Translations under genes and position numbers: made by a program
The notes under the pieces: model-generated
What the model saw: the letters and a program-made list of their open reading frames with translations, nothing else
Database searches by the model: none
Told to the model about the DNA's origin: nothing
From: Dehalococcoidia bacterium
GTDB taxonomy: Bacteria > Chloroflexota > Dehalococcoidia > GIF9 > AB-539-J10
Length of the DNA stretch: 64,000 nt
NCBI GenBank assembly: GCA_030615625.1
Contig: JAUWYX010000008.1
Span: 1-64,000 of the forward strand
Direction: 5' to 3'
Shown: piece by piece, positions 1 to 64,000 of the stretch
How the letters are laid out: the number at the start of each line of letters is the position of its first letter
Position numbering within the stretch: position 1 is the first letter of the stretch

Positions 1-2
1 CT

Positions 3-548
3 GCCACGGGTCTGGCCGCTGGCTACCGTAAGCTTAATACTGAAGTGCTTAAAAGGACAGCGATGACGACGGTGAGGGTTGCCGGCATGGTACTCATAAT
101 AGGTGCACTGGCCTTCGCCTTCGTCGGTATATTCATGCGCGCCGGTTGTGATAACGTAGTTGCCGAATTCATTCTGAGTGCCCCGGGCGGGAAGTGGGGT
201 GCCTTTGCTGTCATAATGTTCATCTGCTTCATTCTGGGCTTCTTTATCGATTGGTTGGGCATTATCTTCATCATGGTTCCCATAATAACGCCGATTGGTG
301 GAGCTCTCGGGTTTGACAAGCTGTGGTTTGCCATGATGATCTGCGTCAACCTTCAGATGTCCTTCATGACTCCTCCCTTCGCCTATGCTCTGTTCTACGT
401 GCGAGGTGCCGCTGATCCGAAATTGGGAGTGACCACCATGGACATAATCCGGGGAATAGTTCCCTATGTCTTTCTAATCATGGTCGGTCTCTTGCTGTGT
501 ATCATTTTCCCCCAGATAATAATGTGGCTACCAGGGAAGATGTTATGA
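3..548 (+). CDS. TRAP transporter large permease (DctM family), 3' part only
   Basis: C-terminal part of the large membrane subunit of a tripartite ATP-independent periplasmic transporter, which imports carboxylates or sugar acids using an ion gradient. The frame is open to the left edge, so the start lies outside the window. About 180 residues are visible, with several hydrophobic helices and the typical DctM C-terminal stretch: a GFFIDWLGIIFI segment, a VPIITPI segment and a QMSFMTPPFAYALFYVRG segment. It ends in a last membrane helix and a short tail. The next gene remnant resembles UxaA, and TRAP genes for sugar acids commonly sit beside such dehydratases, so a sugar-acid substrate is possible but unproven. 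Confidence 0.9.
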   Translation, partial: ATGLAAGYRKLNTEVLKRTAMTTVRVAGMVLIIGALAFAFVGIFMRAGCDNVVAEFILSAPGGKWGAFAVIMFICFILGFFIDWLGIIFIMVPIITPIGGALGFDKLWFAMMICVNLQMSFMTPPFAYALFYVRGAADPKLGVTTMDIIRGIVPYVFLIMVGLLLCIIFPQIIMWLPGKML

Positions 549-671
549 CGCACGGGCTGGGACAGCCCAATTCCTTGGGAAACGAGGCAGAAACGATATA
601 ATAAATTTGAGGGGATGAAGAGACACGCAGAAATGAGAGTGGAAGCAATTATAATTGAGGAGGCCTGAGTC

Positions 672-782
672 ATGGAATTTCTAGGATATGAAAGGCCAGA
701 TGGTACTGTGGGTATGCGTAACTATGTAGCGCTGATCCCGGCTGGGAGGTGCGCTAATGGTTTGACTAGCAGCCTATATTAA
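672..782 (+). pseudogene. Truncated UxaA/altronate dehydratase-family gene (N-terminus only)
   Basis: A 36-codon reading frame with a good ribosome-binding site (GAGGAGG at about 657-663) begins MEFLGYERPDGTVGMRNYVA and continues to RCANGLTSS. This matches the conserved N-terminus of the large altronate/galactarate dehydratase domain (UxaA family: GYxRPDGRxGxRN then CANG). Full-length members have several hundred residues, so the rest is missing. The stop lies only 2 bp before the -35 box of the 16S promoter. The gene therefore looks cut by a rearrangement that joined it to the rRNA unit. It follows the TRAP permease, a usual partner in sugar-acid use. No function is expected. Confidence 0.7.
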
Positions 783-783
783 C

Positions 784-812
784 TTGACAACCTGACGAGA
801 CTGTTGTAGCAT
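784..812 (+). promoter_or_regulatory. Promoter of the 16S rRNA gene
   Basis: TTGACA (784-789), a 17-bp spacer and TAGCAT (807-812) form a sigma-70-type promoter. The expected start is near 819, about 40 bases before the mature 16S 5' end and just before the left arm of the processing stem. Confidence 0.7.
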
Positions 813-827
813 ATCAGTGCGAGTACC

Positions 828-856
828 TTAACAATTGAATAGTGGAAGGAAGGTTC
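828..856 (+). other. Left arm of 16S processing stem
   Basis: This segment, just before the mature 16S end, is almost perfectly complementary to 2454-2480 beyond the 3' end. Pairing would bring both ends of the 16S precursor together in a helix of about 26 bp, the classic RNase III-type processing stem. It shows the 16S transcript is matured as a single-gene unit. Confidence 0.75.
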
Positions 857-2371
<1,515 letters not shown>

Positions 2372-2413
2372 TAGGGAGTCGTAAGTGAGAAGCTTGATGA
2401 TTCCTAGGTCGGT

Positions 2414-2435
2414 CGATAGACTGGGAAGTCTATCG
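2414..2435 (+). other. GNRA-capped hairpin in the 16S trailer
   Basis: CGATAGACT and AGTCTATCG form a perfect 9-bp stem closed by a GGGA tetraloop. It lies between the 16S 3' end and the right arm of the processing stem (2454-2480), so it would sit inside the precursor. A T-rich run follows about 15 bases later. It is more likely a processing or stability element than the terminator. Confidence 0.5.
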
Positions 2436-2453
2436 TTGAGTGTTTGAAGTTTT

Positions 2454-2480
2454 TTCTTCCTTCCACTATTCAGTTGTTAA
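2454..2480 (+). other. Right arm of 16S processing stem
   Basis: Complementary to 828-856 with only a few mismatches, closing the 16S precursor. Beyond it, 2481-2639 contains no gene and no clear terminator. Confidence 0.75.
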
Positions 2481-2639
2481 AAATATTGCCTGTATAGTCC
2501 GATTTGTAACAGGTAAATTTCCTCGAAAACTCCTTCGACTGTTTCTAGCTTCTTAGCCTGCTATTAAGGGGTGGTGTGGGGCCGGTGCTGAGCCTCTCTT
2601 ACCCAATTTGTTAACTTTTCACCAATGTTGACGAAATTC

Positions 2640-2669
2640 TTGAAAAATTTTGGCAGTGTGGGGTATGAT
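2640..2669 (+). promoter_or_regulatory. Possible promoter for the CFI-box gene
   Basis: TTGAAA (2640-2645), an 18-bp spacer and TATGAT (2664-2669), about 60 bases before the start codon at 2731. The match is fair and the position sensible. The rest of 2372-2730 holds only the 16S trailer. Confidence 0.4.
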
Positions 2670-2730
2670 ACAATATTGTCTGGGAGCTAAAATTTTGGAA
2701 AAGTTAAACTGTTACAAAAGGAGGTGGGAC

Positions 2731-3528
2731 ATGGGTAGATACGTGAGAATTATGCTGGCAACTTTGCTCATTGTGACCGGGGTTTTGGTCTTCTTGCCCT
2801 CCGGCTACGTAAGCGCCGGAGGAATGATCTGTAACCAGAGCTTCGAGGAGGGAGCAGGAGAAGTCCCGTCTGGATGGAATCTGACCGGAAACGCTACGCG
2901 CGTAGATACCGGCCCAATCTATGTAGGTAATTGGACCGCCCGGATAACAGGGGACGGTGGCACGCTTACTCAGTGGTTGTTTATCGGAAATATCACCCTG
3001 CCGGTGACATTTGAGGCCTGGGGGTGGATATATGTTTCCGGCGAAGTCACTGGTGTCATCGCTATTGACTTCTGGGCGGGAGTGAATGGGACCCAACTGA
3101 GTCCGACAACAGAGCTGTCTGCCAACAATACGGGCGGCATCTATGTACAAAGGACTGGCATGATGCAGTCGCCAGTGGGGGCGAATTGTACAAGGATCCG
3201 TCTCCTGGGAACTGGCTGGCACGAGGGGGCAGAAGTGCGATTCGATGAGATTGGTTTCTGGCCGCCGACGGGGGGCTTCTGCTTCATTGCGACCGCGGCC
3301 TATGGCACAGAAACAGCTGCTGAGCTTGACATATTGCGCGATTTCCGAGACCAGGTATTACTGAAGAATGCCCTGGGTTCGCGATTTGTAGAGGCTTATT
3401 ACAGAGGCAGTCCCCCTGTGGCCGACTTTATAGCGAAGAACGATTTCCTGCGTGCAGTTGTCAGGGAGGTGCTCATCGATCCGATAGTGAATCTCCTGCA
3501 ATGGTCGCAGGACCTATGGAGAGCTTAG
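2731..3528 (+). CDS. Exported protein with C-terminal CFI-box domain
   Basis: 265 residues. The start at 2731 is chosen because AGGAGG lies 5-10 bases upstream and the protein then begins with a signal peptide (MGRYVRI, a hydrophobic helix, then a small-residue cleavage region near VSAGG). Residues of about 30-180 look like a beta-sandwich of the carbohydrate-binding type (a NxSFEEG start, aromatic-rich strands and many N-glycine turns); this is a guess from composition. The C-terminal 80 residues carry the conserved CFIATAAYGTE motif, an LRxFRD segment and a VEAYYRGSPPVADFI segment, which define the CFI-box C-terminal domain of exported bacterial and archaeal proteins. That domain's role is not established. 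A surface or secreted location is likely. Confidence 0.85.
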   Translation: MGRYVRIMLATLLIVTGVLVFLPSGYVSAGGMICNQSFEEGAGEVPSGWNLTGNATRVDTGPIYVGNWTARITGDGGTLTQWLFIGNITLPVTFEAWGWIYVSGEVTGVIAIDFWAGVNGTQLSPTTELSANNTGGIYVQRTGMMQSPVGANCTRIRLLGTGWHEGAEVRFDEIGFWPPTGGFCFIATAAYGTETAAELDILRDFRDQVLLKNALGSRFVEAYYRGSPPVADFIAKNDFLRAVVREVLIDPIVNLLQWSQDLWRA

Positions 3529-3742
3529 CCGGACATACCCTGAGTCCAGGCCTTCTATGGACGATATTCAGGCGGACTTGCATGGCGGAGGGCTCGCAGA
3601 TGGAGCGGGCACACGCTGGAAGCGCAGTTGGATACCGTGAACTATAGGTATCGTTGCCCTTGAACTGACGTAGGACTCCGATGGAAATCTGGAATTCCCC
3701 CGATTGCTGCGACTGTGAATACAGTGGAGCGAGGAACTTATT

Positions 3743-5194
3743 ATGACTAATCCAATCAAATTCGGCACCGATGGGTGGCGAGGGATTATCGCCGAGGATT
3801 TCACCTTCGACAATGTGCGCATCTGTGCTCAGGCCGTAGCGGAATATCTCAAGCAAAATGGGCTCGATAAACAGAGCTTGGTCATTGGCTATGATACTCG
3901 TTTCGCCTCTGAGGATTTTGCTGCTGCCGCTGCTGAGGTGCTAGCCGGCAACGATATCAGAGTCCATCTCTGCCTCAAGCCAGCCCCTACGCCGGTGGTG
4001 AGCTTTACTGTCCCGGCTACTAAGTCCGCTGGGGCTATTGTGATAACTGCCAGCCACAACCCTGGTTCATGGAACGGATTCAAATATAAATCTCAGGATG
4101 GGGCTAGCGCTCCAGGCGTGGTCACTTCTCAGATAGAAAGAAATATCGCTTCCCTTGCCCAAGCCTTCTCCCTCAAGCGGAGGGGGCAGGGAAGGGGTGT
4201 GAAAAAGCTTGCTTTGGATAAAGCCTTAAAGAAAGGAGTTGTTGACTACCTGGACCCCTATCCTGCTTACTTCGACCACATTAGACACTTTGTTGACATA
4301 GAAGAATTGCGCCGCCAGAAATTAAATATCATAGTTGACCCCATGTATGGTGCTGGTATTGGCTATTTTAAGACAGCCCTTCAAGATGGGAACCTGAAAA
4401 TCACTGAAATTAACGCTGAACGAAACCCCTCATTCCCCCAAATTCAGCCTGAGCCAATTGCTAAAAACCTGACCAAGCTTTCCCGGTTGGTCGTTGAGCA
4501 AAAGGCTGACGTGGGCTTAGCCACCGATGGAGACGCCGACCGTATTGGCATCGTAGACGAAAGGGGGCAGTTTTTAACCCAGCATCAAGTTTTTGCCTTG
4601 CTTTGTCTATATCTTCTGGAAGTTCGTGGTGAGCGTGGCGCCATAGTAAGGACGCTAACTTCCACCATGATGCTTTCCCGCTTGGGGAAGCTCTTTGATG
4701 TGCCTGTTTACGAAACGCCGGTGGGTTTCAAATATGTCGCCCCCCTGATGATGGAGAAAAACGCCATTATTGGTGGGGAAGAGAGCGGCGGCTATGGCTT
4801 CCGCGGCCATGTCCCGGAAAGAGATGCCATACTTGCCGGGCTTTACTTCCTTGACTTTATGGTAAAAACAGGAAAAACACCGTCCCAGCTTCTGGATTAC
4901 CTTTACAGCAAAGTTGGACCTCACTACTACGACCGCAGGGATTTTCATATCTCTGCAGCTAAGCGTCAGACAATCCTGCACCGACTCAGTTCCAGTTCCC
5001 CGGACACCATAGCCGGTTCAAAGGTGACCAAGGTAGATGCCACCGATGGGTTCCGCTTCTTCCTTAGCGATGATTCCTGGCTGCTCATCCGCTTTTCCGG
5101 CACAGAACCACTGGTCCGCATCTACTCTGAAGCTGAAAGCCTGGAAAGGGCAAGGGAGCTAGTGGATGAGGGCAAAAAGCTGATAGGCCTCTAA
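3743..5194 (+). CDS. Phosphoglucomutase/phosphomannomutase family protein
   Basis: A 483-residue alpha-D-phosphohexomutase, which moves phosphate between C1 and C6 of a hexose through a phosphoserine. All four signature loops are present: the phosphoserine loop TASHNP (residues 102-107, Ser104), the Mg-binding loop DGDADR (262-267), the sugar loop GEESGG (345-350) and the phosphate-binding RFSGTEP (450-456). The N-terminus KFGTDGWRG is typical. The length is usual for the family. Substrate (glucose, mannose or glucosamine phosphate) cannot be settled from motifs. It could supply mannose-1-phosphate to the GDP-mannose step encoded at 29053-30138. It stands alone, with more than 200 bp free on each side. 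Confidence 0.93.
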   Translation: MTNPIKFGTDGWRGIIAEDFTFDNVRICAQAVAEYLKQNGLDKQSLVIGYDTRFASEDFAAAAAEVLAGNDIRVHLCLKPAPTPVVSFTVPATKSAGAIVITASHNPGSWNGFKYKSQDGASAPGVVTSQIERNIASLAQAFSLKRRGQGRGVKKLALDKALKKGVVDYLDPYPAYFDHIRHFVDIEELRRQKLNIIVDPMYGAGIGYFKTALQDGNLKITEINAERNPSFPQIQPEPIAKNLTKLSRLVVEQKADVGLATDGDADRIGIVDERGQFLTQHQVFALLCLYLLEVRGERGAIVRTLTSTMMLSRLGKLFDVPVYETPVGFKYVAPLMMEKNAIIGGEESGGYGFRGHVPERDAILAGLYFLDFMVKTGKTPSQLLDYLYSKVGPHYYDRRDFHISAAKRQTILHRLSSSSPDTIAGSKVTKVDATDGFRFFLSDDSWLLIRFSGTEPLVRIYSEAESLERARELVDEGKKLIGL

Positions 5195-5369
5195 AGTAGC
5201 CCGGCAAAAAATTTAAAAGGAAATATCCCAGGGTTTCTCAACTTTTCTATAAAAATAGATCTTGTCAGTTTGCCCTGGACCTTCAGCTGAGCTCACGCCG
5301 AAGCCTGGTAGCAAAATCACAACGGATTTTGCTCTTTGGCGACAAATTATTTTAGAATGTGACTTATAT

Positions 5370-5399
5370 TTGACACGTGCAGCTAATGGTCGATACAAT
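5370..5399 (+). promoter_or_regulatory. Promoter of the por operon
   Basis: TTGACA (5370-5375), an 18-bp spacer and TACAAT (5394-5399). It is the only strong promoter-like sequence between the phosphohexomutase and porC, and predicts a start near 5406. Confidence 0.6.
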
Positions 5400-5472
5400 A
5401 TAGCCAGTCGCCTTTGGAGCAAGAAACGATAGTCTCTTAAGATTGACGGAATCACAAAAATACCATCTGTGT

Positions 5473-6048
5473 ATGCAAGACTATTATGAAATTAGGTGGC
5501 ATGGGCGGGGTGGTCAGGGAGCTATAACAGCAGCCAAGATTTTGGCACAAGCAGCCTACCTTGAAGGCTATCAAGGAGTAACTGCTGCGCCATCGTTCGG
5601 CGCCGAGAGGCGAGGCGCTCCAGTCAGTGCATCAACCAGGATTTCCCCGCAGACGGTCATGGTCGTATCCCAGGTAGAAAACCCCAATGTAGTGGTAGTT
5701 CTAGACCACACCCTGCTGAAATACGAGGAAGTAACCAGCGGGCTGGTCAAAGGAGGATGGCTCATCGTAAATTCTTGGCGACATCCAAAGGAGCTTGACC
5801 TTGGAGGCGACTTCAACATCGCTACTGCTGATGCTACTGGAGTATGCTCAAGCCTGGGATTGGTAGTCGCTGGCCTCACGGTTGTGAATACAGCGATACT
5901 GGGTGCGTTTATCCGTGCTACCGAAGCGGTGGGCATGGCAAGTATAGAGAAAGCAATAAGAGAAAGATTCTCCAACAGCGAGGTAGGTATTAATCTCGCC
6001 GCAATTGCACAGACCTACGAGATAACTAAGCTCGAAAAAATGAGGTAA
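5473..6048 (+). CDS. porC: 2-oxoacid:ferredoxin oxidoreductase, gamma subunit
   Basis: 191 residues from ATG 5473; a TTG at 5443 in the same frame would add 10 residues and neither start has a clear ribosome-binding site. The conserved gamma-domain opening YEIRWHGRGGQGAITAAKIL is followed by SFGAERRGAPV and by the strand VVVVLDHTLL, all diagnostic of the gamma subunit of pyruvate- or ketoisovalerate:ferredoxin oxidoreductases. The complex cleaves a 2-oxoacid with CoA to acyl-CoA, CO2 and reduced ferredoxin in the cytoplasm. It heads a four-gene operon in the order gamma-delta-alpha-beta, with short gaps or overlaps. Confidence 0.92.
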   Translation: MQDYYEIRWHGRGGQGAITAAKILAQAAYLEGYQGVTAAPSFGAERRGAPVSASTRISPQTVMVVSQVENPNVVVVLDHTLLKYEEVTSGLVKGGWLIVNSWRHPKELDLGGDFNIATADATGVCSSLGLVVAGLTVVNTAILGAFIRATEAVGMASIEKAIRERFSNSEVGINLAAIAQTYEITKLEKMR

Positions 6049-6057
6049 CAGCAAGCC

Positions 6058-6366
6058 ATGGGAACCAGAGATTGCCAACACATATGCGGTGAATCATCAC
6101 CGGCTGTTGGCGAAGCAGGTAAAACAGGTGAGTGGCGCGACTCATTTCCACAGATAGACCAAGAAAAGTGTCTCCCAGTTAGACAAAACAAGCCTTCCTG
6201 TTTTCTATGCTGGCTTTATTGTCCAGAGGCTGTTATGAGTAAGACCATACCCATCCAGATAAATATGGAATATTGCAAAGGCTGTGGAATATGCGCGCAG
6301 GTATGTCCAGCACATGCTATAACTATGGTACATGAAGAGGGATTCTGTCTCAATGAGACGGAGTGA
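6058..6366 (+). CDS. porD: 2-oxoacid:ferredoxin oxidoreductase, delta subunit (ferredoxin-like)
   Basis: A 102-residue two-cluster ferredoxin subunit that carries electrons out of the complex. The second cluster motif is canonical: CKGCGICAQVCP. The first is unusual: the first cysteine (QEKC) is nine residues from the next (SCFLCWLYCPE) instead of the usual two, because LPVRQNKPS is inserted. The remaining three cysteines keep normal CxxCxxxCP spacing. It starts 10 bp after porC, and its stop codon directly abuts the porA frame. About 40 N-terminal residues before the first cluster show no recognisable domain. Confidence 0.9.
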   Translation: MGTRDCQHICGESSPAVGEAGKTGEWRDSFPQIDQEKCLPVRQNKPSCFLCWLYCPEAVMSKTIPIQINMEYCKGCGICAQVCPAHAITMVHEEGFCLNETE

Positions 6367-7602
6367 GTGATTTTTGTGGGCAAAAAAATGGTCAGAAGAG
6401 CCACCACCAGGATACTCGATGGCAATCATGCTGCGGCCCAAGGGGCGAAACTCAGCCGTGTTCAAGTAATTGCTGCCTATCCTATTACACCCCAATCACC
6501 AGTCACTGAAACGCTCTCCGAATTTGTCGAAGGAGGGGAACTCGATGCCCAATACATTGCCGTCGAGAGTGAGCACAGTGCCCTCGCCGTATGCACTTCA
6601 GCTTCTATGGTAGGAGCCAGGACCTTCACTGCTACTAGTGCGCATGGCTTGGCCTATATGCATGAGATGCTCCATTGGGCTGCTGGGGCACGTCTCCCGG
6701 TCGTCCTCGCCTGCGTAAACCGTGCTATTGGAGCGCCCTGGAATGTGCTCAATGATCAGCAAGACTCTATATCCCAACGAGACACCGGTTGGATACAAAT
6801 ATACGCTCGAAACAATCAGGAGATATTAGACTCGATAATCCAGGCTTATAAGATCGCTGAGTCAGTTTATGTCCCAGTTATGGTCTGCTACGACGGTTAT
6901 ATTCTATCTCACACTGAAATGCCAGTTGATATCCCGTCACAGGAGGATGTGGACAGATTTCTGCCCCTGTATAAGCCACACACGATACTAGACCCAGCCA
7001 ACCCCAAAAACTATAACCTTGTGACCCTGGCAAATCCTCGGGTTAACACTGAAGGCGTGCTCTGCCATGGATACATGGAACTGCGGTATCTTCTTCAAGA
7101 AGCGTTGCAGAACTCAAGAGAAACGATAACCACGGTGGGGCGAGAATTCGGCGAATTATTTGGTAGAAGCTACGCCAGTATGTTCTGGGAAGACAGACTG
7201 GATGACGCCGATATAGTTATTGTAGCCATGGGCAGTTTGGCAATGGAGGCGATAGTAGCTGCGGATATGCTGCGAGAGGCAGGGAACAAAGTAGGCGTCC
7301 TGGGCTTGAGAGTGTTCAGGCCATTCCCTAAGTCAGATGTGGTCCAGGCATTGGAAAAATCCCGTCTTGTTGTGATCTTCGATAAGAATATCAGCTATGG
7401 CCTAGAAGGAGCCACCTGCTCGGAGATAAAATCAGCCCTCTATGGAAGTTCCATAAATGCGGTAATACGAAACTTCATTGTGGGACTGGGTGGCCGTGAC
7501 GTTAAAGCAAGAGAGCTGGTAGATGCAGTGAACAAATCGCTGTTATCAGTGAAAGAGGGCGATTTAAACAAAGAATATCCCGAATGGATATGTGACATTT
7601 GA
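6367..7602 (+). CDS. porA: 2-oxoacid:ferredoxin oxidoreductase, alpha subunit
   Basis: 411 residues from GTG 6367; an ATG at 6388 in frame is an alternative. It contains the N-terminal pyrimidine-binding core of the TPP enzyme (AAYPITPQSPVTE, VESEHSA and ATSAHGLAYMHEMLHWAAG) and a C-terminal transketolase-like domain. The order and size match PorA of four-subunit enzymes. The catalytic centre forms with porB. The conserved RAIGAPWNVLNDQQDSISQRDTG region is typical of pyruvate-type enzymes. The 3' end overlaps no predicted start if porB begins at 7616. Confidence 0.93.
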   Translation: MIFVGKKMVRRATTRILDGNHAAAQGAKLSRVQVIAAYPITPQSPVTETLSEFVEGGELDAQYIAVESEHSALAVCTSASMVGARTFTATSAHGLAYMHEMLHWAAGARLPVVLACVNRAIGAPWNVLNDQQDSISQRDTGWIQIYARNNQEILDSIIQAYKIAESVYVPVMVCYDGYILSHTEMPVDIPSQEDVDRFLPLYKPHTILDPANPKNYNLVTLANPRVNTEGVLCHGYMELRYLLQEALQNSRETITTVGREFGELFGRSYASMFWEDRLDDADIVIVAMGSLAMEAIVAADMLREAGNKVGVLGLRVFRPFPKSDVVQALEKSRLVVIFDKNISYGLEGATCSEIKSALYGSSINAVIRNFIVGLGGRDVKARELVDAVNKSLLSVKEGDLNKEYPEWICDI

Positions 7603-7615
7603 GAGGGCTTACGTA

Positions 7616-8518
7616 ATGAAGACTAATGCTGTCAATATGACCGAAAAGGAATATCTACTGCCAGGTAGCAGGACCTGCCCTGGCTGTGCCTTGTCGCTCG
7701 CTTATCGTCACATTCTAAAAGCACTGGAAGGGCAGGTTATTGTGACGGTGCCAGCCAGTTGCCTCACAGTGCTGCATGGCATGTATCCCGTAACATCTGT
7801 CACTGCCCCCTGTGTAAATACGCCATTTGCCTCCACTGCGGCATCGGCTACCGGCCTGGTTGCCGGGCTTAAAGCCTTGGGCAAAGATGGGGTGACCGTG
7901 CTGGCTATCGCCGGTGATGGTGGGACACATGACATAGGCCTCCAGGCGCTGAGCGCCGCTGCTGAAAGGCAGAACGACTTCCTCTATATCTGCTATGACA
8001 ATGAAGGCTACATGAACACCGGCAATCAACGCTCAGGCTCCACGCCACTGGGCGCGCTTTCAGGCACTACACCTATTCTGGGCAAACAGCAGAACCAGAA
8101 AGACATAACAGCCATAATGGAGGCACATGGCATCCCTTATGTTGCTACTGCAAATGCTTCCTATCCTCTGGACCTTTACGAAAAAGTCAGGAAAGCGAGG
8201 ACAATACGAGGGACCAGGTTCATACATGTATTCACACCCTGTTCCCCGGGATGGTCGTTCCCCTTCAGTGATACTATCAGGATCGGCAAGCTCGCGGTGG
8301 AAACGGGATGGGTGATACTTTATGAGGTTGAAGACGGCATTTTCCGCCTCACTTCGGCGAGTGAATCCATTGCCAAGAGGGATAACTTAAGACCACTGAG
8401 AGAATATCTCATGGAGCAGGGAAGGTTCAAGAATATTACCGAAGACCAGATTAACGAACTGCAGGGTTGGGTAAATGCTCGGTGGAAGCGTTGCCTGGAT
8501 CGGGCAGTCAATTTATAG
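7616..8518 (+). CDS. porB: 2-oxoacid:ferredoxin oxidoreductase, beta subunit
   Basis: 300 residues, the TPP- and Fe4S4-binding subunit. ATG 7616 is preferred over GTG 7592 because GAGAGG lies nine bases upstream. Cluster ligands appear as the CPGC pair near the N-terminus, a cysteine in VPASC and one in the later APCVNTPF segment. The TPP diphosphate motif is GDGGTHDIG, followed by ICYDNEGYMNTGNQRS. The length is normal for PorB. With porA, porC and porD it makes acyl-CoA and reduced ferredoxin, or runs in the carboxylating direction for assimilation. The exact 2-oxoacid is not decided by sequence, though the subunit layout favours pyruvate. Confidence 0.93.
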   Translation: MKTNAVNMTEKEYLLPGSRTCPGCALSLAYRHILKALEGQVIVTVPASCLTVLHGMYPVTSVTAPCVNTPFASTAASATGLVAGLKALGKDGVTVLAIAGDGGTHDIGLQALSAAAERQNDFLYICYDNEGYMNTGNQRSGSTPLGALSGTTPILGKQQNQKDITAIMEAHGIPYVATANASYPLDLYEKVRKARTIRGTRFIHVFTPCSPGWSFPFSDTIRIGKLAVETGWVILYEVEDGIFRLTSASESIAKRDNLRPLREYLMEQGRFKNITEDQINELQGWVNARWKRCLDRAVNL

Positions 8519-8748
8519 GCTTCGGTTAATAGATGGCTCTGCATCTTGGGACGATAAAGGTGGCAGCAAAGGCCAGAGTTTGATAAACCTGAGCAGCCAG
8601 GTTATGACTTGATCGGGGCTTTGACGTTGTCACTGTGCCGTTAGATAAGGATAAAAAGACAGGTAGATAACCTACATGCCTATGTCTGGCGAGGGAATGG
8701 TCTGCATTTAATCATAATCCATAATCATGATTTAATTCTTCGACCTTT

Positions 8749-8840
8749 TGGCGGAGGGAGAGGGATTCGAACCCTCGACCCCGATAACTCGGAGTAAGCG
8801 CTTAGCAGGCGCCCGCACTAGACCACTATGCGATCCCTCC
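8749..8840 (-). tRNA. tRNA-Ser (GCT)
   Basis: A 92-nt tRNA with a GGAGGGA/TCCCTCC acceptor stem, anticodon loop CTGCTAA (anticodon GCT), the long variable arm typical of tRNA-Ser, T-loop GGTTCGAATCC, discriminator G and an encoded CCA. The 230 bp between porB and this gene contain nothing recognisable. Confidence 0.95.
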
Positions 8841-8976
8841 CCTTGCTGTGACTTAATTCATTATGCCATACGTCAGACGAATCAACAAACTTGAAAATCT
8901 TTTCACTGACAAAGCTGACGAAGATTAGCGCAGCTTAAGTGCCGTCTTACTCATTTGCACCCGTCAGTTCCTTATG

Positions 8977-9789
8977 TCACTGCGGGCTCACTTTGCCTTC
9001 TGTTGAGAGGGCCATAATGTTTTCAATGCGGCAGCAGAAGGTACCAGCAGGAGCGACAACTTCAACTGTTTGTCCCCTTTCTTTATCCAGGATTGCTTTG
9101 CCCAAAGGGGAAGCAACAGAAAGTTTACCCCTGGCTGGATTTGCTTCTCGGGGGTCGACTAAAGTATAGCTGAATTCTTTACCTGAGGATAAATCACGAA
9201 GCACTACTGTGTCTCCGAATTTTGCCCTGGATGTATCCTGGTCTGCCCCCATTATCCTAGCCAGATTCAAGGTTGACTCTAACTCCTTGATTCTCCCTTC
9301 CAAATATGACTTTTGCTCTCTGGCTGCTGCCAGGGGAGCGTTTTCTCGAAAGTCCTTGTCCGCGGCTGCTTTTTGTATCTCCTCAATAACTTGGGAGCGT
9401 TGACTTTTCAGGTTGGCTAATTCTTTCTCTAATTTTGCGTAGCCTTGTGCGGTTAAGGTAACCTGGACTTGACCACTCTGCCACACAGCGGCTGTTTTTG
9501 AAGAAGTTTTTTTCGCCCTGAGGTGGGGAGCTAAATTTATGCTGCTGAATCCCTTTTTCCGGATGTACGTAAGAAAAGACCTGAGAGGTTTGACTGCCGA
9601 TGGGATAATCTGTTCGCCATAGCTAGCCACATCCACAGGGCTGATGTCCCTCACCTGCCTGGATGAGCCAAGCCATCTGACGAATTTAGATATCGCTGCC
9701 TGTATTTTCCCCCTTTCTTCCGGCGGTAAATGTGATAGAAAAGCGTCAGCTACTTCAGCAAGTGTCGGGTTGTGCTCGATGTTTTCCAC
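8977..9789 (-). CDS. greA: GreA-type transcription elongation factor with extra N-terminal domain
   Basis: 270 residues, whereas GreA is normally about 160. Residues of about 108-260 form a complete GreA: the coiled-coil start LTAQGYAKLEKELANLKSQR, a tip with the two acidic residues in KDFRENAP (equivalent to DLSENAE in E. coli), and the globular C-domain (GDTVVLRDLSSGKEFSYTLV and the SPLGKAILDKERGQTVEV segment). GreA enters the RNA polymerase secondary channel and stimulates cleavage of backtracked RNA. Residues 1-105 are an added helical domain (VADAFLSHLPPEERG, FVRWLG, PLRSFLTYIRKKGF) resembling the core-binding domain of tyrosine recombinases. The start is GTG 9789, almost at the predicted transcription start. 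Confidence 0.88.
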   Translation of the reverse strand: MENIEHNPTLAEVADAFLSHLPPEERGKIQAAISKFVRWLGSSRQVRDISPVDVASYGEQIIPSAVKPLRSFLTYIRKKGFSSINLAPHLRAKKTSSKTAAVWQSGQVQVTLTAQGYAKLEKELANLKSQRSQVIEEIQKAAADKDFRENAPLAAAREQKSYLEGRIKELESTLNLARIMGADQDTSRAKFGDTVVLRDLSSGKEFSYTLVDPREANPARGKLSVASPLGKAILDKERGQTVEVVAPAGTFCCRIENIMALSTEGKVSPQ

Positions 9790-9798
9790 GAAGAATAA

Positions 9799-9827
9799 AT
9801 GATAGCTTCAAAAATGGACGCTGTCAA
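9799..9827 (-). promoter_or_regulatory. Promoter of greA (near-leaderless)
   Basis: On the minus strand TTGACA (9827-9822), a 17-bp spacer and TATCAT (9804-9799). The predicted transcription start is only about 3 bases before the GTG start at 9789, so the mRNA would be effectively leaderless. Confidence 0.65.
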
Positions 9828-9942
9828 TTTACATATTGGTAGAGAGTGCTTGGGCTTTATCTTCCCGGCATAGTGTGCTAATCTAACTACATTTGTTCCT
9901 GAGCGCTAAAAAGAATCAAGATGTTACGGTGGAATGTCAACG

Positions 9943-10578
9943 ATGAAAACCTTAGTTCAATGTGATTTTGACGGTACAGTTACCGAGGAAGATACTAGTT
10001 TTTTTCTTTTAGATGCCTTCGCTCAGGGAGATTGGCGACGACTGCTGCGAGATTATAAGGAGCACAGGATATCTGTCGGGGAGTTCAATACTAAAGCTTT
10101 TGCCATGGTTAAAGATGATAAACCTACGCTACTTGAAGCACTGAAAGGCAAGGTTAAAGTGCGAGCTGGGCTTCACGAACTGGTAAATTATTGCCTGGGA
10201 GAAGGCTTCAGATTGGTCATTGTGAGCAACGGTCTGGATTTTTACATAAAGGCTGTGCTGAAAGATCTGGGACTGGAGAGCATCGAAGTGCATGCTGCGC
10301 AAGCTTCCTTCCATCCTGAAGGAATGAAAGTCCAATATGTTGGGCCGGATGGTGAAAGACTAGAGGATGGCTTTAAAGAGGCATATACCCAATCGTTTCT
10401 AAAGCTAGGGTACAGGGTAATATATATAGGGAATGGCGATTCCGATGTTGCTCCGGCAAAATACGCTCACTATGTTTTTGCCACGGGTGACTTGCTGGCG
10501 TACTGTAAAGATAACAATCTTAAATATAAACCCTTTGAAACCTTCATTGACGTCGTTAGGGAAGTGAACTTTATGTAG
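9943..10578 (+). CDS. HAD-family phosphatase, MtnX-like
   Basis: A 211-residue HAD hydrolase. Motif I is CDFDGTVTEED near the N-terminus (nucleophile Asp and the second Asp), motif II is the serine in VIVSNGLDFY, and motif IV is GNGDSDVAPA. The size and the SFFLLDAFAQGDW cap region resemble the MtnX/phosphoserine phosphatase-like group. ATG 9943 is chosen because GGTGGA lies nine bases upstream; ATG 9934 directly abuts that sequence and is less likely. No methionine-salvage genes are nearby, so the substrate is unknown. The 3' end overlaps the convergent sensor gene by 8 bp. Confidence 0.82.
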   Translation: MKTLVQCDFDGTVTEEDTSFFLLDAFAQGDWRRLLRDYKEHRISVGEFNTKAFAMVKDDKPTLLEALKGKVKVRAGLHELVNYCLGEGFRLVIVSNGLDFYIKAVLKDLGLESIEVHAAQASFHPEGMKVQYVGPDGERLEDGFKEAYTQSFLKLGYRVIYIGNGDSDVAPAKYAHYVFATGDLLAYCKDNNLKYKPFETFIDVVREVNFM

Positions 10579-11977
10579 CCATACTCCTTGAATTTCTACA
10601 ATTCCACGTAGACCTAAATTCCTCGCTTTCAATCATCGGCAGCATCACATCCACTACACTGGTATCGTACTTTGTTCCCCTGCCGTCTTTGAGCTCTTTT
10701 AGAATATCCGTCGTGGTTCTTGCTGGTCGATAAGGACGATGGGAACTCATGGCTTCCACCACATCGCAGACAGCAAGGATGCTGACTTCCAGACTTAGCC
10801 TATCCCCTGTGATACCATTAGGATAACCCGAGCCATCTAGCCGTTCGTGGTGTTGCAACGCTACGTCGGCTACTGGCCAGGGAAGATTTGCATCCTTCAA
10901 TATGCTATAACCTTGTTTCGTATGGGCACGGATAAGGGCCCATTCTTCCTCAGCTAGTTCACCTGGCTTGGTAAGAATACTCCTTGGGATGGAAATCTTG
11001 CCGATATCGTGGAGCAATCCGTTGAAGTAGAGCCTCTCAACTACATCGTCAGCCAAGCCCATATTCTCACCTACAAGATGGGCCAGTTCAGCTACTCTTT
11101 GCTGATGCTTCGCCGTATAGGGATCACAAAATTCAATCACATGAGAAACGATTTTTACCAGGTTGATAAGAAAACTCTTCAATTGGTCTTCCGTTTTATT
11201 GCGCTCGATGATTTCCCTGTAAAACCCCTGAGATCCTGCGATTTTGTCTTTTCTCTTGATTAAATTTAAATAATGCTCTATCAGTATCCTTTTGCCATCT
11301 TTCCTGAAAATCTCATGCACTATGCTGGATATAGGTTCATCTGCGCTCAATATCTTCTCTACTTGTTGGGAAACATATTCCCTATTTTCTGGAGAGAGAA
11401 TGTTTGTTGGCTTCATCTCGGTTAATTCTTCCAGACAGTAGCCACACAATTTCTCAAGCGCCTTATTACCCACTACAATATTGTTTTCGATGTCCGCAGA
11501 AAAAACTGCTTCCAAGGAATTCGCAAAGAGATTGCAATAACGTTCTGCGCTTTCCCTGAGTGCCTGCTCCATTTGTTTACGCTCGGTGATGTCCTTTCCG
11601 ATGGCAAGTCCCACAAATTTGCCGTTTTGCTGCCAAGTGGATAAAGACAATTCAACGGGGAATGTAGAGCCATCTTTTCTCAATGCTTCAAATTCGATGA
11701 TCCCTGTTCCCCCGTAATTTCCGCCCAAGAAATCCGTCAGTTCTTTTGTGTGACCCTCTATGTGTTTCTCCGACATCAACTTGGTTGCTGGCTGGCCCAG
11801 TATCTCTTCGGTTGAGTAGCCAAAAATTTGCTCTGCACCTTTATTCCAGAATATTATGTTCCCTTTGCTATTCATCCCCAGTATGGCATCCCAGGAGGAT
11901 GCTACGAGGGCCCTGTATATCTCTCCACTTCTAGGTAGCGCTTCTAACTCTTTGTGCGGTGGTTCTATTTCTTTCAT
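10571..11977 (-). CDS. PAS-PAS-HD-GYP signalling protein
   Basis: 468 residues with no membrane segment. Two PAS domains (about 17-133 and 145-265, each ending in an ITERK-like or IERNK-like PAC tail) are followed by an HD-GYP domain (about 270-440). The metal-binding HD is in LLHDIGK (322-327), and the GYP signature is HHERLDGSGYP (376-386), followed by CDVVEAMSSHRPYR. HD-GYP proteins hydrolyse cyclic di-GMP, so this is likely a cytoplasmic sensor-phosphodiesterase. The last 20 residues (RSTWNCRNSRSMAT) look unconserved and run into the convergent HAD gene by 8 bp. Confidence 0.92.
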   Translation of the reverse strand: MKEIEPPHKELEALPRSGEIYRALVASSWDAILGMNSKGNIIFWNKGAEQIFGYSTEEILGQPATKLMSEKHIEGHTKELTDFLGGNYGGTGIIEFEALRKDGSTFPVELSLSTWQQNGKFVGLAIGKDITERKQMEQALRESAERYCNLFANSLEAVFSADIENNIVVGNKALEKLCGYCLEELTEMKPTNILSPENREYVSQQVEKILSADEPISSIVHEIFRKDGKRILIEHYLNLIKRKDKIAGSQGFYREIIERNKTEDQLKSFLINLVKIVSHVIEFCDPYTAKHQQRVAELAHLVGENMGLADDVVERLYFNGLLHDIGKISIPRSILTKPGELAEEEWALIRAHTKQGYSILKDANLPWPVADVALQHHERLDGSGYPNGITGDRLSLEVSILAVCDVVEAMSSHRPYRPARTTTDILKELKDGRGTKYDTSVVDVMLPMIESEEFRSTWNCRNSRSMAT

Positions 11978-12228
11978 TAGCGATTTTTCTTCTTACTACC
12001 ATACCTACTTCCTTCCCTACCTGGCTAAAAAATTCAGGCTCAACTCATAATCAAATATTGTCAACTATATCAAACACATCAATCTGTTTGCAATAGGAAT
12101 TTGGTCGTGAAGATGATGGGAGTTTAGTCTCAGCTTAAGCTTCTATGTTATCCGAGTAATTGGGCATATGCCCAATTTGAAATACTAATCACAGGAATCC
12201 TACTTCTAAGCAGAGGATATTCAGAAAT

Positions 12229-12280
12229 GTAGTGCGGGGCTTTAGCCTCGTGTTGCGCGACCCTAAATGGTCGCATTACA
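12229..12280. repeat. Dispersed hairpin repeat, copy 1
   Basis: Two adjacent hairpins: GGGGCTTTAGCCTC and GCGACCCTAAATGGTCGC, flanked by TGTAGTGC and its near-complement GCATTACA. The first half (TGTAGTGCGGGGCTTTAGCC) recurs at 21101-21129. It lies in the 326-bp gap between the sensor and the HD hydrolase, which holds no other recognisable feature. Confidence 0.6.
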
Positions 12281-12303
12281 AAATTTACCAAAATTCAAAG
12301 ATG

Positions 12304-12864
12304 TCACAATCTCAAATCTGAGGCGATTCCTTTCATGGCCTCGATTCCCAGGTTGATGAACTCTTCCAACTCCAGTCCGATTTCCTGGCACTGAGCCACT
12401 TGCTCCCGATTGACTCCAGCAGCAAAGCTTTTTTCGCGAAAGCGTTTCGCTACCGATTTAGTGGTCAATCCGCTTAGTTTATCGGGGCGAACCAGGGCAG
12501 CCGCGGTGATAAGGCCGCTCAGGGGGTCAGCACAAAAAAGGGCCTTATCCAATTTCGTTTCTCGGGGAACGCCATGAGCTTCGTTATGGCACAAAATAGC
12601 ATGGACCATAGTCTCATTGGCTCCAAGCTCATGGGCGATGTCAGCTCCCAATTTGCTATGGCTACTCATATCACCCTCAACCAGTTCCATATCAATATCG
12701 TGGATGAGCCCGGTAATGCCCCACTCTTCTTCCTCCTCTCCCAACTTCTTGGCCAAAGCCCGCATGATAGCCTCGGTGGCTAGCATATGCTTAATCATAT
12801 TCTTATCCTGGACATTGCCATGGATGGAATCAAGAATTTCCTCCCTGTTGGGCCTTGATGTCAT
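12304..12864 (-). CDS. HD/HDIG-domain metal-dependent hydrolase
   Basis: 186 residues. The N-terminal region has the histidine of MIKHMLATE, then the HD pair in LIHDIDMEL, a histidine in [11 protein letters not shown] and HNEAHG, the pattern of the small HDIG phosphohydrolases. The substrate is unknown. Its start overlaps the uvrA stop by 4 bp (ATGA), so it is translated with uvrA from the same message. Pairing with uvrA may be only operon hitch-hiking. Confidence 0.85.
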
Positions 12865-15716
12865 GTCAATACCTTTTCCCGCTGCGTTAATAATATACCA
12901 CGTAGATATTGCCCGGTGGAAGAGGCATCGTTTTGGGTCAATTCCTCAGGCGTGCCGGCATCCACAAGGTAGCCACCATCATCACCAGCTCCAGGACCAA
13001 GGTCAATGACCCAATCGGCGTTTTTGACCACATCCAGGTGGTGCTCAATGACAATTACCGTGTTTCCGTAATCCACCAGGCGCTGTAGCACCTTCAGGAG
13101 GCAAGCAATATCTGAGAAGGAAAGGCCGGTAGTTGGCTCATCCAGTATATAAAGCGTTTTGCCTGTGGAGCGGCGGGATAGCTCAGTAGATAGTTTTACT
13201 CGCTGGGCCTCGCCTCCAGAAAGGGTCGGTGCTGGCTGCCCCAGGGAAATATACCCCAAACCTACGTCTCGGAGGGTTTCCAGCTTGTTTTTGATTTTAG
13301 GGAAGTGGTCAAAGGAAAGCAAAGCTTCGTCCACGGTCATATCCAGAATTTCAGCGATGTTTTTCCCTTTAAAGTGGATTTCCAGCGCTTCACGGTTATA
13401 TCTTTTCCCCTTGCATATCTCGCAGGGGACAGTGACATTGGGCAAAAATTGCATCTCAATCTGAACATAGCCTGCCCCCTGACAGGCTTCGCATCTTCCC
13501 CCCTTTACGTTGAAGGAAAAGCGTCCTTGGGGATAACCACGCATTCTAGCTTCAGGAACACTGGCGAAAAGTTCTCGAATAGGGGTGAATGTTCCGGTAT
13601 AAGTGGCAGGGTTGCTTCTTGGGGTGCGACCAATCGGTGATTGGTCAATGTTAACCACCTTATCAATGTACTCAGTGCCAAGAATACCATCACACTCGCC
13701 TGGTCTCTCCTTAGCTCGGTAGAAGAGGCGGGCCAGTCTTTTATACAGGACTTCGTTAATGAGAGAGCTTTTACCGCTTCCAGAAACACCGGTGACACAA
13801 ACAAACTTACCCAGGGGGATAGGGACATCAATGGTTTTCAAGTTATTCTCCCTGGCACCTTGGATCAATAGCTCTTTTGTCGAGCCAGAGCGACGCTCAG
13901 GTGGCAAGGGAATTTGCCTCGTCCTGCAGAGGTACTGCCCCGTTATTGATTGAGGGCAATCCATTATATCCTGAAGTGTTCCTGTGGCAACAATTTCTCC
14001 CCCCTGTTTACCAGCCCCCGGCCCCATATCAATAATGTGGTCAGCAGCTCTCATCATAGCTTCATCGTGCTCTACGATGATTATAGTATTATCCAGGTCT
14101 CTGAGGCGCTTCAGCGTGGCTATAAGCCGGGAACCATCGGCAGGATGCAAACCGACTGTGGGCTCGTCACAAATATAAAGGACACCGCTAAGCCCGCTGC
14201 CAATTTGGGTAGCCAAACGAATTCTCTGGGCCTCACCGCCGCTCAATGTCGCTGAAGGACGGTCCAGGGTTAAGTAGCTCAGGCCTATATCTCTGAGAAA
14301 GCCCAACCGGGCCTGAAGCTCTTTGATAATTTGCTTGGCTATGGTAAATTCCCGAGGACTGATTTTGTCACCTAGCTGTTCCACCCAATTTAAAGCCTGT
14401 GTGACAGGCAGGGCGGTAACACCCATAATATTTTTGTCCACAATAGTGACAGCTAAAGACTCTGGTTTCAGCCTCTTCCCCCGGCAAGCAGGGCAGGGGT
14501 TGGATGCCATGTAGCGCTCAATATCCGCTCTGATACTATCAGAACTCGTCTCTCGATAGCGGCGCTCCAGGTATGGTATGACGCCATGAAAATTAGCGTA
14601 ATACTGACGCAGTTGGCCGTAACGATCTTCGTATGTGGCGGGAACCAGTTCACCCCCGTCACCATAAAGAATCAAATGCACTAGTTCCTCACTCAGCTCC
14701 TTGATTGGAGTGGAGAGAGAAAAACCGTGCCGGCGACCCAGAGACTGTAGTATGCTGCTGGACCAGGTGCTAAGCTGCCCATTTCTTATCCAGGGTTGGA
14801 TAGCTCCTTCGACCAGGCTCAGTCCCTTGTCGGAGATGACTAAATTAGGGTCAATTTCCAATTTACAACCCAGTCCCGTGCAAGCAGGGCAAGCGCCGTA
14901 GGGGCTGTTAAAGCTAAAGGTTCTGGGAGCAATTTCCCCCAGGCTTATGCCGCAATAGACACAGGCAAAATGCTCCGAGAAAAGCAACTCCTCCCTGTCC
15001 AGGACTTTAACCAGCACCACGCCCGACCCCAGTTTTAATGCTGTCTCAATGGAATCAGCAAGGCGAGTGGCATTTTCGTTTTGCTCTATCTGAAGTCGAT
15101 CAACTACTACCTCTATTGTGTGCCTCTTATTCTTATCTAACTGAAATTCCTCGGAGAGGTCATAAATTTGCCCATCAACTCGAACCCTGACGAACCCGGC
15201 CTTTTGCAAATCGTTAAATATCGTTTGATGCTCACCTTTGCGGTCCCTGATCAACGGTGCCAGAATCATGATGCGGCTGCTCTGAGGTATTTCCTGAACG
15301 GCGTCGACAATTTGCTGCACTGTCTGACGCGAGATTTCCCTTCCGCATTCAGGGCAATGCGGGTGTCCAATACGAGCAAAAAGAAGGCGCAAATAATCAT
15401 AGATTTCAGTCACCGTGCCCACAATAGACCTCGGATTATGAGGCGGCCCTTTCTGGTCAATTGATATGGCCGGGCTAAGTCCTTCGATGTAATCAACGTC
15501 CGGTTTATTCATCTGCCCCAGGAACTGGCGGGCATAGGCAGAAAGAGACTCTACATAGCGGCGCTGCCCCTCGGCGTATATGGTATCGAAAGCCAGAGAG
15601 CTTTTTCCTGAGCCAGAAACACCGGTGATAACCACCAGCTTGTTCCGGGGGATAACGACATCTATATCCTTAAGGTTGTGCTCTCTGGCACCCTTGATAA
15701 ATATGGTATCCGGCAT
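12861..15716 (-). CDS. uvrA: Excinuclease ABC subunit A
   Basis: A 951-residue UvrA, the damage-recognising ATPase of nucleotide excision repair. It has two ABC modules, each with a GVSGSGKSS Walker A (about residues 33-41 and in the second half), LSGGEAQRI and LSGGEAQRV signatures, and DEPT Walker B motifs. Zinc-binding cysteines are visible (CPECG, CVYCG with CPACTGLGC, and CEACQGAGY). The opening [21 protein letters not shown] is canonical. uvrB and uvrC are not in the window. The start ATG 15716 lies about 8 bases after a -10 box, suggesting a leaderless message. Confidence 0.98.
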
Positions 15717-15724
15717 GGTGCTTT

Positions 15725-15754
15725 ATTGTAACATTAACGCCAGACGCCTCTCAA
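15725..15754 (-). promoter_or_regulatory. Promoter of uvrA (leaderless)
   Basis: On the minus strand TTGAGA (15754-15749), an 18-bp spacer and TACAAT (15730-15725). The uvrA ATG at 15716 begins 8 bases after the -10 box, so transcription probably starts at or next to the start codon. No Shine-Dalgarno sequence is seen. Confidence 0.6.
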
Positions 15755-15800
15755 AAGGAAAGCTAGCCGGAGCCTTTGACTCGATAACAGATTGCTGTTG

Positions 15801-17864
15801 TTAAATCAGACCACCAAAATGCATTAATACTGGTGCCAGCATCAGTGAAATCACCGACATTAGCTTGAGCATTATATTCAAGGACGGGCCGGCAGTATCT
15901 TTCATGGGGTCACCGGCTGTATCCCCAACAACAGCCGCTTTATGAGCGTCCGAGCCCTTGCCACCAAACTGCCCGGCCTCAATCCACTTTTTAGCGTTAT
16001 CCCAGGCACCGCCGGCGTTGTTTAAGGTAATGGCGAGAATGAAACCAGTAGCCAGGGCGCCGATAAGAAAGCCAGCAAGGGCATATTTGCCCAGAACCAC
16101 TCCCACAATCACAGGCGCAATTATCGTCATTATGGAAGGAAGCAACATTTGCCTCAATGCTATTCTGGTGGCAATATCCACGCACTTGCCATATTCTGGC
16201 CTGGCTGTCCCCTCCATCAAGCCCTTTATCTCACGCCATTGCCGACGGACTTCATTTATAATTGCCGCCGTAGTTATACCAACTGCCTTCATGGTCATAG
16301 CACAAAAGATGGGAGGCATAAGAGCGCCCAGAATCAGGCCAACGATAACTGGCACGCTTAGTAGGCTCAATTCCTCAGGCAATGTTAGTTCGCCTGTGGC
16401 TGAGATTGTCACTATCCCGACAGCCATGGCGAAGGCCAGGATTAAGCCCAAGGAATTCATAGCAGCAGCACCGATGGCGAATCCCTTGCCCGTGGCTGCC
16501 GTGGTATTGCCCAGAGAATCTAAAGCATCGGTCCTCTCACGCACCTCAGCTGGTAATCCCGCCATGGTGGTTATACCTCCAGCATTGTCAGCTACAGGTC
16601 CATAAGCATCGGTAGCCAGTGTCACGCCCAGGGTAGACAACATGCCAACAGCAGCTAAGGCCACACCGTAGAAGCTGCCAAACTGGAAGGCTACGACAAT
16701 CGCTATGGCTATCAAGACTATCGGTGGCCAGGTGCTCATCAGACCAGTGGCAAAGCCTCGAATTATAGTAGCACCGCCACCGCTAGTGGAAGCTTCAGAG
16801 ATTTCCTGCGTCGGCTTGAAGGCATAAGAAGTAAAGTAATTCGTGCTTTCCCCTATCAAGGCACCAGCTACAAGGCCGGCAAGCATCGCCCAGAAAAGAC
16901 TTAAACTGGCATCGAGAAAATAAATTACCAAAAAGCCAAATACTGCCGCCAGTATTGTGGCGCCTAACGTGCCGCGGCGCAAAGCTCCCAGGAGAGCACT
17001 CATTTCTACTTTCTCCCCTATTCTGACCAAAAAACAGCCAATCACGGAAGCTACAATGCCTCCAGCCATGATTAGCATGGGTAGATACCAAGCAGCTTTG
17101 ATATCACCGACCACCCCAACTACCGCAGCAACAGTACATAATGTCATGGTAGCAATGACAGTTTCAATATAAGACTCGAATAAATCAGCACCCATGCCGC
17201 ACACGTCGCCAACATTGTCGCCCACGTTATCCGCGATGACCGCAGCATTCCTGGGATCATCCTCCGGTATCCCGGCCTCCACCTTGCCCACTAAGTCAGA
17301 ACCGGCATCTGCCCCTTTGGTGAAAATCCCACCTCCGACCCTGGCAAAAAGAGCTACCAGTGAAGCACCAGCTCCATAAGCAGGAATGATAAACAAGAAC
17401 TCGTAATCAGGGAGCCCATGCCATGCAAAATAGAGGATAGATAACCCTATGATGCCAACGCTGACCACTGTCAGCCCCATAACTGCTCCACCCCTGAAAG
17501 AAATCCTTAGTCCCTGATTCAGCCCCTTCTGTGCTGCTGCACAGGTCCTGCCATTGGCCCTGAGTGCCATATTCATGCCAGCATAGCCAGCACCCATAGA
17601 ACATAGAGCACCAAAGATAAAGGCTACACTCAATCTCCAACCCAAACTGGGGATGACCGCCAGAATAATGGCTATTATCACTACCACAATGCCCAATGTG
17701 CGATATTCCCTGTGAATAAAAGCAAGTCCCCCCTCTTTAATGGCGCCAGAAATCTCCTTAATCCTGTCTGAGCCTTGGTCCTGCCTTAGAACATAGCGCA
17801 CGAAGAATACAACTACACCTGCCGCCAAAAGTCCCGCTATTATACAAATCCAGACTAAGTCCAT
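15801..17864 (-). CDS. hppA: Membrane-bound ion-pumping pyrophosphatase
   Basis: A 687-residue, roughly 16-helix integral membrane enzyme that couples pyrophosphate hydrolysis to H+ or Na+ export. The catalytic loops are present: [39 protein letters not shown], and the C-terminal [27 protein letters not shown]. The [17 protein letters not shown] segment has Ala and Gly where K+-independent enzymes have lysine and threonine, so a K+-stimulated type is predicted; Na+ versus H+ is not resolved. An AGGAGG site precedes ATG 17864. It would recover energy from biosynthetic pyrophosphate. Confidence 0.97.
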
Positions 17865-17959
17865 AGCTCTTCCTCCTGTACAGGCACAAAATTAGGGCAC
17901 TCAAGCCAAGTCCAGGTGCCCTCACTTTCGTTTGCTAAAATATGCATACTAAAGATGTA

Positions 17960-17988
17960 AGTCTAATACAAGAAGCTCTATCCGTCAA
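17960..17988 (-). promoter_or_regulatory. Possible promoter of hppA
   Basis: On the minus strand TTGACG (17988-17983), a 17-bp spacer and TAGACT (17965-17960), about 95 bases upstream of the hppA start. The -10 box matches only four of six positions. Confidence 0.4.
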
Positions 17989-18125
17989 TGATTGGAATCG
18001 TCTGTGCTGGGATACAGGGAAAAATTGACCTTGGTTGGGGCTGAAGTGTAAAATCGGCCCTGAAAGCGAAAAAATTAGTCGAAAGTGACCGATAGCCTTC
18101 AAGAAACAAAGGGTCAAAGATGCTG

Positions 18126-18152
18126 GGGTTAATCAATGGGCGTTGATTACCC
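18126..18152. promoter_or_regulatory. Palindrome upstream of the acyl-CoA dehydrogenase operon
   Basis: GGGTTAATCAA and TTGATTACCC flank TGGGCG, giving a 10-bp inverted repeat with a single bulged T. It sits 45 bases before the start codon at 18197, in the 332-bp divergent region shared with hppA. There is no T-run, so an operator or mRNA structure is likelier than a terminator. Confidence 0.4.
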
Positions 18153-18196
18153 TTCAACAAAGAAAGGTTTTAAAATAATCTGTAAAGGAGCTAGAA

Positions 18197-19339
18197 ATGG
18201 ATTTTGAACTTACCGAAGAACAAAAGATGTTCCAAACAATGGTGCGGGATTTTTGTGTCGGGGAAATCGAACCCTACGCTGCTGAATGGGATGAGACAGA
18301 GAAGTTCCCCCATAATGTTGTTAAAAAGATGGCTGACGCCGGATTGCATAGTGTGCACTTTCCCGAAGAATATGGGGGAAATGGGGACGAATTAACTTTT
18401 GCCATAGCCACTGAGGAGATTTCCCGTGCCTGTGCTGGCATAGGCGTCGTGTATCTCGTTAGCCTTGGCCTGGGTATGTATCCCATCGTCATGCATGGCA
18501 ATGAACAGCAGAAAAGGCACTATATTTCCCGTGTAATCAATGGGGCGATTGTGGCCTTCGCCTTAACTGAGGCCATGGCTGGCAGTGATGTCGCCGCTCT
18601 GGAAACAAAATACGTTCGGGAAGGCGATTATTATGTTCTGAATGGCCAGAAGATTTTCATAAGTAATGGTGCTGAAGCTGATTTTGTAACCACCTTTGCT
18701 ACGAAGGACAAATCGCTGGGCTATCGTGGCATCAGTGCCTTTGTCGTGGATAAGGGTACTAAGGGCTTCTCTGTGGGCAAAATAGAAAGAAAAATGGGAC
18801 TGCACCCTGCTTCGGTAGCGGAGCTTATCTTCGATGATTGTAGAATACCTGTGGCTAATATGTTAGGAGAGGAGGGGAGAGGCTTCAGGATAGCGTTAGA
18901 AGGTATAGATGCTAGCAGGGTCAGCATAGCTGTTCAAGCACTGGGTATTGCTCAAGCCGCTTATGATGCCGCCGTGGCTTATGCTAAGGAAAGGAGACAA
19001 TTTGGTGCCGAAATCGCTCGCCTTCAAGCAATCCAATGGATGATTGCCGATATGGCTACAGACATAGACGCAGCTCGGTTGCTGATCTACAAGGCTGCCT
19101 GGTTAACCAAGAAAGAAGGGCACGCTCCTCCTAAAGAAGCAGCAATGGCAAAGCTTTTTGCCTCCGAGGCAGCTCATAGGGTTTGCCACAAAGCCGTTCA
19201 GATATTCGGTGGCTATGGCTATACTAGAGACTTTGCCGTGGAACGCTACTACCGTGATCAGAGAATAACTGAGATTTACGAAGGAACATCAGAGATGCAA
19301 AGGTGGACAATTGCCCGCCAAGTATTGGGTGTAAAGTAA
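18197..19339 (+). CDS. Acyl-CoA dehydrogenase
   Basis: A 380-residue FAD flavoprotein of the short/branched-chain acyl-CoA dehydrogenase type, introducing a 2,3-double bond into acyl-CoA. Seen: the N-terminal MDFELTEEQKMFQ, the FAD-binding ALTEAMAGSDVAAL segment, the C-terminal RRQFGAEIARLQAIQWMIADM helix, the FGGYGYTRDFAVERYYRD signature and the catalytic glutamate in ITEIYEGTSEMQR. RBS AAAGGAG precedes the ATG. It is followed 11 bp later by methylmalonyl-CoA mutase, suggesting a role in branched-chain amino acid or propionate-type metabolism. Confidence 0.95.
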   Translation: MDFELTEEQKMFQTMVRDFCVGEIEPYAAEWDETEKFPHNVVKKMADAGLHSVHFPEEYGGNGDELTFAIATEEISRACAGIGVVYLVSLGLGMYPIVMHGNEQQKRHYISRVINGAIVAFALTEAMAGSDVAALETKYVREGDYYVLNGQKIFISNGAEADFVTTFATKDKSLGYRGISAFVVDKGTKGFSVGKIERKMGLHPASVAELIFDDCRIPVANMLGEEGRGFRIALEGIDASRVSIAVQALGIAQAAYDAAVAYAKERRQFGAEIARLQAIQWMIADMATDIDAARLLIYKAAWLTKKEGHAPPKEAAMAKLFASEAAHRVCHKAVQIFGGYGYTRDFAVERYYRDQRITEIYEGTSEMQRWTIARQVLGVK

Positions 19340-19350
19340 AGGGGCTAATT

Positions 19351-21030
19351 ATGTTTACAGAAAGAACCCTGCAAGAGGTACAGGAAGCCAGGGAAAAATG
19401 GGAGAGGGAAGTAGGAAAGGCCAGAAGGCAGAAGGCTAAGAAGGGGAAAAGATTTTCCACCGTTTCCGACCTTGAGATAAAGGAAATTTATACCCCGGAA
19501 GATATCAAAGACCTGGATTTTTCCAAGGATATCGGCTATCCCGGCATTTTCCCCTTTACCAGAGGGTGTCAACCCACAATGTATCGAGGGAAAGAATGGA
19601 CCTTTCGCATGTTCTCCGGGATGGGTAGTGCCGAGGATACTAATAAAAGATGGCATCACTTGCTTAAGGAAGGTGAGACAGGGCTGAGCACTGCCTTCGA
19701 CTTCCCCACCTTGATGGGATACGATACCGATTCGCCTCGAGCTACGGGTGAGTGTGGGAAATGTGGCGTGGCAATTGACACCCTGAGAGATCTCGAGATT
19801 CTGACCCATGGAATTCCTCTGGATAGTGTCACTACTTCTATGACTATTAATCCCCCTGCCTCCATACTTTGGGCAATGTATCTGGTTGTTGCCGATAAAT
19901 CGGGGATAGGCTGGGATAAAATCGGGGGCACAATTCAAAACGATATGCTAAAAGAATTTATTGCCCAGAAGACATTTATGCTCCCACCCGAGCCATCAAT
20001 CAGGCTGATAAGCGATACCATCGAGTTCGGCACCCAACATGTTCCCCTGTGGAATCCTATAAGCATTAGCGGTTACCACATTCGGGAAGCAGGCTCCACT
20101 GCTATCCAGGAATTGGCTTTTACCCTGGCTGACGGGATAGCCTATGTCCAGGATATCATTGAGAGAAAGAAGCTGGATGTTGATTCCTTTGCCCCTCGTC
20201 TTTCTTTCTTTTTTAATTCTCACCTCGATTTCTTTGAAGAGGTTGCCAAGTTCAGGGCAGCTAGAAGGATGTGGGCTAGAATTATGAGGTACAGGTTCAA
20301 AGCTAAAAATCCTCGCTCTTGGTGGATGCGGTTCCATACTCAAACTGCAGGTTGCTCTCTGACTGCCCAACAGCCCTACAATAATATTATCAGGACTACC
20401 ACTGAAGCTCTGGCTGCGGTTCTGGGTGGGACACAGTCTCTACATACCAATGCCCTCGATGAGACCCTGGCTTTGCCTTCTGAATTTGCTGCTACTATTG
20501 CTCTGCGTACCCAGCAAATCCTCGCCGATGAAATAGGTGTCACTAACACCATAGACCCCCTGGCCGGCTCTTATTTTATAGAGTCTTTGACCAACAGGAT
20601 GGAGGAAAAGGCCTGGGAATACATCGATAAGATAGACAATATGGGAGGCATGCTTGCTGCTATTGATAAAGGTTTTCCCCAAATGGAGATTGCCGATGCT
20701 GCCTATCATTACCAACAGCAAATAGATAAAGGAGAGAAAGTCATGGTGGGAGTGAATAAACATGTTATTGAAGAAAAGGCTCCTCCCGAGATACTAAGAA
20801 TAGATGAAGAGGTTGAAGAAAGGCAGATTGCCAGGTTACAGGAAGTGAAAAAGGAAAGGGATAACCGCCGGGTGGTTCAAATTTTGAGTGACCTCCGTGC
20901 TGCTTCCAAGACGGACAAAAACTTGATGCCCTATGTTATAGAGGCAGTAAAGGAATACACTACTGAGCAAGAAATCTGTGATGTCTGGAGAGATGTCTTC
21001 GGGGAGTATCGAGACCCGGGATTCTATTGA
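19351..21030 (+). CDS. Methylmalonyl-CoA mutase, catalytic subunit
   Basis: 559 residues from ATG 19351 (GGGGC upstream; an in-frame ATG at 19303 lies inside the previous gene and is rejected). This is the TIM-barrel acyl-CoA-binding half only: GYPGIFPFTRGCQPTMYRGKEWTFRMFSG, STAFDFPTLMGYDTDSP, the MTINPPA loop, RFHTQTAGCSLTAQQPYNN and GGTQSLHTNALDE. The cobalamin-binding domain is encoded separately at 21137-21544. Together they interconvert methylmalonyl-CoA and succinyl-CoA using adenosylcobalamin. Related isobutyryl-CoA mutases share this split design and are not excluded. Confidence 0.93.
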   Translation: MFTERTLQEVQEAREKWEREVGKARRQKAKKGKRFSTVSDLEIKEIYTPEDIKDLDFSKDIGYPGIFPFTRGCQPTMYRGKEWTFRMFSGMGSAEDTNKRWHHLLKEGETGLSTAFDFPTLMGYDTDSPRATGECGKCGVAIDTLRDLEILTHGIPLDSVTTSMTINPPASILWAMYLVVADKSGIGWDKIGGTIQNDMLKEFIAQKTFMLPPEPSIRLISDTIEFGTQHVPLWNPISISGYHIREAGSTAIQELAFTLADGIAYVQDIIERKKLDVDSFAPRLSFFFNSHLDFFEEVAKFRAARRMWARIMRYRFKAKNPRSWWMRFHTQTAGCSLTAQQPYNNIIRTTTEALAAVLGGTQSLHTNALDETLALPSEFAATIALRTQQILADEIGVTNTIDPLAGSYFIESLTNRMEEKAWEYIDKIDNMGGMLAAIDKGFPQMEIADAAYHYQQQIDKGEKVMVGVNKHVIEEKAPPEILRIDEEVEERQIARLQEVKKERDNRRVVQILSDLRAASKTDKNLMPYVIEAVKEYTTEQEICDVWRDVFGEYRDPGFY

Positions 21031-21033
21031 ACT

Positions 21034-21070
21034 CTCCCTGAAGGGAGTCCCTTCTCCACTTGGTGAAGGG
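21034..21070. other. Tandem hairpins between the two mutase genes
   Basis: A short hairpin (CTCCCT-GA-AGGGAG, 21034-21047) is followed by a longer one (21049-21070, CCCTTCTCC/GGTGAAGGG with one mismatch and an ACTT loop). No T-run follows, so it may modulate the ratio of the two subunits or protect the upstream mRNA end rather than terminate fully. Confidence 0.45.
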
Positions 21071-21100
21071 TTATAATGAGGTAGGGTCACGATGCAATTA

Positions 21101-21129
21101 TGTAGTGCGAGGCTTTAGCCTCGTGCAAG
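21101..21129. repeat. Dispersed hairpin repeat, copy 2
   Basis: TGTAGTGCGAGGCTTTAGCC followed by TCGTGCAAG: the GAGGCTTTAGCCTC hairpin is perfect. It matches the first half of 12229-12280 and ends 8 bases before the small mutase gene. Confidence 0.55.
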
Positions 21130-21136
21130 GTTAAAA

Positions 21137-21544
21137 ATGAACTCAGGAAGAAAGATACGGATTCTAGTGGCCAAGCCCGGCCTGGACGGACATGACCGGG
21201 GAGTGAGAGTTATAGCCAGAGCTTACCGGGATGCTGGGTTTGAGGTGGTATATAGTGGCTTGCATCAGACGCCGGAGCAAATTGTCGCTGCGGCTCTACA
21301 AGAGGATGTTGACCTGATCGGGCTAAGCTGCCTCTCTGGAGCTCATATGTACTTATTTAAGCGAGTGATTGAGTTGCTAAGGGAAGACAAAGCAGATGAT
21401 GTAATGGTCATCGGCGGAGGCATCATTCCTGAAGAAGACATTCCTAAACTTAAGAAACTTGGAATCAAAGAGATATTTTTACCAGGCACCACTCTTGATA
21501 ACATAGTAGGCTGGGTAAGAGATAACGTTAAGCCACGCTGCTAA
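21137..21544 (+). CDS. Methylmalonyl-CoA mutase, cobalamin-binding subunit
   Basis: A 135-residue Rossmann-type B12-binding domain. The cobalt-ligating signature DGHDRG (canonical DxHxxG) is at about residues 18-23 in [15 protein letters not shown]; the nucleotide-tail pocket is seen in [13 protein letters not shown] and [19 protein letters not shown], ending with the IFLPGTT loop. It lies 106 bp behind the catalytic subunit and completes the mutase. No MeaB/ArgK chaperone or epimerase gene is nearby. Confidence 0.95.
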
Positions 21545-21700
21545 AGAATCCCCCAGGTAAAAAAGCTCTTTGCTGTTTGCCAGCTATAATACTCCCGTTA
21601 AATTGAGACCTATATATCTATATGAATAGAAGAGTGTCATCTTGCTGGATAGGGATGGGTTTATGTAGGTAATGCCCACAGGCAATAAAGGGAAGAGATA

Positions 21701-21922
21701 ATGACCAATAGAAGGCAACTAGACCAGCTCGACACTCCAGAGCCACTAATCCTGGATGAGGCTATGATTAGCCAGTGGCTGCAAGAGCACAGAGCAGAGT
21801 ATAATAATGCAACCGAGACCATCAAAGCCTGTATAATGAATTTTAGACTACATAGACGACACAGGAAGCTAGTCTGGGCTATCTATAGCAGGGCGGATTT
21901 TAGTCATCTTAAAGGAGGCTGA
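21701..21922 (+). CDS. Small hypothetical protein
   Basis: 73 residues (MTNRRQLDQLDTPEP to HLKGG), preceded by AGGGAAGAG at 21687-21695. It is rich in Arg, His and Glu, with no signal peptide, membrane segment or cysteine motif, and I do not recognise it. It lies at the left edge of the accessory region, alone between the mutase and the restriction-modification pair. The rest of 21545-22076 shows nothing else. Confidence 0.5.
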   Translation: MTNRRQLDQLDTPEPLILDEAMISQWLQEHRAEYNNATETIKACIMNFRLHRRHRKLVWAIYSRADFSHLKGG

Positions 21923-22076
21923 AAGGTTAGCGATGAACGCTCCTAGACAAAGATTATTGATAACATGCTAAAATACTATCGGGGACCATCCAACAGATTT
22001 GGAGCGGAGAACGGAAATTGCTCTTATTTACTATCGCACTACTTGATAAGTTACGATAGAATGACTTCTAGGTAGT

Positions 22077-22898
22077 ATGATGGCTACAACCCATAAGATT
22101 TACATTGGTGATGCCGAGACGATATTGAGGAAACTGCCTGATAATTTCTTTCAGTTAATGGTTACCTCGCCGCCATACTGGAATGTTAGAGACTACGGAC
22201 ATAAAGACCAGGTCGGGTTAAATGATGCCCTAGAAGAATATCTGCATAGACTGAATACAGTCTGGGCGGAAGTAGTAAGGACTTTGCTGCCCGATGGAAA
22301 GATAGCCTTAAATATTGCAAATGTTTATTATTCCGAGCCTGACGAAAAGCGTAGAACTACAGCTAACTTATCTCTTTTGACTTGGCAACAGTTGAATGAC
22401 TTCAAAGATTTAAGATTTATGGGAACTATTTATTGGCAAAAAACAACATCAAGAGATGGTGCTGTGCTCTTTGGGAGCTATCCCTACCCAACAAATTTCA
22501 TGATTTCAAATGCTGTTGAACCAATCCATATTTTTAGAAAAATTGGCAAGAGAGAAGTCCCGAAAGAAATTAAAGAAAGGTCAAAAGTCACGCCGGAAGA
22601 ATTTAGAAAATTTAGGGATGCTATCTGGAATGACATCAATGGAGTCGAAGACAAACATTGTGCTGCATATCCGTGGGAATTACCAGCAAGACTAATAAGA
22701 ATGTTTTCCTATGTGGAAGACTGGGTGCTAGACCCATTTTTAGGAAGTGGAACGACAATGAAGGCTGCAAAGGAATTGGAAAGAAATTCAGTAGGTATAG
22801 AATTGAACCCTGATTATTTGGAAAGAATTGAAGAAAAGGTAGGAATCAATCAGAGAAGCATGTTTGCTGGCACTGAATTTGAGGTAATTGAATCGTGA
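22077..22898 (+). CDS. DNA amino-methyltransferase (beta class), predicted N4-cytosine
   Basis: 273 residues. The catalytic motif TSPPYWN is near the N-terminus (SPPYW, residues 31-35) and the AdoMet motif DPFLGSGTT near the C-terminus (219-227), the order of beta-class amino-methyltransferases. SPPY is more usual for N4-cytosine enzymes, while DPPY/NPPY is typical for N6-adenine. It overlaps the following endonuclease gene by 4 bp (GTGA), so the two are translationally coupled. If the endonuclease cuts GCGC, which contains no adenine, the methyl mark must be on cytosine. Confidence 0.93.
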   Translation: MMATTHKIYIGDAETILRKLPDNFFQLMVTSPPYWNVRDYGHKDQVGLNDALEEYLHRLNTVWAEVVRTLLPDGKIALNIANVYYSEPDEKRRTTANLSLLTWQQLNDFKDLRFMGTIYWQKTTSRDGAVLFGSYPYPTNFMISNAVEPIHIFRKIGKREVPKEIKERSKVTPEEFRKFRDAIWNDINGVEDKHCAAYPWELPARLIRMFSYVEDWVLDPFLGSGTTMKAAKELERNSVGIELNPDYLERIEEKVGINQRSMFAGTEFEVIES

Positions 22899-23704
22899 GC
22901 AACTATGAATTGATCAGAGAGAAGATAAGATTAGGGTCTAGAACAGCAAAGAGTGGCTTTGAGAATGAGAGGGACGTTGCCGTCAAGTTCAATAATTGGA
23001 GAAATGATGAAGATTCTGAGCAATGGCTTACTATTATGGGCTACGACTTAAAGGAAATTGAAAAGGTCACGGCAATAGTTATAACAGGTAGTCACAAAAC
23101 AGATGTTCAGGTCCAGATAACAATTCATCTTAAGCAGGCTATTGCCGTAGAAAATCTGTCTATCAAATTAGTAAGCAATCCTCAAGGTTTCAATCAGGTG
23201 GATAAACGTTGGGTTGATAAATATGTTGAAATGTGGAATATCCCAGAAAACATTGCAGAAGCATTGAAGCTGTTTACGGGAGAGCTTAGCCCAAGAGGGA
23301 CAAGTTTAAGAGACCCAAGAAGAATGTTCTTAGACGAAATGGATACCCATACTCAAAGACTTATTGTTGATTTCTTTAGTGAAAACAAGATTTTGGTTGT
23401 TTCTGATATTCTAAAAGGGGGCGATGAATTCCCAGTTAACTGGATGATGGTAGTCTTGAAAAAAACAAAGGAAAATCCTGAATGGATATTGGAGCATATT
23501 AATCACGTCTTGAATTTCTTTGGTGGTGGTGCTGTCAGAATTACAGAGAGGGGCAGTCTAAAAATTGGCAGAATCACTATGCAAAGAAAAGGCGGGGATG
23601 GTGGTAGAGACACGTCGAAGATGCTCCAATTCAAAATAAACCCAATGGAACTATTTGGTTCTAAATACAGCGTTGAAACCGAACCTCGCTTAAATTTCAG
23701 ATAG
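22895..23704 (+). CDS. Type II restriction endonuclease, HinP1I-like
   Basis: 269 residues, GTG start overlapping the methyltransferase stop. From memory of R.HinP1I (G^CGC) the resemblance runs end to end: LGSRTAKSGFENERD near the N-terminus, FNQVDKRWVDKYVEMW (about 99-114), FTGELSP, RRMF, and GRITMQRKGGDGGRDT (225-240) followed by LQFKINPMELF (244-254). The PD-(D/E)xK-like core is seen as TD (Asp70), then 18 residues, then SIK (Lys91). HinP1I has Gln at the position that is Ser89 here. Cleavage of GCGC is inferred and not proven. This is the toxic half of a two-gene restriction-modification system. Confidence 0.85.
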   Translation: MSNYELIREKIRLGSRTAKSGFENERDVAVKFNNWRNDEDSEQWLTIMGYDLKEIEKVTAIVITGSHKTDVQVQITIHLKQAIAVENLSIKLVSNPQGFNQVDKRWVDKYVEMWNIPENIAEALKLFTGELSPRGTSLRDPRRMFLDEMDTHTQRLIVDFFSENKILVVSDILKGGDEFPVNWMMVVLKKTKENPEWILEHINHVLNFFGGGAVRITERGSLKIGRITMQRKGGDGGRDTSKMLQFKINPMELFGSKYSVETEPRLNFR

Positions 23705-23720
23705 ATAACTTTGACCAGCG

Positions 23721-23804
23721 ATGGGGGGAAAATCTCCCATTGGCATACTTGTTACCCTGGAAGAACCGGCAAGAGCGATGCTAGACGAAGCAGCAACGCT
23801 TGGT
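23721..23804 (+). pseudogene. Possible fragment of another DNA methyltransferase-like gene
   Basis: The 28 codons GKSPIGILVTLEEPARAMLDEAATLG resemble an internal segment found in larger bacterial DNA methylase proteins (IGI-x-TLE-x-PTxxM-x-EAA). No other part of such a protein is seen here. It runs in frame into the next gene, whose real start is probably GTG 23823. The match is from memory and short. Confidence 0.3.
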
Positions 23805-23822
23805 ATAACGAGGGATAAGATA

Positions 23823-24296
23823 GTGAAGAAGGTAGTAATTGGCATTGTCATAGTTGTTGCTGTTGCTCTGGTGATTGGCTTTGTCCCGATTGTGGCTACA
23901 GAGACTCATTACGATACGAGCCACTCAAGTTACGAAGTGGTAGATGTTTATACAACTGAACTCACTGCTGGCTATCTCCTTGTTTCGACACTCACGGGAG
24001 CAAGATTTGACCCCCTTCCTAAAGCCAATGTTGAAATCAAGAATACTGGTCAAGGAGCTGGATTATTCAGAGTCTATTTCTTCTTTAGTGAAGAATACTC
24101 TGGTTATGACTTAATCTACCTAGAATCTGGTGAAACAGGAGTGGCTACTTATACCGTGCTCCGTGATGCAACGATGAACCGTGGAGATTATCTGGACAAA
24201 ATTGCCGAGTGGGATTATGAGGTTACCCCAGTAGTCTTAAATCAGAATCCTGAAAAGGAAGTTTCTATATTTGAGTATCTACTCTCCAGATTTTGA
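23823..24296 (+). CDS. Membrane-anchored hypothetical protein
   Basis: 157 residues from GTG 23823 (GAGGGA lies eight bases upstream): a short basic start, one hydrophobic helix (VVIGIVIVVAVALVIGFVPIVA), then an outward beta-rich domain with a THYDTSHSSYEVVDVYTT region, a VEIKNTGQGAGLFRVYFFF strand pair and an SGETGVATYTV segment, possibly an immunoglobulin-like fold. The 3' end belongs to the four-copy degenerate repeat family; comparison with copies B and D suggests that the last about 10 codons are in a shifted frame relative to the ancestor. Function unknown. Confidence 0.55.
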   Translation: MKKVVIGIVIVVAVALVIGFVPIVATETHYDTSHSSYEVVDVYTTELTAGYLLVSTLTGARFDPLPKANVEIKNTGQGAGLFRVYFFFSEEYSGYDLIYLESGETGVATYTVLRDATMNRGDYLDKIAEWDYEVTPVVLNQNPEKEVSIFEYLLSRF

Positions 24297-24350
24297 GGCT
24301 AACTGGGTTTTCTCTATGAGCCAACATATTCGTGGCTAGGCGTAGCTAGT
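24268..24350 (+). repeat. Degenerate repeat family, copy A
   Basis: Begins with the 3' end of the membrane-protein gene and runs through CTGGGTTTTCTCTATGAGCC and CGTGGCTAGGCGTAG. It aligns with copies B, C and D downstream. A reading frame of the type SPDFEANWVFSMSQHIRG-stop is shared with copy B, so the repeat descends from a coding sequence. Confidence 0.65.
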
Positions 24351-24457
24351 ACCCGCAGTAGTGGGTGTCAATCACATCAAGACAGAGCTTTCCAAGCCAT
24401 TGATTATGCTTGGGCGATATAGTATGCTTAAGTTGTATAAGTAGGAGGTACAATTAA

Positions 24458-24646
24458 ATGAGCAAGTGGCATTATCATGTAGAAAAATACAACTTTAGAG
24501 AGTTAGTAAAACCAGGGTATTTAAATTCTCTTGGGGAAGAGGGCTGGGAACTGGTTTGTTTGAAGAGACTATCAGGAACTGAAAAAGCAACTCAAATGCA
24601 ATGGTTAGCAGTGTTCAAGAAGCAGATTGTAGAAAAAAAAGGGTGA
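24458..24646 (+). CDS. DUF4177-like small protein
   Basis: 62 residues with an excellent ribosome-binding site (AGGAGG, 24443-24448). The pattern WHYHVEKYNFRELVK, then YLNSLGEEGWELVCLKRL, then QWLAVFKK is that of DUF4177-type proteins, short alpha-beta proteins in which the GxEGWELV motif is conserved. Their role is unknown. It is the only apparently intact gene in the decayed stretch 24.3-26.2 kb. Confidence 0.7.
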   Translation: MSKWHYHVEKYNFRELVKPGYLNSLGEEGWELVCLKRLSGTEKATQMQWLAVFKKQIVEKKG

Positions 24647-24709
24647 CCATGATTTCAGTGTTACTGCCTTCCGTGTAGTCCAAAAGGCTGTATTATATCA
24701 ATTTCCACA

Positions 24710-24790
24710 TATTTGACTATCAAATCTTCAGATTTCAAGCCTGACTGGGTTTTCTATACGAGTCAATCGTATCACCGCTAGGCGTAGTAG
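24710..24790 (+). repeat. Degenerate repeat family, copy B
   Basis: Aligned with copy A over about 80 bases (TATTTGACTATCAAATCTTC, CTGACTGGGTTTTCTATACG, GCTAGGCGTAG). It keeps the frame SSDFKPDWVFYTSQSYHR-stop. Behind it, 24790-24882 also reads as an open, coding-like stretch (KLDSISDARKAVRNF onward) without a start codon. Confidence 0.65.
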
Positions 24791-24887
24791 GTAAGTTGGA
24801 TTCCATCTCTGATGCCAGAAAGGCTGTGAGGAACTTCGTAGAAGAGGTTAGAGATAAGGTTGTCAAAGCAGATTCAGTATGAGGCAG

Positions 24888-25213
24888 CTGGGTAGCTGTG
24901 TCTGTCTTGATAACCTTCATCTTAGCAACAGTCTACTATCTGGTACCTCTCCAGTTCCCCAGAAACAGCCAACCCAGACGGGAAAGCTGACATTACCAGC
25001 CTCAAACTCAATCCAAACATAGGCTCCAACAGGAGGAACGGTGAAAAACCTGACATCTGCGGACGGCGCACATGGCAGAGCCCACGCTGAAATGTCCTCA
25101 CCAAAGACTGCAGGAACGTTCACTGCAATCCGACCCAGTTGCAGGGGATCAATATTATTGGTGACTATGCCGCGGTATATCCCAAAGTATCGCGACGTGT
25201 TCTGACCACTCAT
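24888..25213 (-). pseudogene. Frameshifted phage/contractile-tail baseplate protein V-like gene
   Basis: The main frame (25213-24917, 98 residues) reads RYFGIYRGIVTNNIDPLQLG, then RIAVNVPAVFGEDISAWALPC, then PPVGAYVWIEFEAGNVSFPVW and GCFWGTGEVP. This is the OB-fold core of gpV/gp5-like baseplate spike proteins found in phage tails and extracellular contractile injection systems. It stops soon after GEVPDS, but another frame continues with AKMKVIKTDTATQL, the segment expected next in this family, so there is a frameshift near 24925 and the rest is missing. It has no tail gene neighbours and is a remnant of a prophage or injection system. Confidence 0.75.
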
Positions 25214-25254
25214 TTCTTATCTATTATACACCTGCTTTCACAAATACAGGCAAT

Positions 25255-25347
25255 GATTTTAGCTACCCACCAGTTTTTCTACGAGCCAATATCTTCGTGG
25301 CTAGGCTTAGGTAGCACAAATATCCCAGGGGGATACCCCATGCCAAT
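25255..25347 (+). repeat. Degenerate repeat family, copy C
   Basis: GATTTTAGCTACC, TTTTTCTACGAGCCAATATC, TTCGTGGCTAGGCTTAGGTA, then CCCAGGGGGATACCCCATGC. It matches copy D over the last 60 bases and copy A over the middle. No gene is seen between 25214 and 25559 apart from this copy. Confidence 0.65.
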
Positions 25348-25603
25348 CCTCGCTACCCACAACATAGGGACTATGCAATTAGGGCATCGGAATAGCCTTC
25401 CTTTGCTTACCAGCACAAAGGTGAATGCTTACCAATCTAGCTACGACCACGGATTGCTAGTCCCCTCGGAAGAAAGCCAATCAAAAGTACTGGGGTAGCA
25501 AGGGATTTTCCCCTTTCTTGCGACTAGTACTATGAGAAAGGTAATAGTACATTCGTACTATGAACAATACAGATAATTCTGCCAACGACGAAGAGCAATT
25601 AGC

Positions 25604-25690
25604 GACCGTACCGATGGATTACCGCGCTTTGCTGGCAATGACACGCCCACTGGTCATTACGGAAGACGCCCCCCTGTCATTGCGAGGAGG
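25604..25690. repeat. REP-like inverted repeat unit
   Basis: GCAATGACA (25635-25643) and TGTCATTGC (25675-25683) form a perfect 9-bp inverted repeat around a 31-base middle containing GGTCATTACGGAAGACG. The sequence type (ACCGCGCTTTGCTGGCAATG ... GTCATTGCGAGGAGG) is that of intergenic mobile-repeat units. An open frame of 104 codons runs across it but is not believed to be a gene. Nothing else is seen in 25700-25950. Confidence 0.45.
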
Positions 25691-25961
25691 GGAGGTTTTT
25701 CGCTTAGGCTTCGGAATCTGGCCTGAACCAGCCGATTGTCGCGCGGAGTTTGCCCTGAGGAAAGGCGAAATTCTTCGCTCTGAAGGTGAATGTGATGTAG
25801 CGGGGGAGTCTATCTCTGCCTTGGTCAAAACAGGTTCGAATTTGAAACTCAGAATTTGTCTTAATATGTCCTGAGCTTGTCCATTATGGAGGTATAGAAC
25901 CTCAAGCTATCCTCAAACTTCACTGAACTAGCGACTGGTATAATTTGGGTAAGGAAGGATA

Positions 25962-26062
25962 ATTTTGAGTATCTACTCCCCAGATGATTTCTTATAAGAG
26001 GCAATATATCCGTGGCTAGGCTTAGGTAGCACCAATGTCCCTGGGGGATACCCCCATGCCAA
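25962..26062 (+). repeat. Degenerate repeat family, copy D
   Basis: TTTTGAGTATCTACTCCCCA matches the start of copy A, and CGTGGCTAGGCTTAGGTAGC plus CCTGGGGGATACCCCCATGC match copy C. It therefore bridges the two other forms. Stops in every frame show it is not a gene now. Confidence 0.65.
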
Positions 26063-26165
26063 TATGTGAACAACCAGCTATGCCTTGTAAATAATCTAGC
26101 TTTGAATACCTGCTGCCCAGGCATCGCTGTTGGGGCTGACCTGACGGTGCAACACCCTCTTCTTG

Positions 26166-26194
26166 TTTACCAACTATAAGATTTGAGGTAAAAT
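26166..26194 (+). promoter_or_regulatory. Promoter of tRNA-Gly
   Basis: TTTACC (26166-26171), a 17-bp spacer and TAAAAT (26189-26194); transcription would start about 6 bases before the tRNA. Confidence 0.55.
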
Positions 26195-26206
26195 AGATTC
26201 AGTCTC

Positions 26207-26281
26207 GCGGGAGTAACTCAGTGGTAGAGTTCCTGCCTTCCAAGCAGGGTGTCGCGGGTTCGAGTCCCGTCTCCCGCTCCA
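26207..26281 (+). tRNA. tRNA-Gly (TCC)
   Basis: A 75-nt tRNA with GCGGGAG/CTCCCGC acceptor stem, anticodon loop CTTCCAA (anticodon TCC), T-loop GGTTCGAGTCC, discriminator T and encoded CCA. Its last 45 bases are repeated perfectly at 31926-31970, marking it as a probable integration site. Confidence 0.96.
26237..26281 (+). repeat. Attachment-site-like direct repeat, tRNA-proximal copy
   Basis: The 3' 45 bp of tRNA-Gly, from the anticodon loop to CCA, identical to 31926-31970 in the same orientation. The bases just outside differ on both sides. Duplication of a tRNA 3' half is the usual product of site-specific integration into a tRNA gene. Confidence 0.8.
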
Positions 26282-26383
26282 TCTAGCTTCGGTTCATCTC
26301 CGTTAGGAGATTACCTCCTATGTCACAAAGGGTTCTTAATTTTTGATATAATCGCCACCTTTTTCCCTGCTGACCTCCGAGGG

Positions 26384-27202
26384 CTAAGCCATTCCCTGTT
26401 CGATTATTTCCTCAACAGCTCTTGCCCAGCCCTCAGGGCCAATCCCCTCCACCCTGTGGAGATGAGGTATATCTATCTCCTCCCAAATCCTTCCCGGCTT
26501 TTGTACCAAGACGGGGATGTCCACTGCTGAGAGCATAGGTAAGTCATTGGCGCTATCACCTATGGCTATGGTCTCTAGCTGCCCTAGTTTACTACGGAAT
26601 AAGTCGATTAGAATTCGTGTGGCCTTACCTTTATCATTGGGTCCTGTTACGTCATAATAGCGGCCGCCAGATGTATAATTGAGGCCTGTTTTCTTTATCG
26701 CATTTAACACTCTATTAATCTCATCCGGTGTTCCCTCAAGATTTAGGGTCTCGTCATACTCCCTAGCTTTGGCTCGCTGTGCGGCCTCGAGATCCAAGCT
26801 CGTCAAAGATGCTACTTCCTCCGCACTCATATCACCAAAACCTCTAAAATTGACCCCGGTATCATCCCTTATCTGGGCCAGAATCTCTCTGATTCGGTGA
26901 TAGGGGATACCGAGTTCAATTACCTGGTAACCATCCTTAGCTTTATGATACTCAAAATCAAACGGGAAATAGCCTTGAGAAATGAAGACCGCCCCTCCAT
27001 TTTCCACGATGAAGGGGTCGTTTACCTGCAGCTCCTTTCGATATACCTCTTGCTCAGCTCTGGTCTTGGCCGAGCAGAAAATAATAGGAACCTCTTGGCT
27101 TCGTAAATGCTCTATGGATGGCAAAGCTCCTTCATAAGAGTAAGTTTCTAGGTCGAGCAAAGTGCCATCTAAGTCGGTGAAAATTACTGGTTTCAACTTC
27201 AT
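26384..27202 (-). CDS. mpgP: Mannosyl-3-phosphoglycerate phosphatase
   Basis: 272 residues from ATG 27202 (GGAAGGG upstream). A HAD-IIB phosphatase: motif I is FTDLDGTLLD near the N-terminus, motif II the serine of IIFCSAKTRAE, and the C-terminal motif IV GDSANDLPML. The ENGGAVFISQGYF segment and the large cap domain are typical of MpgP/YedP. It removes phosphate from mannosyl-3-phosphoglycerate to yield the compatible solute mannosylglycerate. It is the last gene of a four-gene minus-strand cluster with the synthase mpgS at the other end. Confidence 0.9.
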   Translation of the reverse strand: MKLKPVIFTDLDGTLLDLETYSYEGALPSIEHLRSQEVPIIFCSAKTRAEQEVYRKELQVNDPFIVENGGAVFISQGYFPFDFEYHKAKDGYQVIELGIPYHRIREILAQIRDDTGVNFRGFGDMSAEEVASLTSLDLEAAQRAKAREYDETLNLEGTPDEINRVLNAIKKTGLNYTSGGRYYDVTGPNDKGKATRILIDLFRSKLGQLETIAIGDSANDLPMLSAVDIPVLVQKPGRIWEEIDIPHLHRVEGIGPEGWARAVEEIIEQGMA

Positions 27203-27257
27203 CAAGCTTAACCCTTCCCATGAGCAAATCCCAGCTTGGCGTCATTCATTGGTTTAA

Positions 27258-28937
27258 TCAAATACCTGCCTTCTTTAGAAATTGCTCTATCCTTGACCTT
27301 TCCGCCTCATTGAGCAGGTTACTCCGGTACGCTACCGAGTCAAAGAAGAACTGAACGTGCTGAGGCATCTGCCAGAGCTCCTTTTCTGCATATAGGTAGC
27401 CGTAACGGGTGGAACTGGCTAATTTCTCCTGATTCACTTCATCACTATCATACCCAACATGCTCCACTAACTCAGGGGTAAAGCCATTTTTGCGTGCTAT
27501 TGCGTCGAGGGTACCATGAATTCCCGTACCATGCTGGGCTGCATCTTTACTTCGGTCAGCATATTGTGCAGGTAACCCAAGCTTTTTGGCTGCCTCTCGA
27601 TGAGGATGCTTGCCAACCCTGTCTTCGGCAGAGGTAATCTTGAGGCGTGACGATACACTCATTGCCAGCTTGACCACCTCGATGTCAGCGTAAGGGAACA
27701 CCTTTTCCACACCATGCGCTATAGCAATCCGGTTCTCCCTATCAAAGGTCTCCACATCGGCTCTCTCTAAATCACCCCACATATTCTGCAGAAGACCGTC
27801 ATAGCCATCTTTGGCAATAACTTGAGGATACCAGCTGTAGCCTCCCCATAGCTCATCTGGACCCTGACCGGAGAAGATTACCTTGAGACCATCTTGGCTT
27901 GCCATCTCCACCGCGGCATAGACTCCAATACCGGTTTCAATTTGTACAAAGTCCCTCTCCTCAACAGCAGCAGCTACTCGGGGTATGTATGCCTCAATCT
28001 CATCCTGGCTCAGCCTTCTCACCTTGTGCTTTAGCCCTAGCTCTTGAGCAAAGCACTCGGCATATTCAATATCAGTCGCCCCCTCTACGCCAGCAGTATA
28101 AGTGGTTACCTCAATGCCCCTCATTGCAGACATGTCTGAGACGAGCTTAGCTATCAGGCAACTGTCTACGCCTCCTGAAACGAGCGCTGCCACCCTTTTA
28201 ACCTTGTGTAACCTCTTCTCAACAGCCGCCTTAAGCAGGGCGCAGTAGCTGTCAACAGCCTCAACCAGGTCGTTGATGGTCACTTGAATGTTCATCTTTC
28301 TCAATGGGTAGGCTTCATCAAGAATAATGCCATCTTTGCCAAATGAGGCCACCATTCCTGCTCGTAAGGGTCTTACATTACGCATCCCTATCTCCCACAG
28401 AGCCGTCTTCCTTGAGGAAAAGGCAAAAAGCTTGTTGTTTTCGGCATAGAAGGCTGGCCTGAGGCCGGCAAAATCCCTCATTAGCACTACTTGCCTCTCG
28501 TCACTTGCTGCCAGACAGAATTCGCCATCGAGCATAGGCGACACCTGTTTTAGTGTATCAACTAGGTTGCCTTGATATCTTTCTGCCAGTAAGCAAGCTA
28601 CTATCTCGGCTGTACTTCCGCTAGCTGGTTTCTGCTTCGAGGCGAGGCTCAATCTTAGATTCTCACTATTATAGAGATTCCCCTCATAAAGCACGGACAA
28701 ATTGCCACTGTGATTAAAGCCAGGCCTTTCTGAGCCCTGTTCCCTGGTGGCAAACGAGACCTGCCCCAGAGCCTGTCTTCTTATCGCCTGAGCATCCCTT
28801 TGCCAACTGTGTGACACTCCCATGGAAACAAGCCAGGATTCGTCAGACATATTGCTATCTAGGGTAGTCATCATAGAGTGTATCTGGCTGCTTACGTCTT
28901 CATCATTCCGATTTACAATACCACAAATAGGACACAT
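27258..28937 (-). CDS. Asparagine-synthase-like glutamine amidotransferase
   Basis: A 559-residue class II amidotransferase plus synthetase. The N-terminal Ntn domain is atypical: it begins MCPICGIV instead of MCGI, and YEGNLYN stands where AsnB has xNGEIYN, so glutaminase activity is uncertain. The synthetase half is well kept: the PP-loop LVSGGVDSCLIAKL and FSGQGPDELWGGY, then DRENRIAIAHGVEKVFPYAD. Such enzymes activate a carboxylate with ATP and form an amide. It sits between mpgP (52 bp) and the nucleotidyltransferase gene, in a cluster making mannosylglycerate, so amidation of that acid to mannosylglyceramide is an attractive idea. Ordinary asparagine synthesis is the alternative. AAAGGAG precedes the ATG. 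Confidence 0.85.
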   Translation of the reverse strand: MCPICGIVNRNDEDVSSQIHSMMTTLDSNMSDESWLVSMGVSHSWQRDAQAIRRQALGQVSFATREQGSERPGFNHSGNLSVLYEGNLYNSENLRLSLASKQKPASGSTAEIVACLLAERYQGNLVDTLKQVSPMLDGEFCLAASDERQVVLMRDFAGLRPAFYAENNKLFAFSSRKTALWEIGMRNVRPLRAGMVASFGKDGIILDEAYPLRKMNIQVTINDLVEAVDSYCALLKAAVEKRLHKVKRVAALVSGGVDSCLIAKLVSDMSAMRGIEVTTYTAGVEGATDIEYAECFAQELGLKHKVRRLSQDEIEAYIPRVAAAVEERDFVQIETGIGVYAAVEMASQDGLKVIFSGQGPDELWGGYSWYPQVIAKDGYDGLLQNMWGDLERADVETFDRENRIAIAHGVEKVFPYADIEVVKLAMSVSSRLKITSAEDRVGKHPHREAAKKLGLPAQYADRSKDAAQHGTGIHGTLDAIARKNGFTPELVEHVGYDSDEVNQEKLASSTRYGYLYAEKELWQMPQHVQFFFDSVAYRSNLLNEAERSRIEQFLKKAGI

Positions 28938-29052
28938 ATAAACTCAAACTCCTTTCTGGCTTTAGGGATCAAATCCGGAACATTTATTAAAGTGGTGTGT
29001 TTGCTGACTAGCAGATTTGAAGCGGGGGTTAGCCAAATCATGGTACAGATAC

Positions 29053-30138
29053 TTAGGGTTGAGTTTCATTTGACTCAGCATAGCCATCCGGCCAGACCTG
29101 GGTACCTTTATCCAATATATTTCCTGAAGCAACTGTGACACTATCGCCCAGCACGCAGTTATCGGGAACATGGCTGCCTGGTTCCACATAGCTATGGGAG
29201 CAAACTACGCAATTTCTGAGTATTGCTTTCTCACCCACTCTCGAGTGGTGCCACAGTACCGCTCCTTGCACTACTGCGTCTTTGCCAATTTCACAATGCG
29301 GCCCCAGAACGACGGGCCCTTTTAGCTTGGCACCCTCAGCAATAATACATCCTTCGGCAATCAAAACCGGCCCCTCAATTTGGGCAGTAGGATGGAACTG
29401 ACTCTTTCCTTTAGCTTGAATGCCTCTACCAACCTGCTGTAAAAGCAGGTCATGGTTTGCCTTCAGATATTTCTCCGGCGTACCGATATCAATCCAATAG
29501 GCGTCAGAAGGATAGCTCAAGATAGGCTCACCTATCTCAAGAAGTCTCGGAAAGAGATAATTCTCAAACATAGACGGAGTTGATGCCGGGATATGTGCTA
29601 AGACCTCAGGCTCCAAGATGTAGATACCGGCGTTTATCATGTTAGTGGTGACCTTGTCCCAGGTCGGCTTCTCAACAAAGCGCTGTACCAAGCCACGGGT
29701 ATCAGTCTCCACTACTCCGTATAGAGTAGGATTATCTACCGGTGTCAGTGCTATGCTAACTTTGGGCTTAACTTCCTTGTGGCGTTTCACCATAGCGGTG
29801 AGGTCTATCTCGGTGATAGTGTCCCCGTTTAAAACAAGGAATGGCCCATTCAGGTATGATTCAGCATTCTTCACTGCTCCGGCTGTGCCCAGAGGCGACT
29901 CCTCCACCAGATAGGTGAGCCGAACTCCGAGTTGAGTACCATCACCTAAGCAGCTTTGGATTGGGTCAGGGAGATAACACATGGCAAGAATAGCATCGGT
30001 AACTCCGTGCTCTTTCAAATAGCCCAGCAGATGCTCCAAGAAAGGTCGGTTCAGGATAGGCACAATCGCCTTGGGGGTATTGCAGGTCAGTGGGAGTAGC
30101 CTCGTCCCTTTCCCACCGACAAGAATGACCGCTTTCAT
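29053..30138 (-). CDS. Sugar-1-phosphate nucleotidyltransferase, probable GDP-mannose pyrophosphorylase
   Basis: 361 residues. The N-terminal nucleotidyltransferase domain shows the signature VILVGGKGTRLLPLTCNTPKAIVPI, LVLNGDT and FVEKPTWDKV. The C-terminal third is a left-handed beta-helix of hexapeptide repeats (AEGCIIAEGAKLKGPVVLGP onward). It resembles ManC/GlmU-type enzymes; in this cluster it would make GDP-mannose, the donor used by MpgS. Its start overlaps the mpgS stop by 4 bp (ATGA). The nucleotide specificity is inferred from context. Confidence 0.88.
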   Translation of the reverse strand: MKAVILVGGKGTRLLPLTCNTPKAIVPILNRPFLEHLLGYLKEHGVTDAILAMCYLPDPIQSCLGDGTQLGVRLTYLVEESPLGTAGAVKNAESYLNGPFLVLNGDTITEIDLTAMVKRHKEVKPKVSIALTPVDNPTLYGVVETDTRGLVQRFVEKPTWDKVTTNMINAGIYILEPEVLAHIPASTPSMFENYLFPRLLEIGEPILSYPSDAYWIDIGTPEKYLKANHDLLLQQVGRGIQAKGKSQFHPTAQIEGPVLIAEGCIIAEGAKLKGPVVLGPHCEIGKDAVVQGAVLWHHSRVGEKAILRNCVVCSHSYVEPGSHVPDNCVLGDSVTVASGNILDKGTQVWPDGYAESNETQP

Positions 30139-31334
30139 TCCTCTTCCTCTAATGCTGAATACGATTTCATGTGTTCCGCCATAACTTCGGTGAACTTCTT
30201 CAGGTTTATAGCCCTTAGGGGAGTAATAAGGCGTGGTTTTGGTGGTTCTTCATCCGGCTGGATGGCATTCTGCTGTAAAAGCTCGTTGATAATTAACTGC
30301 TTGGTCTCCTCTTCACAAAGTGGAGAGTGATAGATGCATCCCAGACCTGGCAATAGCATTTCCACCAGGAGATGCTGCCCACCCTTTTCTTCATGGAGGT
30401 GGGGATTCCTTGTCTCGGTCTGGAATATCTCAACGCCATGTTTGGCAGCGGTAGGGTGTGTCATGGGTAAGACACCACCAAACCCTTCGAAGATAGATAT
30501 GAGTTCCTGAGGTTCCACAGCGTAGCCTGAGGCATAAGTGAGTATTTCCGCCAGTCTCAAGCTCATAGCATGCTCCCCGGCATTGCCTGTCTTGATAATC
30601 TCAGTTTCAAATTCGGTTTTATTTGAGATCAGAGAGTTCATGCACTTGTTAGTTATCTCTGATACTCGGCCCCATCTCTTAAAAAACATACCTGCCGAAA
30701 TTTTAGGCTTGTAGCGCCACAAAACCCTGACCATGCTATAAGGGGATTTAGCCATGCTGAAGCCGGTAGCGTAGCATCTGGCATACTCCCATACAGCACC
30801 GGGAAAATAATTATCAGCATCGATAAAGCCAACAAAATCTTTCTTGGCAACCATAGCGATAAAAATTGCAGCTACCATGCCTTCAGCCTTGCCATTCCTT
30901 ATCAACTCATCCTCTCCCAAAATGTCAGTGTAGCCAGCCTCAGCGAGAGCCAGGGCTAGTATGGGGTCTTTCTGGTGAATAATCAGAGCCTCATGGCGAG
31001 TAAGGTGACAGAACTGGTTCAGTGCGTCTTTCTCCATCCTGAACCGGTCAACCCGCCTTCTCTGGCTGTTAGAGACTACGATTATCAGGCACTCATGAGG
31101 AACTCCACTGACAACACCTTCGAAAAGCTTGAGCTTCTCGTCCTTAGTAGGGATGACAATAGCCATTTTCTCTTCGAAGTCCTTGATAACATCCTCCTCA
31201 ATTTTTTGCACGGCGATATTCTCTTGCGGGGGAAGTTCTTTGGCTCTGCCAGAGTCCAGTTCCAATACCTGCTGCACATCGTTAATCCGAACTGAGCCAA
31301 AACGCTCAGTGTATTGGGGGCTTTCTATTCTCAT
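30135..31334 (-). CDS. mpgS: Mannosyl-3-phosphoglycerate synthase
   Basis: 399 residues from ATG 31334, chosen because GAAGGGAAGGAAA lies directly upstream and the family begins MRIE. The protein is a GT55 glycosyltransferase: the opening RFGSVRINDVQQVLELDSG, IVIPTKDEKLKLFEGVVSGVPH, the metal-binding GFIDADNYFPGAVWEY, and KTGNAGEHAMSLRLAEIL. It joins mannose from GDP-mannose to 3-phosphoglycerate. It is the first gene of the cluster. No clear promoter was found upstream. Confidence 0.95.
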   Translation of the reverse strand: MRIESPQYTERFGSVRINDVQQVLELDSGRAKELPPQENIAVQKIEEDVIKDFEEKMAIVIPTKDEKLKLFEGVVSGVPHECLIIVVSNSQRRRVDRFRMEKDALNQFCHLTRHEALIIHQKDPILALALAEAGYTDILGEDELIRNGKAEGMVAAIFIAMVAKKDFVGFIDADNYFPGAVWEYARCYATGFSMAKSPYSMVRVLWRYKPKISAGMFFKRWGRVSEITNKCMNSLISNKTEFETEIIKTGNAGEHAMSLRLAEILTYASGYAVEPQELISIFEGFGGVLPMTHPTAAKHGVEIFQTETRNPHLHEEKGGQHLLVEMLLPGLGCIYHSPLCEEETKQLIINELLQQNAIQPDEEPPKPRLITPLRAINLKKFTEVMAEHMKSYSALEEEE

Positions 31335-31925
31335 TTTCCTTCCCTTCTGTCTTGAGGCATGAACCAAAGTGCTCTTTCAAGCCTTTGTCCACGTTGTGAC
31401 CGGGCCTTGGCTGCGTACCTATTTAAGTTCCGGTTAAGAAGATGTTAGCAGTCTACCACTTTGGACTAGTAGGGTCAAAAAAACAATCGTTTAGTCAAGG
31501 TAGCAAAGTTGCGCGCAGCTTAATATTCTCAAGTACAGATTTTGCGAGGTCTATCCCCTCTGTATGACTTAATTCCGAATCCCCTTGGCGTCTGTCAGCT
31601 CTATCGAACTTGAAATTCGCTCAGCTGGCTAGGGGAGACAACATTCTAGCTAGATTTTCAAGCACAATAAAAACCTCTTTTGTTCGATGAGCGGTAGACC
31701 AAGCATTCATATCCCTTTGACTGTAAAGAGACCATGGTGACCCTAAGAAGTATCTCTTTTCCTTACCAAACCAGTTGTTGCCTGACAGGCAAGTATGGTA
31801 AAATCAGTCAAGCAAGTGGCAGGAGGTCAAAAAAGCGGTCATCTGACTGTTGCGGAAAAGAGGCGGTTTTCTCCCGCTTTTCAGGTTCAAAAAGGGCAGA
31901 AAATGGGGCTCAGGGACAGCTCCTT
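31335..31925. other. Gene-free stretch upstream of mpgS
   Basis: About 590 bp between the mpgS start and the distal tRNA-Gly repeat. I see no gene, no integrase remnant and no convincing promoter. A TAAAAT at 31798-31803 in a context like that of the tRNA-Gly promoter is the only resemblance noted. Short open frames here run through the tRNA sequences and are not real genes. Confidence 0.5.
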
Positions 31926-31970
31926 CTTCCAAGCAGGGTGTCGCGGGTTCGAGTCCCGTCTCCCGCTCCA
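31926..31970 (+). repeat. Attachment-site-like direct repeat, distal copy (tRNA-Gly 3' half)
   Basis: 45 bp identical to the 3' end of tRNA-Gly at 26237-26281, with no 5' half of a tRNA in front of it. It marks the right end of the 5.7-kb mannosylglycerate island. Confidence 0.85.
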
Positions 31971-31984
31971 CACAAAATTGGTTG

Positions 31985-32009
31985 CCATGAAAAGTGAAAC
32001 TTTTCATGG
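31985..32009. other. Perfect 11-bp hairpin beside the distal repeat
   Basis: CCATGAAAAGT-GAA-ACTTTTCATGG, 14 bases after the 45-bp repeat and 10 bases before tRNA-Met. It could be a terminator, a recombination arm site or a tRNA leader structure. Confidence 0.45.
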
Positions 32010-32019
32010 GTGGAAGAGT

Positions 32020-32091
32020 GGGCTCGTAGCTCAGAGGCAGAGCGGCCGGCTCATAACCGGTTGGTCGCAGGTTCGAATCCTGCCGAGCCCA
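32020..32091 (+). tRNA. tRNA-Met (CAT), elongator type or tRNA-Ile2
   Basis: A 72-nt tRNA: GGGCTCG/CGAGCCC acceptor stem, anticodon loop CTCATAA (CAT), T-loop GGTTCGAATCC, discriminator A, no encoded CCA. The G1-C72 pair and a GCCGG anticodon stem exclude the initiator. Elongator Met and lysidine-modified Ile2 cannot be told apart by eye. Confidence 0.93.
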
Positions 32092-32266
32092 TTTTGCAGC
32101 AAACCAAATGAGAAGACGGTGCAGCTCACAAAGGTTGCTCAATAGCCTTTTCTTTCTTATATCTCCCATCAATTCAGGGTGTCCTGTGTGGGATAGGCTG
32201 ATTTTAAGTTAATTCTGTCGATGCCAAAGTCTATTATCAATCGGTGGTGGTAATAGTAAGAAAATA

Positions 32267-32294
32267 TTGACAATAATCAGGGGCAGTGTATAAT
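32267..32294 (+). promoter_or_regulatory. Promoter of the fatty-acid synthesis operon
   Basis: TTGACA (32267-32272), 16-bp spacer and a perfect TATAAT (32289-32294). Just downstream, TATACCGATGTATCGAGA contains the palindrome CGATGTATCG, related to elements at 37374-37390 and 37552-37570. The start codon of the first gene is at 32335. Confidence 0.75.
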
Positions 32295-32334
32295 GTAATA
32301 TACATAGTATACCGATGTATCGAGAACTGGTCAC

Positions 32335-32730
32335 ATGCCCGACAAAACTATAAGCTATGAAGAACTAATACCTGGCTACGAATTCCCTCCTGTCACCTAT
32401 GAACTGAGTGCCTCCCTCGTGTCCAAATATCTAAAAGCTGTGGATAGCGCAGGTGATGAATTTGTTCCCCCCTTGGCCATTACAGCCCTTGCCATAGCTA
32501 CTATGGCAGGGTCTATTCCCCTGCCACCTGGCACTGTCGCTATACATGCTTCACAAGAGTTAGAGTTTTTCAAACTGGTGCCCATTGGCGCCACTATAGA
32601 GTGCCACACAGGAGTGGCACAAAAGATAGCTCGAGGCAAAATGAGTATGTTGATTTTGGAACTAGAGGTTTTTGACCAGGGCAAAGAGAAGGTGCAATCT
32701 GGAAAGGCAACTATAGCATTGCTCACCTAG
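32335..32730 (+). CDS. MaoC-type dehydratase, N-terminal-domain subunit (HadA-like)
   Basis: 131 residues with a hot-dog fold pattern: a YEELIPGYEFPPVTYELSA start, a VDSAGDEFVPPLAITALAIA segment in place of the catalytic motif, and the beta strands VAIHASQELEFFKLV. It resembles the non-catalytic half of two-component (3R)-hydroxyacyl dehydratases. It is followed 7 bp later by a catalytic MaoC partner. Together they probably dehydrate 3-hydroxyacyl-ACP in fatty-acid elongation, taking the place of FabZ, which is absent from this operon. Confidence 0.75.
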   Translation: MPDKTISYEELIPGYEFPPVTYELSASLVSKYLKAVDSAGDEFVPPLAITALAIATMAGSIPLPPGTVAIHASQELEFFKLVPIGATIECHTGVAQKIARGKMSMLILELEVFDQGKEKVQSGKATIALLT

Positions 32731-32737
32731 GAAACAA

Positions 32738-33160
32738 ATGCTTACAGAAATTCAAGAAGGGAAGGCTCTTAATCCGGTGGTAAAACATATCACCCAGGAG
32801 AAAATTAATCTTTATGCTGAGGCATCGGGTGATTTTAATCCCATCCATGTAGACGAGTCTTTTGCCGCTAAGACTCCTTTTGGTGGAACTATTGCTCATG
32901 GTATGCTTAACTTGGCTTATGTATCAGAGATGATGACTTTGGCTTTTGGCCGAAGCTGGCTGTCTGGGGGTAAGCTTCGAGCAAGGTTTAAAGAGTCGGC
33001 ACGTCCTGGAGATACTCTGACTATCAACGGTAAAATTGATTGCGTTGAACAAAAAGATGGTATATCATATGCAAATTGCAGTTTTGAGTGTCGTAATCAA
33101 AAGGGCGAAATGATAGTCGCGGGGGAGGCAATAGTCAAGGTCTCAAGTGATAAGAAATAA
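32738..33160 (+). CDS. MaoC-type (3R)-hydroxyacyl dehydratase, catalytic subunit (HadB-like)
   Basis: 140 residues. The hydratase-2 motif is intact: ASGDFNPIHVDESFAAKTPF with the catalytic Asp and His, followed by GGTIAHGML. The C-terminal strands (ARFKESARPGDTLTINGKI) are typical. It forms the active half with the preceding gene and would remove water from (3R)-hydroxyacyl-ACP. It ends 4 bp before plsX. Confidence 0.85.
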   Translation: MLTEIQEGKALNPVVKHITQEKINLYAEASGDFNPIHVDESFAAKTPFGGTIAHGMLNLAYVSEMMTLAFGRSWLSGGKLRARFKESARPGDTLTINGKIDCVEQKDGISYANCSFECRNQKGEMIVAGEAIVKVSSDKK

Positions 33161-33164
33161 GAAT

Positions 33165-34192
33165 ATGGCTCAAAATGACAGAGTAAAGGTGGCAGTGGAT
33201 GCCATGGGTGGTGATTATGCTCCTGATGAAATAGTTAAGGGGGCGGTGCTTGCAGCTCAGAAAGACGATGTAGAAATCTTCTTGGTTGGCTCCACAAACA
33301 TTCTAGAAAAGGAATTAGCCAAGTACAAATTCGCCAACGGTTCATCCATCCATGTTGTCGAAGCCAGCGAAGTTATCAAGGAAGATGAGCCGCCTATTGA
33401 CGTAGTTCGTCGCAAGCCTAATTGCTCTGTCGTCGTGGCGGCAAAGATGGTGAAATCAGGCGAAGCAGATGCATTAGTTAGTGCTGGATCTAGTGCAGCA
33501 GCTGCAATAAGCGCCATTCAATTTATGGGCATGGTGGATGGTGTGTATCGTCCGGCAATTGTTGGCTCTCTGGGGAGCTTTGCACCGAATACTGTGATGG
33601 TAGACCTCGGAGCTAATGTAGATTGCAAGCCGCATCAATTTCTAACTTTTGCCATCGCTGGCTCGGTCTACGCTAAGAAGTTCCTTAACATCACTGACCC
33701 TAAGATAGCTTTGCTAAGCACTGGAAGTGAGGAAAATAAAGGGAGTGAAGCAGTGCGTGAAGCTTATTCCCTTCTTAAAAATAGCGGGTTGAACTTTATT
33801 GGCAATATAGAAGGAAATGATGTCTTAAGCGGCAAGGCCAATGTCATTGTTTGTGACGGCTTTGTGGGTAATGTTCTTTTAAAGTTTTATGAAAGCATCG
33901 GGGGTTATGCCAAGGATTGGACAGAGCGAAAGCTGAAGAAATACCCACCTCTGGGTGCCTTAGTTAAACTATTGTTTAATGGATTGTTCCCGACAACCAA
34001 AATATCCAGTGAAACTGAGAAGCGAGGTGGTGGTATTTTGTGGGGTGTTGATGGGGTTGTCAGGATAGCGCATGGAGCTAGCCGAGCCCCCAATATAGCT
34101 AATGCTATAGAAAGCGCCAAGGAAGCGGTAAAAGCCGGGGTTATTGAAAGCTTGAAGTCGGAATTAACAAAATTTAACCAGGGAGGTAAATT

Positions 34193-34196
<4 letters not shown>
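33165..34196 (+). CDS. plsX: Phosphate acyltransferase PlsX
   Basis: 343 residues from ATG 33165; a TTG-type start at 33147 inside the previous gene is rejected. Signature regions: VAVDAMGGDYAPDEIVKGAV, SVVVAAKMVKSGEADALVSAG, LLSTGSEENKGSEAV, and the EGNDVLSGKANVIVCDGFVGNV block. It converts acyl-ACP to acyl-phosphate for phospholipid synthesis by PlsY. Its stop overlaps the acpP start (ATGA). This plsX-acpP-fab order is common in bacteria. Confidence 0.97.
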
Positions 34197-35208
<1,012 letters not shown>

Positions 35209-35213
35209 GAATA

Positions 35214-36497
35214 ATGAACACGGCTAAAGTTTCTACAAACTCGGTAAATTCCTGGGGCACGATAAATATACCTAGGGTTGTAGTTACCGGTATGGCTACC
35301 ATTAATCCCTTGGGCTTAAGTGTAAAAGAGTTCTGGGAAGGATTAGTCGCAGGAAAGTCAGCCATCGGTCCTATTACCCACTTCGATGCCAGTAACTTTC
35401 GGGTGAAAGTGGACGCTGAGGTGCACGGCTTTGACCCCACAAAATATATGGACTTGAAGGTAGTTGACCGGACTTCAAGGACCATTCAGTTTGCTATTGC
35501 TGCTGTCAAGGAAGTAATACAATCAGCCAGCCTAAATATGACTCAGGAAATTCCTGAGCGGGTAGGTGTTAGCATTTCTACTATGACAGAACAAGGCTAT
35601 GTTGTTTGGGGATGGGAGCAATACCAAAAAACGGGTCCTAGAAGAGGAGCCGACCCGCTCTTCATCACCAAGTCAACTGCCAGCGCAGCATCCATGCAGG
35701 TGGGAATGATGCTGGGGGCCAGGGGCCCTAACAGCAGTGTAAATAGCCTTTGTGCCAGTGGCGCTGACGCCATAGGCACAGCGACTAATTTCATTCGCTT
35801 AGGGTATGCTGATGTGATGGTAGCCGGGGGTTCTGACGCCAGCCTGGAGCCAGTTGGCATGGCTGGAATAGATATTTTGGGAGCCCTTTCTCATGAATCT
35901 GACCCGTCCAAGGCTTGTCGTCCATTCGATCTCAACCGGAATGGTTTTGTCTATAGTGAGGGCGCCGGATTAGTTGTTTTGGAAAGCTATGAACATGCCA
36001 AGAGGCGGGGTGCACCTATCTTGGCTGAAGTTGCCGGTGCAGGCTGGTCTTTTGATGCTCACGATGCGACTGCTCCGGCTCCTGAGGCTGAGGCTTATGC
36101 CATGCGTACAGCCTTGCAAAATGCCAAGGTGAAGATTGAGGAGGTTGATTATATCAATGCTCACGGCACCAGCACCAAGCTGAATGATGCTTGTGAAACC
36201 AAAGCTATTAAGATGGTGCTTGGCGAGCACGCTTACAAAATCCCTATAAGCTCTACTAAGTCCATGATTGGGCATGGTATTACTGCTGCCGGCGCTATTG
36301 AAACCATCGCCGCTATATTGATTATGAACAAGGGGATTATCCATCCAACCATAAATTATGAGACCCCTGACCCGGACTGTGATCTGGATTATGTCCCCAA
36401 TATAGCTCGCCCAACTCAAGTGAATGTATGTCTGAAGAATAGTTTTGGTTTAGGTGGTGAAAACTGCTCCCTGGCACTTAAGCGCGTTAATGGGTGA
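35214..36497 (+). CDS. fabF: 3-oxoacyl-[ACP] synthase II
   Basis: 427 residues. The catalytic triad is intact: Cys in NSLCASGADA, His in NAHGTSTKLND and His in KSMIGHGITAAGA. The opening VVVTGMATINPLGLSVKEFW is standard after a roughly 20-residue leader. It condenses malonyl-ACP with acyl-ACP. It lies 5 bp after fabL in the same operon. FabH and FabD genes are not in the window. Confidence 0.96.
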   Translation: MNTAKVSTNSVNSWGTINIPRVVVTGMATINPLGLSVKEFWEGLVAGKSAIGPITHFDASNFRVKVDAEVHGFDPTKYMDLKVVDRTSRTIQFAIAAVKEVIQSASLNMTQEIPERVGVSISTMTEQGYVVWGWEQYQKTGPRRGADPLFITKSTASAASMQVGMMLGARGPNSSVNSLCASGADAIGTATNFIRLGYADVMVAGGSDASLEPVGMAGIDILGALSHESDPSKACRPFDLNRNGFVYSEGAGLVVLESYEHAKRRGAPILAEVAGAGWSFDAHDATAPAPEAEAYAMRTALQNAKVKIEEVDYINAHGTSTKLNDACETKAIKMVLGEHAYKIPISSTKSMIGHGITAAGAIETIAAILIMNKGIIHPTINYETPDPDCDLDYVPNIARPTQVNVCLKNSFGLGGENCSLALKRVNG

Positions 36498-36506
36498 GGA
36501 CAAGTC

Positions 36507-37262
36507 ATGGAATTAGAGGGAAAAGTATCCCTAGTAACTGGTGCCTCTCGGGGCATGGGTAAAGCCATTGCCTTGAAGCTTGCCAGCCTTGGTTCCAAAG
36601 TGGCAGTTAATTATGTGGCAATTGAAGCCAGTAATGAGGTTGATGCTGATAATTTAGTGGAGAGCATAATCCGTCTAGGCAGGGAAGCTATGTCGGTTGA
36701 AGCTGATATTCGGGATAGTGAAGCAGTGCAAGCCATGATAGAGCAGGTGGCTGATAAGTGGAGCAAGATTGATATTCTGGTGAACAATGCCGGAATAAAT
36801 GGAGATACCCTTTTGTTAAGAATGTCTGATGATGCCTGGGACGATGTAATGAACACCAATTTGCGTGGAGCCTACCTGTGCACCAAGTTTGCCCTAAGGT
36901 CTATGATGAGGCAGCAGTGGGGACGCATTATTAACATATCTTCGGTGACCGGAATAGTAGGGAATACAGGGCAAAGCAACTATGCTGCTTCCAAAGGAGG
37001 GCTTATTGCTTTCACCAAAAGCGTAGCTCGAGAGATGGGTTCTCGTAATATAACTGTCAATGCCGTGGCCCCAGGCTTCATTATTACTGGGATGACAGAT
37101 AAGCTGCCTTCGGAAAGAAAGGAGGCCATACTGGCAATGATTCCATTGCAACGCTTTGGCCAACCTGAGGATGTGGCTGAACTGGTAGCTTTTTTAGCCA
37201 GTGAAAGAGCTGGCTATATCACGGGACAAGCCATCACTATAGATGGCGGAGCATTTCCTTAA
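36507..37262 (+). CDS. fabG: 3-oxoacyl-[ACP] reductase
   Basis: A 251-residue short-chain dehydrogenase with the TGASRGMGKAIALKLA nucleotide-binding motif, the NNAGINGDTLLLRMSDDAW segment characteristic of FabG, catalytic Ser (NISSVTG), Tyr and Lys (YAASKGG), and the PGFIITGMTDKLP and GQAITIDGG C-terminal parts. It reduces 3-oxoacyl-ACP with NADPH. Last gene of the operon. Confidence 0.95.
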   Translation: MELEGKVSLVTGASRGMGKAIALKLASLGSKVAVNYVAIEASNEVDADNLVESIIRLGREAMSVEADIRDSEAVQAMIEQVADKWSKIDILVNNAGINGDTLLLRMSDDAWDDVMNTNLRGAYLCTKFALRSMMRQQWGRIINISSVTGIVGNTGQSNYAASKGGLIAFTKSVAREMGSRNITVNAVAPGFIITGMTDKLPSERKEAILAMIPLQRFGQPEDVAELVAFLASERAGYITGQAITIDGGAFP

Positions 37263-37344
37263 ATCAGTCGCTATTGAAAGATGATAATCTAATGCTGCTA
37301 TGGTTTTGTGGGATATCTAACTATATGCCAATATCAAAAGGGTA

Positions 37345-37390
37345 TTGACAAAAAATTTCTTTATGTTCATAATACATCGCATTACGATAC
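37345..37390 (+). promoter_or_regulatory. Promoter with operator-like element 1
   Basis: TTGACA (37345-37350), 17-bp spacer, CATAAT (37368-37373), then ATACATCGCATTACGATAC, whose core ATCGcAttAcGAT-type half-sites are nearly palindromic. No gene starts within 250 bp except the U32-family gene at 37660. The 397-bp gap 37263-37659 holds only this and the second promoter. Confidence 0.6.
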
Positions 37391-37522
37391 AGAGGTATAT
37401 AAGGTATAATCTAAGTTTTGTTCCTTTCTATTCAATGTTACTATTTCCATGGAAGGGTGACATTTCTCGGCGTAGTTACCTGGTGACAAAATCTTGGAGC
37501 AGTGACTTTTGATTCGGAGGTA

Positions 37523-37570
37523 TTGACAAAAATTTTCTTTGTATTCATAATACATCGTATCACGATATAG
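37523..37570 (+). promoter_or_regulatory. Promoter with operator-like element 2
   Basis: TTGACA (37523-37528), 17-bp spacer, CATAAT (37546-37551), then ATACATCGTATCACGATATA. It is a close copy of the element 178 bp upstream, from GGTATTGACA through the -10 box to the ACGATA half-site and AGAGG. It most likely drives the gene at 37660. Confidence 0.65.
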
Positions 37571-37659
37571 AGGATGGTTTTGCTAAAGACGAAGAAAGGT
37601 GTGGAGTGGGGCACATGTGTCCAGCTTTGTACCAACATTATTTGCCATAGTGGGGTAGC

Positions 37660-38814
37660 ATGCAGCTACTAGTGCCAACGAATTGGGATCCAGATCTGAT
37701 ATTGCCATTAAGCAGGTTGGAAGCTGATGTACAGCTATATGGCGTATTGCCTACCTCAATGATAGGTAGTGGGGGGAGAGGTCCTGATAGCATCCACATG
37801 GTGGAAAATCAGGCGGAGGAATACATCGAACGGGCTCATTCAGCAGGTTTGAAGTTTGACTACATCTTAAATGCTCCCAGCATGGGTAATATGGAGTGGG
37901 ATGAGAATACCCATCAAGAATTGCTAGAGCATCTTAGGTGGATCACAAGCATTGGGGTGGATAGCGTCACAGTAACCATCCCTTATCTGATTGAGCTTAT
38001 AAAGCGTCAATTTCCGCATCTTAAGGTAAGAGTATCAACCATTGCTCATGTGAACAGCGTTGCTAGAGCCAAATCGTTTGAATCCTTAGGCGCTGATTCT
38101 ATTACTCTGGACATTAACATAAATCGGGACTTTACATTGCTCAAGGCTATCAGGAACGCAGTGAATTGCGAACTCACTATACTACTGAATAATCTCTGCT
38201 TATACCAGTGCCCCTACGAATATTACCACCATGATAGCCTGGGGCATGCCAGTCAAAGTTATAACCCGCTTAACGGCTATTATGCAGACTATTGTGTACT
38301 TCGTTGTACTCTAGACAGGCTCTGTGATACCTCTCAAATCATTAAGTGCCGCTGGGTAAGACCAGAAGATATTCATGTTTACGAAGAGATAGGTATTGAT
38401 ATGTTCAAAACTAGTGGCAGGTCAATGTCCGCCGAGCGAATTTTGAATGCTGCCACAGCGTATTCATCACGTAATTATCAAGGGAACCTATATGATATTT
38501 TGAACGTCATTACTCCGAAAATTGAATTTAGCAATTCTGCTTTACCGGGCGTACAAAACAACGTTATTGAGACACCGCCCAGATTCTATATCGATAACCA
38601 AGCTCTGGAAGGCTTTATGGATTTCTTCAGGAAGCAAAATTGCCTATCCGGGTGTAGCCATTGTGATTATTGCCAACGAATAACCAATAAAGTTATACAA
38701 TTCGATCGTGATGAAGTAGACGAATACATAGCTATGCTCAATGCGTCTTTAGATAACCTATCCAGTAGCAGGATGTTTAAAGTTAAGGCAGGAGTAAGGA
38801 AACACCTGCATTAA
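37660..38814 (+). CDS. U32-family (peptidase-like) protein with cysteine clusters
   Basis: 384 residues. A TIM-barrel-type N-terminal half (MQLLVPTNWDPDLILPL, then SIGVDSVTVTIPYLIELIKR and LGADSITLDININRD) leads to the family's cysteine region: LLNNLCLYQCPYEYYHH, YCVLRCTLDRLC, IIKCRWVRPEDIHVYEEIG. Members of the U32/UbiU-UbiV-like group bind a 4Fe-4S cluster through such cysteines and act in tRNA or quinone hydroxylation or are of unknown role. A further C-terminal cluster, CLSGCSHCDYC, is visible. Its promoter shares a motif with the fatty-acid operon. Function not assigned. Confidence 0.8.
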   Translation: MQLLVPTNWDPDLILPLSRLEADVQLYGVLPTSMIGSGGRGPDSIHMVENQAEEYIERAHSAGLKFDYILNAPSMGNMEWDENTHQELLEHLRWITSIGVDSVTVTIPYLIELIKRQFPHLKVRVSTIAHVNSVARAKSFESLGADSITLDININRDFTLLKAIRNAVNCELTILLNNLCLYQCPYEYYHHDSLGHASQSYNPLNGYYADYCVLRCTLDRLCDTSQIIKCRWVRPEDIHVYEEIGIDMFKTSGRSMSAERILNAATAYSSRNYQGNLYDILNVITPKIEFSNSALPGVQNNVIETPPRFYIDNQALEGFMDFFRKQNCLSGCSHCDYCQRITNKVIQFDRDEVDEYIAMLNASLDNLSSSRMFKVKAGVRKHLH

Positions 38815-38973
38815 CAAGCAAAGCGTTCAAAATAGCGTTCAAAACTATCCATAAGATTTTGCCTGGCACTGCAGCTTAACGTATCACAGGTATAATGAAA
38901 ACGACTCCTTGGTTTCAGCTTTGAGGTTGTCCCTCAGGATCCGGTGACCAAAACCAGGCCGCAACTGCCCTAG

Positions 38974-39002
38974 TTGACATCCCAATTACCTTGTGTTAAA
39001 TT
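38974..39002 (+). promoter_or_regulatory. Promoter of the str-S10-spc-alpha supercluster
   Basis: TTGACA (38974-38979), 17-bp spacer, TAAATT (38997-39002), about 140 bases before rpsL. The 327-bp gap also holds a lone TATAAT at 38891-38896 without a -35 box, and the leader structure below. Confidence 0.6.
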
Positions 39003-39045
39003 AGTAACTTGGCGTCTACTAGAAGGTAAAAGCGTAGAGAGTTGT

Positions 39046-39112
39046 AAAAGCCGGCTGGCTGAAGCCGAGCAAATTTTCCTGGAGTAGACCGGCATATAAC
39101 CAGACGGCTTTT
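39046..39112 (+). promoter_or_regulatory. Structured leader upstream of rpsL
   Basis: AAAAGCCG-g-CTGG (39046-39058) pairs with CCAG-a-CGGCTTTT (39100-39112), closing a loop of about 40 bases that contains further complementary GCCG/CGGC segments. The 3' arm ends in a T-run, so the outer helix resembles an intrinsic terminator or an attenuator. It would lie in the 5' leader of the ribosomal transcript and may be a feedback-control site. Confidence 0.5.
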
Positions 39113-39141
39113 TGATTGTCTAAAATAGAGGAGTAATAGGA

Positions 39142-39555
39142 ATGCCAACAGTTAATCAACTTGTTCGTAAAGGGCGGAAGAAGCTGGGAAAGAAAAGCGA
39201 TGTCCCAGCATTACATTACACCCGAAATACGATGAAAGGGGAAATTAAATGGATCCAGGGGGCGCCTCAAAAAAGAGGTGTATGCGTCCAGGTTAAGACG
39301 GTTACACCTAAGAAGCCCAACTCGGCATTGCGCAAAGTTGCCCGCGTTAGGCTGACCAACGGTATGGAAGTGACCGCTTATATTCCTGGCGAAGGACATA
39401 ATTTGCAAGAACACTCGGTAGTGTTGATTCGTGGTGGCCGAGTTAAGGACATTCCTGGAATTCGCTACCATATTATCCGTGGCACCTTGGACACTGAGGG
39501 AGTAGCTAATCGCAGGCAGGGTCGCAGCAGGTATGGGGCCAAGGCACCAAAATAG
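39142..39555 (+). CDS. rpsL: 30S ribosomal protein S12
   Basis: 137 residues of decoding-centre protein uS12. The conserved [20 protein letters not shown] (streptomycin-related lysine) and [17 protein letters not shown] segments are intact. GAGGAG lies at 39130-39135, 6 bases before the ATG. It opens the supercluster; unlike many bacteria no rpoBC or rplJL genes precede it here. Confidence 0.98.
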
Positions 39556-39567
39556 CGAGAATGTAAA

Positions 39568-40041
39568 ATGCCAAGAGGAGCTAGGAAAGTAGTAAAAAGG
39601 ATACCACCACCCGATGCTAAATATGACAGCATTACGGTGGCTAAATTTATTAATAGACTTATGCTACGAGGACAAAAAGCTACAGCCGAGCGCATTGTCT
39701 ATAATGCCTTGCAGTTCACTGCTCAGCAAGTGAATAGCAGTCCTGAAGAAGCCTTAGAGCGAGCGATTAGAAATGCTACGCCGCTTCTCATGGTTAAATC
39801 ACGCCGTGTTGGTGGGGCTACCTACCAAGTTCCCATGGAGGTAGGGGAAGATCGGGGGCGCGCTCTTGCCATGAGATGGCTCATTGCTTCAGCGCGAACT
39901 CGGAGTGGCAAATCTATGGAAGAAAGGCTGGCAAGCGAGTTGGTTGATGCTGTCCATGGTCGGGGGGCAGCAATCAAAAGGCGTGATGATCTTCACAAGA
40001 TGGCAGAGGCTAACAAAGCCTTTGCTCACTATCGCTGGTGA
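39568..40041 (+). CDS. rpsG: 30S ribosomal protein S7
   Basis: 157 residues of uS7, which nucleates assembly of the 30S head. PRGARKVVKRIPPPD at the N-terminus, FINRLMLRGQKATAERIVYNAL and VKSRRVGGATYQVPMEV are standard. The length is normal. It sits 12 bp behind rpsL. Confidence 0.98.
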   Translation: MPRGARKVVKRIPPPDAKYDSITVAKFINRLMLRGQKATAERIVYNALQFTAQQVNSSPEEALERAIRNATPLLMVKSRRVGGATYQVPMEVGEDRGRALAMRWLIASARTRSGKSMEERLASELVDAVHGRGAAIKRRDDLHKMAEANKAFAHYRW

Positions 40042-40083
40042 GAAGTCGTGTTAAAAGCAGTACTTGAGGTAAAGGATAAGCTC

Positions 40084-42147
40084 ATGTCGCGGACTTTCCC
40101 TTTGGAAAAAATAAGGAATATAGGAATCATTGCTCATATAGATGCTGGCAAGACCACGGCTACAGAGATGATTCTCTACCACGCAGGGCGTACTTACAAG
40201 GTTGGAAGCGTGGATGAAGGGACTGCGGTAATGGATTGGATGGAACAAGAGAGAGAACGAGGTATTACCATTACTTCAGCGGCTACTACATGTCACTGGC
40301 GTGAACATTGTATAAACATCATAGATACCCCTGGGCATGTAGATTTCACTGCTGAGGTAGAGCGTAGCCTCCGTGTATTAGATGGCGGTGTCGTGATTTT
40401 CGATGGTGTAGCTGGAGTGGAAGCTCAATCAGAGGCTGTGTGGCGCCAGGCAGATAAATATGGCGTGGCCAGGATTTGTTTTATTAACAAAATGGACAGG
40501 ATTGGCGCTGATTTTCATCACACGGTGACCATGATTAGCGAAAGGTTGCGAATCAAGGCGTTACCTATACAGCTCCCATTAGGAAGTGAAAAACTCTTTC
40601 GGGGCATCATCGACCTTGTGGAAAACAAAATCATTGCTTTCCCCGATCCTAATCCAGCTTTAATTGAAGAAGGTGAGACTTTGCTGGCCAAGCATCGCCA
40701 AGCATTAATTGAGAACTTAGCTGAGCTCGATGAGCAGATTATGCTACCCTATCTTAGTGGGCAAGACATCGCTGCCTCTCAAATTAAGGCGGCTATAAGA
40801 AGGCTGACCATTTCTAACCGCATAGTGCCTGTCCTTTGTGGCAGCGCCTTGAAGGATAGGGGCATCCAGCCATTGCTCGATGCTGTTGTGGATTATCTCC
40901 CCTCGCCACTAGATAGTCCCCCCCCTTCAGCTATAAATTCTAAAAGTGGAAAGGAAATCCTTTGTCTGGCGAGCGATGATGAGCCTTTTTCCGCATTGGC
41001 ATTTAAAACGGTTTCCGACCTGTTTATGGGCAGGCTGGTCTATTTGCGTGTGTACTCAGGCATGGTAAAAGCTGGGGCACAAGTTTTGAATTCTACCACG
41101 GGTAAGAAAGAGAGGTTGGGAAAACTATATGTTATGCATGCCGATCACCGTGAAGAGGTTGACCACACTGAGACTGGGAGCATTGTAGCTAGTCTGGGGC
41201 TTAAGATGACCTCGACAGGTGATACCCTTTGCGAACCTACACGACCGGTGCTTTTTGAGACTATACGATTTGCTGAGCCGGTGCTTTCCATGGCTGTTGA
41301 GCCCAAAAGCAAGGCTGACCAAGACAAGTTGGATAATGCCCTGGCTAAACTTGCTGTTGAGGACCCGACCTTCAAGATTTACCATGACAAAGAAACAGGC
41401 CAAACTTTGGTTTCGGGGATGGGTGAACTTCATCTCGAAGTATTAATGGAGCGTGTATTTCGCGAATATAGCGTAAAGGTTAATGCCGGTAAGCCTCAGG
41501 TTGCTTATAAGGAAACAATCACCCTTCCTGTGGAATCTGAAGGAAGATTTGTCCGTCAATCCGGGGGTAAGGGACAATACGGGCACGTTTGGCTTAGAAT
41601 TGAGCCAGGAGAGCGTGGCAGTGGATTTGAGTTTCGTGATCAAATTCGAAGTGGAGCTATACCTAAGGAATTTATTCCCTCAGTAGAAGCTGGTGTTAAG
41701 ACAGTTTTGCAAAGTGGGGGATTAGCTGGTTACCCTGTAATAGATGTGAAAGTGACTTTGTATGACGGGAGTTTTCACGAGGTCGACTCTTCGGACGTAG
41801 CTTTCAGGATGGCGGCCTTCATGGCTATGAGGGATGGAATAGATAAAGCTGAGCCTATTATTCTCGAGCCAATTATGGAAGTGGAAATAACAACTCCCAA
41901 TCAGTTCCTGGGAGACATCATTGGCGATTTAAACTCTCGAAGAGCTCATATTGAAAGCATTGAGAGTCGCGACGAGTCCGCTGCTGTCCGTTGTCTTGTT
42001 CCTCTAGCGGAAACATTCGGTTTCGCTGGAGATTTGAGGTCGCTCAGTCAAGGGAGGGCGAGTTACACTATGCACTTTCATCGCTATGAACAATTGCCTC
42101 AGGATTTGGCTAAGCAAATTGCGGCCAGAATGGGGAGAAACAGATGA
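40084..42147 (+). CDS. fusA: Elongation factor G
   Basis: 687 residues from ATG 40084 (AAAGGAT upstream); the in-frame GTG 40048 would add an unconserved 12-residue leader. The GTPase motifs are complete: [26 protein letters not shown] and NKMDRIGAD. Domains III-V follow, with [18 protein letters not shown] and FQEVDSS-like [16 protein letters not shown]. It catalyses translocation on the ribosome. No tuf follows; the next gene is rpsJ, overlapping by 4 bp. Confidence 0.97.
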
Positions 42148-42452
42148 CCGACCAAAAAGTTCGTATCAAAGTTAAAAGTTTCGATCATAAGTTGGCTGAT
42201 CAAGCAGTAAGGCAAATACTGGAAACAGTGGAACGTACCGGGGCCATAGTGGTTGGTCCGGTGCCTTTACCCACAGATATCGAAAAATTTTGCGTTATTC
42301 GCTCCCCTAACATCGATAAAGATTCCAGGGAGCAGTTTGAAATCAGGACCCATAAAAGGTTAATTGATATTTTGCAGCCGAGTTCCAAGACTATAGATGC
42401 CCTGAGTCACCTTGACCTAGCATCCGGAGTGGAGATAGATATTAAGTTATAG
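42144..42452 (+). CDS. rpsJ: 30S ribosomal protein S10
   Basis: 102 residues of uS10, with the [16 protein letters not shown] opening, [29 protein letters not shown]-type central loop and RLIDI near the C-terminus. It takes part in the 30S head and, with NusB, in antitermination. It begins inside the fusA stop codon overlap. Confidence 0.97.
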
Positions 42453-42460
42453 TTAAAACC

Positions 42461-43087
42461 ATGTTTCCAGGCATTATTGGTAAAAAAATAGGCATGACGC
42501 AACTGTTTCAGGAAAGCGGAGAGGCGATGGCAGTAACCGCTATTCAAGCTGGGCCTTCCGTGGTAACTCAGATAAAGAGCCGAGACAGGGATGGTTATGA
42601 TGCTATCCAAGTGGGCTTTATTGAGAACAAAGTGAAGCAATCTCAGCTTAGCTCTTCGGAGAAGGGACATCTTCGAGGCTTAGAGAATGTTCGCTATCTT
42701 CGCGAATTCAGGACCGATGATATTAGCTCGGTCAAGAGTGGTGACAAAGTGGATGTTAGCTTTCTAAAGCAAGGTGACCTGATAAATGTAACTGGCTTTT
42801 CTAAGGGCAGGGGCTTTGCTGGCGTGGTTAAGCGGCATCATTTTGCTGGTGGGCCAAAGACCCACGGCCAAACTGACCGCCATCGCGCCCCTGGTTCAAT
42901 TGGAGCTACCACTTTTCCCGGTCGGGTTCTTAAAGGAAAACACATGGCAGGACATATGGGAAATAGGAGAGTAACAGCGCGTAATCTCGAGGTAATTCAA
43001 GCTGACCCAGAGAGCAATTTGCTTTTGGTGAAGGGTGCAGTACCTGGAGCCAATGGTGGGCTGTTAATAATTGAAAAAGTAAGGTAA
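42461..43087 (+). CDS. rplC: 50S ribosomal protein L3
   Basis: 208 residues of uL3. MFPGIIGKKIGMTQLF, then GFSKGRGFAGVVKRHHFAGG and THGQTDRHRAPGSIGATTFPG, then KGKHMAGHMGNRRVT, all standard for this peptidyl-transferase-near protein. The glutamine of the GGP..HGQ loop that is methylated in some bacteria is present. Confidence 0.98.
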   Translation: MFPGIIGKKIGMTQLFQESGEAMAVTAIQAGPSVVTQIKSRDRDGYDAIQVGFIENKVKQSQLSSSEKGHLRGLENVRYLREFRTDDISSVKSGDKVDVSFLKQGDLINVTGFSKGRGFAGVVKRHHFAGGPKTHGQTDRHRAPGSIGATTFPGRVLKGKHMAGHMGNRRVTARNLEVIQADPESNLLLVKGAVPGANGGLLIIEKVR

Positions 43088-43093
43088 CAGGAA

Positions 43094-43717
43094 GTGCAAG
43101 TGCCAGTTTATACTTTAAACGGTGAAATTGTTGACCAAATAGAGCTTAGTCAGGCCATTTTTAATCTTCCCTTTAATGGGGCGGTGGTTCACCAAGCAAT
43201 GGCCGGACAATTAGCCAATAGACGCCATGGTACTGTGTCTACCAAGACCAGAGGCGAGGTTAAAGGGAGCACAAGAAAACTCTATCGCCAAAAGCATACT
43301 GGCAGAGCACGAAGAGGGGATATAAAATCACCCCTGCTCAGGGGGGGTGGAGTAGTTTTTGGCCCCAGGCCACGCACCTATCGCCAATCGATGCCCCGGA
43401 AAATGAGGAGGTTAGCTTTGAAATGCCTCCTCTCCGCTAAAGTTAGAGAAGGAAATATAAGACTGGTGCAGGAACTTGATTTTAAGGAACCAAAGACAAA
43501 AGACATGATAAATGTTCTGTCCTCGCTCGGCATCGATTCCTCCACTTTGATTCTTACTGCTCAGTCCACACCAAATGTGGTTAAATCAGCGGCTAATTTG
43601 CCTGAAGTCAAAGTCCTACCTTCGGATCTAATTAATGTATTGGATTTGCTTTCCTATGAAATGCTGGTAGCCACTGTACCGGCAATACGCAACATTGAGC
43701 AAATTTGGGGTAAATAA
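43094..43717 (+). CDS. rplD: 50S ribosomal protein L4
   Basis: 207 residues of uL4 from GTG 43094. The extended loop that lines the exit tunnel is seen in [20 protein letters not shown] and [21 protein letters not shown]. The C-terminal part ([26 protein letters not shown]) is typical. It can also act as an autogenous regulator in some bacteria. Confidence 0.97.
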
Positions 43718-43718
43718 A

Positions 43719-44003
43719 TTGCATCTTTACGAAGTTCTGCGGCGTCCTTTAATTACAGAGAAGGCTACTTGGCTTAAGGAGAGAGATAAATATGCCTTTG
43801 AGGTGGCGAGCAAGGCTACCGAGTCTCAGATTAAGGGGGCAGTGGAACAAGCTTTCAAGGTAAAGGTAAGTAAAGTCAATGTGATGACGGTGCCTGGCAA
43901 GACAAGAAGATTTGGCAGGAGGCAAGTAACTAGTTCACCTTGGAAAAAGGCAATAGTTACCTTGGCACCGGGACACAAAATTACTTTCTTTGAGGGTGTC
44001 TAA
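43719..44003 (+). CDS. rplW: 50S ribosomal protein L23
   Basis: 94 residues if TTG 43719 is the start; an upstream in-frame TTG at 43695 lies inside rplD and would add eight residues. LYEVLRRPLITEKATWL, KYAFEVASKATESQIKGAVE, and VNVMTVPGKTRRFGRRQV match uL23, which lies at the exit tunnel and binds trigger factor and SRP. It overlaps the following tiny gene by one base. Confidence 0.95.
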   Translation: MHLYEVLRRPLITEKATWLKERDKYAFEVASKATESQIKGAVEQAFKVKVSKVNVMTVPGKTRRFGRRQVTSSPWKKAIVTLAPGHKITFFEGV

Positions 44004-44098
44004 TGGGTTCAGTCGTTAAGTGGAGAAAAAAGAAGATGTCAAAACACAGACATCAGAAACTTCTTAAAAAAACTCGCTGGCAAAGGACACACAAATAA
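44003..44098 (+). CDS. bS22-like / AURKAIP1-COX24-domain ribosomal protein
   Basis: A 31-codon gene, ATG sharing the last A of the rplW stop codon. The peptide starts [19 protein letters not shown] and continues with [12 protein letters not shown]. The pattern MGSVxKxRxKxMxKxKHxKLLxxTRxQR is that of the tiny basic AURKAIP1/COX24-domain proteins, one of which is bS22 of actinobacterial ribosomes. It lies between rplW and rplB inside the S10 operon, which supports a ribosomal role. A ribosome-binding site for the next gene (AAGGAG) follows the stop. Confidence 0.8.
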
Positions 44099-44108
44099 GG
44101 AGCAAATC

Positions 44109-44948
44109 GTGGGATTAAGGACTTATAAGCCAACTTCTCCAGGCAGGAGATTTATGTCTGGCGCTACTTTTGAAGAGCTAACCAAGGTAGCTCCTGAGAA
44201 ATCCTTACTGGTGCCGCTGAAAAAGAAGGCAGGGCGTAATAGCCGGGGTGTTATAACTGTGCGTCATCGAGGTGGCGGCAGTAAGCGCAAACTTCGCCTT
44301 ATCGATTTTAAGAGGGATAAAATTACCGTTCCAGGGAAAATAGCTTCCATTGAATATGATCCTAATAGGTCAGCTCGCATTGCCCTAATTCATTATGCTG
44401 ATGGAGAAAAGCGCTATATACTCGCCCCTTTGGACATCAAGTTGGGTGATACTATACAGGCAGGCGAGGATGTTGATATAAAACCTGGGAATGCTCTCCC
44501 ATTGGAGTCCATTCCTGTGGGAACTTTAGTGCATAATGTTGAGTTTGAGCCGGGCAAAGGAGGAAAGCTTGTTCATAGCGCAGGGAGTTCCGCCCAAATT
44601 ATAAGCAAGGAGAGTCAATATGTTGTGCTTAAACTCCCTTCGGGTGAACTACGTGAATTTCATCAAAAGTGCTGGGCTACTATTGGTCAGATAGGCAACG
44701 TTGACCACGAAAATATAAGGTTAGGCAAAGCTGGAAAGAGAAGATGGTCGGGTTGGCGGCCTACGGTCAGGGGTTCTGCTATGACTCCTCGTGACCACCC
44801 ACATGGAGGTGGGGAGGGCAGAGCTCCACGAGGAATGCCTCCGAAAACTCCTTGGGGGAAGCCAGCTTTGGGCGCTAAGACACGTCGCCGCAGAACGTCA
44901 GACAAGATGATCCTCAAACGGAGGAGGGAAGATGTCACGGTCGCGTAA
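44109..44948 (+). CDS. rplB: 50S ribosomal protein L2
   Basis: 279 residues of uL2, GTG start with AAGGAG upstream. [21 protein letters not shown], and the C-terminal [20 protein letters not shown] with the conserved histidine near the peptidyl-transferase centre, are present. It overlaps rpsS by 17 bp. Confidence 0.98.
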
Positions 44949-45222
44949 GAAGGGCCCTTTTTGCGATGCCAAATTGCTTAAGAGAATAGAAACGCTCAAT
45001 AATTCGGGCGAGAAAACGGTGATAAAGACATGGTCCCGTGCCTCTACTATTTTGCCTCAAATGATAGGTCATACTATTGCAGTGCATAATGGCAGGAGGC
45101 ATGTGCCCATTTTCATCACTGAAAATATGGTGGGGCATAAATTGGCAGAATTTGCGTCTACTAGGACATTCAGGGGCCATATCACCAGAGCTAAAATAAC
45201 TGAACAGGCGAGGAAAAAATAA
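44932..45222 (+). CDS. rpsS: 30S ribosomal protein S19
   Basis: 96 residues of uS19: [40 protein letters not shown], and [15 protein letters not shown]. It binds the 16S head together with S13. It overlaps the 3' end of rplB. Confidence 0.98.
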
Positions 45223-45228
45223 GATGCA

Positions 45229-45567
45229 ATGAAGGTAAAAGCAGTAGCTAAGGAAGTTGGCATTTCGCCTCAGAAGGTTCGGTTAGTGATAAATATGGTT
45301 AGAGGCAGAAAAATTGACGAGGCATTGAATATCCTCAGTTTTTTGCCTACCCCCACAGCCAAGGCCGTGGCTAAAGTAATTAAATCGGCGGTAGCCAATG
45401 CTGAAAACAATTTTCAAATGTCGCCTGCTGAGCTTAGAATCACTGGTATATTTGCTGATCAAGGGCATACCTTGAAGAGATTCCGCCCTCAGTCGAGAGG
45501 GAGGATGAGTCCTATCTTAAAGCGGTCTAGCAATATCACAGTTTTCGTTACTGAAGAGGAGGAATAG
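45229..45567 (+). CDS. rplV: 50S ribosomal protein L22
   Basis: 112 residues of uL22: VGISPQKVRLVINMVRGRKI, AEALNIL-like DEALNILSFLPT, and the tunnel-loop region DQGHTLKRFRPQSRGRMSPI. It ends 2 bp before rpsC. Confidence 0.97.
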   Translation: MKVKAVAKEVGISPQKVRLVINMVRGRKIDEALNILSFLPTPTAKAVAKVIKSAVANAENNFQMSPAELRITGIFADQGHTLKRFRPQSRGRMSPILKRSSNITVFVTEEEE

Positions 45568-45569
45568 TT

Positions 45570-46250
45570 TTGGGACAAAAAGTTCATCCTTGTGGTTTCA
45601 GGCTGGGGGTTAACCAGGATTGGCGAGCCAAGTGGTATGCTGAGAAGAACTATACCCGGTTTTTGTTAGATGATTTAAAGCTACGCGGAGTTGTGGAACA
45701 ACAATGTCCTGGAGGAGCAGTTGCTCGGGTGGAAATTGAACGTCCGGGAGACGAGGTACATTTAACTCTTTATTCAGCTCGTCCTGGCATCTTGATTGGC
45801 CGAGGGGGACAAAATGTGGAAATGCTGAAGTCGGACCTGGAAAAGGTCAGTGGGGATAAAATTAGATTGACCATTAGGGAAGTTGAGCACCCTGAGCTTG
45901 AAGCTCTTTTGGTAGCTCGGAGCATAGCTGAGCGGCTTGAAGAGAGAATCCCTTTCCGGCGGGCTATGAGGCAAGCAGCCTTCCGAACTTTGCAAGCTGG
46001 TGCTAAGGGAATAAAGATAACGTGCAATGGAAGACTTGGTGGGCTTGAAATTGCTAGAAGTGAAACTCTCCGTCAAGGTCAAATGCCGTTGCATAAGTTA
46101 CGTGCCAATATCGATTATGGTTTTACTGAAGCCCATACCTTGATGGGGCGTATTGGGGTTAAAGTGTGGATTTATAAGGGCGATATTATCCCTGAAAAGA
46201 AGGAGAAAAATGCTACAGCCGAAACGAGTGAAGTACCGCAAGGTACATAG
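45570..46250 (+). CDS. rpsC: 30S ribosomal protein S3
   Basis: 226 residues of uS3 from TTG 45570, giving the standard [18 protein letters not shown]. The KH domain motif [14 protein letters not shown] and the C-terminal [12 protein letters not shown] are intact. It helps form the mRNA entry channel. The last 41 bases overlap rplP. Confidence 0.97.
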
Positions 46251-46635
46251 AGGAAGGCTAAAAGGTAGTGCCCAGAGCGGGGATACCATTGTGTTTGGTG
46301 ACTTTGGCATTAGGGCTGAGGAATCCGCTTGGGTAACAGCGCGACAAATTGAGGCAACCCGTCGCGTATTTGTCCGCCACTTGCATCGTGGTGGTAAGCT
46401 ATGGATACGAGTTTTCCCTGACAAAGCTGTGACAAAAAAACCTGCGGAGACAAGGATGGGTAGTGGGAAAGGCGCTCCGGATCACTGGGTAGCCGTAGTT
46501 AAGAGAGGCAAAATCCTGTTCGAATTGGCTGATGTAAAGGAGGATGTGGCTTCGGAGGCAGCCCGTCTTGCTTCCTACAAGCTCCCTATAGCTACTAGTT
46601 TTGTCAGGAGGGAGAGGCAGAAAGTTGAAAGCTAG
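46210..46635 (+). CDS. rplP: 50S ribosomal protein L16
   Basis: 141 residues from ATG 46210, the family start [15 protein letters not shown], with AGAAGGAG upstream; the frame is open further upstream inside rpsC but not conserved. GFGIxA-like [21 protein letters not shown], and [19 protein letters not shown] follow. Overlaps rpmC by 11 bp. Confidence 0.97.
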
Positions 46636-46825
46636 CGAAATACGCACTCTCAACAATGAAGAGCTATTAACGAAGCTCAAAGAAGCTCATGAGGAACTTT
46701 TTAACCTCCGTTTTCGCTTGGCTACTAGACAGTTGGGGAATCATCGGGAGATTCCTAGAGTGAAGAAAAGGATTGCCAGAATAGAAACTATTTTAAGAGA
46801 AAGGGAACTTGGCACAGTAAGATGA
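46625..46825 (+). CDS. rpmC: 50S ribosomal protein L29
   Basis: 66 residues from TTG 46625, chosen because GGAGGGAGAGG lies 7 bases upstream and the peptide becomes [20 protein letters not shown], the usual uL29 start. Two helices ending in [15 protein letters not shown]. Located at the tunnel exit beside L23. Confidence 0.93.
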
Positions 46826-47097
46826 GTTATCTCGGGAAAAGAAAGGTTAGAGAAGGCTTGGTGGTGAGTGACAAAATGGATAAAACCGTTGTGGTAGCCG
46901 TGGAAACCAGGAAAGTCCATCCACTCTATAAGAAAGCTATCAGAGTTACCAAAAAATATAAGGCTCATGATGAAAATAATGCCTGTAAAATTGGCGACAA
47001 AGTGAAAATTGTCGAGACTCGCCCTTTGTCTAGGGAGAAGAGATGGCGGGTAATAGAGATAATGTCTAAAAGGGAGATAGCTGCAACTAAGCCATAA
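46822..47097 (+). CDS. rpsQ: 30S ribosomal protein S17
   Basis: 91 residues of uS17, an OB-fold protein: [60 protein letters not shown]. It overlaps rpmC by 4 bp. Confidence 0.97.
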
Positions 47098-47104
47098 CCG
47101 AAGA

Positions 47105-47470
47105 ATGATTCAGACTTATACCAGACTGAAGATAGCCGATAATACTGGGGCTAAGCAAATTATGTGCATTAATGTCTCTGTTGGGGCAAGGAAATATGCT
47201 CATATAGGTGACATTATTGTAGCCACGGTGAAGCGAGCCATGCCCCATGGGATGGTGAAGGAGGGTGAAGTAGTGCGGGCTGTGGTTGTGCGTGTGGCTA
47301 AGTCCTATCGCCGCTCTGATGGCTCCTATATCAGATTTGATGAGAATGCCGCAGTCATTCTTGGTGATAAAAATAATCCTAAGGGCAGCCGTATTTTTGG
47401 TCCTGTAGCCCGAGAACTTAGAGATAAAAACTTTGCCAAGATAATATCCTTGGCTCCCGAGGTCTTGTAA
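47105..47470 (+). CDS. rplN: 50S ribosomal protein L14
   Basis: 121 residues of uL14: [59 protein letters not shown]. Complete and typical; forms intersubunit bridges with the 16S rRNA. Confidence 0.98.
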
Positions 47471-47471
47471 A

Positions 47472-47783
47472 ATGAAAATCAGAAAAGATGATACGGTTGT
47501 CATAACTGCTGGCAAAGACAGTGGGAAAAAGGGAAAGGTGCGCCGTGTCTGGCCTGATGAAGAGAGGGTGATAGTAGAAGGAGCCAATATGATTAAGCGC
47601 CATTCCCGTGCCCGCAGGGCTGCTCGCCAAGCTGGCATAATTGAGCTTGAAGCTCCAATCCATGTATCCAACGTAATGTTGGTATGTAGTAAATGTGGCA
47701 AACCTACGCGAGTGGGTTTCCACTTTTTGGCCGATGGCAAAAGGGTGCGAGTTTGCAAATCATGCCGAGAGGTGATTGACTAA
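47472..47783 (+). CDS. rplX: 50S ribosomal protein L24
   Basis: 103 residues of uL24 with the KOW motif [20 protein letters not shown]. The C-terminal half carries CSKCGKPTR and VCKSCREV, four cysteines that suggest a zinc-binding version. Confidence 0.97.
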
Positions 47784-47794
47784 GGGAGTTGGTT

Positions 47795-48340
47795 ATGAAA
47801 TCTCGTTTGGAGGAAAAATATTTAACTGAATTAGCTCCTCAGCTTAAAGCTGGACTAGGCTATGACAATATAATGCAATTGCCCAAGTTGAGAAAAATTG
47901 TGCTTAGCGTTGGTTTGGGCGAAGCAACACAGGAACCTAAAGCTCTTGAAGCAGTGGAGAAGGACCTAGCTACAATTTCGGGGCAACATCCGGTGACGAC
48001 ACGGGCAAAAAGGTCTATCTCCTCTTTCAAACTACGGGCTGGTATGCCTATTGGGATGATGGTGACTTTGCGAGGTAAGCGGATGTATGATTTCTTTGAC
48101 AAGCTGGTTAATGTTGTTCTACCGAGGTTTCGAGATTTCCGCGGAGTATCACGGGATTCGTTCGATGGTCGAGGAAACTACAGCTTGGGCATGAAAGAAC
48201 AGATAGGTTTCCCTGAGATTGATTACGATAAGGTAGACAAAATTCGTGGCCTCGAGGTAACCATTGTTACTACGGCTAAGAACGATGATGAAGCCAGGAC
48301 TTTGTTGGAACTAATGGGCATGCCTTTCAGGAGAACTTGA
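47795..48340 (+). CDS. rplE: 50S ribosomal protein L5
   Basis: 181 residues from ATG 47795 (AGGGAG eight bases upstream), binding 5S r[42 protein letters not shown], and [21 protein letters not shown] are conserved. The 5S rRNA gene itself is not in the window. Confidence 0.97.
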
Positions 48341-48341
48341 T

Positions 48342-48527
48342 ATGGCGAAGTTATCTAAGATTGTCAAGTCAAAGCGCCAGCCAAAGTATAAAGTGCAGCA
48401 ACGTAATCGCTGTAAGTTATGTGGTAGGCCGCGTGCTTATATGCGTAAATTTGGCTTGTGTCGTATTTGTTTCCGAGAACTTGCTGTAACTGGTGTAATC
48501 CCTGGGATAACAAAGTCAAGCTGGTAA
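48342..48527 (+). CDS. rpsN: 30S ribosomal protein S14, zinc type
   Basis: 61 residues of the short zinc-binding uS14: [20 protein letters not shown] holds the four cysteine ligands, followed by [18 protein letters not shown]. The zinc type is shown by length and cysteines. Confidence 0.97.
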
Positions 48528-48533
48528 AGAAGA

Positions 48534-48929
48534 ATGACAGTTACTGACCCCATCGCTGATATGTTGACCAGGATACGCAACGCTATCATGGCAAGTCACG
48601 AGAATGTGCTTGTGCCCTCCTCTAAAATAAAGCTTTCTATCGTCAAAATACTTAAGGAAGAGGGTTTTATTGACCATTATGAAGTGCTTAAAGGTAAACC
48701 GCAGCCAATGATAAAAATCCACCTCAAGTACACAGGTGACCAGCCTGCAATCGTAGGTTTAGAAAGAGTGAGCAAGCCGAGCTTAAGAGTCTATGTGGAA
48801 AGGCATGAAATCCCCCGCGTCTATGGGGGCTTGGGCATAGCCATTCTATCCACATCCAAGGGCATTATGACTGGCCAGGAAACATGGCGACAGCGTCTTG
48901 GCGGTGAAATTCTATGTTATGTGTGGTAA
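48534..48929 (+). CDS. rpsH: 30S ribosomal protein S8
   Basis: 131 residues of uS8: [20 protein letters not shown], then LKRVSKP-like [13 protein letters not shown], and [17 protein letters not shown]. Nucleates the central domain of 16S rRNA. Confidence 0.97.
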
Positions 48930-48951
48930 ATTAACTCAGGAGCAGTGAATT

Positions 48952-49500
48952 ATGTCTCGTATTGGCTCGCTTCCCATTGCTATACCTCAAAGTACCGAGG
49001 TAAAGATTGATGGAAGCGAAGTTGTGGTAAAGGGAAGCAAGGGAGAACTCCGGCGACGGTTTCACCCCGACATTTCTGTCGCTTTGAAGGATGGGTGCTT
49101 GATTGTAACCCGCCCTAGTGATAGTAAGATTCATCGTTCTTTACATGGACTCACTCGTAGCCTTCTGGCAAATATGGTTACAGGAGTGAGCGAAGGTTTT
49201 GAAAAAGTCTTGGAAATAAATGGCGTGGGCTACAGAGCGCAGAAAACTGGCGAAAAGCTGCTGCTCCAAGTAGGATACGCCAATCCTGTGGAGTTCCCTC
49301 CCCCTCCTGGTATTAGTATCACCGTTGAAGGGACAAATCGCATTCGCGTCACTGGTATTGATAAGGAAGTAGTTGGGGAAGCGGCTGCTAGAATTCGGGC
49401 GATACGCCCTGCTGACCCCTATAAAGGAAAGGGCATTAAATATTTTGAGGAGAAGCTACATCTTAAACCTGGCAAATCGGGCAAAATAGGCAAGAAATAG
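48952..49500 (+). CDS. rplF: 50S ribosomal protein L6
   Basis: 182 residues of uL6 with two repeated domains: [40 protein letters not shown] and [16 protein letters not shown] at the C-terminus. The GAGCAG-type ribosome-binding site precedes ATG 48952. Confidence 0.97.
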
Positions 49501-49874
49501 TGGCTATAATGAATGGGAGAGATTCAAAGGCAATCAGAAAAATACGACACAGACGGGTGAGGCGAAAGGTAACGGGAATAATATCACGACCTCGATTATG
49601 TGTCTTCCGCAGCTTGAATCATATCTACGCCCAGCTTATCGATGATTCTAGGGGCCAGACTTTAGTCTCAATGAGCACTCTTGACTCTCAAGTGAGAAGC
49701 AAGACCGATGGAATGGGAAAAAGCAAGAAGGCTGAGGTAGTGGGAACTTTGCTTGCGGAGAAAGCATTAAATAAAGGGATCAAACAGGTGGTTTTTGACC
49801 GTGGTGGCTGTAAGTATCACGGCAGAGTTAAGGCTTTAGCCGAGGCTGCCAGGAAAGCTGGATTGGAGGTTTGA
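49500..49874 (+). CDS. rplR: 50S ribosomal protein L18
   Basis: 124 residues from GTG 49500, overlapping the last base of rplF; ATG 49509 is an alternative. [31 protein letters not shown], and [21 protein letters not shown] are typical of this 5S rRNA-binding protein. Confidence 0.96.
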
Positions 49875-49884
49875 GAGTTAGCTT

Positions 49885-50427
49885 ATGAAGGCGGTTACTA
49901 AAGTAAGAGGGAAGAGAGCCAAAATCGATGCCTCGGAACTGAGTCTCGAAGAGAAACTGTTAGGCATCGACCGTGTAACTAAAGTGGTCAAAGGTGGTAG
50001 ACACCTTCGGTTCAGAGCTTTAGTGGTAGTTGGCGATGGCCAGGGGCATGTCGGATTTGGGTTAGCTAAAGCGGCAGCGGTTCCTGAAGCAGTTCGCAAA
50101 GCAGGTACTACGGCGAAGAAGGGGTTGATTGAGGTGCCTATCAAGGACGGTACCATCCCTCATGAAATTCTAGCCAAGTTTGGTGCGTCCAAGATCTTAC
50201 TAAAGCCGGCGGCACCTGGCACAGGCTTAATTGTCAACAATACTGCTCGAGCAGTGCTTGAATTGGCAGGCATAAAAGACGCCCTTGGCAAATCGTTTGG
50301 TGGGCCGAGTAAGATTAACGTGGCTAAGGCGACGATGCTTGCCCTGGCTAACTTGAGGAAGAGTGAGGAAGCGGCAATTCAAACCGATGTTGAAGCTCAG
50401 GAAGAAAAGATAGATGAAACAGAATGA
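49885..50427 (+). CDS. rpsE: 30S ribosomal protein S5
   Basis: 180 residues of uS5: [34 protein letters not shown], and [22 protein letters not shown]-terminal tail of about 20 acidic residues is added. The gene overlaps rplO by 14 bp, leaving no room for rpmD (L30), which usually lies here. Confidence 0.97.
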
Positions 50428-50857
50428 ATTAAGGCCTCCTGCGGGTGCTAAGCACAAGAGAAAGCTCGTAGGCCGAGGAGATGGCAGCGGACATGGCACC
50501 TATTCGGGGCGAGGTTGCAAAGGGCAAAAGTCTCGCTCCGGTGGTGGCGTGCGCCTTGGCTTTGAAGGCGGGCAATTGCCTTTAATAAAACGGCTACCAC
50601 GAAAAAGGGGGTTCACTAACATTTTTAAAACTGAATATAATATTGTCAATGTAGGGAAGCTAGCCATTTTTGCCCCAGGAACTGAGGTAACCCCTGAGGA
50701 ATTGTTCCGAGCAAGGCTGATTAGCATCCCAGCCCATCCGACAAAAATTCTCGGCGCTGGCGACATCCGGCATCCATTGCTAGTTAAGGCTAATAAATTC
50801 TCTTCATCGGCGGAGAAAAAAATTCTCGCTGCTGGAGGGAAGATAAAAAAGGTTTAG
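50414..50857 (+). CDS. rplO: 50S ribosomal protein L15
   Basis: 147 residues of uL15: [22 protein letters not shown]-type glycine-rich N-terminal part, then [20 protein letters not shown]. Ends 1 bp before secY. Confidence 0.97.
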
Positions 50858-50858
50858 A

Positions 50859-52163
50859 ATGCAGCGCAAAACGACCCGACCGCGTCTCGTCCAGGCAATG
50901 ATGGATGTATTGACATTGCCCGATCTGCGGCGAAAAGTTCTTTTCACCCTTGGCATCTTGGTAGTTTTTCGGTTTCTAGCTCATGTTCCCCTGCCTGGCG
51001 TGGACATTGGAGCCTTGAAATCATTCTTCGAGCAGAACCTCCTTTTCGGCATGCTTGACCTTTTTAGCGGTGGTGCCATGGCGAGTTTCAGTGTGGTTGC
51101 AATAGGCATTTATCCTTACATCACTGCGTCCATAATTATGCAATTGCTGGTTCCGGTAATCCCCAGACTTCAGGCTCTATCCCAGGAGGGGGAGCTCGGT
51201 AGCCAGAAAATCAATCGAATTACTCACTTTGTGACTATACCTTTGGCTGCTCTTCAAGGCTATGCGATGATTGCTTTGTTACGCTCTCAGGGCGTTACTA
51301 TTGAGCCACTTGGATCATTGACCATAGCCAGCATAATAATAACGATGGTCGCTGGCACGATGTTCCTCGTGTGGCTAGGTGAATTGATTACCGAGCGTGG
51401 TGTAGGGAACGGGATATCGATAATAATCTTTGGTGGTATCGTGGCCGGCCTGCCTGGGATAGTGGGTCGTGGTATTGTTGAAGCTGGTAAAGGACAGCCC
51501 GAGGGGTTGATCGCCTACATTATTCTAACCTTAGCTATGCTTGTGCTTATAGTCATATTTATCGAAGCTCATCGCCGTATTCCTGTACAGTATGCTCGGA
51601 GCACTTTTCGCGGTGGCCGCATGTACCGCCAATCGGGTTCCACCTACATACCACTGCGGGTAAATACCGCCGGGATGATACCCATTATTTTCGCCATTGC
51701 CCTAATGCAACTTCCCGCCACGATAGCTACATATTTCATGAACAGTGCAGACCCCAATTTCTGGAATACAATCTTTAATGTGTTTCAGGCTAATACTGCA
51801 GTCTACCAGGGGTTGTACTTTGCCTTAGTAATTGGTTTCGCTTTCTTCTACACTATGGTCATATTCGAACAAATGAACCTGCCTCAAACCTTGCAACAGC
51901 AAAGCGGCTTCATCCCCGGGGTTCGACCAGGCAAGGCAACGGCTGATTATTTGAATGGAATCATAAAGCGCATTACCTTTGGTGGTGCTCTCTTTCTGGC
52001 TGTAGTGGCAATTATGCCCTTCATTGCTCAAAAAATCACCGGCGTTACAGCATTGGTAATCCAGAGCACCGCCATGCTTATAGCTGTTGGTGTGGCTCTA
52101 GATACCATGAAGCAATTAGAGGCTCAACTAACCATGCGCCGCTACGAGGGTTTCTTAAAATAA
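50859..52163 (+). CDS. secY: Protein translocase subunit SecY
   Basis: 434 residues with about ten membrane helices, the protein-conducting channel. VFRFLAHVPLPGVDIGALKS, FSGGAMASFSVVAIGIYPYITASI, LITERGVGNGISIIIFGGIVA and the cytoplasmic EAHRRIPVQYA segment are conserved. Followed by adk with a one-base overlap (TAATG). secE and secG are not in the window. Confidence 0.98.
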   Translation: MQRKTTRPRLVQAMMDVLTLPDLRRKVLFTLGILVVFRFLAHVPLPGVDIGALKSFFEQNLLFGMLDLFSGGAMASFSVVAIGIYPYITASIIMQLLVPVIPRLQALSQEGELGSQKINRITHFVTIPLAALQGYAMIALLRSQGVTIEPLGSLTIASIIITMVAGTMFLVWLGELITERGVGNGISIIIFGGIVAGLPGIVGRGIVEAGKGQPEGLIAYIILTLAMLVLIVIFIEAHRRIPVQYARSTFRGGRMYRQSGSTYIPLRVNTAGMIPIIFAIALMQLPATIATYFMNSADPNFWNTIFNVFQANTAVYQGLYFALVIGFAFFYTMVIFEQMNLPQTLQQQSGFIPGVRPGKATADYLNGIIKRITFGGALFLAVVAIMPFIAQKITGVTALVIQSTAMLIAVGVALDTMKQLEAQLTMRRYEGFLK

Positions 52164-52816
52164 TGTACATCATCATGCTAGGTCCTCCGGGGGCAGGGAA
52201 GGGAACTCAGGCGGATATCCTCTCTCAGGAGATGAATTTACCTCATATAGCCTCCGGGGATTTGTTTCGTCAGGCATTAGAGGAAAGGACCGAGGTTGGT
52301 CTCTTGGCGAAAAGCTATATGGATAAGGGAGAACTAGTTCCTGATGAGGCAGCCATAAAAATGATTCTGGAAAGAATTAATCAACCAGACTGTACCTCGG
52401 GCTGTCTTCTAGATGGCTTTCCTCGGACTTTGCATCAAGCTAAAGTTTTAGACGAAGCCCTTAGGGGGCAAGGAAAAACCATAGATAAGGCAATATACAT
52501 TGAAGTGCCCAATGAAGAGTTAGTGAAGCGCCTCAGTGGAAGGCGGCTTTGCCGAGTTTGTCAGACACCATATCACATAATAAATTCACCGCCTAAAACT
52601 CCGGAGAAATGTGATAAATGCGGTGGTGAATTGTATCAGCGTTCTGATGACAGAGAGGAAACAGTAAAGGACCGACTTAGTATTTTCTTTACTCAAACTG
52701 TTCCCATCCTTGATTATTATAAAAAACAAGGTAAACTAATTAGGGTCAATGGTAACCTGGGAATACAGGGGGTGGCTGGAGAAATAATCTCTGCCCTCAA
52801 AGCAGGGATAAAATAG
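52163..52816 (+). CDS. adk: Adenylate kinase
   Basis: 217 residues. P-loop GPPGAGKGTQA at the N-terminus, DGFPRT for AMP binding, and a zinc-type LID domain with CRVCQTPYH and CDKCGGEL. It balances ATP, ADP and AMP. The gene ends directly before map. Confidence 0.98.
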   Translation: MYIIMLGPPGAGKGTQADILSQEMNLPHIASGDLFRQALEERTEVGLLAKSYMDKGELVPDEAAIKMILERINQPDCTSGCLLDGFPRTLHQAKVLDEALRGQGKTIDKAIYIEVPNEELVKRLSGRRLCRVCQTPYHIINSPPKTPEKCDKCGGELYQRSDDREETVKDRLSIFFTQTVPILDYYKKQGKLIRVNGNLGIQGVAGEIISALKAGIK

Positions 52817-53554
52817 ATGGTGATTATAAAATCTGACGAGGAAATAGTTATTATGAGAAAGTGTGGCAAAATCCTCGCCGCTATTTTAGATAAACTAAGA
52901 GCGGAAGTAAGACCGGGGATTAAGACTGGTCAGTTGGACATAATCATGGCCGAAGAATCGAAAAAGAGGGGAGTTATACCTTCTTTTAAGAACTATCGCG
53001 GCTTCCCTGCCAATTTATGTGTTTCGGTAAATGATGAGATAGTTCACGGCATTCCCGGTGAGCGAATACTACAAGAAGGAGACATCGTTTCTTTAGATGT
53101 AGGAGCAAAACTTAATGGATTTCATACCGATGCCGCCATAACTATTGGTGTTGGGCGGATAAGTAAGGAGGCAGAGGAACTTATCGCGGGCACAGAAGGT
53201 AGTCTAAAGTCAGGCATTGCTCAAGCTGTAAGTGGAGCACAGTCAGGGGATATCTCATCTGCTATTCAACATTATGTTGAATCCAAAGGATTTTCTGTGG
53301 TTAGAGAATATACCGGGCATGGCATAGGTCGGGACCTGCATGAAGAGCCCCAAATACCTAATTTTGTGGTTGAGAAAGGTCACTTGCTTCGTAAAGGTAT
53401 GGCTCTGGCTATTGAGCCTATGGTTAATGTCGGAGATTGGCACACTAAATTGGCAGCTAATCAATGGACGGTGCTTACGGCTGATGGAAGTCTTTCAGCA
53501 CATTTTGAACATACCATTGTCATAACTGATAATGGAGCTGAGACACTTGTTTAG
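52817..53554 (+). CDS. map: Methionine aminopeptidase, type I
   Basis: 245 residues. Metal ligands are visible as DVGAKLNGFHTDAAI (two Asp), GHGIGRDLHEEPQIPNF (His), IEPMV (Glu) and the C-terminal HFEHTI with Glu. It removes the initiator methionine co-translationally. Contiguous with adk and infA as in many S10-spc-alpha clusters. Confidence 0.97.
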   Translation: MVIIKSDEEIVIMRKCGKILAAILDKLRAEVRPGIKTGQLDIIMAEESKKRGVIPSFKNYRGFPANLCVSVNDEIVHGIPGERILQEGDIVSLDVGAKLNGFHTDAAITIGVGRISKEAEELIAGTEGSLKSGIAQAVSGAQSGDISSAIQHYVESKGFSVVREYTGHGIGRDLHEEPQIPNFVVEKGHLLRKGMALAIEPMVNVGDWHTKLAANQWTVLTADGSLSAHFEHTIVITDNGAETLV

Positions 53555-53568
53555 GTATTATGTAAGAA

Positions 53569-53787
53569 ATGGCTAAGAAAGAGAGGATAGAAGTTGAAGG
53601 TAAGGTGATTACAGTCTTACCTAATACCATGTTTCGCGTCGAGTTAGCCAATGGACATCAAGTATTGGCTCATATCTCGGGTAAGATGAGAAAGCACTAT
53701 ATCAAGATTTTACCTGGGGATAGAGTTCTGGTAGAACTTTCCCCTTATGATTTGAGTCGGGGCAGGGTTACCTATCGGCTTAAATAG
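53569..53787 (+). CDS. infA: Translation initiation factor IF-1
   Basis: 72 residues, the OB-fold factor that blocks the A site during initiation: [53 protein letters not shown]. Full length. Confidence 0.98.
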
Positions 53788-53846
53788 TTTGACAGGTTAA
53801 CTAAGAAAGTTTATCATAATAAGGTTTGTTTGAATGGTGATTGGAA

Positions 53847-53960
53847 ATGAAAGTAAGAGCTTCGGTTAAGCCGATATGCAGAAAATGCAAAGTTATCAGG
53901 CGGGAGGGAGTGGTTAGGGTTATCTGTGAGAATCCAAAGCACAAACAAAGGCAGGGGTAA
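53847..53960 (+). CDS. rpmJ: 50S ribosomal protein L36
   Basis: 37 residues: [20 protein letters not shown] followed by [17 protein letters not shown]. The zinc ligands Cys11, Cys14, Cys27 and His32 are present. It lies between infA and rpsM as usual and ends 6 bp before rpsM. Confidence 0.97.
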
Positions 53961-53966
53961 TAAACA

Positions 53967-54356
53967 GTGGCACGTATTGCTGGTGTAGACCTTCCTAAAG
54001 ATAAGCCAATTTGGGTAGCCTTGCAGAGCATTTATGGCATTGGTGCTTCGTCAAGCCAGAGCATTTTGGCTGCCACTGGTATCGATCCTGGCCTTAGAGT
54101 TAAGGAACTTAGTGAGGAACAGGTTGGCCAGATTCGAGATGTTCTTGACAAACAATATAAACTGGAAGGCGATCTCAGGAGAGAGGTTCAATCTAATATA
54201 AAGCGGCTTATTGAAATTAGTTGCTATCGAGGCACAAGACACCGCATGAGGTTACCAGTCCATGGACAGAGAACGCGCACAAATGCCCGAACTAAAAGAG
54301 GGCCAAGGAAAACAGTGGCCGGTCGAGGGCAAAGACGTGGCATAGGTAAGAAGTAA
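53967..54356 (+). CDS. rpsM: 30S ribosomal protein S13
   Basis: 129 residues from GTG 53967: [25 protein letters not shown] helix-turn, then [20 protein letters not shown] and [15 protein letters not shown] at the C-terminus. Standard uS13. Confidence 0.97.
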
Positions 54357-54374
54357 GGAGCTTGTTTTTAACAA

Positions 54375-54758
54375 ATGCCGAAAAAGAAAAGGGCTCGTAA
54401 AGCTCATAAAAAAGTTAACGAAGGCAAAGCTTACATCCAATCCACTTTCAATAACACGACCATTACCATTACTGATATGGAAGGTAACGTTGTCGCCTGG
54501 GGGAGTTCTGGTACTGCAGGATTCAAGGGTTCCAGGAAAGGAACCCCTTACGCTGCCCAAATAGCTGCCAGAGATGCAGCACACCGAGCAATGGGTGATG
54601 GCTTGCGCCGAGTTGAGGTGTACATTAAAGGCCCTGGTAGTGGACGAGAAGCAGCTATTCGCGCCTTACAGGCCTCTGGAATTACTGTTACATCTATCAG
54701 AGACGTGACTCCGATCCCCCATAATGGCTGTCGTCCACGGGGGAGGCGAAGAGTATAA
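54375..54758 (+). CDS. rpsK: 30S ribosomal protein S11
   Basis: 127 residues of uS11: [60 protein letters not shown]. The HNGC region forms part of the platform near the E site. Confidence 0.98.
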
Positions 54759-54759
54759 A

Positions 54760-55392
54760 ATGGCGCGCTATACAGGCCCGGTTTGTCGCCTATGTCGCCG
54801 TTTTGGGGACAAGCTGATGCTCAAAGGCGAGAAGTGCACTACACCTAAATGTCCTTTAGAGAAAAGGAATAGTCCTCCTGGCGGGCATCCTACAACTCGA
54901 AGGCGCAGAGGGATTTCCGACCGCGGACTTCAATTGCGCGAAAAGCAAAAGGTTCGCTTTAGCTATGGTGTCCTGGAGCGACAATTTCGCAGGTTTTTTG
55001 CCGAGGCCAAAAAAGGCCCTAGTGCCACTGGAGAAAACCTTCTCATATTGCTGGAGCGGAGATTGGATAATGTGGTTTATCGCTTGGGCTTCGCTGACTC
55101 ACGTGCCCAAGCCAGGCAAATAGTTCGGCATGGCCATATAACTGTCAATGATCGCAAAACAGATATTCCTTCCTTTCTGGTGAAATTGGGAGACGTTATA
55201 AAGTGGCGAGAAGCTAGTAAAAAAACGGAATATTATAAAAGAGTAGCTGAGGAAATTGAGGGGAAAATTATCCCTAATTGGTTAAGCTTGGACAAAGAAA
55301 GCATGACAGGTAAAGTGTTAAATTTGCCTGGCAAGGATGACATTGAAGCTGGATTTGCTGAGAAAGCTATTGTTGAATATTACTCGAGGTGA
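54760..55392 (+). CDS. rpsD: 30S ribosomal protein S4
   Basis: 210 residues from ATG 54760, 1 bp after the rpsK stop; the frame is open upstream inside rpsK but the family start is [16 protein letters not shown]. Cysteines in CRLC, KCTTPKC mark the zinc-binding form. The S4 RNA-binding motif [20 protein letters not shown] is intact. Confidence 0.97.
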
Positions 55393-55395
55393 GCT

Positions 55396-56316
55396 ATGCC
55401 CGAATTGTCTATCCCCACTGTAACTTGTGTTGAAAGCACTGGTAATTATGGTCGTTTTCTTGCTGAACCTCTGGAGCCAGGTTTTGGTGTCACTTTAGGT
55501 AATGCATTGCGGCGTGTGCTTCTCAGTTCTCTGCCTGGTGCTGCGGTAACCTGGGTCAAGATCGAAGGAATTCAGCATGAATTCTCTCCCATTCCTTATG
55601 TTAAAGAGGATGCTATGGAGTTCTTACTGAATATCAGGCAACTGAGACTCTGTCCTCTTTCCCGTCAGCCCGGGCAGTTGTTCTTGGAAGTAGAGGGGGA
55701 AGGCAGGGTCTGTGCAGGTGATATTAAACCCTCGGCTGACTTTCGCGTTGCCAATCCGGAACTTTATTTAGCTTCTTTAGACTCCCCCCAAGCCAAGCTT
55801 TACGTCGAACTTAACGTGGAGCTGGGGAGAGGTTATGTGCTGGCTAAATCGGCTGACGGTTTACCTGTGGGAGCACTGCCAGTAGATGCCATCTTCACCC
55901 CAGTGCGGGAAGTCAATTTTTCTGTAGAATCTATCAAGCCTGGCCAGGAAGGAAGTCCAGAAAAGCTCATCCTGGAGATTTGGACCGATGCTACCATTTT
56001 TCCCTGGGAGGCGCTTAGTCAAAGTGCTATCATCTTCATTAATCAATTTTCTTCCTTCAGGGATCTTGAAGTTCCCATGGCTAGAGCTTTGTCCCTTTTG
56101 CCCGAGCAATATGATACCCCTCTGGAAGAACTAAATTTATCAACTCGCTCCTATAACAGTTTGAGGAGAGCGGGTATTTTCACTCTGGGACAATTAATAG
56201 AGAAAGGCAGGGAAGGTTTGCCACCGTTGCCTGGTTTGGGGGCAAAGTCTCGAGCCGAAGTGGAAGAGTTAATGGAAAAGGTAGGCTCTCCTGTTTCTAA
56301 GAAGGAAAGAGAATGA
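55396..56316 (+). CDS. rpoA: DNA-directed RNA polymerase alpha subunit
   Basis: 306 residues. The N-terminal dimerisation domain has [20 protein letters not shown] and [14 protein letters not shown]. The C-terminal domain that contacts UP elements and activators is present ([19 protein letters not shown] then [16 protein letters not shown]). The stop overlaps rplQ by 4 bp. Confidence 0.98.
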
Positions 56317-56666
56317 GACACAAGGTAGCAGGACGGCACTTAAGTAGGCCGACAGAGCACAGGTGGGCGTTATATCGAAGTCAAGTTACCGCGCTTTTGG
56401 CTCATGAAAAGATCACCACCACTGAGGCTAAAGCTAAAGAGGTTCGCAGTTTGGCGGAAAAGATGATTACTTTAGGTAAGGATGGCAGCCTTGCCTCAAG
56501 GCGGGAAGCCTTAGCTTTTATTACTGATAAAAAAGTGGTTGACAAGCTATTTGCTGAAATTGCTCCAGGCTATGCTGACCGTAGCGGGGGTTATACGAGG
56601 TTGCTAAAGCTGGGATCCCGCCATGGTGATAACGCGCCTATGGTTCAAATTGAATTGGTTAAGTAA
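56313..56666 (+). CDS. rplQ: 50S ribosomal protein L17
   Basis: 117 residues of bL17: [40 protein letters not shown], then [20 protein letters not shown]. Complete; overlaps the possible 5' end of truA. Confidence 0.97.
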
Positions 56667-57411
56667 GTTTATTTTGCTTATCGAATATGACGGCACCCAG
56701 TATCATGGCTTTCAATGGCAAGTTGGCTTGCCTACCATTCAAAATGAGCTTGAGCAAGCTATAAGGCGATTTTGCGGGCAAAGCAGCCGGGTTGGGGCAG
56801 CTAGCAGAACTGATGCCGGTGTGCACGCCAAGGGACAGGTGGTGGGCTTCTGGGCGAAATCTACATTGGATACCATGACGCTAGTTAGAGCATTGAATTA
56901 TTATTTACCCAGAGATATCGTGGTTAAAGCAGCTTATAGGGCTAGCGATGATTTTAATGTCCGACGCGACGCTCTGAGCCGGGAGTACCATTATTATATT
57001 TTAAATAGCGATACCCGATCGCCGTTTAGTCAAAGGTTTGCTTTATTTGTGCCCAAAATGCTAGACATACAGGCGATGAATGCGGCCTGCCAGCTTATCC
57101 GAGGTGAGCATGATTTTGCCTCCTTTGCTAGTTCTCTGGATGACAGCAAGAGCACGTTGCGTAATGTTTGTGAAGCGGGAATCGAGAAAAAAGGGGAATT
57201 TACCGTTTTCCGTATCGTGGCTAATTCCTTTTTGCCCCACCAGGTACGAAGCACCGTGGGTCTTTTAATCAGGCTGGGCCTGGGTAAGATAGGTATCGAA
57301 GATTTCCGTGATATAATGGAGGCAAGGAGTTTGGGTTTAGCTGGTCCCCTCTCCCCGGCTTGTGGCTTATGCCTTAAGAGGGTCAATTATCCTAAGCCTT
57401 TGGGAAGCTAG
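56623..57411 (+). CDS. truA: tRNA pseudouridine(38-40) synthase
   Basis: 262 residues from ATG 56623. The first 16 residues overlap rplQ and are not conserved; TTG 56674, giving [15 protein letters not shown], may be the true start, but neither has a clear ribosome-binding site. The catalytic aspartate is in [13 protein letters not shown], followed by [20 protein letters not shown] and the C-terminal [14 protein letters not shown]. It isomerises uridines 38-40 in the tRNA anticodon arm. It commonly lies between rplQ and rplM. Confidence 0.93.
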
Positions 57412-57413
57412 AG

Positions 57414-57902
57414 ATGAAAACTTATAGTCCTAAAGCTAAAGATATCAAACGCGAGTGGTGGGTGATTGATGCCGCGGATAAAACTTTGGGCAGAATAGCG
57501 ACGCAGATAGCTAAGTTGCTTATGGGCAAGCATAAGCCAATTTATGCCCATCATATTGATACCGGTGACTATGTTGTGGTAATTAATGCTGCCAAAGTAA
57601 AGGTGACTGGGAAGAAAACGGAACAAAAGATTTACTATAGACACTCTGGATATCCCGGCGGCTTAAAGAGCCGAAGGTTTGAGGAACTATTTAGTAAAGA
57701 CCCTAGCCGTGTGATGGAATTTGCGGTTAAAGGGATGTTGCCCCACAATCGTTTAGGCAGAGCCATGTTTAAGAAACTGAAAGTTTATCCTGGAAATGAG
57801 CATCCCCACCATGCTCAGATTTCCTTTCGTCACCCTGAGCGAAGCGAAGGGCTCGGAATGACCGAGAACGAAGAAAGCAAAATATTACCAAAGGGAAGGT
57901 GA
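57414..57902 (+). CDS. rplM: 50S ribosomal protein L13 with repeat-derived tail
   Basis: 162 residues; the family usually has about 142-148. The core is standard: [85 protein letters not shown]. The tail after ISF reads [17 protein letters not shown] then KILPKGR. The DNA for it (57828-57863, CACCCTGAGCGAAGCGAAGG then CTCGGAATGACC) is a well-known type of dispersed intergenic repeat, so the C-terminus appears to be a captured repeat. Confidence 0.95.
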
Positions 57903-57908
57903 TAACTT

Positions 57909-58304
57909 ATGAGCGAAGAAAGTTACGTTTGGGGAACGGGTAAACGCAAATGTGCTATAGCCCAAGTCAGGCTTTTCCCCGGCAAGGGGGAGGTAATTGT
58001 CAATGATAAGCCCTATCAAGAAGCTTTCCCTCGCGTCGAGCATCGCCATATGATTGAACATCCTCTTTTAACTACAGATACCATGGGCAAATTTTGTGTT
58101 ATGGTAAAAGTGAATGGCGGTGGCCGCAGTGGTCAGGCTGGAGCCATTCGCCATGGCATTGCTCGAGCTCTTGCTAAAGAAAACGAGCTATTTAAGCCCA
58201 TGTTACGTAAAGAAGGCTTGCTTACTCGAGATGCTAGAATCAAAGAACGTAAAAAATACGGACTCAAGCGAGCTCGCAAGGCCCCACAATATACCAAGCG
58301 CTAA
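57909..58304 (+). CDS. rpsI: 30S ribosomal protein S9
   Basis: 131 residues of uS9: YVWGTGKRKCAIAQVRLFPG, VNGGGRSGQAGAIRHGIARA, and the invariant C-terminal KRARKAPQYTKR that reaches the P site. It ends the ribosomal supercluster. No clear terminator follows; 58305-58498 shows nothing recognisable. Confidence 0.98.
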   Translation: MSEESYVWGTGKRKCAIAQVRLFPGKGEVIVNDKPYQEAFPRVEHRHMIEHPLLTTDTMGKFCVMVKVNGGGRSGQAGAIRHGIARALAKENELFKPMLRKEGLLTRDARIKERKKYGLKRARKAPQYTKR

Positions 58305-58498
58305 TCGTGCTCCAACTCATCACTTGGCAACGGGGAACTGGTTTTTTGGATTTTCTTTACCCCAACCTTGACAATTCTGTAGCTAAAAAGGAGTGGTTTC
58401 CATTACAGGAAGCGGCTTCGTCTGGCTCCAGACCATAAAATGGCACACCTCATAGCGATTTGAGTTTTCCCGCGCCATAGATTATCGAAGAGAGGCTA

Positions 58499-58527
58499 TT
58501 GCTCCAGACGAGAGAAACAGCTATAAT
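58499..58527 (+). promoter_or_regulatory. Promoter of tRNA-Gln
   Basis: A perfect TATAAT (58522-58527) with TTGCTC (58499-58504) 17 bp upstream. The -35 box is weak; transcription would start just before the tRNA. Confidence 0.5.
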
Positions 58528-58537
58528 ATTAACCTGC

Positions 58538-58611
58538 TGGGGATTAGTCTAGCGGTAGGACGACTGACTCTGGATCAGTTAGGCCAGGTTCGAATCCTGG
58601 ATCCCCAGCCA
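58538..58611 (+). tRNA. tRNA-Gln (CTG)
   Basis: A 74-nt tRNA with TGGGGAT/ATCCCCA acceptor stem, anticodon loop CTCTGGA (CTG), T-loop GGTTCGAATCC, discriminator G and encoded CCA. The U1-A72 pair is typical of tRNA-Gln. Confidence 0.95.
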
Positions 58612-58691
58612 ATTCATTTAATGTAATATAATTACCACTATACAACTTTAATAATTTTCTGTTTTGCATTCTCTCTTTGGGGCAAATTCTT

Positions 58692-59336
58692 ATGAACGAA
58701 TGTATAGAAAGCGTAGAAGATTACTGGGATAAGAGGTTTAAAGATGAGGGTAAAATATGGGGGGAATTGCCAAGTAGGACGACACAGTATGCATTTGAGT
58801 TGTTCCGCAGTGCTAATGTAAAAAGTGTATTGATACCAGGCTCAGGCTATGGAAGGCACACAAAATTCTTCTCCACTTGTGGTTTTGATGTAACCGGAAT
58901 CGAAATTTCATCAGTGGCCTGTAATCTAGCACGTGAATTTGACCCTCTTTCCCGATTCTATAATGCATCAGTTTTCGATTTGTCATTTGACACAAATAGA
59001 TATGATGCCATTTATTGCTTTAACGTGCTTCACCTTTTCCGTGAAAACGACCGATATGTATTTATCCAACAGTGTGACAATAAGCTTAATAAAGGCGGAT
59101 TAATGTTTTTCACCGTTTTCTCAGAGAAATAATCGAGTTTCGGAGAGGGAAGAGAAGTAGAGAGAAATACATTTGAAAGTCGGCCTGGTAGGCCAGCACA
59201 TTATTTCACTGAAGCTGATTTGAAAGCACATTTTGTTAAATATGATTTGGTTGACATGGGTATAGTAGAGGACCCTGAAGACCACGGAGGAAAGCCACAT
59301 GCTCATACCCTTCGATATATCTGTGTGCGTGCCTAA
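58692..59336 (+). pseudogene. Class I SAM-dependent methyltransferase broken by an in-frame stop
   Basis: The first part (58692-59132, about 146 codons) has the AdoMet-binding VLIPGSGYGRHTKFF, a GFDVTGIEISSVA segment and YDAIYCFNVLHLF. A TAA at 59130-59132 interrupts it, but the same frame reads on without other stops to 59336 with SSFGEGREVERNTFESRPGR, PAHYFTEADLKAHF and EDPEDHGGKPHAHTLRYI, which is the normal end of this family. So a single base change has likely created the stop. The gene resembles small-molecule methyltransferases of the TehB/thiopurine type. The shortened product would lack the C-terminal part of the fold. Confidence 0.8.
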
Positions 59337-59427
59337 AAATAAATGAACCGGACTAGGGCTATATTCCGTTTGATGTTTGACCAAACACAGGATTTGTCTT
59401 TACCTAATTTGTTATATAGGTATATAA

Positions 59428-59530
59428 TTTACGGCTGTGACAACAGCCTGGTGAGTAGTTCACACAATCTTGGTACTAAGTCGGGGCTGAAAAAGTTCGA
59501 TATGTGTCCTGAGTGCTCAGCCAGGAAAGG
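59428..59530 (+). repeat. Local degenerate duplication, copy 1
   Basis: The segment with TATAATTTACGGCTGTGACA, TCTTGGTACTAAGTCGGG and GTGTCCTGAGTGCTCAGCCA recurs at 60121-60228. In translation: YGCDNSLVSSSHNLGTKSG then LKKFDMCPECSA. It lies in a 77-codon frame (59343-59576) whose coding status is doubtful. Confidence 0.5.
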
Positions 59531-59597
59531 TAATAAAATCACCTCAAACCATCTGCTAATTGGTGTAAAAAACTAGAAATAAAAAGGAGGCAAAATC

Positions 59598-60014
59598 ATG
59601 AACTATGAATGGATGACGGCACCCTGCGGATTAGATTGTTTTAACTGTTCAATGTACCTAGCGAATGAAAACGAGGAACTAAGAGCCAAAATTTCCAAGA
59701 ACATGGGCATCCCGTTTGAGCAGGCGGTATGTAAAGGGTGTCGTGAGGAAGCAGGGAAACCAGATTTTCTTAACTGGACTGAACCCTGTAATGTTTACAG
59801 GTGCATCACGAAAAGAAAGCTTGACTTTTGTTATCAGTGTTCTGACTTTCCATGTGACAATCTTCACCCGTATGCAGACAGAGCATCCGAAGTACCTCAC
59901 AATACCAAAGTTTTTAATCTGTGTTTAATAAAGAAAATGGGCTTGGAATCATGGGCAAAAACAAAAGCCAAAGATGTGAAGCATACATATTTCAAGGAAA
60001 AGTTCAGGCTATAA
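59598..60014 (+). CDS. DUF3795 cysteine-rich protein
   Basis: 138 residues with a strong ribosome-binding site (AAGGAGG). Cysteine motifs in order: APCGLDCFNCSMY, VCKGCREEAG, NVYRCITKRKLDFCYQCSDF and PCDNL. This is the DUF3795 pattern, small proteins of anaerobes and archaea thought to bind metal; their function is not known. The C-terminal helix ends in YFKEKFRL. It stands alone between the broken methyltransferase and tRNA-Glu. Confidence 0.88.
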   Translation: MNYEWMTAPCGLDCFNCSMYLANENEELRAKISKNMGIPFEQAVCKGCREEAGKPDFLNWTEPCNVYRCITKRKLDFCYQCSDFPCDNLHPYADRASEVPHNTKVFNLCLIKKMGLESWAKTKAKDVKHTYFKEKFRL

Positions 60015-60120
60015 CAAAGTGCACGCGATTTCAACTATGAAGCCGCACAGGAATTGTCCCGAAAAGTCCTTGTAAACGAACCTGAACCCTGTATTGCCTG
60101 TTGTATTTCTGTTGTATAAT

Positions 60121-60228
60121 AGTTATGGCTGCGGCGACAAGGAGCCCGACTTCCTAAGTAGCTGGCGTAATCTTGGGACTAAGTCTGGTCTCAAAAAGTT
60201 AGATATATGTCCCTAGTGTCCAGCCAAT
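60121..60228 (+). repeat. Local degenerate duplication, copy 2
   Basis: Matches 59428-59530 (TGGCTGCGGCGACAA, AATCTTGGGACTAAGTCTGG, TCTCAAAAAGTTAGATATAT). The coding frame equivalent has a TAG where copy 1 has GAG, so this copy is not translated past CP. It abuts tRNA-Glu. Confidence 0.5.
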
Positions 60229-60230
60229 GT

Positions 60231-60307
60231 GGCGCATTCGTCTAGAGGCCTAGGACACCTCCCTCTCAAGGAGGAGATCACCGGTTCGAATCCGGTATGC
60301 GCTACCA
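60231..60307 (+). tRNA. tRNA-Glu (CTC)
   Basis: A 77-nt tRNA with GGCGCAT/ATGCGCT acceptor stem (G1-U72 wobble, as in other tRNA-Glu), anticodon loop CTCTCAA (CTC), T-loop GGTTCGAATCC, discriminator A and encoded CCA. Confidence 0.94.
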
Positions 60308-60329
60308 AATACCTCTTTTAGCTGATATG

Positions 60330-60965
60330 CTATTCTGTGAATTCGACCACTACCTCTTTGACGTCCCATAAAGGCTCTATCTTCTCCAGTATCTCGTCCT
60401 TTATGGTGTGAGCAAACTGGTGGTCTCGGGGCAAATCAACAAGCACCCGGACAGTTCCGTCCTTTACCTTAATATCTTGCACCAGGTTTGTACGCACCAC
60501 GTTTAACCCGGTCAGAGGGTTTATAACTTTCCTGAGGCGCTGACGAACTACCTCTACCGTGGTCGGCTTCTTTTCTTTGACCAGGCCGTGACGTTCTTCA
60601 TAGTTTTGTATGGCCGAGCGTAAGCCTTCTACAGCGAGTACCGAACAATGGGCTTTAATTTTGGGAAGTCCTCCCAGAGCTTCTGAAGCTTCTTTCCAGG
60701 TAATGTTCTTTGCTTCATCCAATGTCTTTCCCTTAGCTAGCTCCGTAATTATAGAGCCGGTAGCTATGTTGGAAGCACAGCCGTAAGACTCAAACTTGAC
60801 GTCCGCGATAGTATTCGTCTTGGGGTCAACTTTTATGTAGACAGACACCATGTCCCCACAGGCTGGGCTGCCTTCAGTTGCCTTGCCATCAGGATTCTCA
60901 ATTTTACCCACGTTGCGCGGGTGCCGAAAGTGTTCCAGTACTATGTCGGTATATGGAAATTTCAT
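60330..60965 (-). CDS. IscU/NifU-type Fe-S scaffold fused to a DUF59 (MIP18) domain
   Basis: 211 residues. Residues 1-125 are an IscU scaffold: HFRHPRNVGKIENPDG, Cys36 and Asp38 in ACGDMV, Cys63 in YGCASN, and Cys107 after His106 in KAHCSV. Residues of about 135-211 are a separate DUF59/MIP18-like domain (VRQRLRKVINPLTGLNVVRT, IKVKDGTVRVLVDLPRDHQF). DUF59 proteins help deliver Fe-S clusters (SufT, CIA2). A single chain thus joins cluster assembly and delivery. It follows the NifS-like gene by 2 bp. Confidence 0.92.
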   Translation of the reverse strand: MKFPYTDIVLEHFRHPRNVGKIENPDGKATEGSPACGDMVSVYIKVDPKTNTIADVKFESYGCASNIATGSIITELAKGKTLDEAKNITWKEASEALGGLPKIKAHCSVLAVEGLRSAIQNYEERHGLVKEKKPTTVEVVRQRLRKVINPLTGLNVVRTNLVQDIKVKDGTVRVLVDLPRDHQFAHTIKDEILEKIEPLWDVKEVVVEFTE

Positions 60966-60967
60966 CT

Positions 60968-62152
60968 CTAAGCCTCCTCTTTTTCTTCGTTTTTTCCCAA
61001 GGGACTGATGTTTCTCAGCTCTTCCACTATCTCAGCTAATGCCCGGACCACAGCATCCACATCTTCCATGGTGTTATAACGCCCCAGGGTAAAGCGTATT
61101 GACCCGTGTGCCCTTTCGTGGTCGCCGCCTATCCCTGTGATAACGTGGCTGGCCTCCAGAGAGCGGCTAAAACAGGCGGAGCCCGTGCTCACGGCAAAAC
61201 CACGCATATCAAGATGCAGGGTCATGGACTCGCCCTCCACAAAGTGGAAGGTGATATTAGCATTATGTGGGAGCCTCTTCCGGCGATGGCCATTCAGGGT
61301 GCTGTGTGGTATCTCGGCAAGCATGCGGTCAATAAGGTGATCGCGCATTTCTTGCAGGCGTTTGGTTTCTTTGGGGGTGACCAGTCCCACCGCTTTGGCA
61401 AATCCCACCGCCCCAGCTATATTTTCCAGCCCCGCCCGGAGATTGAATTCCTGAAATCCGCCGTCCACCCACTTGGCTATTTGTGTTCCTTGGCGGATGC
61501 ACAGGCCTCCTGTGCCCTTGGGGCCGTGGATGGTGTGTGCTGATACAGTGACCAGGTCCACAGCTATCTTCTTCATATCCAGAGGGACCCGCGTAAAGGT
61601 ATGAGTAGCATCAGTGTGGAAAAGCACCTCTTTTTCACGGCAGATACCCCCGACAGCTTCGATATCCTGAATGGTACCTATTTCCTGGTTGGCATGCTGG
61701 ATGGAGACCAGAATGGTCTCATTGGTTATGGAATCTCTTAGGCGGTCAATGTCCACAAAGCCCTCCCCATCCACATCCAGATAGGTCACCTGAAAGCCCT
61801 GTTTTTCCAGCGCTTGTGCGCTGTGAAGCACAGGGAAATCCTCGATCTTTGACACAATTATGTGTTTACCTTTCTTCTTACTGAGGGCCAGTGCCACTCC
61901 TTTGAGGGCAATGTTAGAGGACTCGGTACTTCCCGAAGTGAAAATGAACTCTTCGGGGGCAGCACCTAAAGCATTGGCCAGAGCCTCTCTGGCTTCGTCT
62001 AACGTCTCTCGAGCTTCTATCCCCTGAGAATAGCCAAACTCTGAGGTGGCAACCGCGTATGTATCAAAGAGATACGGTCTCATCGCCTCCAGCACCCGCT
62101 CATCCAAACGAGTAGCCGATGCGTTGTCCAGGTAAATAAGTTTGCCCGCCAT
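60968..62152 (-). CDS. NifS/IscS-like protein lacking the PLP lysine
   Basis: 394 residues from ATG 62152 (GGGGGAG just upstream; an ATG at 62167 would add five residues). The fold is clearly class V aminotransferase/cysteine desulfurase: YLDNASATRLDERV, FTSGSTESSNIALKG, HANQEIGTIQD. The active-site loop with cysteine is present (STGSACFSRSLEASHV, Cys327). However SAHTIHGPKG has Thr207 where the Schiff-base lysine stands (SAHK), DATH replaces DATQ (Gln to His184), and IEDF replaces the EH pair whose histidine stacks on PLP. It may be a persulfide scaffold rather than a desulfurase. The neighbours are dsrE-like and iscU. Confidence 0.9.
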   Translation of the reverse strand: MAGKLIYLDNASATRLDERVLEAMRPYLFDTYAVATSEFGYSQGIEARETLDEAREALANALGAAPEEFIFTSGSTESSNIALKGVALALSKKKGKHIIVSKIEDFPVLHSAQALEKQGFQVTYLDVDGEGFVDIDRLRDSITNETILVSIQHANQEIGTIQDIEAVGGICREKEVLFHTDATHTFTRVPLDMKKIAVDLVTVSAHTIHGPKGTGGLCIRQGTQIAKWVDGGFQEFNLRAGLENIAGAVGFAKAVGLVTPKETKRLQEMRDHLIDRMLAEIPHSTLNGHRRKRLPHNANITFHFVEGESMTLHLDMRGFAVSTGSACFSRSLEASHVITGIGGDHERAHGSIRFTLGRYNTMEDVDAVVRALAEIVEELRNISPLGKNEEKEEA

Positions 62153-62163
62153 TTTCTCCCCCG

Positions 62164-62583
62164 TCATATAAAGAGGGTTATTGTTGATTCCCTAGCCTCA
62201 TCTATGTAGGTACCAACTGCACAGTAATCCGATATCAAATCATCACGGAGGTCTTCTTTCTTTATGCCCATTATCTGCATTGTCATGTCGCAGGCGAGTA
62301 TCTTCCCTCCAAGCTCGTGGAAGTCCTGTAGCAGCCTCTCCAGAGACGCCGCCCCGGCTTTCTTCATCCTGCGCTTGACCATCCATTTACCAAGGCCCAG
62401 CATGTTCATTTTAGATAGAGGTCCCTTTTCCAGCCCCCCTTTCTTGAGGCGCTGGAGACCCCAGAAGGTGAAGAACAGTGATGCTTCCATCCCCATGGCA
62501 AGGGCCCCGTTGGCTACAATAAGGGCGCTATACACCTTATCCATGTCGCCGCTATGAACTATTATAATAACTTTGCCAGCCAT
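62164..62583 (-). CDS. DsrE/DsrF-like family protein
   Basis: 139 residues. VIIIVHSGDMDKVYSALIVA, GMEASLFFTFWGLQRLKKGG, a central basic stretch (KWMVKRRMKKAG) and the cysteine-containing ILACDMTMQIMGI are typical of DsrE-like peroxiredoxin-family sulfur carriers. A second cysteine is in ISDYCAVGTYIDEA. These proteins accept and pass on persulfide sulfur, often with TusA. It starts 15 bp downstream of tusA in the same operon. Confidence 0.88.
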   Translation of the reverse strand: MAGKVIIIVHSGDMDKVYSALIVANGALAMGMEASLFFTFWGLQRLKKGGLEKGPLSKMNMLGLGKWMVKRRMKKAGAASLERLLQDFHELGGKILACDMTMQIMGIKKEDLRDDLISDYCAVGTYIDEARESTITLFI

Positions 62584-62598
62584 AGTCTCTTCCTCCTC

Positions 62599-62820
62599 CT
62601 ACTTGCGTATTCTTATTTTCCACATCCCACCTTCCTCCTGTACATCAATGAGCTCCAGTCCCAAAGCCTTTACCGCCATCGGTATCTCTTTCTTGGAAGC
62701 AGGATGCGTTCCAGTAACCTCCACAATATCGCCCTCTTTTGCTTTCCTCAGAGCCTTGCGAGTCTCAACTAAAGGAATAGGGCAAGTTTCACCTGTGCAA
62801 TCCACCTTTATTTCAGCCAT
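62599..62820 (-). CDS. tusA: TusA-family sulfur carrier
   Basis: 73 residues. The CPxP motif with the sulfur-carrying cysteine is Cys13 in TGETCPIPLVETRKALRKAK, followed by GDIVEVTGTHPASKKEIPM. It carries persulfide between proteins. It is first of the tusA-dsrE-nifS-iscU order and has AGGTGATG just before the ATG. Confidence 0.93.
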   Translation of the reverse strand: MAEIKVDCTGETCPIPLVETRKALRKAKEGDIVEVTGTHPASKKEIPMAVKALGLELIDVQEEGGMWKIRIRK

Positions 62821-62955
62821 TTTGCATCACCTCCATACAAACCTGCAGGTACCGCTGTAGCCATGAAGAGCTGTGAAGAATTGTTCCAACCTCGTCGTCT
62901 TATCCGGTCTCTCCGCCAGCTTTCCTGCCGGGCACCGGGATTTCTTCGAGTTCAG

Positions 62956-63459
62956 CTACTCTATGAGCTTGAACATTTTCCTGGGCGCTCCGCAGACGGG
63001 ACATTTTTCAGGGGCTTCTCCCTCAACCGTGTTGCCGCAATATTGGCAAACGTAGATTGGTTTCTCCCCAATAGTCTCACCCTTTTCAACCTTGCTCAGG
63101 GCAGCGTCAAACAAAGCATGATGAATCTGCTCGACCTTATTTGCCAGGTCAAAGCTATCTTTGGCCTTGTCTTCACCATCGGCCTCAGCCTCCTTTATGA
63201 ATCCAGGATACATTTCGGTGAACTCATAATTCTCGCCACCCTTTGCAGCCAACAGGTTTTCTCTCGTTGATTTTATTCCCTGCATAACCTTCAGGTGATT
63301 TCTGGCATGCGCTGTCTCGGCATCGGCTGCGGCACGAAACAACCGTGCTATCTGTTTGTATCCCTCCTGTTCAGCCTTTTCAGCGAAGAACAAATATTTA
63401 CGGTTGGCCTGGCTTTCTCCAGCAAAAGCAGTCTCCAAATTATCTCTGGTATTACTCAT
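62956..63459 (-). CDS. Rubrerythrin
   Basis: 167 residues. N-terminal ferritin-like diiron domain: ETAFAGESQANRKYLFFAEK, AADAETAHARNHLKVM, and DFANKVEQIHHALFDAAL-like helix. C-terminal rubredoxin-like site: CQYCGNTVEGEAPEKCPVCG. It reduces hydrogen peroxide using NADH-linked rubredoxin-type donors in anaerobes. It lies 135 bp upstream of tusA and may share its transcript. Confidence 0.95.
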   Translation of the reverse strand: MSNTRDNLETAFAGESQANRKYLFFAEKAEQEGYKQIARLFRAAADAETAHARNHLKVMQGIKSTRENLLAAKGGENYEFTEMYPGFIKEAEADGEDKAKDSFDLANKVEQIHHALFDAALSKVEKGETIGEKPIYVCQYCGNTVEGEAPEKCPVCGAPRKMFKLIE

Positions 63460-63951
63460 AGTACGCTCCCTCCCGCTCTATTTAAGTTGATTGTAAATCG
63501 TGAAATAGCTTTATGTATGTGACTTATGTCTCACAGGAATGATGAGAAAAGTACTCTAATTATATTGAAAAGTCAACAAGAGGCTTCAGACATTGGTTGG
63601 ACAGGGTCTAAGTTCGATGTCTGGCTTGTTGAAATAGGCCAAAGATGGTGAACAGGCTTATTATAGGCAAAGGATTTTGTGGGGTATATGCGACTAATAT
63701 TATAGGGGTTGAGTGCAACTTAAATAAACGGGGAATAACAGAGCCGTACTTTTGCTTACTGAAAATTGAGACTTTTGGCCTATTGACCTGAGCCGACACG
63801 TCACCTAAACTGAAGATAGACAAGTAAAAAAGGTAGCAGCTTCAATAAATGAATATTAATCCACAGGAGGTGGTAGTGGAGTAAATAAAATCAATTATGG
63901 TATATAGGACTCTATTTTATTTTAAATAATTAACAGCAAGGAGGATGTATT
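63460..63951. other. Gene-free stretch between rubrerythrin and the last gene
   Basis: About 490 A+T-rich bases with no gene seen. TGTGA and TCACA at 63518-63535 form an inverted repeat with an 8-base gap, in the rubrerythrin upstream region. A TATAAT is readable on the minus strand at 63558-63563 but lacks a spaced -35 box. Confidence 0.4.
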
Positions 63952-64000
63952 GTGAAAAGAAGGATAGTGCTCGTTGTCACAGCTCTAACTCTTGTAGCGC
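63952..64000 (+). CDS. Start of an exported protein, cut by the window end
   Basis: AAGGAGG (63938-63944) is followed seven bases later by GTG 63952, encoding MKRRIVLVVTALTLVA, a basic then hydrophobic start of a signal peptide. The rest is outside the window and no identity can be given. Confidence 0.6.
   Translation, partial: MKRRIVLVVTALTLVA

Follow-up and report, generated by a model that had tools for sequence, protein, structure and literature searches.

Lysine-less NifS-like proteins encoded with TusA and DsrE in bacteria and archaea: a candidate sulfur-relay route to the IscU scaffold

NifS-like proteins that lack the PLP lysine form a large family distributed over two domains of life, and they are accompanied by the sulfur carriers TusA and DsrE. 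We identified one such protein in a Dehalococcoidia bacterium, on a 64,000-nucleotide stretch of DNA (the whole stretch analyzed, hereafter the window), where it is encoded together with TusA, a DsrE2-type carrier, and an IscU scaffold. On balance, and with modest confidence, we favor the interpretation that this NifS-fold protein does not produce sulfur from cysteine, that TusA and DsrE2 load its Cys332 or the NifS-IscU complex, and that Cys332 passes the sulfur to an IscU-DUF59 scaffold. The protein bears on the question of how many anaerobes supply their Fe-S clusters with sulfur that does not come from cysteine. Sulfide is the source in Methanococcus maripaludis, and in Methanosarcina acetivorans neither SufBC nor IscSU2 explains sulfide-dependent assembly (PMC10500019 and PMC7585200). 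An apparently dead NifS tied to TusA, DsrE, and IscU represents a concrete, testable candidate route, for which the iscS1U1 cluster of Methanosarcina gives a genetically tractable host.

The operon lies on the minus strand, with its four genes co-directional and transcribed in the order TusA, DsrE2, NifS-like protein, and IscU: (i) TusA (62599..62820; PF01206, E 9.8e-24), with Cys13 in a TCPIP motif; (ii) the DsrE2-type carrier (62164..62583; PF13686 [DrsE_2], E 4.8e-37), which is also a partial match to NF047629, scoring 73.7 bits against an equivalog cut-off of 210; (iii) the NifS-like protein (60968..62167; 399 aa; PF00266, E 3.9e-68); and (iv) IscU (60330..60965), which carries a NifU_N domain (PF01592, E 4.1e-42) and a C-terminal DUF59/MIP18-type domain (PF01883 [FeS_assembly_P], E 9.3e-13). 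Since both of the latter matches fall in one chain, the scaffold is a fusion protein; its cluster-site residues are Cys36, Asp38, Cys63, and Cys107. These Pfam matches and the shared orientation bear out the earlier reading of this DNA made from sequence only (the sequence-only reading), which had placed TusA and a DsrE-like carrier in front of the NifS-like gene, in an operon with IscU. The DsrE2 stop codon overlaps the first NifS-like start (ATG 62167), and an internal ATG at 62152, preceded by GGGGGAG, may well be the true start. A rubrerythrin gene (62956..63459, minus strand; PF02915, E 6.9e-25) lies upstream of TusA in the same direction; it adjoins the operon in close relatives only and was rejected as a core component. 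On the plus strand, a gene for a DUF3795 cysteine-rich protein (59598-60014) is convergent with the operon.

Alignment with the canonical NifS of the same genome (48% identity) revealed that the PLP site of the NifS-like protein has been extensively altered. The Schiff-base lysine (K206 in E. coli IscS) is replaced by Thr212 (codon ACC, 61532..61534), the PLP-contacting Gln183 by His189 (61601..61603), the PLP-stacking His104 by Asp110 (61838..61840), and the phosphate-binding Thr243 by Leu247 (61427..61429). At the position of Asn155, which is Asn in 100% of lysine-bearing NifS proteins, the window protein has Gln161 (61685..61687; all codons on the minus strand). Five PLP/substrate contacts are thus changed (i.e., K206 to T, Q183 to H, H104 to D, N155 to Q, and T243 to L), and the equivalents of T76, D180, S203, H205, and C328 are kept, the last being Cys332 (61172..61174, minus strand), the invariant catalytic-loop cysteine in STGSACFSR. 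This numbering follows what we take to be the E. coli IscS sequence, with agreement at seven known residues. Next to Asp110 is Phe111, and the segment AVATSEFG contains a two-residue insert where the canonical NifS reads GNPSS. The changes at the lysine, glutamine, and stacking-histidine positions had been recognized in the sequence-only reading; its Thr207, His184, and Cys327 correspond to our Thr212, His189, and Cys332 counted from ATG 62167, the difference of five arising from its start at ATG 62152. The NifS-like protein scores below all of the NCBIfam cysteine desulfurase cut-offs listed, including those of the NifS equivalog TIGR03402 (446 bits versus 531) and of TIGR02006 (365 versus 643). 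Judged from these residues, PLP use has most likely been lost. PLP binding need not have disappeared with the lysine, however, and the equivalents of D180, T76, and H205 remain.

The PF00266 match and the predicted structure identify the protein as a member of the NifS/IscS fold (fold-type I, class V aminotransferase). An AlphaFold2 model built from a 66-row alignment reached a pLDDT of 90.7, with values below 50 solely at the extreme termini and in the Cys loop (residues 331-336), a loop that is mobile across the NifS/IscS family. VIA-align Z scores were 51 to 56 against E. coli IscS (alone, with IscU, and with TusA), human NFS1-ISCU2, and Archaeoglobus fulgidus IscS. The comparisons with E. 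coli IscS and human NFS1 gave 54 to 56, and that with A. fulgidus IscS gave about 52, at 44 to 45% identity. The model superposes on the IscS-IscU, IscS-TusA, and NFS1-ISCU2 structures. Together with the invariance of Cys332 in the clade, these scores agree with the previous suggestion that the catalytic Cys loop and fold have been kept.

A scan of one genome per species yielded 170 stretches encoding relatives, of which the best 80 were taken for locus analysis. The relatives come from Chloroflexota, "Deltaproteobacteria," Bacillota, Atribacterota, a Thermodesulfovibrionales MAG, WOR-3, and many methanogenic archaea. In samples of 393 genomes from the archaeal phylum to which Methanolobus belongs and of 400 genomes from the window's own phylum, the type was detected at E <= 1e-140 in 55 and 8 genomes, respectively, and it is therefore patchily distributed. 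Conservation of the gene order, posed as a question in the sequence-only reading, was observed: the 80 loci include TusA in 74 cases, DsrE2 in 75, and IscU in 79, with several of the absences falling at contig ends. The putative relay cysteines are equally constant (TusA Cys13, in a CPxP motif, in 74/74; DsrE2 Cys98 in 75/75), and IscU Cys36, Cys63, and Cys107 are present in all 79 other rows. The NifS position equivalent to E. coli Glu49, which is involved in TusA docking, carries an acidic residue throughout the window-type rows (Glu, 92%; Asp, 8%) and is Glu in 26% of lysine-bearing NifS proteins; a tie between this acidic residue and TusA docking is suggestive only.

The window type is not the only lysine-less NifS. 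A genus-mate (locus L029; G037:C37) encodes a different NifS that has Gln at the lysine position; after it come, in this order, genes for IscU, a zinc-ribbon protein, TusA, and a DsrE-like protein. Tracing this protein and A. fulgidus IscS through whole genomes led to two further lysine-less groups. Members of the Dehalococcoidia type (L029, L202-L221, and L240-L257) mostly have Gln, at times Glu or Pro, for the lysine and occur with IscU, TusA, and DsrE genes. In the Archaeoglobus type, Lys is replaced by Asp (or Gln), Gln by Ala, and His205 by Asn; the window protein has Thr, His, and His at these three positions. Both A. fulgidus IscS proteins (L222 and L223; genome G586) lack the lysine, as the sequence-only reading had noted for an Archaeoglobus IscS, and both adjoin a DsrE gene and IscU; TusA lies directly upstream of one, and TusA/DsrE genes lie approximately 6 kb from the other. 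The A. fulgidus IscU proteins at the two loci are identical. In 69 lysine-bearing sequences, conservation of K206, Q183, and N155 is 100%. Each of the three lysine-less types has lost K206 and Q183; N155 is missing from the window type and from most of the others. The Cys328 equivalent is conserved at 100% in every type.

To characterize the association with the carriers, we counted TusA or DsrE genes on the same strand within 3-kb flanks after removing duplicates. They were found with 50 of 51 window-type genes and with 24 of 24 and 17 of 19 genes of the other two lysine-less types, amounting to 91/94 lysine-less versus 1/35 lysine-bearing NifS genes (Fisher P = 1.6e-26, uncorrected for relatedness); the sole lysine-bearing exception adjoins a window-type operon. 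The gene order varies by type, with the carriers either before NifS or after IscU, suggesting a functional link rather than an inherited order. TusA/DsrE are thus strongly associated with lysine-less NifS in general, in three groups that include A. fulgidus. In a first tree, the window type formed a single clade with full support, to which A. fulgidus IscS did not belong, and a quick tree built without the pocket columns contained three supported clades of lysine-less NifS. As a single clade of all lysine-less rows was not rejected (p-AU 0.555), we do not claim independent losses. It had already been published that A. fulgidus IscS lacks the lysine and is inactive and that PLP residues are missing from M. 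acetivorans IscS1. The observations that appear to be new are the size of the lysine-less family, its spread over two domains, and its accompaniment by TusA/DsrE. We found neither such a family nor a TusA/DsrE-IscS link in Archaeoglobus or Methanosarcina in the open-access literature covered, a weak absence given that scope.

In the mechanism that we favor for the window type, the mobile Cys332 loop and the body that docks IscU are all that the NifS-like protein would retain, and it would release no sulfur from cysteine. TusA (Cys13) and DsrE2 (Cys98) would carry sulfane sulfur and either load Cys332 or pass the sulfur through the NifS-IscU complex; Cys332 would then hand it to IscU-DUF59 or serve as a cluster ligand, as in the A. 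fulgidus IscS-IscU structure. Candidate primary donors are polysulfide, a sulfide-derived persulfide, or cysteine via the canonical NifS. The loss of PLP contacts, the retention of the Cys loop and fold, the conserved relay cysteines and operon, and the carrier association support this sulfur relay, of which we infer the lack of PLP binding, the direction and order of transfer, and the primary donor. Some points count against it. In E. coli, sulfur flows from IscS to TusA, and IscS docks TusA and IscU at different sites and not simultaneously (PMC2854127), so transfer from TusA to a NifS protein would be new. In Metallosphaera, DsrE2B failed to react with any sulfur compound that was tried, whereas DsrE3A and TusA reacted with tetrathionate (PMC4175335). 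Lastly, most window-type genomes contain a canonical NifS. A broader proposal, which we advance tentatively as possible rather than probable, is that in a widespread class of lysine-less NifS-IscU pairs, comprising at least three groups of bacteria and archaea and including A. fulgidus, sulfane sulfur from TusA/DsrE replaces PLP-dependent desulfuration, such that the ISC system would need no cysteine desulfurase; in the window type, the former PLP pocket would have been remodeled with invariant Asp, Gln, and His residues.

The relay would differ from known assembly systems. Canonical NifS/IscS-IscU and the minimal MisS-MisU share with the window family the two-protein NifS-IscU core, the fold, and the Cys loop, but in canonical NifS/IscS and MisS the lysine is present and cysteine is the sulfur source, whereas the window family is missing five PLP/substrate contacts and is linked with TusA/DsrE. 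The SMS system (SmsCB) of methanogens is reported to assemble clusters from sulfide in a genome without a cysteine desulfurase (PMC12192291); it uses a SufBC-type scaffold with neither NifS nor IscU, whereas the window system has an IscU scaffold and retains an apparently dead NifS. The rhd-tusA-dsrE2 and tusA-dsrE-hdr clusters of sulfur oxidizers also contain TusA and DsrE2 with conserved cysteines (PMC4175335). Unlike these clusters, the window operon has the NifS-like protein and IscU as neighbors, and Hdr or Dsr genes are absent from its recurring neighbors.

The best-surviving alternative, which we nevertheless consider rather unlikely, is that the NifS-like protein is a cysteine ligand and docking platform on IscU, that the sulfur comes from free sulfide, and that TusA and DsrE2 serve another client. 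The retained Cys loop and fold fit this explanation, and it matches the role published for A. fulgidus IscS, which belongs to another lysine-less type and is described as inactive and as contributing a cysteine ligand to the cluster on IscU (summarized in PMC7585200). That protein (PDB 4eb5, 4eb7, and 4hvk; D199) resembles the window protein in its NifS fold, lost lysine, kept Cys loop, adjacent IscU, and nearby TusA/DsrE genes. It differs in its substitutions (Lys to Asp, Gln to Ala, and His205 to Asn, with the stacking His kept), in its IscU, which lacks DUF59, and in belonging to a separate clade. Another counterpart is M. acetivorans IscS1 (MA0808), described in PMC7585200 as missing the PLP residues including the lysine, containing the motif STGSACFS, and paired with a 24-kDa IscU1 (MA0807). 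According to the same paper, iscS1U1 is clustered with four genes of unknown function, and IscS1 formed inclusion bodies. By this description, the pair fits the window family, which is found with the same operon in many Methanosarcina. A purely ligand role leaves the TusA/DsrE bias (91/94 versus 1/35) unexplained. A cluster-ligand role and delivery by TusA/DsrE can both be true together, and the carriers would supply a partner set for the otherwise unexplained A. fulgidus IscS.

Alternatively, cysteine may remain the source, with a canonical NifS charging TusA, and TusA-DsrE2 feeding a second, specialized NifS-IscU pair, as would accord with the charging of TusA by E. coli IscS (PMC2854127). 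The window's genome encodes a canonical NifS (G000:C4:202427-203593) followed by IscU, and the idea that the NifS-like protein is the sole NifS of the genome was rejected accordingly. Four single-contig genomes with the window type also contain further NifS copies, and 41 of 49 other window-type genomes have a second NifS/SufS-type match (E <= 1e-46). The explanation fails for A. fulgidus and other genomes without a lysine-bearing NifS, and for the MAGs with the window type alone, though MAGs may be incomplete; we regard it as improbable. At E <= 1e-46, no second match was found in 8 of the 49 genomes, subject to the same incompleteness of MAGs, and the other class-V genes of three near-complete MAGs (G328, G047, and G048) look like aminotransferases of different types. 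The A. fulgidus genome (a 2.18-Mb single contig with a 100% match to the PDB IscS) contains two lysine-less NifS genes and one weak match (88 bits) and no lysine-bearing NifS; several of its relatives show the same NifS complement. No lysine-bearing NifS/IscS/SufS was found in A. fulgidus and approximately ten more genomes, MAG incompleteness limiting the cases other than A. fulgidus, which is what a cysteine-free route would predict. The desulfurase-independent route proposed in the sequence-only reading is well motivated and plausible; in the window's genome, where the canonical NifS-IscU pair could charge TusA from cysteine, it would be an additional route and not the only one.

The substituted residues of the pocket are themselves highly conserved. 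Asp110, Phe111, His189, Thr212, His214, and Cys332 are found in 85 of 85 bacterial and archaeal members of the clade, whereas in 42 of 42 lysine-bearing NifS proteins position 110 is His, position 189 is Gln, position 212 is Lys, and position 332 is Cys, indicating that the substitutions are not due to chance. The peptide patterns used in the scan (YAVATSEF and QHANQEIG) leave out these four diagnostic positions. Divergent members recovered without the patterns have Leu or Val at position 212 in three of eight cases and Lys in none of the eight, which weakens the candidacy of Thr212 as a new catalytic residue. It is conceivable, though very unlikely in our view, that the emptied PLP pocket holds a new ligand (i.e., a metal, a persulfide, or another cofactor) through Asp110, His189, Gln157, Gln161, and His214 and confers a new activity. 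Within the window-type clade, these residues reach approximately 98 to 100% conservation, and lysine-bearing NifS proteins seldom or never have them at the corresponding positions, but the other two lysine-less types are without them, and the idea could therefore concern the window type only. The dN/dS of the NifS-like gene among near relatives (0.09 to 0.19) points to purifying selection and probably a functional protein. A decaying pseudogene or non-functional paralogue can be practically dismissed: a canonical paralogue is present in the genome, but the dN/dS values, the new residues invariant over two domains, and the conserved operon contradict it. Thus, of the combination that the sequence-only reading had set against its own proposal (i.e., a second, canonical NifS doing the work and this gene being a pseudogene), the first half is present and the second is contradicted.

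Neighbor clustering revealed no constant extra neighbor pointing to a sulfur source (e.g., a rhodanese, transporter, or reductase). The recurring neighbors with a plausible link are FdhD, DUF2284, and an Asp/Glu racemase-like gene, each in few lineages. FdhD, the formate dehydrogenase sulfurtransferase, was found near lysine-less operons at four loci; at L055 it (7850-8638) separates the lysine-less operon from a canonical NifS-IscU pair (8713-10309). DUF2284 family genes occur in eight loci, including a methanogen in which a gene for this predicted metal-binding protein follows IscU (L094, 6094-6633). The Asp/Glu racemase-like genes lie between the NifS-like gene and IscU in one genus of the window's family (L087, 1424-2086; L014, 2680-4135). 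At L170, a ferredoxin-like frame with two 4Fe-4S motifs (73-435) directly precedes a divergent window-type NifS, and TusA and DsrE2 are located downstream of IscU.
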